Part shown: positions 1 to 29,556 of the stretch, piece after piece
Layout: every line of letters starts with the position of its first letter
Numbering within the stretch: position 1 is the first letter of the stretch
IMG/VR virus record: IMGVR_UViG_3300027909_000303
Location: 1 to 29,556 of that record
Reading direction: 5' to 3' (one strand)
DNA: 29,556 bases
Source of the DNA: a virus
Notes under the pieces: model-generated
Database searches by the model: none
Seen by the model: only the letters and a program-made list of their open reading frames with translations
Told to the model about the DNA's origin: nothing
Translations under genes and position numbers: made by a program

Positions 1-25
1 CGGCTCGATGTTCTAGTCAACCCAT

Positions 26-53
26 GGGAGCTGTAGCCTCGGTTGCAGCTCCC
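26..53 (+). other. Stem-loop upstream of the GntR-like gene
   Basis: GGGAGCTG at 26-33 is perfectly complementary to CAGCTCCC at 46-53, leaving a 12-nt loop. It ends nine bases before the AGGAGGT ribosome-binding site of the next gene. There is no T-run, so it may be an actinobacterial-type terminator for the gene before the window or a leader hairpin. The role is inference. Confidence 0.5.
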
Positions 54-74
54 ACCCATCAACAGGAGGTAGCA

Positions 75-371
75 ATGCCAACGCAACAGTCACCGTCCAA
101 GCACGCAGCCGGTTGCCAGTTCGTCCGCGACAAGATCTGCGCGGGAGAGTGGAAGCCGGGGCATCAGTTGCCGTCGCAGGCAGCATGGGCGGCCGGTACT
201 CCCGGCATGAAGATCCTGTACGGAACCTTGAGGGGGATCTACCTGACCCTCAAGACCGAAGGCTGGATCAAAGGCGTGCAGGGTGAGGGTGTGTACGTCG
301 CCGACGAACCGCCGATCCCCGCAGCCGCCAAGAAGGCGAAGGCCCCCCGCAGAGGCTCGATAGTGGGTTAA
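75..371 (+). CDS. GntR-like winged-helix DNA-binding protein
   Basis: A 98-residue protein that is probably a small transcription regulator. It matches the N-terminal DNA-binding domain of GntR regulators: an I/C-x-GEWKPGHQLPS stretch, a central helix-turn-helix, then an EGWIK...QGEGVYVA wing. The usual ligand-binding domain is absent; only a short Lys/Ala/Pro/Arg tail follows, so it would act as a minimal DNA-binding unit. The ATG at 75 is chosen over the in-frame ATG at 24 because AGGAGGT at 64-70 sits just upstream, and the earlier start lies within a hairpin. The target is unknown; the promoter before the next gene is a possible one. Domain assignment is from motif reading only. Confidence 0.8.
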   Translation: MPTQQSPSKHAAGCQFVRDKICAGEWKPGHQLPSQAAWAAGTPGMKILYGTLRGIYLTLKTEGWIKGVQGEGVYVADEPPIPAAAKKAKAPRRGSIVG

Positions 372-414
372 CCAAAGACCCCAGTTAGAACCGAAAGATC
401 TTGCAAGAGACCCC

Positions 415-444
415 TTGAAGGTTCCTAGCGGGCGGCTGTATAAT
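415..444 (+). promoter_or_regulatory. Sigma70-type promoter
   Basis: TTGAAG at 415-420, an 18-nt spacer and a perfect TATAAT at 439-444, followed 43 bases later by the next start codon. The stretch around the -35 (GACCCCTTGAAG) closely resembles GACCCCTGGAAG in the promoter near 3323, which also has an 18-nt spacer. This suggests a shared promoter class recognised by the host vegetative sigma factor. Confidence 0.75.
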
Positions 445-487
445 TGAATCATACAGCAGAGCAATAGCTCACAAACAGGAGGAAGCA

Positions 488-1114
488 ATGTCAAACCCGT
501 TCGATGGCGGCGACACCACCGAGTCCGAGACCGCCGTTGCGACGCTCGATCCTCAGGCTGAGGCCGAGACCGCTGACGAGGCGGACGCCGACCTGGATGT
601 CGACGTGGACACGGCCGCCGAGACGAACGACGAGGTCGAGACCATCGCCACCCCGCCGGTCATCAAGGGTGCAACGGTCAAGAAGGTCGGAGAGAAGGCC
701 ACCACGTCCACTCGCCGGCCCGTCGCCGAAGGCTACGTCGCACCTGTCGAGGCTGCGAAGGCACTCTCCCGGCACCTCACCACGAAGGCCCGCGAGGCGG
801 GTCAGATCGGCGAGGACCAGGAGGTCGAGGTCAAGCCGCAGGTGATGTACTCGTACATCAAGAACAATGGTCCCGAGAGCAAGAACCCTCTCCCGCGGTA
901 CACCGACGCGGCTCTCACCGGCGGACGCGAGTGCGTCGTGAAGGTCGAAGAGGTCATCGAGTGGTGGGAGGCGAAGGACACCCGCGTTGCCGAGCGCAAG
1001 GCCAACGCCAAGGCCAAGGCTGACAAGAAGGCCGAGAACGCCAAGAAGGAGACAGCCGCGGTCGTCGAGGCCGAGGACAAGGAGCCTGCGGCTCCCGTCG
1101 TCGAGGCCGAGTAG
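488..1114 (+). CDS. Acidic/basic low-complexity phage protein, unknown function
   Basis: A 208-residue protein that I cannot assign to a named family. Residues 1-55 are very acidic (Asp/Glu/Ala/Thr), the middle (about 80-165) is a compact predicted domain containing two Trp (EVIEWWEAKD) and an aromatic MYSYIKNN segment, and the C-terminus is Lys/Ala/Glu-rich. A folded core with a lysine-rich tail would suit a nucleic-acid or nucleoid-associated protein, but that is inference. It has the strongest expression signals in the window: a consensus promoter at 415-444 and an AGGAGGAAG ribosome-binding site 5 bases before the ATG, so it is probably abundant. GC-rich third positions and few rare codons fit high expression. 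Confidence 0.85.
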   Translation: MSNPFDGGDTTESETAVATLDPQAEAETADEADADLDVDVDTAAETNDEVETIATPPVIKGATVKKVGEKATTSTRRPVAEGYVAPVEAAKALSRHLTTKAREAGQIGEDQEVEVKPQVMYSYIKNNGPESKNPLPRYTDAALTGGRECVVKVEEVIEWWEAKDTRVAERKANAKAKADKKAENAKKETAAVVEAEDKEPAAPVVEAE

Positions 1115-1201
1115 GTCGGAGTGGGGAAGCTGACACGAGTTGTGACTGACTCGGGAGTCGGCGTGGCGGTGTTGGAGTGGTTCGCCGTCAACAACTAATC
1201 T

Positions 1202-1278
1202 CCTGGTGTGTAACCTCTACCACCGCAGACCGTCTACCTCCCCAGGTCAGCGCGTGCGGGGCAATGTTACACACCAGG
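1202..1278 (+). ncRNA. Long stem-loop with nested inner helices
   Basis: CCTGGTGTGTAAC (1202-1214) pairs perfectly with GTTACACACCAGG (1266-1278), a 13-bp stem. Within the 51-nt loop, CCGCA (1223-1227) can pair with TGCGG (1255-1259), and GACC (1228-1231) with GGTC (1245-1248), giving a continuous nested fold. It ends four bases before tRNA-Met. It could be a terminator after the 488-1114 gene, a processing signal, or an independent small RNA; nothing in the sequence decides this. Confidence 0.6.
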
Positions 1279-1282
1279 TCAT

Positions 1283-1358
1283 AGCGGGTTAGAGGAGCTC
1301 GGTTGTCCTCGTCAGCCTCATAAGCTGAAGATCACTGGTTCGAATCCAGTACCCGCTA
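1283..1358 (+). tRNA. tRNA-Met (CAT)
   Basis: A complete cloverleaf of 76 nt. The acceptor AGCGGGT pairs with ACCCGCT, the D stem is GAGG/CCTC, and the anticodon stem is TCAGC/GCTGA with loop CTCATAA, giving anticodon CAT. The variable loop is AGATC and the T arm is ACTGG-TTCGAAT-CCAGT, with discriminator A. The 3' CCA is not encoded. CAT could also be a lysidine-modified tRNA-Ile; sequence alone does not separate the two. Confidence 0.9.
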
Positions 1359-1387
1359 CGGAAAGGAGGTGGCATCTCGATCTCCTA

Positions 1388-1403
1388 GAGGGCTTCGGCC
1401 CTC
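1388..1403 (+). terminator. UUCG-capped hairpin between tRNA elements
   Basis: GAGGGC (1388-1393), the tetraloop TTCG and GCCCTC (1398-1403) form a very stable hairpin five bases before a tRNA-like element. It lacks a T-run, so it may end transcription weakly, or serve as a spacer or processing signal between RNA genes. Confidence 0.5.
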
Positions 1404-1407
1404 ACCC

Positions 1408-1520
1408 GGGAATGATGGGCGGTTGTCAACTACCCGAGGTAACGCGTGGAGGGGTTTCTAGGGCCCCTGTGATAACGTCTCGCGGAGGTAGTGAGGTGGG
1501 TTCGAGTCCCACCATTCCCA
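1408..1520 (+). ncRNA. Atypical tRNA-like element, 113 nt
   Basis: The acceptor GGGAATG (1408-1414) pairs with CATTCCC (1513-1519), with A as discriminator, and the T arm GTGGG-TTCGAGT-CCCAC is perfect. The roughly 80 bases between are not a normal D plus anticodon region. A hairpin AGGGG...CCCCT has loop TTTCTAGGG; with a G-U closing pair the 7-nt loop TTCTAGG would present CTA (amber). A second option, TTGTCAA near 1424-1430, would present GTC. ACTACC (1429-1434) can pair with GGTAGT (1487-1492), enclosing the middle. It may be an unusual tRNA, a decayed tRNA, or a tRNA-like RNA; no function is assigned. Confidence 0.5.
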
Positions 1521-1797
1521 CGGTCAACCTGGTAAGACGGTCGAAGCTCATGCTGCAGCATGAGGGTGTACCTTAGTCCTCCGCCGAGGCGAAGATAAGG
1601 ACTCTGGAGAAGCTAGGCAACGACACCTCTTCGACTTGAGGTGCTGTCTGACGAGATAGTGCTGGCGAGGGATTGCGGAGCACCAGGACCGTATAAGAAC
1701 TGTGGCCAGCCCAACGCCGGAGCAGGGGACTGACGCTTGAGCCCCCGTCCAAAAAGTACCAGGAGAGCGTTCACTGGGAGCCGGCACTAACTGAATA
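1521..1797 (+). other. Non-coding spacer rich in hairpins
   Basis: No convincing gene lies on either strand. Visible structure: an 18-nt perfect palindrome CTCATGCTGCAGCATGAG (1547-1564); AGTCCT/AGGACT enclosing a small CGC/GCG hairpin near 1576-1603; CACCTC (1624-1629) pairing with GAGGTG (1638-1643); and a GGGG/CCCC pairing near 1724-1745. The stretch could hold a structured RNA or several degraded tRNA genes. It directly precedes tRNA-Gly. Confidence 0.4.
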
Positions 1798-1868
1798 GGG
1801 GATGTAACTCAATGGCAGAGTACCAGTCTTCCAAACTGGGTACGCAGGTTCGATTCCTGTCATCCTCA
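1798..1868 (+). tRNA. tRNA-Gly (TCC)
   Basis: A complete 71-nt cloverleaf. The acceptor GGGGATG pairs with CATCCTC through one G-U pair. The D region is AACTC...GAGTA, and the anticodon arm CCAGT-CTTCCAA-ACTGG gives anticodon TCC, which reads GGA. The T arm is GCAGG-TTCGATT-CCTGT and the discriminator is A. The 3' CCA is not encoded. Confidence 0.9.
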
Positions 1869-1871
1869 CTC

Positions 1872-1950
1872 GCGTACGGTCTTCGGTCATGTACGACACT
1901 TTCATTCGATGAGAGCTGTTGGAAGCATGGGTCTGCTGGAGACCGTACGC
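1872..1950 (+). ncRNA. Long stem-loop after tRNA-Gly
   Basis: GCGTACGGTCT (1872-1882) is perfectly complementary to AGACCGTACGC (1940-1950), an 11-bp stem around a 57-nt loop. The loop holds a second hairpin built on CTTTCAT and ATGAGAG. It begins three bases after tRNA-Gly, a position matching the long stem-loop just before tRNA-Met. Possible roles are transcript processing, termination or an independent RNA; none is proven. Confidence 0.55.
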
Positions 1951-1975
1951 ACTAAGTCAGACGTAGCACTGCCAA

Positions 1976-2042
1976 GGTAGTACCAGGGGAGCCTGGTGGA
2001 GGCTACCACCCCCGCTCAGGGGGCAGCGGCTTACTCACCGCT
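1976..2042 (+). other. Three tandem hairpins upstream of a small gene
   Basis: First, GGTAG (1976-1980) with CTACC (2003-2007) encloses ACCAGG-GGAG-CCTGGT. Second, CCCCC (2009-2013), loop GCTCA, GGGGG (2019-2023). Third, AGCGG (2025-2029) with CCGCT (2038-2042). They lie 42-108 bases before the next start codon, so a terminator cluster or a structured 5' leader is likely. Confidence 0.5.
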
Positions 2043-2083
2043 AGTGGTGCTGCGTCCCACAAGTAGACAGGGGGAAGATCGAG

Positions 2084-2350
2084 ATGCCCGAGGCGACGTT
2101 CGCGAACTACCACAACGGCGAGGCAATGCACTACATCGGTAGTACCAACGACCCTTGCCACCCGGCCATCGTTGCTGGGAACTGGGTGCAGGATGAGACG
2201 ACAGGTGTGATCCTTCGTGCCGACGTCATTCAGCAGGACGCTGTCAGCCTCGGAGCTGTCGTGCCGCTACGCCACAACGGCGTGAGCTTTGACACCGACG
2301 CCGACACTGGCAACACGTTCCACTACCCCGGCTGTAACCGAGGGATGTAG
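2084..2350 (+). CDS. Small protein of unknown function, possibly virion-associated
   Basis: An 88-residue protein that I do not recognise. It is neutral, soluble and rich in Asn, Asp, Gly and Val, with pieces such as GNWVQDETTGVILRADVIQQD that resemble beta-strand structural proteins. An AGGGGGAAG ribosome-binding site lies about 8 bases before the ATG. The next gene starts three bases after its stop codon and looks like a virion surface protein, so the two are probably co-transcribed and may work together. It sits as an island between two stretches of tRNA-like and structured RNA, an unusual place for a virion gene. Confidence 0.7.
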   Translation: MPEATFANYHNGEAMHYIGSTNDPCHPAIVAGNWVQDETTGVILRADVIQQDAVSLGAVVPLRHNGVSFDTDADTGNTFHYPGCNRGM

Positions 2351-2352
2351 TC

Positions 2353-2856
2353 GTGCCAACACTCAACACTCGGATAGACTTCACCATCGGTGCGACGCTA
2401 CTCAACGACCTCGACTTGTCGGCGTCGGCCAAGGTAGCTCTCTCGCTGGCCAAGGCACTCGTGCTGACGAGTGGTACAGGTGCTGGTCAGGCTGATCAGC
2501 TTTGGTTCGACAAGCGGACCATCCTTGCTGCAGCCAACGACGACCTAGACCTGGCGGGTGGAATCACCAACGGCTTGAACCAGACGGTGACGTTCGCCAA
2601 GCTGAAGCTGATCTTCATCTTCTCGGTCGCAGCGAACCTCAACAACCTGACGATCGGTGGAGGTAGTAATCCACTAGTGAACTGGGTTGCGGCGGCAGGA
2701 GACGCCAACGTAGTTACGCCAGGCGGCGTCTTGTGGCTCTTCTCCCCAGGCAGCGGCTATGTTGTCACACCTGGCACAGCTGACATCCTTCGAGTAGCTA
2801 ACCCCGCTGGCTCGGCATCTGACTACGAGATCGTTCTGGCTGGCACAACCGTATAA
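2353..2856 (+). CDS. Probable phage surface or decoration protein
   Basis: A 167-residue protein starting at GTG 2353. It is almost entirely predicted beta-strand, rich in Ala, Gly, Leu, Thr and Val. Its order SGTGAGQAD, then DLDLAGG...TNGLNQTVTFAKLK, then NNLTIGGG, PGGVL and ILRVANPAG ending in YEIVLAGT resembles a conserved small beta-sandwich protein seen in many tailed-phage genomes, usually among structural genes. I recall the pattern but cannot name a family, so the virion role is inference. There is no signal peptide or membrane segment. It is paired with the preceding gene (three-base gap) and followed by a tRNA-like element 14 bases after its stop. Confidence 0.75.
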   Translation: MPTLNTRIDFTIGATLLNDLDLSASAKVALSLAKALVLTSGTGAGQADQLWFDKRTILAAANDDLDLAGGITNGLNQTVTFAKLKLIFIFSVAANLNNLTIGGGSNPLVNWVAAAGDANVVTPGGVLWLFSPGSGYVVTPGTADILRVANPAGSASDYEIVLAGTTV

Positions 2857-2870
2857 CAATTGAACATGGT

Positions 2871-2970
2871 GGGGATGAACCCTTGAGGTTGCGCTCTTCG
2901 GAGTCTTGCTGGGGCCACGGCACGCTCAGGGTACGTACGGCCGGCGGAGGTTCGAGTCCTCCCATCCCCA
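2871..2970 (+). ncRNA. Atypical tRNA-like element, 100 nt
   Basis: The acceptor GGGGATG (2871-2877) is identical to that of tRNA-Gly and pairs perfectly with CATCCCC (2963-2969); the discriminator is A. The T arm GGAGG-TTCGAGT-CCTCC is perfect. The 69-nt middle has no recognisable D or anticodon arm. Instead CCCTTGAG right after the acceptor can pair, with one bulge, with CTCAGGG, enclosing a CTC-TTCG-GAG hairpin. It resembles the elements at 1408 and 11842. No anticodon can be assigned. Confidence 0.5.
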
Positions 2971-2971
2971 C

Positions 2972-3056
2972 GGTGGCGCCGGGTCAAACCTCCTTGGATG
3001 CCCGGTAACGCAGGCGCACCGTTCTGGATCCGATGGATATACATCGGGGCGCCATC
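2972..3056 (+). other. Long imperfect stem-loop with nested hairpins
   Basis: GGTGGCGCC (2972-2980) pairs along its full length with GGCGCCATC (3048-3056), with one G-U. Inside, CCGATG (3030-3035) and CATCGG (3042-3047) form a hairpin with loop GATATA, and an alternative CCGGG/CCCGG pairing is possible. It starts two bases after the preceding tRNA-like element. Bases 3057-3109 show nothing further that I can support. Confidence 0.45.
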
Positions 3057-3109
3057 ACAGTAACACCCAGGGTGAACGCGATCACTTGATCCGAACTAGC
3101 CTGGAAGAG

Positions 3110-3205
3110 ATGAAGGCCCTTCATCATATGACCTGCTATGCGGCTATAAGATCGTCGAGGCCGGGCAAGCATAGCAGCGATATGGTGGAGGGCCTTTGTC
3201 TTCAT
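3110..3205 (+). other. Two-part stem-loop adjoining the 3206 tRNA-like gene
   Basis: CTGCTATGC (3133-3141) pairs perfectly with GCATAGCAG (3169-3177) around a 27-nt loop. Outside it, ATGAAGGCCC (3110-3119) pairs with GGGCCTT and TTCAT (3190-3205), with a small bulge. The structure ends exactly where the next tRNA-like gene begins, which would suit a 5' leader processed by RNase P. Confidence 0.5.
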
Positions 3206-3298
3206 GGGCCTGTAGCTTAATTGGAAGAGCACCCCAGACGTGGGGATGTAAGACCTTTGAGTCATACGTGGATCTGGGTTCGAATCCCAGCAGGCCTA
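3206..3298 (+). tRNA. Atypical tRNA, 93 nt, possibly tRNA-Gln (TTG)
   Basis: The acceptor GGGCCTG pairs with CAGGCCT, and the D arm is normal (GCTT...GAGC with TTGG in the loop). The T arm CTGGG-TTCGAAT-CCCAG is perfect and the discriminator is A. Between D and T arms there are two hairpins instead of one anticodon arm: CCCC-AGACGT-GGGG (3232-3245), and a longer one (3246-3269) with loop CTTTGA closed by GAC/GTC. The second would show TTG (Gln) in an abnormal loop. AGAC flanks the extra segment on both sides, as an insertion might leave. It may be a functional tRNA with an extra arm or a damaged one. Confidence 0.5.
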
Positions 3299-3322
3299 CA
3301 AAAAGATCTACAACGGGACCCC

Positions 3323-3352
3323 TGGAAGTCAAACGGGGGTTTCCTATATAAT
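3323..3352 (+). promoter_or_regulatory. Sigma70-type promoter
   Basis: TGGAAG at 3323-3328, an 18-nt spacer, then TATAAT at 3347-3352 within TTCCTATATAATAG. The same TTCCTATATAATAG block recurs at the promoter near 13143, and the -35 surroundings match the promoter near 415. It drives the gene group that starts at 3388. Confidence 0.75.
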
Positions 3353-3387
3353 AGATTAATACACGCACAACAACGGAGGCGGTATGC

Positions 3388-3630
3388 ATGCACGCATGCA
3401 AGCTAAGCGATATCCTCTCTGACGAGGAGATAGGCTTCCTCCACGACGCCATGGAATCTGCAATGGGCGAAGCGGAGGAAGTGCTTGAACGGCACAAGAG
3501 CGAAGAGCCGCCGCTGTTCGACGTACAGACAACGGGCGAGGCTGCTGAAGACTATGTCAACCTAGTTGCAAGTCAGAAGCGACGTCTCGAAGCCCTTCAA
3601 AGGATCTACAACCTCTGCGAAGGGGGGTGA
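3388..3630 (+). CDS. Small acidic helical protein, unknown function
   Basis: An 80-residue protein with no recognised family. It is acidic and mostly predicted helix (SDEEIGFLHDAMESAMGEAEEVLERH, written as separate helices around a proline-rich centre), with a final helix rich in Lys/Arg/Leu. It is the first gene after the promoter at 3323-3352. Two ATGs compete: 3384 is in another frame, while 3388 opens the long frame and is spaced 8 bases from GGAGG, so 3388 is used. The next gene's ribosome-binding site lies in its last codons, so the two are translationally linked. The position suggests an early regulator, but this is inference. Confidence 0.75.
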   Translation: MHACKLSDILSDEEIGFLHDAMESAMGEAEEVLERHKSEEPPLFDVQTTGEAAEDYVNLVASQKRRLEALQRIYNLCEGG

Positions 3631-3632
3631 AA

Positions 3633-4220
3633 ATGACCGACCAGAAGGTAGACGACGATCGCCCCACCTCCGTAGTGTTTGACCACTGCGTCAAGGTGTA
3701 CGCCGAGATGGCTGCACAGTCCCTCGAGGAAGTGATCAGTGCATCTGAGCACCCCGACGACCCTGCGAACCATATGTTGGTGTACGAGGGACAACTCACG
3801 AAGTTGTTCGGAGCGCTAGCACTCAGTACTCCCTACTACACTTCGGTGATGAACCACCTGAAGTCCATGGGCTGCGTGGAACAGCTGCGACGGGGTGGAG
3901 GCAACTCTCCCAGCCGCTGGCGACTCCTTCGCGAGCCGGACGAGGATTCCTTCCGAAGCATCGAAGGGATGAAGCGCTCGCGCACGGGCAAGACTGCAGC
4001 ACTGGAACAGCAAGTGCGTGACTTGAACAAGCGGCTGCATGCAGCTGAGACGGAGCTGAGCAACCTGAAGGCAATGGTCAACAGGTTGGCGGAACTAAAC
4101 AATGGTATATCGGTACAGGCTGCTCGTGGTGAGATGGCATACAAGGAGCTACGCACACACTCACATGCCGTGCACACAATGCCTGGAGAAGCACCAGTAG
4201 TTCTGGAGGCGACAAAGTGA
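3633..4220 (+). CDS. Winged-helix plus coiled-coil protein
   Basis: A 195-residue protein. Residues about 50-100 read as a winged-helix DNA-binding domain: an LFGALALSTPYYTSVMNHL recognition-helix region, a GCVEQLRRGG turn and an RWRLL strand forming the wing. Residues 115-160 form a coiled coil (LEQQVRDLNKRLHAAETELS...), suggesting a dimer. It is likely a DNA-binding regulator or accessory replication protein; the target is unknown. The start at ATG 3633 is preferred over GTG 3627 because the GGGGGG ribosome-binding stretch ends at 3627. Its stop overlaps the next gene's GTG by four bases (GTGA), so both are in one operon from the 3323 promoter. Confidence 0.85.
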   Translation: MTDQKVDDDRPTSVVFDHCVKVYAEMAAQSLEEVISASEHPDDPANHMLVYEGQLTKLFGALALSTPYYTSVMNHLKSMGCVEQLRRGGGNSPSRWRLLREPDEDSFRSIEGMKRSRTGKTAALEQQVRDLNKRLHAAETELSNLKAMVNRLAELNNGISVQAARGEMAYKELRTHSHAVHTMPGEAPVVLEATK

Positions 4221-4537
4221 CAGACAGTAGTCAAACGACCCTCGAAGAGGCCAGCCGTTGCCCCAAGTGTGGACAGGCTGGGAACCAGACGAGCACGAAG
4301 CCTCTCACCTCCGGCTCCGGCAAGCTGCTGATGTTCAAGTGTGAGAACAGTCGTTGCAGGTGGTTCAACACTGAGTGGCCGGTGCAGGTGAGTGCCAACG
4401 GAACTATCCCGTTGACGCTCCAGCGGCCCAAGCAGTTCCAGCCGCTCATCGATGACGGCGGCAGGACGCTTGCCAACATCGAGAGGCAGTTGGAACTGGA
4501 GACCCAGAAGGGCTCCGAGATTAACAGAAGACGCTGA
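4217..4537 (+). CDS. Zinc-ribbon protein
   Basis: A 106-residue protein starting with GTG in a GTGA overlap with the previous gene. It holds one clear zinc ribbon: CPKCGQ near residue 15 and CENSRCRWF near residue 42, i.e. two Cys pairs about 25 residues apart. Such ribbons occur in transcription and nucleic-acid-binding accessory proteins. A short Pro/Gln segment and a C-terminal amphipathic helix ending in Arg residues follow. Together with the preceding winged-helix gene it suggests a small regulatory pair. It is the last gene before the structured RNA element at 4565-4645. Confidence 0.8.
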   Translation: MTDSSQTTLEEASRCPKCGQAGNQTSTKPLTSGSGKLLMFKCENSRCRWFNTEWPVQVSANGTIPLTLQRPKQFQPLIDDGGRTLANIERQLELETQKGSEINRRR

Positions 4538-4564
4538 GGAAGAGAGAACGCAATGAGACCGTGA

Positions 4565-4645
4565 TAGACTAGAGATAGACCAAGGTTTCCGCGCTCTCAT
4601 ATACCCTAAGTAAGGGCAAGATCCCTTGGTGTCTATCTTAGTCTA
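4565..4645 (+). ncRNA. Conserved structured RNA element, copy A
   Basis: TAGACTA (4565-4571) pairs with TAGTCTA (4639-4645). Just inside, GATAGACCAAGG (4574-4585) pairs with CCTTGG-T-GTCTATC (4624-4637), giving a stem of about 19 bp. The 38-nt loop contains TTCC (4587-4590), CTCTCA (4594-4599) and GTAAGGGC (4610-4617); CCCT (4604-4607) pairs with AGGG (4613-4616). The same blocks at the same spacing occur in copy B (28331-28408). It ends three bases before the GGGAGG ribosome-binding site of the next gene, so it probably acts as a 5' leader in cis. No known riboswitch family is recognised. Confidence 0.75.
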
Positions 4646-4658
4646 ACAGGGAGGTTCA

Positions 4659-5141
4659 GTGAGCGACAACAACGAGAGCGAAGGCGAGGCCCGTGAGGGT
4701 CATTCGTATGAGGGTGTAGAGGCGGCAGCGATCCAGAAGGAAGTGACAGACCTCCAGAACCTCTGGAACGCTTACGTCGAACTGACATCCGATGGTCGCG
4801 TTGCGGCAGGCCTTCATCCGCCGCCCGCCTTCATGGCCATGTACAGTGCACTGTTGGACATCAACAAGCCACTTGAAGCCATCATGGATATCGTCGAGCA
4901 CACCCAGGAGAACTACGACGCGCTCAGCAGCACGCTGACTCGTGTGGTGGCCTTCGGCGACGCCATGTTTCGCTTTGGTCAGTGGTGTGTGTCGCAGGGC
5001 TTGCTCCACGCCAACGCCATCCAGTGTCAGTGTGGAGCCGTCGACGACGACGAACTCAGCGAGGTGGCCAACAGTGACGTGAAGGTCGACCTATCCGACG
5101 ACGCCCTCAGGGCTTGGTTGGAAGGCGGCAAGGGTGCATAA
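4659..5141 (+). CDS. Acidic helical protein, unknown function
   Basis: A 160-residue acidic protein beginning at GTG 4659, behind AGGGAGG at 4648-4654. It is mostly predicted helix, with a hydrophobic central helix (PAFMAMYSALLDINKPLEAI) and a CQCG pair near residue 123 that is too isolated to call a zinc site. I do not recognise the family. Its interest lies in position: it directly follows RNA element A, and the SNF2-type helicase starts within its last codons (eight-base overlap). It could be a helicase partner, with expression of both set by the RNA leader; this is inference. Confidence 0.8.
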   Translation: MSDNNESEGEAREGHSYEGVEAAAIQKEVTDLQNLWNAYVELTSDGRVAAGLHPPPAFMAMYSALLDINKPLEAIMDIVEHTQENYDALSSTLTRVVAFGDAMFRFGQWCVSQGLLHANAIQCQCGAVDDDELSEVANSDVKVDLSDDALRAWLEGGKGA

Positions 5142-6675
5142 GCTGTACGACTTCCAAGAGAGTCTGGTTGCCAAGCACGTCGAAGTCCCCTTCACACTGG
5201 TGGGCGATGACATGGGCCTTGGCAAGACGATCGAAGCTATCGAGATCGACCGTCGCAAGAGAGAACGTTTCGCAGCCAACTTCATTGCCACGTACAAGGG
5301 AAAGCCACTCACGTTGGTAGTGACGCCGCTAACAGTCACCGGATCGTGGCTGCGTCACTACCGTGAGTGGGCACCTCACCTGAAGGTCATGGTCATCGAT
5401 CCCAAGAACCGTCCAGCCTTCCTGAACGCCGTGCAACAAGGCTTGGCAGATGTGTTCGTCTGCCACTGGGAAGGCCTTCGGATGATCGAGGAGCTCCGAA
5501 GCTTCAGGTGGTTCCACGTCATAGCAGACGAAGTGCACCGAGCAAAGAACCGTAAGTCACAACAGACGGTAGCGCTCAAGCTTCTGCATACAGACCACAA
5601 GCTAGGTCTGTCGGGAACCCCCGCAGACAACCGTCCCGACGACTTCTGGAGTGTACTGAACTGGTTGTACCCGAAGACGTTTACGTCATACAACCAGTTC
5701 AGGAACTACCACTTGATCATCAAGCGCCACACCAAGGGCAGTGACTCCTCACCCTATTGTACCGCTGTGGGCTGTGAGGTGGATCATAGGTCCAGCTTCG
5801 ACGAGATCATCGGCTGTGCGCACGTCGACGAGCTCCAACGAGCAATCAGACCCTACTACACACGGCGGCTCAAGGAGCAGGTGCTCGACGAGCTACCGGA
5901 CAAGTATCACAACGACGTCTTCGTCGACATCACCCCACAGCAACGACGTGCCTACAACGAGATGCGCAAGCACATGTTGGCTTGGGTGGGTAAGCATGAG
6001 AACGAACCCATCGCAGCACCGATCGTGCTAGCACAACTCAGGCGGCTCCAGCAGTTCGCGTGTGCATATGCACGTACCGAGACCGTCTTCAGACGGAAGA
6101 AGGACTGCAAGGATCCGGTATGCCTCGCCAACACCCTAGCAGCAGGCAAGTCTGTCTGTTCGGGTCACTGGGTGGAAGTGCTTAGGCTTGAAGAGCCCAG
6201 CTCCAAGTTGGATGCCGTGATGGAGATTGTCATGGACAACCCAACGCAGCAGCTGGTGGTCTTCAGCCAGAGTAGGCAGATGATCGACATGCTCGCAAAG
6301 CGCCTTGAGAAGCAGAAGGTGCCAACGGCGATCCTCACCGGTGACACACCCCAAGGCACCAAGCCAGGCCAACGTGACGACCTGGTAGAGAGATTCCAGC
6401 AGGGAGACTTCCGAGTCTTCGGCTCGACGATTCGTGCAGGTGGTGAAGGCATCACGCTCACCGCTTCGTCACACGTCGTGTTCACGGACAGAGACTGGAG
6501 CCCGTCTAAGAACAACCAGGCGGAGGACAGATGCCATCGCATCGGGCAGAAGAATGCCGTTCAGGTAACTAGCATCATCGCCAACGGCACGCTGGAGCCC
6601 AAGCGGAACAAACAGATCGAGATGAAGTGGCAGTGGCTCAAGGAGATCCTCGGCGACGAAGTTCCTCCAGAGTAG
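5134..6675 (+). CDS. SNF2-family DNA helicase/translocase
   Basis: A 513-residue superfamily 2 ATPase of the SNF2 group, using ATP to move along or remodel DNA during phage replication or recombination. Motifs in order: Walker A GDDMGLGKT (24-32), DEVH Walker B (132-135), LSGTPADN motif III (about 159-166), and motif VI QAEDRCHRIGQ (from 462), which gives the SNF2 signature Q and two Arg. Two Cys/His-containing insertions (a CTAVGCEVDH region, and CKDPVCLANTLAAGKSVC) may bind zinc; they are not part of the standard core. GTG 5134 overlaps the preceding gene by eight bases. All catalytic motifs look intact. Similar proteins are common in actinobacteriophages near replication genes. Confidence 0.93.
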   Translation: MHKLYDFQESLVAKHVEVPFTLVGDDMGLGKTIEAIEIDRRKRERFAANFIATYKGKPLTLVVTPLTVTGSWLRHYREWAPHLKVMVIDPKNRPAFLNAVQQGLADVFVCHWEGLRMIEELRSFRWFHVIADEVHRAKNRKSQQTVALKLLHTDHKLGLSGTPADNRPDDFWSVLNWLYPKTFTSYNQFRNYHLIIKRHTKGSDSSPYCTAVGCEVDHRSSFDEIIGCAHVDELQRAIRPYYTRRLKEQVLDELPDKYHNDVFVDITPQQRRAYNEMRKHMLAWVGKHENEPIAAPIVLAQLRRLQQFACAYARTETVFRRKKDCKDPVCLANTLAAGKSVCSGHWVEVLRLEEPSSKLDAVMEIVMDNPTQQLVVFSQSRQMIDMLAKRLEKQKVPTAILTGDTPQGTKPGQRDDLVERFQQGDFRVFGSTIRAGGEGITLTASSHVVFTDRDWSPSKNNQAEDRCHRIGQKNAVQVTSIIANGTLEPKRNKQIEMKWQWLKEILGDEVPPE

Positions 6676-6698
6676 ACTGGCACTGAGTAGGAGGTGCA

Positions 6699-6992
6699 AT
6701 GGTGACCGAAGCTCCAACAGGTCACGACCCGGCAGCATCGCCGGACACCGTCGTTGACCCCTGCTTCTTCAGAGGGTGTATGCGAAGCACTGCCGAGCTA
6801 GGTACCATCGTCGGCCCCAACGGCTACGGTGAACTGCTCGTCGCAAGGCCTTGCTTGCACGACGACAAGCCTGACAGGGATGAGCGGCGGGACTTCTGGA
6901 CGTCGTCCAGGGCAATTGTGGACATCGCTCTCGAGCCTGACCACTCACCCAGAAGCATGACCGAGATCAACATGCGCGGAGGACTCAAGTGA
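6699..6992 (+). CDS. Small protein, unknown function
   Basis: A 97-residue protein with no recognised domain. It contains a CFFRGCMRS pair and a later Cys-His segment (PCLHDDKPDRDERRDFW) that could form a small metal site, but the spacing matches no family I know. The ATG at 6699 follows GGAGGTG at 6691-6697. The next gene begins within its stop codon (GTGA overlap), so it belongs to the run of small genes behind the helicase. Confidence 0.7.
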   Translation: MVTEAPTGHDPAASPDTVVDPCFFRGCMRSTAELGTIVGPNGYGELLVARPCLHDDKPDRDERRDFWTSSRAIVDIALEPDHSPRSMTEINMRGGLK

Positions 6993-7495
6993 AGATCGAC
7001 ACCAAGGAGAAGTACGAGGAGCGCTTCTTGCGCCGGCGAGTTCGTATGGCCAAGAAGGTGCGAGACTCCGACAGGGAGCAGGCCTGGGCGAATCACCTCC
7101 ACAGTGCCCTCCCTGCTCGACTGATCAAGCCTCGTCGAGTCAAGTACCAGCACGGCTGGGGCAGCAAGCCCGACCACGCCGCACGTGTGGTCAGCCTCGA
7201 GAACGCGTTCACCCTCAAGCCCGAGAAGTCGAAGGACTGGTTCCCCAACGTCGGCGGCATCCGCATCGTTGGCAACTACGGCTCTTGCGATCGTACATTG
7301 GTCGCCTGGTCCGAGGAAGTCAACACCGTCGGCCCCAGCAACCACTCGGTGACGGAGTACTTCGCGTACGCATATCCGTGCACCGTCGACCACGGCTGGA
7401 AGCAGCACAGAACCGACAAGCGCACACTCGGCGGCCTGGTCCGTTCCGCCGGGGAGAAGGGTGAGCACCGAGACAGCCTCGGGAGGACCTGGTAG
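6989..7495 (+). CDS. Basic protein, unknown function
   Basis: A 168-residue protein starting at a GTG that overlaps the previous stop. The first 35 residues are very rich in Lys/Arg/Glu (KEKYEERFLRRRVRMAKKV), likely a charged helix. The rest is mixed, with aromatic positions and no metal-binding pattern, signal peptide or membrane segment. Net charge is positive, which would suit nucleic-acid contact, but no domain is recognised. It is linked on both sides by stop/start overlaps, so translation is coupled. Confidence 0.7.
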   Translation: MKIDTKEKYEERFLRRRVRMAKKVRDSDREQAWANHLHSALPARLIKPRRVKYQHGWGSKPDHAARVVSLENAFTLKPEKSKDWFPNVGGIRIVGNYGSCDRTLVAWSEEVNTVGPSNHSVTEYFAYAYPCTVDHGWKQHRTDKRTLGGLVRSAGEKGEHRDSLGRTW

Positions 7496-7692
7496 TGGAG
7501 ATGATGACCTCTCCAGGTCAGCCTGCATACGAAGCCTGGCAGGCAGGTTGCACTTGCTCCTGGCTCCGAGGCTTCGGTGCAGGTAACAAACCTGAAGTGT
7601 GGGAGGAGCACATCATCTCACCAGACAATGAATGTCCTATCCATAAGGGGGACACAACGAAATGGCAAGTGGCAACATCACCTTCAACATGA
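7495..7692 (+). CDS. Small Cys/His protein, possible metal-binding
   Basis: A 65-residue protein starting at GTG 7495, one base inside the previous stop. It shows CTCSWLRGF early and an EHIISPDNECPIHKG segment later, giving three Cys and two His that could coordinate zinc. Short proteins with a similar C-x-C ... C-P-x-H pattern are frequent in actinobacteriophage early regions, as far as I recall. Its end overlaps the start of the next gene by 31 bases in another frame. The function is unknown. Confidence 0.65.
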   Translation: MEMMTSPGQPAYEAWQAGCTCSWLRGFGAGNKPEVWEEHIISPDNECPIHKGDTTKWQVATSPST

Positions 7693-8816
7693 GCGTGAAG
7701 CTTACGTGCAACTGGTGCTGCAACGTCGACCCGTTCACGTGTGTCATTCATGGCAAAGAGAACCTGGAGACCTACAAGCGCAACCTGCTAGCCGAGAGAA
7801 CGAACCAGTGGATGGCACAAGCTGAGCAGGCAAACCAATGGATGGCCGACGCCATGAAGCGCGTCATGCAAGAGCGCATCGAAGTGGTCAACTACGGAGG
7901 CCGTCGCACGGGTGTCATCGGCTTCGACCCAGGCACCAAGTACACCAGCATCTCCGTCTACAACAAGCCACCAGAGCGTCGGCTCGACGACTACCTCATG
8001 GAAGAGCTCGGTCGAGAGATCGACGAGTACTACTGGCCAAGCCAAACGCCGGGCGGCAACAGTGTCAGCCGGGCAATCCTGGACGCTGAGCGCAACGTGC
8101 AGCGCAAGCTCGCCGGCAGCCCAACTGGGAGGCTCACAGGCCTTCACTACTATCCGCACAGGAGCCAGCTCGGCTACCACAACATCAATCCGCGTAGCGG
8201 GCTAGTCTCAGCAGTCGACTACACGCTGCCGCCGTACTCCAGGACGTTGCCAGGATACTCCAAGAGAGACGTAGAGGCAACCCTACATATGCGAGTGCAC
8301 CAAGCAATATGCACCCGTGAGTGTTCCTGCAACAACCCGTTCGAAATCACAACCGATGATGGAGGAAACGAAATGAACCGTCGCGAGGTCATCGCCGCCG
8401 AGATGCGTCGTCTCCAGAAGGAGATGGCGGTACTCGATCGCTTCCCGGCGACCGATCCGTTCGAGAACGGCACCGTCCTGATGTTCGAGAGGGTGTTCGG
8501 CCTGAGCTGGGAGGACGTGAAGGACAGCGACACCGCCACCAAGTACATCTACGCGGCCCTGAAGGTCAACAACCTCTGGTACACCACCGGCAACAGCAAC
8601 CGCAACAGCGTCTGCTACTCGTGGTCGCAGTTGGTCGAGTGGCTCGGAGATCACGTTGGCGAGATCGTCGTCATGAGCGAAAGCATGTCCCTCGAGGCCT
8701 TCGTCGAGGCCAAGAAGAACGCCAGTAAGTCGGTATCGACCGACGGAGCCTCGTTCCCCAACACCGGCGCCGAGGACGAGACCAACATGCTGAGCCACGG
8801 CGACAAGGGCGAGTAG
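7662..8816 (+). CDS. Composite protein, probably two joined phage genes
   Basis: A 384-residue protein. Residues 1-40 are Cys-rich (CNWCCNVDPFTCVIHG). Residues 40-80 are helical with a repeated NQWMA motif. Residues about 86-103 read VIGFDPGTKYTSISVYN, resembling the first strand motif of RuvC/RNase H-fold enzymes, though no further acidic catalytic motifs are visible. From residue 238 the composition changes to a compact domain (MNRREVIAAEMRRLQKEM...), preceded at the DNA level by GGAGGAAACGAA and an in-frame ATG at 8373. This C-terminal part could be made separately. GGGGG about 10 bases before the ATG at 7662 supports the long start. The function is unknown. Confidence 0.7.
   Translation: MASGNITFNMSVKLTCNWCCNVDPFTCVIHGKENLETYKRNLLAERTNQWMAQAEQANQWMADAMKRVMQERIEVVNYGGRRTGVIGFDPGTKYTSISVYNKPPERRLDDYLMEELGREIDEYYWPSQTPGGNSVSRAILDAERNVQRKLAGSPTGRLTGLHYYPHRSQLGYHNINPRSGLVSAVDYTLPPYSRTLPGYSKRDVEATLHMRVHQAICTRECSCNNPFEITTDDGGNEMNRREVIAAEMRRLQKEMAVLDRFPATDPFENGTVLMFERVFGLSWEDVKDSDTATKYIYAALKVNNLWYTTGNSNRNSVCYSWSQLVEWLGDHVGEIVVMSESMSLEAFVEAKKNASKSVSTDGASFPNTGAEDETNMLSHGDKGE
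8373..8816 (+). CDS. Internal in-frame start giving a 147-residue C-terminal protein
   Basis: The ATG at 8373 is in frame with the 7662-8816 gene and preceded by GGAGGAAACGAA (8361-8372), the best-spaced ribosome-binding site in that gene and better than the one at 7662. The product would begin MNRREVIAAEMRRLQKEM, a natural start helix, continue with a domain containing W, Y and V-rich strands, and end in a Ser/Thr/Asp-rich tail. It may be the real original gene, with the upstream part fused to it, or a second product of one gene. There is no named family. Confidence 0.5.
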   Translation: MNRREVIAAEMRRLQKEMAVLDRFPATDPFENGTVLMFERVFGLSWEDVKDSDTATKYIYAALKVNNLWYTTGNSNRNSVCYSWSQLVEWLGDHVGEIVVMSESMSLEAFVEAKKNASKSVSTDGASFPNTGAEDETNMLSHGDKGE

Positions 8817-8818
8817 CG

Positions 8819-8965
8819 GTGTTCGAGTCCAGTCCGACCAGTTGGCCTGACGCAGTGATGTGCATCGGTCTAGTCGTCGGTGTCGTCGTGTGTGTCTTCT
8901 GCATGGCCAAGTACGTCTGGGGTCCATGCACCAAGCCACACGTCGAGGAGAAGAAGGTCGACTAG
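8819..8965 (+). CDS. Small single-pass membrane protein
   Basis: A 48-residue protein starting at GTG 8819, two bases after the previous stop, and ending at TAG 8963-8965. One hydrophobic segment (VMCIGLVVGVVVCVFCMA) spans a membrane; the short C-terminal tail is charged (HVEEKKVD). No cleavable signal peptide is obvious. Three Cys lie near the membrane segment. Small membrane proteins of this type in phages may act in lysis control or superinfection exclusion, but nothing here selects a role. Confidence 0.6.
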   Translation: MFESSPTSWPDAVMCIGLVVGVVVCVFCMAKYVWGPCTKPHVEEKKVD

Positions 8966-8968
8966 GCG

Positions 8969-9178
8969 GTGAGCACCAAGAAGCCCTACGGCAGATGTCC
9001 AGAGTCACTCGGACTTCACAGTCCACTGGACGGCGACGGCCGATGCTCATGGTGTGAACAGAAAGTGGGAAGCGCACAGCCAGCGCCACCGCTCGAACGT
9101 TGGGTGAGTGTGCTCTGGCTGGCCTACCGCTACTACTACGACCCCGACTACGGTACACGTAACATCGACCAGTACTAA
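8969..9178 (+). CDS. Small zinc-knuckle-like protein
   Basis: A 69-residue protein starting at GTG 8969. The N-terminal half holds CPESLG...CSWCEQK, with His between the Cys, a pattern that could bind one zinc. The C-terminal half is aromatic (WLAYRYYYDPDY). It is linked to the membrane-protein gene by three bases. No family is recognised. It is one of several Cys-rich small proteins between 7495 and 11663. Confidence 0.65.
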   Translation: MSTKKPYGRCPESLGLHSPLDGDGRCSWCEQKVGSAQPAPPLERWVSVLWLAYRYYYDPDYGTRNIDQY

Positions 9179-9209
9179 TCAACAGTTCAGTTCTAGCACA
9201 GGAGTTCGT

Positions 9210-9545
9210 ATGGGAGCACCATCCACACGTCCGAAGATCGTGGAGTACTTCGCCAAGCGACCTGGCGAACACTGCTTCTTGGGTGACATCACCAAGGACA
9301 CCAAGCTGCTCACGCAGCAGGTCCAAAGCGCCATCAACAACATCCGCGCTGCTCACGCGCGTGGCGAGATCGACTTTCCGATCGAGGTCCACCAGAAGGG
9401 TCAGATCTGGATCTACCGTCCCAACTCAGACAAGGACGAGGTGGCGACCGGCAAGATGATGTTCGAAGAGGTCGGACCAACGAAGCGCAACACCATCGTC
9501 ATCCAGAGCACCGACGGCAAGCTGTACGAGGCCACTGAGCTGTAG
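9210..9545 (+). CDS. Winged-helix-like small protein
   Basis: A 111-residue protein. Residues 5-60 resemble a winged helix: PKIVEYFAKRPGEH, a strand CFLGDIT, a second helix, then VQSAINNIRAAHARGEIDF, typical of a recognition helix, and a wing QIWIYRP. It is likely to bind DNA or RNA and regulate transcription, by resemblance only. The C-terminal part is a short beta segment (TIVIQSTDGKLYEATEL). The ATG at 9210 is chosen because GGAG lies at 9201-9204; earlier in-frame starts overlap the previous gene in another frame. Confidence 0.75.
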   Translation: MGAPSTRPKIVEYFAKRPGEHCFLGDITKDTKLLTQQVQSAINNIRAAHARGEIDFPIEVHQKGQIWIYRPNSDKDEVATGKMMFEEVGPTKRNTIVIQSTDGKLYEATEL

Positions 9546-9595
9546 CGGCCAAACGTCACCACATTGATCAACCGCACCTTTGTCAGTACAGTTCT

Positions 9596-9656
9596 CCACA
9601 GGGCCAAAGCTTCGAGTGCTCCATGGCTCGCAGCGCTTGCAACAAACGCCCTGTGG
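9596..9656 (+). other. Nested stem-loop between genes
   Basis: CCACAGGGC (9596-9604) pairs perfectly with GCCCTGTGG (9648-9656). Inside, AAGC pairs with GCTT, and CGAG (9613-9616) with CTCG (9627-9630). It lies in the gap between two genes, 29 bases before the next start, so it is a leader or terminator hairpin. CCACAGGGC also occurs at 22459 and 28453, there in small leader hairpins. Confidence 0.5.
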
Positions 9657-9684
9657 GGATCTGTATTCGCAAAGCCACACATTG

Positions 9685-9861
9685 ATGGGAGTGAATGTAT
9701 TGGACTCCGACGCAAAGAAGCTCGTCATTGGTATCGCCGTACTCGCTCTCTGGGTAGGCGCCATGGTTGTCAGCTGTGACATTGCGCAGAGCAAGTGCTG
9801 GGAACGTGGAGGCACCGTCGAGAGAGTGTGGGGCACAAATGGCTGGATCTGTGACGAGTAG
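9685..9861 (+). CDS. Small membrane-anchored protein, possible lipoprotein
   Basis: A 58-residue protein. A Lys pair precedes a hydrophobic segment (LVIGIAVLALWVGAMVV) ending in VVSC, which fits a lipobox, so the Cys could be lipid-modified after signal cleavage; a simple membrane anchor is equally possible. The remaining part is short with two more Cys (SKCWERGG, WICDE). If it is a lipoprotein, superinfection immunity is a common phage use, but that is inference. The start is uncertain: ATG 9685, GTG 9691 or TTG 9700, the last best spaced from GGGAG at 9687-9691. Confidence 0.6.
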   Translation: MGVNVLDSDAKKLVIGIAVLALWVGAMVVSCDIAQSKCWERGGTVERVWGTNGWICDE

Positions 9862-9870
9862 GAGAAGCAC

Positions 9871-10080
9871 ATGAGTCGATGGACTCACTTGGCATGCTTT
9901 GGATGCTACGCCAAGAAGTACCCCAAGCGATCGCCGGTACGTTTGAAGCCTGAAGAGGGGCAGTCGCTGCCGATGCAGAACTGTTGCTACTGCCGCGAAG
10001 AGACCGGCGAGGGCATCTACGTCAGGGACGACCCCGAGATGGTCGCCTGTAAGGGTAGAGGAGAGGTGCACGAGGAATGA
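9871..10080 (+). CDS. Cys-rich zinc-binding small protein
   Basis: A 69-residue protein with two Cys pairs: LACFGCYAKK near residue 10 and NCCYCREET near residue 38. This is a typical single-zinc ribbon arrangement. The rest is charged and soluble. The ATG at 9871 follows AGGAGAA. Its stop shares ATGA with the next gene. The function is unknown; it resembles neighbouring Cys-rich proteins in size and style rather than in sequence. Confidence 0.7.
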   Translation: MSRWTHLACFGCYAKKYPKRSPVRLKPEEGQSLPMQNCCYCREETGEGIYVRDDPEMVACKGRGEVHEE

Positions 10081-10262
10081 AGGTCAAGTACTTCATACAA
10101 GACGCCGATGGCTCTCCCATACGTTGGGAGCACGTAGCTACCGACACAAGGATTCCGACAACTGTAAACGCCGTTGAGCTCATTCCGACGGCTCAGCCAG
10201 ATGAGTACGAATTGCATATCCACCTGCGCTCGCTTGTCGCAAAGCCCACACGGGGGTGTTAG
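10077..10262 (+). CDS. Small soluble protein, unknown function
   Basis: A 61-residue protein beginning in an ATGA overlap with the previous stop. It is predicted to be mainly beta-strand (KVKYFIQDADG, EYELHIHLRSL). No metal site, membrane segment or named domain is visible. The overlap and short spacing to the next start mark it as part of the same operon. Confidence 0.65.
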   Translation: MKVKYFIQDADGSPIRWEHVATDTRIPTTVNAVELIPTAQPDEYELHIHLRSLVAKPTRGC

Positions 10263-10263
10263 A

Positions 10264-10437
10264 ATGATCTGTCAAATCTGCAAGGACGCAGGAGCGCTGA
10301 CGCGTGAGTCTCCTCCCGACACTCCGTTGCAGGAGCTCATCGACCTGCACAAGGACTGCAAGGGCGAGACACACTGCGACTGTCAACACCGGCCAGGCAT
10401 CATCACACACGACGGTCGGATCGCACAGAGGAGGTGA
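10264..10437 (+). CDS. Small Cys/His-rich protein
   Basis: A 57-residue protein containing CQICKDAG at its start and HKDCKGETHCDCQH in the middle, giving up to five Cys and three His, enough for one or two zinc ions. The ATG at 10264 follows GGGGGTG at the end of the preceding gene and is chosen over in-frame starts upstream that overlap that gene. The AGGAGGTGAG just before the following gene overlaps its stop. The function is unknown. Confidence 0.7.
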   Translation: MICQICKDAGALTRESPPDTPLQELIDLHKDCKGETHCDCQHRPGIITHDGRIAQRR

Positions 10438-10440
10438 GCT

Positions 10441-10848
10441 ATGCCTCATGAGACACCCAGGATGCACCAGCGTCCTCAGGACCCAGCGTTCAAGATGCTC
10501 GACGCTGTCCCTGTGACCGTACAGAAGGTCCACAGAGAGGGTTGCTACATCTGCGAGGATAGGGAGTTCGCTCGCCTGGGTATGCCACTCTGCAATCCTT
10601 GCTGCCAGTGCCGTCTGCAAGGCAAGGACGGTCACATCGCAGCTGATGATGGTCAGTGCGATGATTGTGGTCATGAGCTGTGCGAGGGTTGCTACAAGGA
10701 GCCTGCACAGGCAGAGCCAGTCTGCACATGCTCGACACCTTGCTGCGAAGCCTACGTGATGGATGGCTACCCACCAATCACATGCGGATCGCAGCACTGC
10801 CCGACACACGGGGAGGGAGCACAGCGTGCCGAGGTACAAGGGCCCTGA
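10441..10848 (+). CDS. Cys-rich multi-zinc protein
   Basis: A 135-residue protein with many Cys in pairs: CYICED, CNPCCQC, CDDCGHELCEGC, CTCSTPCC and CGSQHCPTH. The spacing CDDCGHELCEGC resembles half of a RING or treble-clef zinc domain. It could bind two or three zinc ions and act in protein or nucleic-acid contact, for example binding a host protein, but this is inference. A very strong ribosome-binding site (AGGAGGTGAGCT) precedes the ATG, so expression should be good. The next gene starts within its final codons. Confidence 0.75.
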   Translation: MPHETPRMHQRPQDPAFKMLDAVPVTVQKVHREGCYICEDREFARLGMPLCNPCCQCRLQGKDGHIAADDGQCDDCGHELCEGCYKEPAQAEPVCTCSTPCCEAYVMDGYPPITCGSQHCPTHGEGAQRAEVQGP

Positions 10849-11056
10849 TGATCCAGTCACCGCTGAGTTGGTGGAGGAGTGGGTTGTAGGGATACTGGAG
10901 GAGTGGCTAGACGGTCACTACACCGAGCGTCTGGCTGACGATCGCCAGAGGCAGGTCAAGCTCTGGAGCGACGGAACCTACGTCGTCAAGGATCGTACAG
11001 GCGACAACCCCGACAGGAAGTTCAAGGTCAGCGTGGTAGTACAGGAGGTCAAGTAG
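10826..11056 (+). CDS. Small protein, unknown function
   Basis: A 76-residue protein starting at GTG 10826 after GGGGAGGGA; earlier in-frame starts lie deep in the preceding gene. A Trp-containing amphipathic helix (AELVEEWVVGILEEWL) is followed by a charged beta-like region (KLWSDGTYVVKDRTG, KVSVVVQEVK). No known domain. The next gene begins at the last base of its stop codon. Confidence 0.65.
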   Translation: MPRYKGPDDPVTAELVEEWVVGILEEWLDGHYTERLADDRQRQVKLWSDGTYVVKDRTGDNPDRKFKVSVVVQEVK

Positions 11057-11229
11057 TGCAGTTCTTTCTGTTCCTGCGGACAGCCTTCAAGCACCCCCGT
11101 TGGGCAGCCGAGGTCTGGAGAGCTGGACAAGGAGTGCTCAGAGGCGAGCACAACTCCGAGTCGTTCGAGAATGCGTTGAAGATAGCCGCTCGACGGCACA
11201 ACGTCGACTATCACAAGTTCGCGGAGTAG
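11056..11229 (+). CDS. Small basic helical protein
   Basis: A 57-residue protein starting at GTG 11056 with AGGAGGTC upstream at 11043-11050, and ending at TAG 11227-11229. It begins MQFFLFLRTAFKHPRW and continues with helices rich in Ala, Arg, His and Trp. It has a positive charge and no metal site. It is short, but the ribosome-binding site and spacing support it. The function is unknown. Confidence 0.6.
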   Translation: MQFFLFLRTAFKHPRWAAEVWRAGQGVLRGEHNSESFENALKIAARRHNVDYHKFAE

Positions 11230-11240
11230 GAGGTCAAGTA

Positions 11241-11663
11241 GTGGGAGCCTATGGGCGTCACGTCGTGATAACATTCGACGATGTCGTCGCCGCCGAGGAG
11301 TTCATCGCGGCCCTCAAGGTCGAGGGCGCCATGTTCTACCAAGACGTCGGCGGCCACTTCAAGCACGTCAAGCCCGCTGAGACGCGGGTGGTCGGACTGT
11401 TCGGGAAGCCGAATCAGTTCTGCGAGTGTCCGTGGAGCGACGGTGAGAAGAAGTACGTGCGTGGCTCCAAGTATGGTCTGTTCGTCCACGACAAGTGTGC
11501 GAAGCCTGAGGGCGGTCACTTGCAGACGGCAGCAAGGAACTTGCTTGACCCTCCTGGCCTGGGAGCAAAGGAGACAGTCGAGCAAGACAACTACGTTCGC
11601 CTGAGCTCTCGCGAAGGCAAACACAACTGGCCCGTACCTAGTTCTGAGAAGGAGGCTGGATGA
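11241..11663 (+). CDS. Small protein with Cys-rich centre
   Basis: A 140-residue protein starting at GTG 11241 after GGAGG (11229-11233). Residues 1-50 form an alpha/beta unit with TFDDVVAAEEFIAALKVEG, followed by QFCECPWSDGEKKY and a later DKCAKPEGGH, which together could bind one zinc. The C-terminus is charged. Its stop lies in an ATGA overlap with the next gene. No family is recognised; the alpha/beta start resembles small ferredoxin-like folds, which is weak evidence. Confidence 0.7.
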   Translation: MGAYGRHVVITFDDVVAAEEFIAALKVEGAMFYQDVGGHFKHVKPAETRVVGLFGKPNQFCECPWSDGEKKYVRGSKYGLFVHDKCAKPEGGHLQTAARNLLDPPGLGAKETVEQDNYVRLSSREGKHNWPVPSSEKEAG

Positions 11664-11833
11664 TCCAATGCACTTGGCACGAAGTCTGCGCTGGCGGCTT
11701 CGTCCAGGGACCCAACGATGTCGACACCATACTTCGTTGTATGGTAGCAAGAGGAGCTCTCGTCACCGTTGACGGGCGATACATCACAAGTCGCACGAAG
11801 CGTTCCCGACTAACGGTGGTACGTAAGTCCTGA
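11660..11833 (+). CDS. Small basic protein, unknown function
   Basis: A 57-residue protein starting at ATG 11660 (GGAGG at 11651-11655) in an ATGA overlap with the preceding gene, and ending at TGA 11831-11833. It has three Cys in the first half and a basic, Ser/Thr-rich end (SRTKRSRLTVVRKS) that could touch nucleic acid. A tRNA-like element begins eight bases after its stop. Confidence 0.65.
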   Translation: MIQCTWHEVCAGGFVQGPNDVDTILRCMVARGALVTVDGRYITSRTKRSRLTVVRKS

Positions 11834-11841
11834 GCAAGGCT

Positions 11842-11913
11842 GGGCCTGCTAGAAGGTGACATCATTGTTGCCGATCGAAGGGTGATACGAGGGTTCGAGC
11901 CCCTCCAGGCCCG
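11842..11913 (+). ncRNA. Atypical tRNA-like element, 72 nt
   Basis: The acceptor GGGCCTG (11842-11848) pairs with CAGGCCC (11906-11912), with discriminator G. The T arm GAGGG-TTCGAGC-CCCTC is perfect. Total length is normal for a tRNA, but no acceptable D stem or five-base anticodon stem can be drawn. The only clear pairing in the middle is ATCATT with GGTGAT around a loop containing CGATCG. It resembles the elements at 1408 and 2871: intact outer half, abnormal inner half. Confidence 0.5.
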
Positions 11914-11966
11914 CGCACGTTACAACTTCATATAGTCGTCCCAATCAAAAGAACGGAGCAACAGCC

Positions 11967-12932
11967 ATGGATGGCTGGTTTGTGTTGATGCTCGTCGCTC
12001 TGGGTCTCGTAGGGCTCATCAACCTTGGGAGCTTTTTGGCCTCCGAGACGGGAACCTACAAGAAGGACGGAAAGACACTCACGTACAACCCGCGACGGGC
12101 GACCCGGAAGGCAGCGTTGATCCCAGTTGCCCTGGCAGGATTCTTCCTGCTCATGTCGATGTGGGTCATCGTGGGAACCAACCAGGTCGGCATCTTCACA
12201 TCATTCGCAGCACCGTACGCTGCCACGGACAATGGCTTCGAGCTCAAGAGGCCTTGGGCCAAGAAGACGGAGTTCGACGGCAGCCGACAGTTCCTCCGGT
12301 TCTGCGGCAACGGTAACAACGACGAGGATCTGGACAAGCGCCAGTACCCCGGCGTCAACACCAAGATCGACGGGAACGCCAAGGCGACGCTCTGCGGCAC
12401 CATCGCCTGGCAGATGAAGGCGACGACCGACGAGGAGAAGCAGCAGGCCATCGAACTGTTCAGGCAGTACAAGACGTTCGAGAGGGTCTCGACCAACCTA
12501 GTCTACCCCGGACTCAAGGTCGCCATCGGCAAGGCTCTTGCCAACCTCAATCCCTTGATCGCAGAGAAGAACATGTCCGTCGCTGACATCAACGAGGACG
12601 TGCTCGGAGCGCTGAAGACACAGGTCTCCGGATCCCTACAGGTCCTGACGGCCGACATCGCACCGCCGGACTACGACGATGACACGGACAAGGCTATCGC
12701 TGCCGACCTCGCGCAGAAGGCCAAGACGTCACTCGCTGGAGAGAAGGAGAAGACGAACATCGCTGAGGCAAAAGCCAACGGTGCCATCGACGACTCCATC
12801 CAGGACCCGAAGGTGCTTGTCAACAAGTGCTTGGACATCGCCAAGGAGCTCGGGTACAACCCCGGCCTCTGCATGATGTCGTCAGGGGCAGGGATCATCT
12901 TGCCGGGTGACGCGGTGGCAAAGAAGCAGTAG
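11967..12932 (+). CDS. SPFH/Band-7-like membrane protein
   Basis: A 321-residue membrane protein. There are two N-terminal hydrophobic segments (residues about 4-24 and 50-72), then a region fitting the SPFH/Band-7 (prohibitin/stomatin) pattern: VGTNQVGIFTSF, a strand-rich part, and the long charged helical section KAKTSLAGEKEKTNIAEAKANGA typical of these oligomer-forming proteins. Such proteins assemble on the inner membrane face and organise membrane proteins or proteases. Some large phages of actinobacteria carry one; the role is unclear. An intact ACGGAGCAAC ribosome-binding site precedes the ATG. It stands alone between two tRNA-like regions, so it is probably transcribed separately. Confidence 0.8.
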   Translation: MDGWFVLMLVALGLVGLINLGSFLASETGTYKKDGKTLTYNPRRATRKAALIPVALAGFFLLMSMWVIVGTNQVGIFTSFAAPYAATDNGFELKRPWAKKTEFDGSRQFLRFCGNGNNDEDLDKRQYPGVNTKIDGNAKATLCGTIAWQMKATTDEEKQQAIELFRQYKTFERVSTNLVYPGLKVAIGKALANLNPLIAEKNMSVADINEDVLGALKTQVSGSLQVLTADIAPPDYDDDTDKAIAADLAQKAKTSLAGEKEKTNIAEAKANGAIDDSIQDPKVLVNKCLDIAKELGYNPGLCMMSSGAGIILPGDAVAKKQ

Positions 12933-12941
12933 TAAGTGGTC

Positions 12942-12987
12942 GAGCCAGCTGGTGTGTACGTGGGAGGTTCGATTCCTCCCTGGCTCG
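12942..12987 (+). ncRNA. tRNA-like minihelix (acceptor plus T arm only)
   Basis: GAGCCAG (12942-12948) pairs perfectly with CTGGCTC (12980-12986), with discriminator G. GGAGG-TTCGATT-CCTCC (12963-12979) is a perfect T arm. Only 14 bases (CTGGTGTGTACGTG) separate the 5' acceptor strand from the T arm, so D and anticodon arms are absent. The result is the minimal coaxial helix recognised by several tRNA enzymes. It begins nine bases after the SPFH-like gene. Confidence 0.6.
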
Positions 12988-12993
12988 CTTAGA

Positions 12994-13094
12994 CCTGTAT
13001 GATGGTCTCGTCGTTAGGTAAGGACCGAAGGCATTGAACTACGAACGACACTGGGTTCGAAAGAACAGGATGCCTCCGATCACCATCACACAGG
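12994..13094 (+). ncRNA. Structured RNA with second minihelix-like core
   Basis: CCTGTATGATGG (12994-13005) pairs with CCATCACACAGG (13083-13094) with one mismatch. Inside, AGGCATT (13029-13035) pairs with GATGCCT (13069-13075), like a seven-base acceptor. It encloses a 15-nt linker and a GTTC-GAAA-GAAC hairpin (13055-13066) set in a T-arm-like CTGGGTTCGA sequence. GTCGTT (13010-13015) could also pair with AACGAC (13044-13049), crossing the inner helix as a pseudoknot. Whether it is a small RNA, tRNA relic or leader of the next operon is unknown. Confidence 0.55.
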
Positions 13095-13119
13095 TAAGAA
13101 AATTCATCGAGTTGACGTC

Positions 13120-13148
13120 TTGTGGTTCACGTTGGATTCCTATATAAT
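13120..13148 (+). promoter_or_regulatory. Sigma70-type promoter for the replication operon
   Basis: TATAAT at 13143-13148 lies within TTCCTATATAATAG, identical over 14 bases to the promoter near 3347. A weak -35 TTGTGG (13120-13125) gives a 17-nt spacer; TTGACG at 13112 is a better match but 25 bases away. It is followed by AGGAGGTG and the TTG start at 13182. Confidence 0.7.
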
Positions 13149-13181
13149 AGAGGGAGAGACAAAAACCGTAGGAGGTGCTAA

Positions 13182-14552
13182 TTGACCACCACGTTCAGTT
13201 CCGTTCATGATGAGGTAAACTGGCTCATCGAGCAGCGACTGGTCCACAGTGTTCACACCTCGACCCGTATGTCCTTCCGTGGCTGTCGTAGACGGTGGGA
13301 CTGGTCGACGCGGCAGATGTATTATCCCCTCGTGACACCGAGACCGTTGGAGTTCGGCTCCGCCTTCCACAAGGCAATGGAGAAGTACTACGACCCGCTG
13401 ACATGGCATGACAAAGAGACGGCCGCAGCACTTGCTCAAGCTGCCTTCGTCCAAGAGTGCAAGGAGCAGTACAGCAAGTATCTGAAGTTGAACAGAGGCA
13501 ACATCGATCCTGCGATGAAGAAGGACTACGACGAGCGCATTGTCCTAGGCCTCGGCATGCTCCGGTACTACACGCGGTGGGTGTCGCCCGAGCACGACTT
13601 CAACTTCACGCCAGTCAAGGTCGAGATCGAGTTCGAAGTACCGATCACCGACCCCGACGACAACTACATGTGGTGTAAGTGCCAGCAATGCGTCACAAGG
13701 TCGAACGCGTACTGGCTGAAACAGTACCACTCCGAGGGCAAGCTTCTGCACATCAGGAACGTAGACGCTCTAGCCCACGATACCAAGTTCGAAGATGGTA
13801 TCTTCTACACGAGCGTGAGTGGTAAGCTCGTTGACATCGACGACCCGATAGACATCGCGACTTGGTCAGGTCTGCCCATCACATACGGTGGGCGCATCGA
13901 CATGCTGGCCAAGGATGACCTCGGGCGCTACTGGGTGTTCGACTGGAAGACGGCGGCGAGGCTGGCAGGCAAGGACGCTGGCACAGACGACGACTTCATG
14001 TACCTCGACGACCAGATAACTTCATACTGTTGGGCACTCTGGCGATTGGGCATTCCGATCGCTGGCTTTGTCTACGCAGAAGTGAAGAAGGCCGTGCCAG
14101 AGGAACCCGAGCCCAACAAGACCCAGAGGCTTGGTAGGTGGTACTCTGTCAACAAGCAGCTCGCCACGACGGCGGTCATCTATGAGCGAACGGTTGAGGA
14201 GAACGATCCTCAGGCATACGCTGCTGGTTTGTACAACGACTTCATCGGATACCTCAAGTCGGAGGACGGACCGAAGTTCCACGTGCGCCATCAGATCCAG
14301 CGGTCGGAGGCTGAGCTTCGTAACGCCGGCGTCAACATCTGGCATGAAGCGTGTGAGATGACGAGCCCCACCCTTCGGATCTACCCGTCGCCAGGACGGT
14401 TTGCTTGTGGCAACTGTGCTTACAAAGAGCCCTGCCTCATGCGCAACAAGGACGAAGACTACGAGTACACTCTTAAAACCATGTTCGAGAAACGTGTGAA
14501 GCACTACTGGGAAGACAGAGCGCCAAGCACAGATAGCAGAGGAGGCCAATAA
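13182..14552 (+). CDS. Cas4/RecB-like PD-(D/E)XK exonuclease
   Basis: A 456-residue nuclease probably trimming DNA ends for recombination and replication. The catalytic signature is GRIDML (Asp about 240) followed by VFDWKTA (Asp 254, Lys 256), the D...(D/E)xK pattern of RecB-family enzymes. Four Cys (35, 409, 412, 418; the last three as CGNCAYKEPC) fit the iron-sulfur cluster of Cas4/AddB relatives. An extra CKCQQC knot near 165-170 may bind zinc. The N-terminal SFRGCRRRW...EFGSAFHKAM matches the family's first helix. It starts at TTG 13182 behind GGAGGTG; the frame has no good ATG. It begins the operon with Sak4-like and ssDNA-binding partners. Confidence 0.9.
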   Translation: MTTTFSSVHDEVNWLIEQRLVHSVHTSTRMSFRGCRRRWDWSTRQMYYPLVTPRPLEFGSAFHKAMEKYYDPLTWHDKETAAALAQAAFVQECKEQYSKYLKLNRGNIDPAMKKDYDERIVLGLGMLRYYTRWVSPEHDFNFTPVKVEIEFEVPITDPDDNYMWCKCQQCVTRSNAYWLKQYHSEGKLLHIRNVDALAHDTKFEDGIFYTSVSGKLVDIDDPIDIATWSGLPITYGGRIDMLAKDDLGRYWVFDWKTAARLAGKDAGTDDDFMYLDDQITSYCWALWRLGIPIAGFVYAEVKKAVPEEPEPNKTQRLGRWYSVNKQLATTAVIYERTVEENDPQAYAAGLYNDFIGYLKSEDGPKFHVRHQIQRSEAELRNAGVNIWHEACEMTSPTLRIYPSPGRFACGNCAYKEPCLMRNKDEDYEYTLKTMFEKRVKHYWEDRAPSTDSRGGQ

Positions 14553-14938
14553 TGGCCGGCGCGCAGGGTAAGGTAGTCAAGGATCCGTTCGAGGTCGACT
14601 ACGAACGGACATTCAGGAACTCTAAGCGCGACACCGACAAGTACGTCGTTACAGCCGAGGACTTTCTTACGTACCTGGGCGATCTCCGACACGAGATGCG
14701 ACGGTGTCTTGACGCGTCCGAGAAGGCTCGCGACACCTACCGTATGATCAAGGCGGCGTTTCGTGCCGAGAGGCAGTTGACGACCACCGAGATCGACGAG
14801 ATGATGAAGCGCAACCCCAAGGCCGTCTCTGCCGCGAGCGACAACATCATGTACGACCGCTGGGCAGCGAAGTACGCAGAGATCATCCAAGCCGAGATCG
14901 CGTACGCCAACTTCATGGGATGGGAAATTCCAAGGTGA
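14552..14938 (+). CDS. Helical protein of the recombination operon, unknown function
   Basis: A 128-residue, mostly helical, highly charged protein (EDFLTYLGDLRHEMRRCLDASEKARDTYRMI) without metal or nucleotide-binding motifs. It lies between the Cas4-like nuclease and the Sak4-like ATPase, with its ATG overlapping the nuclease stop by one base. In this position phages often carry small helper proteins of recombination; no homology is recognised. No signal peptide or membrane part. Confidence 0.8.
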   Translation: MAGAQGKVVKDPFEVDYERTFRNSKRDTDKYVVTAEDFLTYLGDLRHEMRRCLDASEKARDTYRMIKAAFRAERQLTTTEIDEMMKRNPKAVSAASDNIMYDRWAAKYAEIIQAEIAYANFMGWEIPR

Positions 14939-15780
14939 CACAGATCCTTACACCAACATCGTTCGCCGGCCTCACCATCGAGAAGCCGTCGGTAACTGTT
15001 CCCACCCTCACCATGTTGGTCTACGGTCGGTCGGGCATCGGCAAGACTACCCTAGCCGGCTCGGCAGATACGGTTCCGGAGATGAGAAAGGTCCTCTACC
15101 TCGACGTTGAAGCTGGAACGCTCTCGCTGCGCAAGACCAACTACGAGGTCGACGTGATGCGCATCACCGACTATCGGCAGTTCGCCGAGGTGTATGCGGC
15201 TTTGTATGCCGGCAATCACGGCTACCAGACGGTCGTGCTCGACTCGCTGACGGAGATTCAGGATCTCTGCATGCGCGAGATCATGCGGGAGATGAAAGAG
15301 GACCCCGAGAACAGCGAACGTGATTCAGACGTTCCGGGCATGTACGAGTGGAACAAGAATGAGAAGCGCATCAAGCGACTCATCCGGCTCTTCCGCGACT
15401 TGCCCCTCAACGTGATCTTCACCTCACTCGTCAGAGAGGACAAGGACACCAAGACGGGTGTGGTCATGAAGCTGCCCGACCTTCCGGGCAAGCTTGCCAG
15501 TCGTGTTGCAGCACTGTTCGACATCGTGCTCTACTTCACGGCGGTGGGCGAGGAGGGAACGCAGAAGCGGATAGTTGCATCGCAGTCAGGTACCAACACG
15601 GTAGCCAAGAACCGCGGCTCGGATCGTCTGCCTCCGATTCTGGAGATCCCCGACACCCGAGTGGCATCTGCGATGTCGATCATCTATCCGATGATCGTCG
15701 GCGAAGTAGGTCAAGACGCCGGCGTTCAGGAAAGTGACTCCGTTGGAGTCGAAACCGTTGCGGCCGTAGCCGCCAGTTAA
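14920..15780 (+). CDS. Sak4-like RecA-fold recombination ATPase
   Basis: A 286-residue P-loop ATPase of the Sak4 type, which anneals or exchanges ssDNA strands in phage recombination together with an ssDNA-binding protein. Walker A is YGRSGIGKTT (35-44); the strand VVLDSL (Asp about 108) is Walker B. An LYLDVEAGT strand after Walker A and EIPDTRVAS near the end suit the RecA-fold core; the Ala/Val/Ser tail is disordered. ATG 14920 has no good ribosome-binding site; GTG 14935, which makes a GTGA overlap typical of this genome, is a real alternative (15 bases shorter). The adjacent DUF669-like gene is the usual partner. Confidence 0.88.
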   Translation: MGNSKVTQILTPTSFAGLTIEKPSVTVPTLTMLVYGRSGIGKTTLAGSADTVPEMRKVLYLDVEAGTLSLRKTNYEVDVMRITDYRQFAEVYAALYAGNHGYQTVVLDSLTEIQDLCMREIMREMKEDPENSERDSDVPGMYEWNKNEKRIKRLIRLFRDLPLNVIFTSLVREDKDTKTGVVMKLPDLPGKLASRVAALFDIVLYFTAVGEEGTQKRIVASQSGTNTVAKNRGSDRLPPILEIPDTRVASAMSIIYPMIVGEVGQDAGVQESDSVGVETVAAVAAS

Positions 15781-15798
15781 CAGTTGGGAGTTCAGTTC

Positions 15799-16362
15799 AT
15801 GAGTGACGCGGGCATCCGTGTAAACATGTCCAGCAAGGAAGGCAAGAGTGCCTCACTCGAGCCTCTTCCTTCCGGTCGCTACCTGATGGCGATCACGGAC
15901 ATCGACCTCGACGAGTGTGGTCCCACCAGCAAGAACGAGGGCGAGCCGATGTTCAAGATCGAGCTCACCGTCCAGGAGGGCGACTACGAGAACCGCAAGG
16001 CGTGGACGAACGTCATGCTGTTCAAGGGCGCACTGTATTCCATCTCTCAGATGCTGAAGGCTCAGGGCATCGCGATCACGGAAGTCGGCGAGTCGGCCGA
16101 GTTCCAGGTCCCGGGCTACGAGCCCAACATCATCCCCGGCCCTGAGTGGTGGATGAGCAAGCAGTTCTGCGTCCGCGTCAAGCTCGTCGGCAAGCGCAAG
16201 GTCAAGCAGCCTGACGGTTCGTACAAGGAGTACGACGAGCGCGCCGAGGTCAAGGGCTTCATGGCTCCGTCCGACTTCAAGCCGGGTGAGGGACCGAAGA
16301 AGGCTTCGACCAACAGCGCTGTCGGTTCCGTCAGCGGCGGCATGCCTTCCATCCTGCCCTAG
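15799..16362 (+). CDS. DUF669-like single-stranded DNA-binding protein
   Basis: A 187-residue protein resembling the DUF669 family of phage ssDNA-binding proteins: an early LPSGRYLMAITDIDLDE strand, an EGEPMFKIELTVQEGDYENRK region (read as separate strands), a WTNVMLFKG strand and an acidic/Ser-rich flexible tail. OB-fold proteins like this coat ssDNA and work with Sak4 ATPases. ATG 15799 is preferred to TTG 15784 because GGAG at 15786-15789 is spaced about 9 bases from it. GC-rich codons and position suggest strong expression. It ends in a stop followed by a structured intergenic region. Confidence 0.82.
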   Translation: MSDAGIRVNMSSKEGKSASLEPLPSGRYLMAITDIDLDECGPTSKNEGEPMFKIELTVQEGDYENRKAWTNVMLFKGALYSISQMLKAQGIAITEVGESAEFQVPGYEPNIIPGPEWWMSKQFCVRVKLVGKRKVKQPDGSYKEYDERAEVKGFMAPSDFKPGEGPKKASTNSAVGSVSGGMPSILP

Positions 16363-16453
16363 GGCACGAGGGCCTAGGACTAGGTAAGAGTCCGAATGGG
16401 GAGAGTCCACTGAACTAGCCTCGGACCGCCCGCTGTAAGACTCAACTGGATAC

Positions 16454-16501
16454 GTGACCGACCGCGTTGTGTGCTAGGGGTAGGACTGCGCGGTCGGTCA
16501 C
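16454..16501 (+). terminator. Strong hairpin between ssDNA-binding and primase genes
   Basis: GTGACCGACCGCG (16454-16466) pairs perfectly with CGCGGTCGGTCAC (16489-16501), 13 bp around a 22-nt loop. Upstream in the same gap, GTCCGA and TCGGAC can pair. There is no T-run; the next gene starts 43 bases later at TTG 16544, so it may reduce rather than stop read-through, or act as a leader. Confidence 0.55.
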
Positions 16502-16543
16502 ATTATTCGCTACGCGAGGCCCAGAGGGCTGGAAAGGTGTACT

Positions 16544-18760
16544 TTGGAAACACGCCAGCTTCGCGCAGCTTTCTTCAGGACGGTATTCGGACCGGTGAAG
16601 GGTGGGTACGTCTGTGTGGCGACGATTCCACCTGGTACTCGAAAGATGCGTGAGCGATACTTCGCTTGGCCTGACGAGGTAGAGGATATGCTCGAATACG
16701 TAGAGGACGTGGAAGACAGCAACAATGTCTACTACTGTCCTCAACTAGTCGAGGACCTAGACTTCAGACGTGCCTCAGACGGTAAGGGTCCACGTGTCAA
16801 GGAGAACGTCAAGATTTGCACAGTAGCTTGGGCCGACCTCGACGCTTGTCACCCCAACAAGCTTCTGGTCAAGCCTTGCTACGTCACTGAAAGCTCACCG
16901 GCAAGATATCAGGCCCTGTGGTTGTTTGACGAGCCGCAGGAGCCCGAGATCGCTGAGGCAATTTCGATGCGCATCTCGTACCACCACATTCCTGATGGCG
17001 CCGACAAGTCAGGATGGGACCTGACACAGCTCTTGAGGTTCCCATACACCAAGAACTTCAAGTACTCAGACACACCAGAAGTAAACGTACTAGCTCAGAA
17101 CCGAAAGCGCTACAGGCTGGATGACTTCAAGCCCTACCCACTAGCCTCGAAGCGTACCGGTGGTGGCATCCCGATGCCTGAGGGCGTTGAGTTCCCTTCG
17201 ATAGAGGACCCAGTCGACTTCATGCAGGCACGTCGTAAGTACCTCAACAGTGACGTGTTTCGGCTGTTCGCCGACCAACCCGAAGTAGAATCGTGGAGTG
17301 AGTCGCTCTGGAAGCTGATGATGCTTCTGTTCGAGGGCGGCCTCTCCCGCGAGGAAGTGTTTATACTTGCCAAGCAAGCGGCGTGTAACAAGTACGGACG
17401 AGACGGAAGACCAGACAAGCACCTCTGGGACGACGTGTGCCGAGCGTACATCAAGCACATGGAAGACATCAAAGCTGTCGTCGTCCCCGAGCTAGAACAA
17501 GTTGACCTCATCACAGAAGCTGAGATGACTCGGGTACGGCAGCACCACACGTTCGTAGAGAGGTACGTCCAATGGGCTACCGACCTAGGCGACGCCGCAC
17601 CCCAGTATCACCAGGCTGGGGCATTTGTGATCCTGTCAGCACTGCTGTCTGGAACAGTCTCGCTACCTACCTCATTCGGGAACCTAGTCCCGAACATGTG
17701 GTTCATGCTGCTAGCGGATACGACCCTGACGAGGAAGTCGACGTCGATGGACATAGCGACGGACTTACTGATCGAGGTGGATCCTGACGCAATCATGGCC
17801 ACAGACGGCTCCGTGGAAGGTCTCATGCAAGGCCTGTCAACCCGACCAAAGAGGCCTTCGATCTTCCTCCGAGACGAGTTCACCGGTCTACTAGAGGCGA
17901 TGACCAAGAAGGACTACCTCGCAGGTCTCGCTGAGACGTTGACCAAGCTGTACGACGGCAAGTTCCAAAAGCGAATGCTGCGGAAGGACATCGTCGAGAT
18001 ACGCGATCCCATCCTGATAGTGTTCGCAGGAGGCATCAGGGCAAGAACACAACAGCTCCTTACGTTCGACTACATCTCATCGGGCTTCATACCTCGCTTC
18101 ATCTTCCTAACGGCTGAGTCAGACGTGTCACGAGTCAAGCCGTTGGGTCCACCGATCACACGTGACATGGCGGCGAGGGAAGCTCTTCTCGAAGAGGTAA
18201 GGGACTTACACAGATACTACAACCAACAGCTCAACGTCAAGATCGACGAGACAGGCATTGGCCTGGGCGTCCCACGGAGGTGGCGAGGGTCACTAACAAA
18301 GGATGCCTGGGCTAGGTATGGTCTGTTTGAGAAGGCACTACTTGACGCCGGAGTGAAATCCGATCGTCCCGACCTAATGACACCTGTGTATGCTCGCCTA
18401 GGGATGTCTGCGCTCAAGGCTGCCTTGCTGCTTGCAGCATCTGATCAGCGGAGCGACGAAGTCGTCGTGGAGGAGATACATATCCTCCACGCTATCGCCT
18501 TCGCAACCAAGTGGCGTGAGTACGCAATAGACATCATCAACGGCGTCGGCATGACGCAGGGCGAACGTGAGTTGGATCGTATCTACGGTGCGATCCAAAA
18601 GCAGCCAGGTATCAGCCGTTCGCAGTTGATGCAAGGTTACCACCTCACGGCAAGGAATGCCGATGCTGTATTCCAGACATTGGAGCAGCGCGGCTTGATC
18701 ACCTCAACGAAGTTCGGCAAGGGTACAACCTATCGTCCAGTTGCGGCGGATGCAGAATGA
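16544..18760 (+). CDS. Primase-helicase with DUF3987-like ATPase
   Basis: A 738-residue replication protein that likely makes primers and unwinds DNA. The N-terminal part (about 85-180) resembles archaeo-eukaryotic primase/RepB: VAWADLDA gives the two Asp (98, 100), then a RYQALWLFDEP strand and a GWDLTQLLRFPYTKNFKY end motif. Residues 340-560 fit the DUF3987 helicase-like ATPase, with a P-loop relative (ADTTLTRKSTSM, 391-402) and an Asp-Glu in IFLRDEFTG. The C-terminus (about 670-735) is a winged helix (GISRSQLMQGYHLTARNAD...). It begins at TTG 16544 behind GGAAAGGTG. It overlaps the next gene in ATGA and carries intact motifs in order. Confidence 0.85.
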   Translation: METRQLRAAFFRTVFGPVKGGYVCVATIPPGTRKMRERYFAWPDEVEDMLEYVEDVEDSNNVYYCPQLVEDLDFRRASDGKGPRVKENVKICTVAWADLDACHPNKLLVKPCYVTESSPARYQALWLFDEPQEPEIAEAISMRISYHHIPDGADKSGWDLTQLLRFPYTKNFKYSDTPEVNVLAQNRKRYRLDDFKPYPLASKRTGGGIPMPEGVEFPSIEDPVDFMQARRKYLNSDVFRLFADQPEVESWSESLWKLMMLLFEGGLSREEVFILAKQAACNKYGRDGRPDKHLWDDVCRAYIKHMEDIKAVVVPELEQVDLITEAEMTRVRQHHTFVERYVQWATDLGDAAPQYHQAGAFVILSALLSGTVSLPTSFGNLVPNMWFMLLADTTLTRKSTSMDIATDLLIEVDPDAIMATDGSVEGLMQGLSTRPKRPSIFLRDEFTGLLEAMTKKDYLAGLAETLTKLYDGKFQKRMLRKDIVEIRDPILIVFAGGIRARTQQLLTFDYISSGFIPRFIFLTAESDVSRVKPLGPPITRDMAAREALLEEVRDLHRYYNQQLNVKIDETGIGLGVPRRWRGSLTKDAWARYGLFEKALLDAGVKSDRPDLMTPVYARLGMSALKAALLLAASDQRSDEVVVEEIHILHAIAFATKWREYAIDIINGVGMTQGERELDRIYGAIQKQPGISRSQLMQGYHLTARNADAVFQTLEQRGLITSTKFGKGTTYRPVAADAE

Positions 18761-19713
18761 CAATGCCATTACCTTGGAGCGATGTCAACTCCGACCCACT
18801 ACAGGACATAAAGGACTTCCTCGCCGCTGAGCGAGCGAAGCCGTACTACTACAGTCCAGTCTATGGAAGGACAAGGATGAGCAAGGGTGTCGCCATCGTC
18901 TCAGGTGGCCTCGACAGCACGACAATGATCTACCACCTACTCGCGGGAGGTCACGAGCTCCGACTTCTGTCCTTCGACTACGGCCAGCGGCACGGTCGTA
19001 AGGAACTGAAGGCGGCAATGAACATTGCCAACCAGCTCGGTCTGCAATGGGACCTCGTGAACCTACGGGGCATGACCCACCTCATCGACAACAGTGCACT
19101 CACGTCGGCCAAGTCGACACCTGGTAACCCTGCACACAAGTACGATGGTCGCGGCAATGAGATCGGCGTGCACAAGGACATCGAGGTGCCCGACGGTCAC
19201 TATGCCGAGGAGAACATGAAGGCCACCGTCGTGCCCAACCGCAACATGATCATGCTCTCCATCGCAGCCGGCGTCGCGGTCAACGAGAAGCTGAACTTCA
19301 TCGCGACTGGCGTTCACTCCGGCGACCACTTCGTCTATCCGGACTGCCGCCCCAACTTCATCGAGTACGCGGCACGAACCATCTTCATCGGCAACGAAGG
19401 CTTCCACAACTTCGACACTGGCCTGTCGATGCACGGACCGATCCTGGCACCCTTCATCGAGAGGTCCAAGGCCGACATCGCCTACCTCGCCATGGAGCTG
19501 AACGTTCCAATCCACCTGACGTGGTCGTGCTACAAGGGTGGCGAGAAGCACTGTGGCAAGTGTGGTACCTGCGTCGAGCGCCTCGAGGCCATCGACGAGG
19601 CCATTCGTCGGCACATCGCGGAGGGAAGCAGCCACTACTACGAGGACATGACGGAGTACGAGGACACCGAGTACTGGCGCCAGGCAGTCAGGGAGGCAAA
19701 GCAGAATGGCTAA
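18757..19713 (+). CDS. queC: 7-cyano-7-deazaguanine synthase QueC
   Basis: A 318-residue enzyme that turns 7-carboxy-7-deazaguanine into preQ0 using ATP and ammonia. The PP-loop SGGLDSTT lies at 49-56; a DYGQRH segment and NRNMIMLSIAAG follow as expected. The C-terminal zinc site is CYKGGEKHCGKCGTC (Cys 258, 266, 269, 272). The first 40 residues precede the usual family start and are of unknown use; a better ribosome-binding site (GGAAGG) lies before the in-frame ATG at 18877, so the true protein may be 278 residues. ATG 18757 overlaps the primase stop. Together with QueD, QueE and FolE downstream it completes preQ0 synthesis for DNA modification. Confidence 0.95.
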   Translation: MTMPLPWSDVNSDPLQDIKDFLAAERAKPYYYSPVYGRTRMSKGVAIVSGGLDSTTMIYHLLAGGHELRLLSFDYGQRHGRKELKAAMNIANQLGLQWDLVNLRGMTHLIDNSALTSAKSTPGNPAHKYDGRGNEIGVHKDIEVPDGHYAEENMKATVVPNRNMIMLSIAAGVAVNEKLNFIATGVHSGDHFVYPDCRPNFIEYAARTIFIGNEGFHNFDTGLSMHGPILAPFIERSKADIAYLAMELNVPIHLTWSCYKGGEKHCGKCGTCVERLEAIDEAIRRHIAEGSSHYYEDMTEYEDTEYWRQAVREAKQNG

Positions 19714-19903
19714 GGCAACCTACGGCTTCAAGGCCAGCGAGTGGAACGAGATCGAGGCTACCAAGGACGCCATCCGGCGAGCCACTGAGGACGGTATCCT
19801 CACGGACTACAAGGGCAGCTACGAGACCGAGAAGGTGCAGACCGACGACCAGCGTCATGAGGACGAGTTCTGCATCGTCATTCGCACACCCAACGAGGCC
19901 TAG
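19706..19903 (+). CDS. Small charged protein, unknown function
   Basis: A 65-residue acidic protein overlapping the queC end by eight bases. It contains a helical half (FKASEWNEIEATKDAIRRA) and a short strand (FCIVIRTP). There is no recognisable motif. It may be a small accessory of the 7-deazaguanine cassette or unrelated; the tight overlap shows only co-translation. Confidence 0.65.
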   Translation: MAKATYGFKASEWNEIEATKDAIRRATEDGILTDYKGSYETEKVQTDDQRHEDEFCIVIRTPNEA

Positions 19904-20167
19904 ATGACTTGGATAAATGCACTCCAGATCGCACTCCTGTTGATGTGGTTCGCACTGCTAGCGAACCTCGTGGCGAACAACGTCATCTCCCACTTCTGGA
20001 GGGAGTCATCGAAGTACTACAACGAGCTCGACCACAACGGTGAGGATCCTCGTAGCGTGTCTGTCTCCAACACTGGCCACGCCATCGCACACAGCGGCGG
20101 CAAGGCCAACACCGGAGTCGTCTACGATGACAAGCCGAAGCCTTGGACCACCGGGAACGCGGTGTAG
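19904..20167 (+). CDS. Small membrane protein
   Basis: An 87-residue protein starting at ATG 19904, immediately after the preceding stop. The N-terminal segment (INALQIALLLMWFALLANLVA) is a membrane helix; the remaining 60 residues are hydrophilic and Gly/Ser/Asp-rich, with no metal site. Topology cannot be fixed from sequence. The role is unknown, and a membrane protein within a nucleotide-modification cassette is notable. Confidence 0.7.
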   Translation: MTWINALQIALLLMWFALLANLVANNVISHFWRESSKYYNELDHNGEDPRSVSVSNTGHAIAHSGGKANTGVVYDDKPKPWTTGNAV

Positions 20168-20168
20168 C

Positions 20169-20405
20169 ATGAAGCGAGCCTACATCATGCTGCGTCCCGA
20201 CGTACTCGCACAACTGCTTGACCTGCCTGAAGGCGTCAACGTTCACAGCGTGAATGCTAACTGGCTAATGGACGGCATCGAGGTCATGCTAGAAGGCGAT
20301 GGCCTTCCGGCAGGCGCAGAGTACGTACGTGGCACCGTCCCAATGAACATTGGCGTCTCAATGGTTGTGACCGATGAGGGAAGGATCCAGGTGGAGTGGC
20401 AATGA
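20169..20405 (+). CDS. Small protein, unknown function
   Basis: A 78-residue protein starting at ATG 20169, two bases after the previous stop. It has an alpha/beta pattern (RAYIMLRPDVLAQLLDLPEG, GIEVMLEGDGL, GVSMVVTDEG) and no known signature. Its stop overlaps the queD start by four bases (ATGA), so it is translationally coupled to the queuosine-type gene. Confidence 0.65.
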   Translation: MKRAYIMLRPDVLAQLLDLPEGVNVHSVNANWLMDGIEVMLEGDGLPAGAEYVRGTVPMNIGVSMVVTDEGRIQVEWQ

Positions 20406-20854
20406 GCTTCATTGAGGTTCGACACAACATGGAAGTAGCCCACCGGCTGTACGAGCTGCCTGGCAAGTGCGAGAACATCCACGGTCACTCCATGTGGGTG
20501 GACCTCAGGCTGCACGGACCAATCAACCAGAAAGGCATCCTCGGTGGCTTATCGTTCGGCGACGTCAAGAAGGCCTTCCGTGGCTTCCTCGACGATGCCT
20601 TCGACCACCACCTTCTTCTGAACGTGAACGATCCGTGGGCTACTGGTCTCTGGAACTCTCGCACCGAGGGAACAGCTCGAAACATCAACGAGTTCCTGGG
20701 GCAGCTGCCAGGACTCATGACCTTCCCTGGTGACCCGACGACGGAGAACCTCGCCAAGTGGATCGCCAAGTGGGCTGTCGACGAGTTCAAGCTGCCAGCC
20801 GACGTCACCGTACATGAGACGTCGGTCAACTCCGCAGGCTTCTCGGCAAGGTAG
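20402..20854 (+). CDS. queD: 6-carboxytetrahydropterin synthase QueD
   Basis: A 150-residue enzyme of the QueD/PTPS family that converts dihydroneopterin triphosphate into 6-carboxy-5,6,7,8-tetrahydropterin. The start region NMEVAHRLYELPGKCENIHGHS gives the catalytic Cys (CENIHGH) and zinc His residues. SFGDVKK, FDHHLLLN, TTENLAKWIAKW and VHETSVNSAGFSAR appear in the family's order, and the length is usual or slightly long. The start is ATG 20402 in ATGA with the preceding stop, rather than 20396. It is part of the FolE-QueD-QueE-QueC route. Confidence 0.93.
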   Translation: MSFIEVRHNMEVAHRLYELPGKCENIHGHSMWVDLRLHGPINQKGILGGLSFGDVKKAFRGFLDDAFDHHLLLNVNDPWATGLWNSRTEGTARNINEFLGQLPGLMTFPGDPTTENLAKWIAKWAVDEFKLPADVTVHETSVNSAGFSAR

Positions 20855-20858
20855 GCCT

Positions 20859-21230
20859 GTGGACAACCTCAAGCTCGACATCTCCCCCTTCCGCGTAGGC
20901 AAGTACGTCGGCCTGACCGAGATAGGTCGTATCGGCCTCATCGTGGGCATGCGCCTCGACGAGGAGGGGGAGATCAAGAGGGTATACCGCCCGCAATGCA
21001 AGCTGACGATGTACGGCGTCAGGTCAACCTTTGACCTCACACTTCAACTTCTGCCACCTGGCACAGAGGAAGAACTATCCTTCTCGATCCCCGACCTGAT
21101 GGGTCGTACACCCATTCTGATCGAGGAGACGCCCTTCCACGTCTCAACTGTGCGAATGCAAGGGGAAGAAGTATCCGTCCAACTACTCCGAGCATACTGG
21201 AAGGACAGCGATGCTGTTGAAGGTAAATGA
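20859..21230 (+). CDS. Beta-rich protein within the cassette, unknown function
   Basis: A 123-residue protein starting at GTG 20859; upstream in-frame starts lie inside queD. It is predicted to be mostly strands (KYVGLTEIGRIGLIVGMRLD, STFDLTLQLLPPG, ISVQLLRAYW-like end) without catalytic motifs or membrane helices. It ends 20 bases inside queE. Its position between QueD and QueE invites a link to deazaguanine handling, but no sequence feature supports a reaction. Confidence 0.7.
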   Translation: MDNLKLDISPFRVGKYVGLTEIGRIGLIVGMRLDEEGEIKRVYRPQCKLTMYGVRSTFDLTLQLLPPGTEEELSFSIPDLMGRTPILIEETPFHVSTVRMQGEEVSVQLLRAYWKDSDAVEGK

Positions 21231-21996
21231 AATCTTCGGACCAACGATACAGGGAGAAGGCTCTGCGGCCGGACGTCACTGTGTCTTCGTTCGACTTGCA
21301 CTTTGTAACTTGGAGTGCAAATGGTGTGACACTGCATACACGTGGTCCTTCACACCTCAGAAGTCAGCCAAGCACCAACTCGGAATCATCTATGACCGCG
21401 ACAAGAACCTCTTCGAGATGAACGCCCAGCAGGTGATCGACCAGCTGCTCACCAAGTGGGACATCTACGACATGCCGACGATTGTTGTCGTCAGTGGTGG
21501 AGAGCCCATGATGCAGCAGGAAGCACTCATGCCACTGCTGTATGAGCTCAGCGCCGCCGGCAACGAGATCCACATCGAGACAGCTGGAACCATCGCTCCC
21601 CAGGTGGACATCAGCTTTGAAGCTGTTGCGGGCGGCGTTGTACGCAGAGGCTTCGACGACGTCGTGACACAATTCAACGTGTCGCCGAAGCTTGCGAACA
21701 GTGGAAACGTCCTCAGCAAGCGATACAAGCCAGAGGTCATCCAGCAGTTTGCACATCGCGAGTCAGCTCGATTCAAGTTCGTCGTGACCTGTGCAGACGA
21801 TCTGTACGAGGTCGATGAGATGGTGATACGTCACGGCATTCCCGCAGGCCGTGTCATGGTCATGCCCGAGGGTACCACTGTCGATGCCAACCTCAACACC
21901 GCCAGGTCGGTAGAGGAAGCAGTGATCTCCCGCGGGTACGGCCTCACGCTTAGGTCGCACATCCTGCTATGGCCACAAATCGAACGGGGGAAGTAG
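21211..21996 (+). CDS. queE: 7-carboxy-7-deazaguanine synthase QueE
   Basis: A 261-residue radical SAM enzyme that contracts carboxytetrahydropterin to 7-carboxy-7-deazaguanine. Near the N-terminus FGPTIQGEGSAAGRHCVFVRL precedes CNLECKWCD, the CxxxCxxC cluster-binding site. VSGGEP (about 95-100), HIETAGT and FNVSPK match known QueE positions. The length is close to bacterial relatives. The start lies 20 bases inside the preceding gene, with AAGGACAG upstream. All key Cys are present, so it should be active. Confidence 0.94.
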   Translation: MLLKVNEIFGPTIQGEGSAAGRHCVFVRLALCNLECKWCDTAYTWSFTPQKSAKHQLGIIYDRDKNLFEMNAQQVIDQLLTKWDIYDMPTIVVVSGGEPMMQQEALMPLLYELSAAGNEIHIETAGTIAPQVDISFEAVAGGVVRRGFDDVVTQFNVSPKLANSGNVLSKRYKPEVIQQFAHRESARFKFVVTCADDLYEVDEMVIRHGIPAGRVMVMPEGTTVDANLNTARSVEEAVISRGYGLTLRSHILLWPQIERGK

Positions 21997-21997
21997 C

Positions 21998-22423
21998 GTG
22001 CGAGCAGCTGCAGGAATACTGTTCGTCGGCTTCCCGCGTCTCGCCCTTATGGTTAGGACCAGCTACAAGCAGCACTGGGATATCCCCGGAGGCATCGTAG
22101 AGCCAGGCGAGACGCCCACCGAGGCCGCCGAGCGCGAAGTGAAGGAGGAGCTCGGTGTGGTCGTCAAGGCAGGACGTCTCCTGGTGTGCGAGAATGTCCT
22201 CCTTACGGGCAAGGAGCTTCTGACTGCCTACATCTTCGAAGGGGACAGACTCGATGTCGATGCATACACAATCGACGGCGAAGAAGTTCTCGAGGCCTCG
22301 TGGTGTTCGCCCGTGAAACGTAGGGCGTACACGCAGACTGCTCCCATCTTCCGCAACCGCCTTGAGCTCGCCTTCACGGCTCTCGCGACCGAGACGACTG
22401 TGTACCACGAGCACAGGGCATAG
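21998..22423 (+). CDS. Nudix hydrolase
   Basis: A 141-residue enzyme with a complete Nudix box: GGIVEPGETPTEAAEREV followed by KEELGV, matching GX5EX7REUXEEXGU. It cleaves a nucleoside diphosphate-linked substrate, possibly a modified or damaged (d)NTP; the substrate is not shown by sequence. Two hydrophobic strands precede the box, as in the fold. GTG 21998 follows GGGG near the end of queE. Placed between queE and folE, it may remove pterin or nucleotide by-products, or dihydroneopterin triphosphate; that is inference. Confidence 0.9.
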   Translation: MRAAAGILFVGFPRLALMVRTSYKQHWDIPGGIVEPGETPTEAAEREVKEELGVVVKAGRLLVCENVLLTGKELLTAYIFEGDRLDVDAYTIDGEEVLEASWCSPVKRRAYTQTAPIFRNRLELAFTALATETTVYHEHRA

Positions 22424-22457
22424 ACGAACATCAATGCGCAACCCTACAACTACAAAT

Positions 22458-22483
22458 CCCCACAGGGCGAAGGAGTGTGACCG
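22458..22483 (+). promoter_or_regulatory. Repeated leader hairpin plus ribosome-binding site
   Basis: CCCCACAGGGCGAA (22458-22471) forms a small CCC-CACA-GGG hairpin directly before GGAG and the folE start at 22483. The same 14 bases occur at 28452-28465, upstream of another start. It may be a translational control element shared by the two genes. Confidence 0.45.
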
Positions 22484-23061
22484 TGACACCTGATGAACCA
22501 GGCGTGGAAGTCCTGGACGCGAAGGTCGTAGCAGCAGCCAAGCTGTTGCTGGAGAAGGCTTGTGGCCTGATGCCCGATGAGCACGGCACTGACACACCAA
22601 CGAGATTCGTGGCGATGCTGATGGAGTTGACGACTGCAAGGTCATTCAACTTCAAGGTGTTCGACGCCAAGGGCAAGGACGAGATGGTGATCATTCGCAA
22701 CATCCCGTTCGTCAGCGTCTGCAATCATCACGTCGTTCCCTTCATCGGGAAGGCCGACATCGGGTACATCCCCGGTGACTACATGGCAGGCCTCAGCAAG
22801 TTCGCACGAGTCGTTCACTTCTTCGCCAGGTCGTTGCAGGTGCAAGAACGCCTGACGGAGCAGATCGCCGACTTCCTGGAGGAGAAGCTGAAGCCTCGCG
22901 GCCTTGCCGTCGTCCTGGAAGCAGAGCACATGTGCATGACTATCCGTGGAGTCCAGACGCCTGGCACGACAACGTACACAGCCGTCATGCGAGGCTTCTT
23001 CAACGATCACGACCGCACGGCCAAGGCCGAATTCCTCGATAGGATCAACGGAAGCAAGTGA
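22483..23061 (+). CDS. folE: GTP cyclohydrolase I FolE
   Basis: A 192-residue enzyme that opens GTP to 7,8-dihydroneopterin triphosphate, the first step of the preQ0 route here. The zinc site and core appear in order: SVCNHHVVPF, IGYIPGD, GLSKFARVVHFFARS, LQVQERLTEQIA, EAEHMCMTIRGV with the second zinc Cys, then a short end. GTG 22483 is preferred because the GGAG at 22472-22475 is 7 bases away; GTG 22477 is too close. The preceding leader hairpin is unusual. The host must have its own FolE, so a phage copy implies high demand for deazaguanine during infection. Confidence 0.94.
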   Translation: MTPDEPGVEVLDAKVVAAAKLLLEKACGLMPDEHGTDTPTRFVAMLMELTTARSFNFKVFDAKGKDEMVIIRNIPFVSVCNHHVVPFIGKADIGYIPGDYMAGLSKFARVVHFFARSLQVQERLTEQIADFLEEKLKPRGLAVVLEAEHMCMTIRGVQTPGTTTYTAVMRGFFNDHDRTAKAEFLDRINGSK

Positions 23062-23171
23062 AGTACCTCTGCGCCTTCATGTTGGTGTTCGGGGGCCTGT
23101 ACGCCTTACAATGGGCGACCATTTGGTTTGCAGGCCCTCGACCACCACGTCCCCCAAAGGAAAGCCGATGA
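23058..23171 (+). CDS. Very small membrane protein
   Basis: A 37-residue protein beginning at GTG 23058 (GTGA overlap with folE) and ending at TGA 23169-23171, where the next ATG overlaps in turn. A hydrophobic helix (YLCAFMLVFGGLYALQWATI) is followed by a proline- and arginine-rich tail (GPRPPRPPKESR). The double overlap supports a real gene. The function is unknown. Confidence 0.5.
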   Translation: MKYLCAFMLVFGGLYALQWATIWFAGPRPPRPPKESR

Positions 23172-23515
23172 ACCTGAACGAACTAATAGACCAGTGTCAG
23201 TTGGACTCTGACCGCTGGTTCCCAAACATCTCCAAGGATCTACCCTTCACGGTTCTAGCACTCGTTGGCGAGACAGGCGAGATGGCCAACCTCGTCAAGA
23301 AGGTCGTTCGCGGAAGCCTCAGTTTGGAGAACGTCAAGGACGACCTTGGAGAAGAGGCCGTCGACGTTCTCATCTACCTCTGCATGGTCTTCGCCGCGCT
23401 CGACATCGATCCCATCCAAGTGTACAGAGAGAAGAGGGCAAAGAATGAGCTCCGATTCGGCCGAGGGCCGCTCACAGACCTCCTCAACCTCCAACCAGGA
23501 ACCGACAAGTCCTGA
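23168..23515 (+). CDS. MazG-like nucleotide pyrophosphohydrolase
   Basis: A 115-residue protein of the MazG/all-alpha NTP pyrophosphatase group. GETGEMANLVKKVVRG gives the first metal-binding Glu pair; LGEEAVDVLIYL gives the second (EExxD). KRAKNELRFG follows, as in phage MazG proteins. It probably cleaves (d)NTPs or the alarmone-like nucleotides of the host to control pools during replication; the substrate is not visible. ATG 23168 lies in an ATGA overlap. A second MazG-like gene follows in an overlapping frame. Confidence 0.88.
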   Translation: MNLNELIDQCQLDSDRWFPNISKDLPFTVLALVGETGEMANLVKKVVRGSLSLENVKDDLGEEAVDVLIYLCMVFAALDIDPIQVYREKRAKNELRFGRGPLTDLLNLQPGTDKS

Positions 23516-23837
23516 CTTCAAGTTGGAGCAGGCTCCGGTAGACGCCGAGCTCATCAAGCGGATGCAGGTTCTGTCTGAGGAGTTCGACGTTCTGTGTCAG
23601 AAGCGACACGACATGGGCGAGCGGAAGTACGGCCCTGGAACATGGCTCGGCGTCGACACCCTCGAGATGATCATCGAGGAACTGATCGACATCGCCAACT
23701 ACGTGCGCTTCAGCTTCGTCAAGCTCAGGATGATACAGGAAACCCTCGGCACGGACCGCTCAACGGCAACGCCCCAACTTGGCAACGAGATGATGGGGAA
23801 GGACGCGTTCACTTCGGCGGTAAGGAGTTCCGAATGA
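23445..23837 (+). CDS. Second MazG-like or related helical phosphohydrolase
   Basis: A 130-residue protein starting at ATG 23445, 71 bases inside the preceding MazG gene and in another frame. The N-terminus is Ser/Gln/Thr-rich and disordered; the core QKRHDMGERKYGPGTWLG and LEMIIEELIDIANYVRF has the E...EExxD pattern of all-alpha NTP pyrophosphatases seen in phages. The first metal-binding Glu is less clear, so the assignment is moderate. A sizeable overlap of two related folds may reflect tandem duplication or simple compaction. The next gene starts within its stop. Confidence 0.75.
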   Translation: MSSDSAEGRSQTSSTSNQEPTSPDFKLEQAPVDAELIKRMQVLSEEFDVLCQKRHDMGERKYGPGTWLGVDTLEMIIEELIDIANYVRFSFVKLRMIQETLGTDRSTATPQLGNEMMGKDAFTSAVRSSE

Positions 23838-24652
23838 AAGTGGGGTTAATTCCTCCACGAGGGCTGGAGAACCTGGTCCTCCGTTCCAAGTTCCACCTCG
23901 CGCTGGCCATCGACGAACTGATGGGACGGCGCATGTACGCTGGCATGTACAAGCGTGCAGCGGAGCTTGGCGACTACGTTGTGCTCGACAACGGTCTGGC
24001 GGAGGGAATGCCGTGCACGCCTTCCCTCCTCTACAGCCACGCCAAGAAGCTCGAGGTGTCTGAAGTCGTCGTTCCCGACGTGATGAAGGACGCTGAAGGA
24101 ACCATCACACAGGTGAAGCTGTTCTTCAACGAGGATCGCAAGCCCCTTCCCATTAAGCACATGGCCGTCGCGCAGGGTAAGACGCTGCCCGAGTTCCGTC
24201 GCTGCGTGGAGGAGTTCGCGAAGGTCGAGCACGTAACCGTTGTCGGCGTTCCGCGGCACATGCTTGGGACGCTGGGGACGCAAGCATGCCGTATCGAGTT
24301 CTCGAACTGGATTGAGAACCAATACCCTGGACGCTTCGAGCAGCACTTCCTCGGAACCAATCCCATATGGATAGGAGAGGTCAAAGCCGCATCGAAGTAC
24401 ACGGTGGCACGTTCGGTCGATACGTCGATGCCCTTCAGCTACGCCATAGCAGGAGAGGACCTCGCCGAGACCACGGCTGAGATCATCCGTCCGAGGGCTT
24501 ACTTCGAGACCGACTGGACCTTCAGGGTCGACATCAACCTCGTCCGTAGAAACATCGCTACTCTGTTGGGGTGGGCAGGTGCAACAGGTACCAGATCCTA
24601 CGAGCGAGCGGAGGCATCCGCTCGCCCTGTGCGAAGAATGTCCGCTGTTTAG
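23834..24652 (+). CDS. DpdA-like DNA deazaguanine transglycosylase
   Basis: A 272-residue protein predicted as a TIM barrel related to tRNA-guanine transglycosylase. The DYVVLDNGLAEG motif resembles the family's D-S-G-G loop with the first Asp, EVVVPDVMKDA carries another Asp, and ARSVDTSMPFSYA near residue 195 is like the second active-site region in phage DpdA proteins. DpdA exchanges guanine in DNA for a 7-deazaguanine such as preQ0. It directly follows the complete preQ0 pathway, which strongly supports this. The ATG at 23834 is behind AAGGAG. It overlaps the polymerase start by 74 bases. The exact subfamily and the base inserted are inference. Confidence 0.75.
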   Translation: MKVGLIPPRGLENLVLRSKFHLALAIDELMGRRMYAGMYKRAAELGDYVVLDNGLAEGMPCTPSLLYSHAKKLEVSEVVVPDVMKDAEGTITQVKLFFNEDRKPLPIKHMAVAQGKTLPEFRRCVEEFAKVEHVTVVGVPRHMLGTLGTQACRIEFSNWIENQYPGRFEQHFLGTNPIWIGEVKAASKYTVARSVDTSMPFSYAIAGEDLAETTAEIIRPRAYFETDWTFRVDINLVRRNIATLLGWAGATGTRSYERAEASARPVRRMSAV

Positions 24653-27008
24653 CGAGAACGTTTCCTTCGTCCCTTCAGAGGTGACCGAGGATCCGCGTCT
24701 CGTCATTGTCGGCGAAGCACCTGGTGGATACGAGGCGAAGAGGGGCCGGCCGTTCGTCGGCCCCTCCGGGCAGCTGCTAGAACAAGTCCTAGAGCACCAC
24801 GGGTATCATCGAAACGAGGTGACGCTAACCAATGTTTGCCTCTGTCGTCCTAAGGATAACGCAACACCTTCTAGGTCAGCTATTGCTGCGTGCAGGCCAA
24901 GGCTCCTTGACGAGCTACGACGTAGTGGTGCAGCTGATGTGGTTGCGCTTGGTGGTACAGCTGCTAGTGCTCTCATCGACGATCAGCGATCTATCACGAA
25001 GCTGCGTGTCGGTCCAGCTAAGCTCCCCACCGCAGGACTTGCAGGTTCGTCTGTACGCAGAGTCGTACCAACATGGCATCCTGCTTACTGCCTACGAAAG
25101 GCAGATGCGTTCCCAGCACTCGTATCGGATATAGGCAAACTGAAGGACAGGGAGGGAAATGCTTGGAGTGCACCTCGGTGGCGAGCATATGACGATGTTG
25201 CTAGCGCGACCGCAGTACTTGCAGAACTTGAAGCAGTTGCAACACATATCGTCGTCGATATTGAGGTCGGCATCGAAAAGGACACGGCTTTCGACCATCC
25301 TAACAACTACGAGCTCCTCGCAGTGGGATTGGGTTACGCAAGAGGGAAGGCTGTGGTGCTGGGGGAGAATGCACTTAGAGACCGGTCTGTTCTGGATGGA
25401 CTCAAGCGACTCCTGGGCAAGGTTCATATCATTGCTCACAACGGCAAGTTTGACCTGGGCGGACTTTACCCACATATCGGTGGACAGACACTCTGGTTCG
25501 ATACTATGCTCGCGTCCTACTGCCTTGACGAACGTCCGGGAAACCATGGTCTTAAGGTACTCGCCGTTGAACGGTTGGGTGCCCCTCAGTACGACTTGGA
25601 GATCCAACAGTTCGTTCCTCGAGGAGGAAACTACGCTAACATTCCCCGCCCGATTCTGTACAAGTACAATGCCTATGACGTCGCGTGCACTTGGGAGCTG
25701 TACGAACTGTTTGCGGAACGCCTCGAACAAGAAGATCTTCGTCGGGTGCACGACTTCATGGTCGCAGCGTCGAACCAGTTGATGTACCTCGAGCTCAACG
25801 GCATCGCCATCGACAAGCAGTACATGCGCGAACTGGCTGTCGAGTTCCTAAACCGAATAGACATAATCGAGGAGAGCCTCAATCAGATCGTGACAGATCT
25901 GTTCCATCTCCAGCATCCAGAGGTGGTGGAGTCTGAGGAGCTTCAGCGGATCACGATCAATCCAAGGTCGCCGAAGCAGATCAAGGAGGTCCTCAGTGAC
26001 CAAGGGATCCAAGTCGACTCGACCAACCAAGACACGATCGAGAAGCTACTGGAGATCCTGCAAGTGCAACGGGGAATGTCTCCAGAAACTCCGATTATCC
26101 AATTCCTCTATACGCTCCTTCACCACCGACGACAACAGAAGCTCTATTCTACATACGTCAAAGGTATTGCCCAACGGATGTACCGTGGACGTGTTTATAC
26201 AACTTATCTACTCCACGGAACAACATCCGGGCGCCTTGCATCTCGCAATCCGAACCTGCAAAACATTGTTCGTGATAACTCGATCCGACGGCAGTTTGCT
26301 GTATCAAAGCCAGAGAACGTCTTTATCCAAGCCGACTTCAAACAGGCTGAGGGCCGAGTTATTACGACTCTCGCCCGAGACGAATACCTGAGGTCGATCT
26401 TCAGCGACCCGAGCGTCGACATGTTCGACGAGCTGACTGACCAGCTGTACGGACCCATCGGCAGCCGTAGCAAAGAGGAGCGTAAGGAACAACGAATCCG
26501 AACGAAGGCCTTCTTCTATGGACTCAGCTATGGACGAGAAGCATACAGCATCGCTCTTGAATACAAGATGTCTGTCTCGGAAGCCGAACGCCGACTGCAC
26601 GATTTCATGTCCCTTATACCTGCTACAGCAGCTTGGCAACAGGAAGTGCGCCAGCGGGTCCTATCAGGACATGACCTCATCACACCCTTCGGCCGACGAC
26701 GACGCTTCTGGCTAATCACGGATCAGAACCAAAAGGATGTGCTGAATGAGGCTCTGTCATTCCTGCCGCAGTCTACCGCGAGTGATATTTGTCTCACGGC
26801 TTTTACTCGCCTGCGACCAATGCTGCGTGGTCTGGGTTTCATTAGACTCACGATTCATGACGCCCTTGTGGCTGAGTGTGCCCGAGAGCATCGAGAAGAA
26901 GTTACAAGGCTACTCGTGGGCGAAATGGTCAAGGCGGGGGCAGAATATACGGACTATGTTCCCTTCAACGTCGACGTGAGCTTTGGCCAGAGTTGGGGTG
27001 AACTGTGA
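24579..27008 (+). CDS. Uracil-DNA glycosylase / family A DNA polymerase fusion
   Basis: An 809-residue two-part enzyme. Residues 1-200 match family 4 UDG: LVIVGEAPGGYE (from 41), CRPKDNATPS, VALGGTAAS and PTWHPAY (164-170), plus Cys at 18, 21, 89 and 105 for a 4Fe-4S cluster. Residues 220-380 are an intact proofreading exonuclease (DIE 227-229, HNGKFD with Asp 292, NAYD with Asp 367). The polymerase has motif A QADFKQAEGR (Asp 586), motif B RTKAFFYGLSYG (Lys 643) and motif C TIHDAL (His 760, Asp 761). It replicates phage DNA and may remove uracil at the fork. It starts at GTG 24579 inside dpdA; no later start keeps the UDG domain. Confidence 0.94.
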   Translation: MQQVPDPTSERRHPLALCEECPLFSENVSFVPSEVTEDPRLVIVGEAPGGYEAKRGRPFVGPSGQLLEQVLEHHGYHRNEVTLTNVCLCRPKDNATPSRSAIAACRPRLLDELRRSGAADVVALGGTAASALIDDQRSITKLRVGPAKLPTAGLAGSSVRRVVPTWHPAYCLRKADAFPALVSDIGKLKDREGNAWSAPRWRAYDDVASATAVLAELEAVATHIVVDIEVGIEKDTAFDHPNNYELLAVGLGYARGKAVVLGENALRDRSVLDGLKRLLGKVHIIAHNGKFDLGGLYPHIGGQTLWFDTMLASYCLDERPGNHGLKVLAVERLGAPQYDLEIQQFVPRGGNYANIPRPILYKYNAYDVACTWELYELFAERLEQEDLRRVHDFMVAASNQLMYLELNGIAIDKQYMRELAVEFLNRIDIIEESLNQIVTDLFHLQHPEVVESEELQRITINPRSPKQIKEVLSDQGIQVDSTNQDTIEKLLEILQVQRGMSPETPIIQFLYTLLHHRRQQKLYSTYVKGIAQRMYRGRVYTTYLLHGTTSGRLASRNPNLQNIVRDNSIRRQFAVSKPENVFIQADFKQAEGRVITTLARDEYLRSIFSDPSVDMFDELTDQLYGPIGSRSKEERKEQRIRTKAFFYGLSYGREAYSIALEYKMSVSEAERRLHDFMSLIPATAAWQQEVRQRVLSGHDLITPFGRRRRFWLITDQNQKDVLNEALSFLPQSTASDICLTAFTRLRPMLRGLGFIRLTIHDALVAECAREHREEVTRLLVGEMVKAGAEYTDYVPFNVDVSFGQSWGEL

Positions 27009-27166
27009 CCTCCGAGGGAGATGAACCCAAGCTGCAAGACGTCTCCAAGGTTGAGACGCGCGTACAGCACTTCGACGCTGACGGTGAACTGACCTCAGAG
27101 GTTGTAACGGTTATCGTTCACAAGACCAAGCCGTTCACGAACGAGCACACAGGAATGTACCTATGA
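27005..27166 (+). CDS. Small charged protein
   Basis: A 53-residue protein starting at GTG 27005 (GTGA overlap with the polymerase) and ending at TGA 27164-27166. It is acidic at first (EGDEPKLQDVSKVETRVQHF), then strand-like (LTSEVVTVIVHKTK). No known motif is visible. Chained overlaps on both sides support translation. Confidence 0.55.
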   Translation: MTSEGDEPKLQDVSKVETRVQHFDADGELTSEVVTVIVHKTKPFTNEHTGMYL

Positions 27167-27261
27167 AGGGTTTCATACTAGGTCTCTGCTGCGGAGGTGC
27201 CTTCACAGTGGTAGGAGTGTACCTCGTGGTCGTCGGGCTCTTCAAGGACGTGTACCGATGA
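27163..27261 (+). CDS. Very small membrane protein
   Basis: A 32-residue protein, ATG 27163 to TGA 27259-27261, overlapping both neighbours in ATGA. It is almost entirely one hydrophobic helix with a Cys-Cys-Gly-Gly start (GLCCGGAFTVVGVYLVVVGL) and a short basic end. It is likely inserted in the host membrane. The function is unknown; it is similar in size to the one after folE. Confidence 0.5.
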   Translation: MKGFILGLCCGGAFTVVGVYLVVVGLFKDVYR

Positions 27262-27425
27262 CGAAGCTTGACGACGCCGTCCAGAAGATCATCGACGGCG
27301 AAACAGATGACCCGTGGACTAACCTCTGTGTTGAGACAGTCAGACTGGGTGCCGCGCTCGCACGTTGGGAGAATGCGAAGAAGCGATACGTAGTAGCCCA
27401 GAAGGTGAACCGTGATGGTCAGTGA
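27258..27425 (+). CDS. Small helical protein
   Basis: A 55-residue protein from ATG 27258 to TGA 27423-27425. It is mostly helix with Ala, Arg and Lys (ETVRLGAALARWENAKKRYVVAQ). No motif is recognised. It overlaps the preceding gene in ATGA and the next by 11 bases in another frame. Confidence 0.55.
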   Translation: MTKLDDAVQKIIDGETDDPWTNLCVETVRLGAALARWENAKKRYVVAQKVNRDGQ

Positions 27426-27696
27426 CCACATATTCCACTGGACGCCACACGTAGAAGTCAGACGTGCGGCAATGACGCGGAAGCAACAAGAAGCTATCGA
27501 GTCTATCCTTCGAGGCGAAACCATCGAGGAGTGGTTGAGTCATATGAGTCCCAAGGACCTTGAGCAGTGGGAGCGAATCTTCAGGCGCGGCGCGCAGGTT
27601 GCACCGGTTGACATCGCCAAGACCCTAACAGCGATGGCACGTGAGTGCAAGAAGATTCGCGACGAGGAGAACGCGAAGGACGCCGCCGATGGCTGA
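27415..27696 (+). CDS. Helical protein, unknown function
   Basis: A 93-residue protein. The N-terminus is aromatic (DHIFHWTPHVEV); the rest is helical and charged (RKQQEAIESILRGETIEEWLSHM, KTLTAMARECKKIRDEENAKD). The start is ATG 27415 or GTG 27412; AAGGTG at 27401-27406 fits the former better. It could be a small DNA-binding or regulatory protein, but no domain is recognised. It overlaps the next start by eight bases. Confidence 0.65.
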   Translation: MVSDHIFHWTPHVEVRRAAMTRKQQEAIESILRGETIEEWLSHMSPKDLEQWERIFRRGAQVAPVDIAKTLTAMARECKKIRDEENAKDAADG

Positions 27697-28030
27697 ACCG
27701 TTTGTCTTCACCACTTGGCGCGAGGAGAAGTCGTGCCAAACAGTCGTGAAGCTAAGCCGTGGCGCTGAGAGCGTCCAGTGTGTCGTGACCGACGAAGTGC
27801 TTGTATCCACTGACCAAGGCTTCGTCATGGGCATGCTACTCGAGATGCTGGCAGACCTATGGTACACAAGGTACGGACGACGCCTAGTCGTCGAGGCGCC
27901 CAACAGCGCTGGGTACCCATGGCGCATCACCATGCAAGACGAGGAGGAAGACGTCCTCGAGGGGGAAGTGATCGAAGAGAGGAGTGCGATCGATGCCCCG
28001 CGGAAAGCCATCGAAGGACGGAGACACTAA
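27689..28030 (+). CDS. Small alpha/beta protein, unknown function
   Basis: A 113-residue protein beginning at ATG 27689 inside the preceding gene; the earlier in-frame ATG has no ribosome-binding site and overlaps more. The pattern FVFTTWREEKSCQTVVKL, VQCVVTDEVLV, GMLLEMLADLWYTRYGRRL suggests a strand-strand-helix fold. The end is acidic then basic. No known family. The HNH-like gene starts within its last codons. Confidence 0.65.
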   Translation: MAEPFVFTTWREEKSCQTVVKLSRGAESVQCVVTDEVLVSTDQGFVMGMLLEMLADLWYTRYGRRLVVEAPNSAGYPWRITMQDEEEDVLEGEVIEERSAIDAPRKAIEGRRH

Positions 28031-28319
28031 CGTTGCCAAGAATGGTTACCACTATACCAAAGTCGACGGCCACTTTCGCCTGACACATCACATCATCGCG
28101 GAGCAGGCACTCGGACGGTCCATCGAACCTGATGAGACAGTCAGCTTCGCAGACAACGATCGCACCAATCTCGACCCAACCAACATCGTTGTCTCCAGAA
28201 GGAAGACGTCGCTCAACGGTAAGATTGCAGCACTCACCGCCAGGATCCTAGAACTCACGGCGGAGCGTGACCGTTTAGTAGCAATCAGAGAAAAGCAAGG
28301 TAAAGCTAAGACAGCGTAA
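27993..28319 (+). CDS. HNH-like nuclease domain protein with altered motif
   Basis: A 108-residue protein whose core HFRLTHHIIAEQALGRSI...DETVSFADNDRTNLDPTNIVV matches the layout of short HNH endonucleases (HH...E..LGR...V.H.D.N..N..P.NI); I give it as a pattern over positions about 30-72. The usual V-H-H-x-D is V-S-F-A-D here, so the second His is missing and activity may be lost or altered. The C-terminus is a Leu-rich coiled coil (IAALTARILELTAERDRLV). ATG 27993 follows GAGAGGAG; GTG 27984 is an alternative. It is not inserted in another gene, so homing is not shown. RNA element B begins 11 bases after its stop. Confidence 0.72.
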   Translation: MPRGKPSKDGDTNVAKNGYHYTKVDGHFRLTHHIIAEQALGRSIEPDETVSFADNDRTNLDPTNIVVSRRKTSLNGKIAALTARILELTAERDRLVAIREKQGKAKTA

Positions 28320-28330
28320 GAGACAAGAAC

Positions 28331-28408
28331 AGACGAAGAGAGACAAGCAATTCCATACTCTCACGTAGCTTTCGTAAGGGCTAGGATCTTGCTTGTCTCT
28401 CTCAGTCT
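28331..28408 (+). ncRNA. Conserved structured RNA element, copy B
   Basis: AGAGAGACAAGCAA (28337-28350) pairs perfectly with TTGCTTGTCTCTCT (28389-28402). Outside, AGAC (28331-28334) pairs with GTCT (28405-28408). The 38-nt loop contains TTCC (28351-28354), CTCTCA (28358-28363) and GTAAGGGC (28374-28381) at the same spacing as copy A. An inner hairpin AGCTTT (28367-28372) with loop CGTA and AGGGCT (28377-28382) matches A's inner hairpin in position. It lies about 90 bases before the TTG start at 28496, with a small leader hairpin between. Function unknown. Confidence 0.75.
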
Positions 28409-28448
28409 AAACACTCGCTACATTGATCAGCTGGTACTTGCGATACCA

Positions 28449-28471
28449 AAGCCCCACAGGGCGAAAGGCTT
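28449..28471 (+). promoter_or_regulatory. Leader hairpin sharing the CCCCACAGGGCGAA repeat
   Basis: AAGCC (28449-28453) pairs with GGCTT (28467-28471), or GCCC-CACA-GGGC (28451-28462) forms a tighter hairpin. The 14-base CCCCACAGGGCGAA is identical to the leader of folE. It lies between RNA element B and the ribosome-binding site AAGGGAGAG. Confidence 0.45.
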
Positions 28472-28495
28472 CTGCACGAACCAAGGGAGAGACAA

Positions 28496-28960
28496 TTGTT
28501 CGTTATGGTTGCAGGACGGCAACAAGGTAAATCCGTCACTGCTGTGCGCTGGCTACTGGAGCAACCGAGTGAGAGGGTGCTACTCACCTCAACCATGGGA
28601 CGCCAGGAGCATCTAGTCCGTATCGCTGGACGGCTTCTGCCAGTACGGGAGATGTCACACCAAGCCTTTGTGGACTTCAAAGACTACATCGCAAAGCGCA
28701 TCCTAGCTGTAGGAGTTATGCGTGGCTATGACTTCGACCTCCTGCGCGGCATAGCAGCGGAAGTCGGAATCGACGATGCAGAAGAGGTCCTTCAGACGCT
28801 GCTCCAACGCCGTGTGGGGTTTGCAGCGTTCAACGCAACACTGGTCCCTGTCGTTGTCGGAGCAAGCTTTGGCAAGGGCTATGTCGACGCAGAGCAAGTA
28901 GCTGTCGAGGCACCCAGAGCTATCCGAGGGAGGCCTATCCGTGACAACCCCCAAGCCTAA
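28496..28960 (+). CDS. Small P-loop protein
   Basis: A 154-residue protein whose first residues (VMVAGRQQGKSVTAVRW) form a Walker A-like loop of the terminase or RecA style, followed by a strand (RVLLTST). The Walker B acidic residue is not clear, and the protein is too short for a full terminase or helicase, so it could be a small ATP-binding accessory or remnant of a larger gene. It starts at TTG 28496, spaced properly from AAGGGAGAG; ATG 28505 would shorten it slightly but is too far from that site. It lies downstream of RNA element B. It overlaps the resolvase start by 20 bases. Confidence 0.7.
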   Translation: MFVMVAGRQQGKSVTAVRWLLEQPSERVLLTSTMGRQEHLVRIAGRLLPVREMSHQAFVDFKDYIAKRILAVGVMRGYDFDLLRGIAAEVGIDDAEEVLQTLLQRRVGFAAFNATLVPVVVGASFGKGYVDAEQVAVEAPRAIRGRPIRDNPQA

Positions 28961-29435
28961 CCTGCCGATGATACTTGCACTCGACCCAGGTGGGACAACT
29001 GGCGTGTGCCTCTACAACCCGGTACGTGACACCACTGAGATCGAGCACTTCGGTCCACACGAGCACCACCGCGAGCTTTGGGACATGCTTGCTGAAACAC
29101 TTGGCGAGTCCTTCACAGCGGGAGTGCGACTGCACATTGTGTGCGAGTCGTTCGAGTTTCGCCAGACCGAACGGCACCGTGACTTCATCAACTACATACC
29201 ACGTGAGTACATCGGCATCGCCAAGCTGTTCTGGCAGATACACAGATCGCCTTCGGGTGTAATGTACTACGAGCAAAGGGCGTCACAGGCCAAAGGTTTC
29301 TTCAGCGATGATAAGGTGAAGCAACTCACCCTGTGGGTCCCTGGGCGTAAGCACGCAATGGACGCCACTCGCCACTATCTATATCACAGGGTCTTCACCC
29401 TCAACGACAAGTCGCTGCTATACAAGTTGCGCTAA
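28941..29435 (+). CDS. RuvC-like Holliday junction resolvase
   Basis: A 164-residue nuclease of the RuvC/RNase H fold that cuts branched DNA from replication and recombination. The first motif ILALDPGGTTGVCLY carries the first Asp, IVCESFEFR the Glu, and HAMDATRHYLYH near residue 140 the last Asp. The overall order and length fit phage RuvC-like proteins. GTG 28941 follows GGGAGG in the preceding gene. It complements the Cas4-like nuclease, Sak4-like ATPase and polymerase in the window. Confidence 0.87.
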   Translation: MTTPKPNLPMILALDPGGTTGVCLYNPVRDTTEIEHFGPHEHHRELWDMLAETLGESFTAGVRLHIVCESFEFRQTERHRDFINYIPREYIGIAKLFWQIHRSPSGVMYYEQRASQAKGFFSDDKVKQLTLWVPGRKHAMDATRHYLYHRVFTLNDKSLLYKLR

Positions 29436-29443
29436 GCAGTAGT

Positions 29444-29497
29444 GAGCCCCCGCTCGAGGAGCCCGTGCGGAGTGGCAGACACGGGGAGCGGGGGCTC
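29444..29497 (+). terminator. Strong hairpin after the resolvase gene
   Basis: GAGCCCCCGCTC (29444-29455) pairs perfectly with GAGCGGGGGCTC (29486-29497). Inside, CCCGTG (29462-29467) pairs with CACGGG (29480-29485). It lies nine bases after the resolvase stop and before a stretch without genes, so it is the best terminator candidate in the window. No T-run follows, as is common in actinobacterial systems. Confidence 0.7.
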
Positions 29498-29556
29498 GGC
29501 TTGTGAAAAGGTTACGCTGTCGATAGCTTGGTGTCACCGAAGACAAGCAGTCCAGC

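Follow-up and report, generated by a model that had tools for sequence, protein, structure and literature searches.

A repeated site of helically phased boxes and opposed arms, possibly a DNA control site, in a large family of uncultivated phages

The stretch of viral DNA analysed here, 29,556 nucleotides long (IMG/VR record IMGVR_UViG_3300027909_000303, positions 1 to 29,556; hereafter the window), carries two copies of an element that an earlier note, made from the sequence of the window, had described as a structured RNA preceding genes. The element is real and more general than that note saw. We lean towards reading it as a repeated viral control site that acts mainly as double-stranded DNA and whose phased boxes are bound by a phage protein. 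On the side of this reading are the boxes themselves, their helical phasing, the quantised spacing of the arms and the conserved placement of the sites, which head operons or separate modules; the self-complementarity of the arms is likewise shown and is significant. Against it stand the lack of a promoter hexamer at any fixed place and the observation that the arms match better within a site than between sites, whereas a plain operator needs none of that. A DNA control site is nevertheless favoured over an RNA leader because the boxes are phased, because some sites lack a hairpin and because the core occurs in either orientation.

Copy A (site A, positions 4565–4645) consists of two TAGAC boxes, a core of ~50 bp and two GTCTA boxes, the arms being self-complementary. 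The outer left box (4565–4569) and the inner left box (4576–4580) are on the minus strand, 11 bp apart; the inner right box GTCTA (4631–4635) and the outer right box GTCTAA (4641–4646) are on the plus strand, 10 bp apart. The GTG start (4659) of the next gene is 13 bp downstream. Copy B (site B, 28331–28409) has a core of ~50 bp between AGAC boxes at 28331 and 28341 and GTCT boxes at 28395 and 28405, the outer right one reading GTCTAA (28405–28410, plus strand), and its arms are again self-complementary. The core, or loop, blocks TTCC-N3-CTCTCA-N10-GTAAGGGC lie on the plus strand at 4587–4617 in copy A and at 28351–28381 in copy B; these are the two mismatch-free matches to the pattern, with no other in the window, for a chance expectation of 0.04 matches with three mismatches or fewer. 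The earlier note had thus placed both copies, their blocks and their spacing correctly, and the sharing of the loop is beyond chance. It was also right that the stems of the two copies differ in sequence and stay paired and that AGTCTAA follows both. Both copies fold stably (z of −4.6 for copy A and −7.0 for copy B, with none of 200 shuffles as good); the inner hairpins that the note had drawn (CCCT/AGGG and AGCTTT/AGGGCT) are, however, absent from the minimum-energy folds. Its statement that no known riboswitch matches holds, and extends to other RNA families: the element has no Rfam match, and at the curated threshold the Rfam covariance models gave only three tRNAs in the window and no match in 13 relatives. 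Neither a sigma-70 promoter nor an intrinsic terminator, i.e., a GC-rich hairpin followed by a T-run, was found at either copy.

A blastn search with the window and the elements against sequenced phage isolates returned chance-level matches only, and a search of bacterial genomes with the polymerase, for a prophage or a host, returned no match. A first pattern scan of viral contigs yielded a near-identical phage (L005, 97%); the other three of its four matches (L003, L004 and L006) were without arms and AGTCTAA and were set aside as chance matches in another phage. Via the gene downstream of copy B, a 43-kb syntenic phage of ~72% nucleotide identity (G001) was found. It has an element at both syntenic places, with stems and loop blocks unlike those of the window, and its own two loops have AGGTTAAA and AAGATC in common. 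The loop blocks, held by the earlier note to be constant, are therefore common to the two copies within the window phage but not shared with this 72%-identical relative. To the right of copy B, a 20-bp stretch, ACACTCGCTACATTGATCAG (28411–28430, plus strand), is nearly unchanged in G001; at 8 bp from the box of copy B it includes TACATT, which could be a −10 hexamer. A core of the form CTCTCA...GTAA.GGGC...GATC, similar to that of the window, recurs in the more distant L059 and L060. An alignment of the polymerase brought together 80 loci, all belonging to a single large family of uncultivated phages, and the element of site B is syntenic in G001, L010 and many other relatives. A mobile element of the MITE type was ruled out because the positions are syntenic in diverged phages.

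Across the family, the most constant feature is not the hairpin but an array of boxes (GTCTAAC), and copies of GTCTA (AGTCTAAC) are the hallmark of site B. Counted over 761 kb, GTCTA ranks first among all 5-mers for self-spacing of 10, 11 or 21 bp, with 86 pairs at these spacings versus a total of 65 at the other 37. The excess is 16-fold; its significance, like that of the other box and spacing counts given here, is overstated because the related phages are not fully independent. The peaks at 10–11, 21 and 32 bp, with few pairs at 22, match the helical repeat of B-DNA. The pattern GTCTA-N5/6-GTCTA gave, over 27 whole records, 50 phased pairs against 4 for a reversed control pattern, and TCTAA and GTCTA led again among the well-populated 5-mers of 24 further contigs. 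The spacing between the inner boxes was measured at 20 sites picked by their boxes alone, the boxes being relaxed to AGAC/GTCT: it is either 43–44 bp (8 sites) or 53–55 bp (12 sites) and never between, so that the two classes differ by one helical turn. Phased boxes also occur as direct repeats (L011, L044). A −10 hexamer (TANNNT) at a fixed offset from a box showed no clear enrichment over 65 sites across the family, and no promoter hexamer was found at a fixed place at the sites. At site L of G013, and in L039 and L045, tandem TTGACAA repeats ~11 bp apart adjoin a GTCTAAC box.

Most relatives, 13 of them with full or nearly full records, have one to six sites per genome; a few records have degenerate arrays only. 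The places of the intergenic sites are conserved: A before the replication helicase operon, B after the DNA polymerase and HNH genes, C inside the late operon near tail genes and L near the terminase operon, the late-region genes being named from order, size and strand and not from family searches. In the window, all the genes around the two sites are on the plus strand. Upstream of site A lie a gene for a winged-helix protein with a long coiled coil (3627–4220) and, between it and the site, one for a protein that weakly resembles Ogr/Delta zinc-finger proteins, below the curated cut-off (4217–4537). Downstream are a gene with no assigned function (4659–5141) and the DNA helicase gene (5134–6675), which heads the early replication genes and in the family follows site A. 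Site B is preceded by the HNH endonuclease gene (27984–28319) and followed by genes for a putative P-loop protein (28496–28960; GRQQGKS was noticed on reading the sequence, and there is no family match) and for a protein of phrog_1981, a family of unknown function, that reads as RuvC-like (28941–29435). The order polymerase, HNH, site B and RuvC-like gene is kept in L010–L012, and the order polymerase, HNH and site recurs in most of the records taken in full. Where the early genes end, directly behind the RuvC-like gene, the window has a member of a second hairpin family (29443–29498; 28 relatives, e.g., L043:8794–8838) whose stem is long and variable and whose loop, of GAGGGA type, contains a small inner hairpin, often with TAGAC...GTCTA on the flanks; it is possibly a bidirectional terminator.

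The winged-helix protein encoded at 3627–4220 appears to be the best candidate for binding the boxes, an association that is circumstantial and comes from co-occurrence and neighbourhood. A profile HMM of it gave exactly one match, with strong E-values, in each of 15 out of 15 genomes, and wherever both were mapped the homologue is encoded close upstream of site A; about one third of 24 new contigs had no clear array downstream of the winged-helix gene. The structure model shows a winged helix and a long coiled coil. It matches DNA-binding winged helices in fold, and its best fold matches, which are weak (E about 0.004), are the N-terminal domains of plasmid RepA initiators, followed by transcription regulators; TubR is also listed, and the matches are not OmpR-like. 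A GntR-like protein (24–368) was rejected as the binder as it has no homologue among the open reading frames of the relatives. Each site has a core of ~40–50 bp between two opposed arms, and each arm carries two or more boxes (GTCTAAC) spaced by 10–11 bp. In the mechanism that we propose, this spacing would let copies of the candidate winged-helix protein occupy neighbouring boxes on the same face of the helix. The bound arms would be brought together over the core, and binding may turn the neighbouring operons on or off, namely those of replication, the polymerase end, the late genes and the terminase. The hairpin would then be a consequence of the opposed arms and of some additional force that keeps the two matched, for instance a role of the RNA, repair of the quasi-palindrome or formation of a cruciform.

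The proposal of the earlier note, that the element acts in cis as a structured RNA within the mRNA, be it a leader, a processing site or a protein-binding hairpin, seems to us unlikely, but it is a serious candidate. It is in keeping with the stable folds of copies A and B, with the location of the elements between co-directional genes, copy A lying just before a start codon, and above all with the pairing of the arms. In an alignment of eight elements, 83.8% of the stem cells are paired versus 20–50% when the alignment is slid, and the covariation score is above that of all 500 shuffles; the further copies with covarying stems that the note had suggested looking for thus exist in related phages. 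Over the 20 sites, pairing of an arm with its own partner has a mean of −24.2 kcal/mol, versus −17.7 kcal/mol with other arms, which none of 20,000 permutations reached. Self-complementarity of the arms is therefore real and is selected or maintained, but it is not obligatory, because some sites are unpaired: the hairpin is absent at 3–4 of the 20 (G015 B, G015 C and G011 A are unpaired), and L011 has direct-repeat arrays without an evident hairpin. The helical phasing of the direct repeats also speaks against an RNA, as does the make-up of the stems, which would be unusual in an RNA stem that evolves: 95% of the pairs are strictly Watson-Crick and 2% are G-U. Departures from pairing on the sense strand are more often G-U than A-C, as an RNA would have it; at 8 to 3 the difference is not significant, and we dropped it as a discriminator between RNA and DNA. 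A cis-regulatory RNA has a fixed orientation relative to the gene that it regulates; the core has none relative to its flanking genes. Its direction is the same at window A and B, at G001 A and B and at G015 B and C, but it runs opposite to the flanking genes at the three sites where their strand is best supported (G009 A, G014 A and G010 28208), and probably also at G013 L. For G009 and G014 the direction of the flanks is fixed by two plus-strand genes, that of the winged-helix protein upstream of site A and that of the helicase downstream. Such inversions make a cis-acting RNA with a loop that is read unlikely, since that loop should not invert. What stands of the functional RNA under structural selection is a conserved structured element with covarying stems; its action as an RNA leader is the less likely part.

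We regard it as quite improbable that the sites are iteron-like arrays for replication or partition, several per genome, bound by an initiator or a ParR/TubR-like protein. In parC of plasmid R1 and in iteron origins, phased 11-bp repeats surround a core of ~40 bp, and phased boxes around a core recall these systems; the RepA and TubR fold matches of the candidate binder and the position of sites A and B on either side of the replication module fit as well. However, a plasmid has a single parC or iteron locus, served by its own ParR/ParM or Rep gene, whereas here there are several loci, up to five or six per genome and one of them within the late operon, and their positions track operon boundaries. 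A very improbable reading is that template-switch repair of quasi-palindromes keeps the inverted arms identical and that the hairpin itself is functionless. It would account for arms that match within a site and differ between sites of one phage, and for the almost purely Watson-Crick pairing, but it leaves the conserved positions, the boxes and the phasing unexplained and could only supplement a DNA site. A phased DNA control site is the reading that we retain. One elaboration of it, which we hold to be unlikely, is a dual-purpose element in which a phage protein reads the phased DNA boxes and the same boxes, their self-complementarity preserved by selection, form a hairpin, as cruciform or RNA, as a second functional state.

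The sites can be set beside repeats described in other phages and bacteria. Like the extended start-associated sequences (ESAS) of Cluster K mycobacteriophages, imperfect inverted repeats of unknown function that lie upstream of genes throughout the genome and whose consensus varies between phage subclusters, they are inverted repeats upstream of genes, repeated through the genome and differing in sequence between phages. In ESAS, however, the arms measure 17 bp and the spacer 4–13 bp, and the repeats accompany a 13-bp SAS located at the start codon (PMC3203893), whereas here each arm is an array of boxes phased at 10–11 bp, the core measures 40–50 bp and a genome has one to six sites; arm and spacer lengths thus do not agree with membership of ESAS. 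Cluster O mycobacteriophages have 17-bp inverted-repeat sites, likewise repeated in the genome and without fixed orientation to transcription, but there a short palindrome that does not vary is present in more than 30 copies, one third of them in coding regions, with no phased arrays (PMC4351075), whereas phased arrays are what is seen here. Direct repeats ~11 bp apart are shared with OmpR/SARP-type operators such as the OtcR sites, whose repeats, 11 bp apart, are bound side by side by winged-helix proteins; those proteins are host regulators, and the −10 at a fixed 8 bp from the repeat (PMC4393881) was looked for and not found here, where there are two opposed arms and a core.

The window has further features. 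A CCCACAGGGC-like motif (9596, 9656, 22460, 28454 and others, on both strands) is found throughout the family at 3–17 copies per genome, some of them immediately ahead of start codons. A 14-bp hairpin GTGACC...GGTCAC with loop GTGCTAGGGGTA (16454–16501) has a counterpart in G001 in which the loop is kept and the stem core is different. Two more long hairpins with G001 counterparts lie at 3107–3202, just before a tRNA-Arg, and at 9578–9674. Queuosine-type genes occupy 18757–24652, QueC- and QueE-like by family matches and QueD-, GTP cyclohydrolase- and DpdA-like by reading of the sequence, and point to 7-deazaguanine modification of the DNA.

Hairpins that covary in leaders are usually taken for RNA switches; that phased arrays for DNA binding can give rise to them calls for caution in RNA discovery by covariation. 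Were the element dual-purpose, one type of site would couple the control of all phage operons at the DNA and RNA levels. As a DNA control site, it would provide a genome-wide control-site system, together with a candidate regulator, for a large family of uncultivated phages; the collections of isolates and bacterial genomes searched contain no close relative of that family.

Follow-up and report, generated by a model that had tools for sequence, protein, structure and literature searches.

The window, by which we mean the whole 29.6-kb stretch of DNA analysed here, is a virus record of a soil phage, probably a fragment, whose genes include those for a band-7 protein, a PD-(D/E)XK nuclease, a Sak4-like protein and a primase. 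Judging from its relatives, the host is likely to be an actinobacterium. ARAGORN and Rfam found three tRNAs in the window (Met at 1283, Gly at 1798 and Arg at 3206), and neither ARAGORN nor Rfam at its gathering cut-offs made a call on a separate 46-nt element at 12942-12987, which starts 9 nt past the stop codon of the band-7 gene on the same strand. The features of this locus are as follows.

11967-12932, + strand: gene for a band-7/SPFH-domain membrane protein, directly upstream of the 46-nt element
12942-12948, + strand: 5' strand of the acceptor helix, GAGCCAG (read from the sequence and the fold)
12949-12962, + strand: spacer of 14 nt, CTGGTGTGTACGTG, which replaces the D arm, anticodon arm and variable loop
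12963-12979, + strand: T arm, GGAGG-TTCGATT-CCTCC (read from the sequence and the fold)
12980-12986, + strand: 3' strand of the acceptor helix, CTGGCTC (read from the sequence)
12987, + strand: discriminator, G (read from the sequence)
12994-13094, + strand: structured RNA-like region, outer helix of 12994-13006 with 13082-13094, core GGTCTCGTCGTTAGG ... CTACGAACG
13099-13151, + strand: promoter-like stretch with TATAAT at 13143-13148, conserved in the relative L004 (83% over 54 nt)

Anatomy and surroundings of the 46-nt element

The original prediction described a seven-base acceptor and a perfect T arm with the loop TTCGATT, joined by 14 bases and 46 nt long in all, and this anatomy is exact in the sequence. 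All 12 pairs (7 in the acceptor and 5 in the T stem) are Watson-Crick, and the helices are contiguous. The element therefore has both the tRNA-type 7-bp acceptor and 5-bp T stem with a TTCRANN loop and the stacked acceptor-T helix of about 12 bp, closed by a T loop, that is expected of an RNase P or RNase Z substrate. C12941 can pair with G12987 to give an 8-bp acceptor helix. CCA is not encoded after the element, the next letters being GCTT. The predicted RNA fold has an energy of -19.8 kcal/mol, compared with a mean of -13.0 for shuffled sequences (z = -2.9), and base composition predicts 1.2e-4 such elements in the window, both strands included, under a model requiring 7+5 Watson-Crick pairs, a TTCRA loop and a spacer of 8-30 nt. 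Shuffles and base composition together ruled out a chance origin.

The structured region that follows has a core (GGTCTC-N-CGTTAGG ... TACGAACG) conserved in three phages, namely the window, L005 (~4785-4885) and L006 (~4405-4510), in each case upstream of a nuclease gene. The letters of its outer helix differ among these three and are self-complementary in each; Rfam gave no match to this region in the window. The promoter-like stretch sits upstream of the nuclease gene at 13182, and a promoter scan made no call on it. A DNA search of phages around the 46-nt element returned a single weak match, confined to the band-7 gene, and a search for closer relatives of that gene gave just L010 and distant phages. 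In L010 the orthologous band-7 gene is followed by a 76-nt tRNA-like element.

We compared the element with known classes of tRNA and tRNA-like RNA. It was rejected as a canonical tRNA, with no RF00005 or ARAGORN match and just 14 nt between acceptor and T stem. It shares with the tRNA-like domain of tmRNA an acceptor and T arm and the absence of an anticodon arm, but it differs in having no G3-U70, reading frame or pseudoknots, and the window gave no RF00023 or ARAGORN tmRNA match. The Y RNA YrlA is likewise a known bacterial non-coding tRNA mimic, but it is about 114 nt long with a Ro60-binding stem, whereas the 46-nt element has no such stem and no RF02553 match; the 29.6-kb record, a fragment, contained no TROVE gene. 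Armless mitochondrial tRNAs resemble the element as miniaturised tRNAs handled by tRNA enzymes (PMC7730189), but they have lost the D and T arms and retain the anticodon arm, the reverse of what is seen here for the T and anticodon arms. Two Rfam matches below cut-off, to tRNA-Sec (E 0.49) and to antisense Plastid-ycf2 (E 0.041), were discarded, as they stem from the T arm. As a separate observation, L010 has a weak YrlA-like (Y RNA) match at 2462-2573 (34.5 bits), and this phage relative encodes a TROVE/Ro60-like protein (L010; G007 15376-16305).

Related elements in phages and Streptomyces

We scanned 1.26 Mb of sequence, consisting of the window and the loci (metagenome fragments) where genes related to its nuclease and band-7 genes lie, for elements with 7/7 acceptor pairs, 5/5 T-stem pairs and GTTCRANYC. 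This strict scan returned 87 elements against 0.3 expected from dinucleotide shuffles, and 37 of the 87 are not ARAGORN tRNAs. With the T loop relaxed, sense-strand elements numbered 96 and opposite-strand elements 3. One-third of the acceptor and T-arm elements (33%) start 5-15 nt past an ORF stop, compared with 2.1% of shifted positions, and the distance from the stop codon peaks at exactly 8 nt. A start 8 nt past the ORF stop is favoured by tRNAs and tRNA-like elements alike in this phage group (96 elements in the window, L007, L009, L010 and L042-L119).

The non-tRNA elements are a mixed set, some keeping a D arm while another hairpin replaces the anticodon arm (L049, L051, L062) and others keeping neither. 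A normal D arm with an enlarged or replaced anticodon/variable region was also seen at 3206-3298 of the window, at 881-964 and 1586-1688 of L049, at 3244-3340 of L051 and at 142-239 of L062. Elements remaining from the relaxed scan with spacers of 6-30 nt were chance-like, mostly on the wrong strand, and were set aside. The window itself has three further elements that combine an acceptor with a T arm and do not form a cloverleaf.

1408-1520, + strand: 113 nt, with counterparts in G001 and G007
2871-2970, + strand: 100 nt, with a homologue at G001 33778-33880 in which the acceptor is changed yet paired
11842-11913, + strand: 72 nt, starting 8 nt past a stop codon

Minihelices in the narrow sense, with spacers of 14-19 nt and a length of 46-51 nt, were found in the window and in five other relatives.

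L072 1614-1659: minihelix of 46 nt with a 14-nt spacer, then G-CTT as in the window
L084 998-1048: minihelix
L046 3467-3514: minihelix
L049 2988-3036: minihelix
L051 1712-1759: minihelix

All six begin 5-10 nt past a stop codon. A search of related phages for the same 46-nt form had been suggested as a check; L072 has the same length and spacer, and no close relative of the window has the same 46-mer at the same place.

The minihelices of L046, L049 and L051 all follow the same gene (protein identity 61-69%), and a search with that upstream protein found a fourth orthologous example in L126. The corresponding site holds a fuller tRNA-like element in L127 and no element in L121, L122 or L125. 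The four orthologous acceptors (GCCCCTG, GGATCCG, GGATCCG with one G-U pair, and GGACCTG) each have their own complement. We extended this family with a pattern search for the shared core in viral contigs and Streptomyces genomes, followed by a covariance model, and obtained 16 members. In the 16-member alignment, which was fitted to the covariance model, all 240 base-pair cells (240/240) hold standard pairs, and two-sided changes occur at 10 of the 15 pairs, a result matched by 0/500 shuffles. A hand alignment of 13 sequences agreed with this, being paired in 195/195 cells. The 16 sequences contain 13 G-U cells and zero A-C cells, which suggests that the sense-strand RNA is the molecule that pairs. 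The family conserves a spacer hairpin core (GCCRUGAKGGY) and a T loop (AUCGANU), while the acceptor sequences and the discriminator vary freely.

Of 150 Streptomyces genomes, 21 were positive with the family model; a sample of 396 genomes across the phylum gave 2 positives, both of them already in the Streptomyces set. Family loci of 46-50 nt (L141-L147 and L149-L169 in Streptomyces genomes, with L138 and L140) at times have two or three copies together, and in Streptomyces the family is carried by mobile elements and phages. An FtsK/SpoIIIE-like gene lies a few kilobases downstream of the minihelix in the three mobile elements inspected.

The 46-mer of the window has the architecture of this family (7-bp acceptor, 5-bp T arm, 7-nt loop, and a spacer of 14 nt compared with 14-18 nt), but it has no GCCRUGAKGGY core and received 12 bits (E = 1.3) from the family model (R2, 16 members). 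We therefore did not file it as a family member, and for the same reasons the covariation evidence concerns its relatives and not the window copy. The 46-nt element of L072 is intermediate (23.5 bits, model R1). The original prediction had also argued that exact preservation of both helices of this half of a tRNA speaks against simple decay; this gained support at the level of the class, in that minihelices of the same size recur and an orthologous set shows strong compensatory change. Helices that stay paired while their letters change look like those of a real and largely unrecognised kind of small tRNA-like RNA, not debris.

A further minihelix, of 55 nt, was found in Bixzunavirus between a peptidyl-tRNA hydrolase gene and a suppressor-type tRNA in 8/8 genomes examined, with no annotation in these eight records. 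ACCA is encoded after its acceptor in three (Norm, ArcherS7 and Shrimp), and the stretch that holds it was matched in 191 phage records. Besides this minihelix, Bixzunavirus and Myrnavirus (L033 1207-1532, L034-L041) have other unannotated acceptor and T-arm elements between the peptidyl-tRNA hydrolase gene and a tRNA-Pyl/suppressor, some of them encoding CCA. The mini-elements follow the acceptor and T-arm rules of the tRNA genes of Bixzunavirus and related actinophages, and like these they are placed among tRNA genes or after stop codons; however, they have no anticodon arm and so cannot decode, ARAGORN misses them, and they are unannotated in the records examined.

Resemblance to tRNA-Lys

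The tRNA closest to the 46-mer was an actinobacterial tRNA-Lys(UUU), identical in the T arm and at 30/31 acceptor and T-arm positions, a match that was found by searching with the element's own 3' half. Of 396 actinobacterial genomes, 3 have a tRNA-Lys gene whose 3' part is identical to the element's 24-nt 3' half. Among tRNAs of the loci that this search had not fetched, the best was a phage tRNA-Lys(CUU), at 25/31. At the one acceptor position that differs, tRNA-Lys(UUU) has a G-U pair and the element has A-U; the identity stops at about the discriminator, before the CCA. By this sequence likeness, an origin from tRNA-Lys is suggestive.

We considered whether the window copy is the functionless product of a recent internal deletion in a tRNA-Lys gene that has not yet decayed. 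Both tRNA-Lys matches favour such an event, and so does L004, which has a 71-nt tRNA-like element in the same slot. Full tRNAs at this slot in related phages had been named as the sign of a recent deletion, and for this copy L004 gives an ambiguous answer, as ARAGORN calls its element tRNA-Gly but Rfam scores it at only 24.4 bits, below the cut-off. However, the tRNA-Lys(UUU) match came from a search with the element's 3' half, the one changed acceptor base gives A-U in place of G-U in an element whose helices are perfect, the position past a stop codon is common to the minihelices, and minihelices recur in other relatives, one set being orthologous and covarying. We judge a functionless remnant unlikely. 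Because the single acceptor difference makes G-U into A-U, a deletion origin and a present function are compatible, and the proposal that the element is what remains of a deletion holds as a likely account of its origin, but not as simple decay.

The same 24-nt identity might instead mark a DNA element, either the core of a phage attachment site (attP) that duplicates the 3' end of a tRNA gene in the host, or a DNA cruciform. An attP core would be expected to keep tRNA identity through the CCA and to lie near an integrase gene, but the identity ends short of the CCA and none of the ten larger ORFs scanned matched an integrase family. Nor would an attP core bring with it the complementary 5' acceptor strand, and the related family, which has G-U pairs and no A-C pairs, looks like RNA. 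We consider a DNA element highly improbable.

Predicted processing and alternative roles

The reading that we prefer, although we regard it as evenly balanced between right and wrong, is that the element is a transcribed mini-tRNA, probably derived from tRNA-Lys, that is cut by host enzymes to form the 3' end of the upstream mRNA. The acceptor and T-arm half of a tRNA would be transcribed and kept as a structured RNA, and host RNase P, probably with RNase Z and the CCA-adding enzyme, would read the stacked acceptor and T arm and the elbow. RNase P would cut at 12941/12942, a few nucleotides past the band-7 stop codon, leaving the upstream mRNA with a defined 3' end (punctuation) and freeing the mini-tRNA, to which CCA would be added, and the structured RNA downstream. 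Pairing of C12941 with G12987 could shift or weaken RNase P cleavage. The observations that support a mini-tRNA are its anatomy, the excess over chance, the placement after stop codons, the sense-strand orientation, the recurrence and the compensatory evolution in relatives. Among the four roles originally offered (decoy, charged minihelix, processing signal or remains of a deletion), a processing signal is the best fit, because every phage minihelix sits 5-10 nt past a stop codon.

There are precedents for such processing. A 24-nt minihelix is cleaved in vitro by RNase P (PMC6614837), and mascRNA and menRNA mimic the tRNA elbow, are thereby released from the 3' end of longer RNAs (MALAT1 and MEN-beta) by RNase P and RNase Z, and are CCA-tailed (PMC11693755). 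These RNAs resemble the 46-mer in combining an acceptor and a T stem-loop with diminished D and anticodon parts and in forming the 3' end of a longer transcript, but they are mammalian and keep reduced D and anticodon arms, whereas the 46-mer is phage-borne, has no sequence relation to them, and its processing is a prediction. By this analogy, the mini-tRNA may cut its transcript after the stop codon as mascRNA ends MALAT1, and the single GG within the 14-nt spacer could be the equivalent of G18-G19 (PMC11693755).

The core hairpin that the orthologous family conserves suggests that RNase P is not the sole partner, and this makes a trans-acting mimic or decoy the main rival to a processed mini-tRNA, although we think it rather unlikely. 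Such an RNA would be stable, processed and CCA-tailed, and would occupy enzymes that bind the acceptor-T arm (tRNA-modifying toxins, end-modifying defence enzymes or RNases) or bind a dedicated protein. Consistent with this, the spacer hairpin and the AUCGANU loop conserved in the family are needless for bare cutting, the family is borne by Streptomyces mobile elements and phages, and phages are known to counter tRNA-targeting defences with tRNAs (PMC10264068, PMC11555353). However, the spacer in the window lacks the GCCRUGAKGGY core, and there is no candidate target.

An acceptor with a T arm is enough for some aminoacyl-tRNA synthetases. A charged minihelix that enters translation or another aminoacyl-tRNA-using pathway would draw on this property, but none of the listed minihelices has G3-U70, and within the orthologous family the acceptor and discriminator vary freely, which speaks against one particular synthetase charging them. 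Moreover, mascRNA is a fuller mimic and is not aminoacylated (PMC11693755). Charging of the 46-nt element is thus unlikely and the proposal of a charged minihelix is disfavoured; we find it very improbable that one enters such pathways.

More broadly, and tentatively, actinobacterial phages and conjugative elements may carry undescribed stand-alone mini-tRNAs of 46-55 nt that are cut after stop codons by host tRNA-processing enzymes and that both punctuate mRNA 3' ends and act in trans as tRNA mimics, one subfamily having a conserved mini-hairpin; as a whole this is possible but doubtful. Most work on the half of tRNA thought to be enough for processing has treated it as a construct for the laboratory or a model of evolution. 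If the proposal is true, natural free-standing minihelices, which selection keeps paired in phages and Streptomyces mobile elements and which sit just past stop codons, would allow the needs of RNase P, RNase Z, the CCA enzyme and T-loop modification enzymes to be tested in a living system, and phages would be shown to end mRNAs through tRNA processing.

Minihelices escape standard tRNA finders, and the family members searched matched no Rfam family. Literature searches for published phage minihelices, in open-access papers, gave nothing on point, which is weak evidence of novelty. When viral contigs were searched for the same acceptor and T-arm pattern, three matches were obtained, none of them homologous to the 46-mer: one is a normal tRNA-Gln and two belong to arrays in Ackermannviridae. 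In these phages (L001 and L003, minus strand, ~1-900) a 1.5-kb array of T-arm hairpins, not called by ARAGORN, includes a T arm on a 15-17-bp helix, and the letters of this helix differ between the two phages while the pairing is kept. DNA similar to this array occurs in 736 phage records, Felixounavirus included, and the authors of the CBA120 genome reported an unusual 2-kb gene-free region near the tRNAs (PMC3184105).
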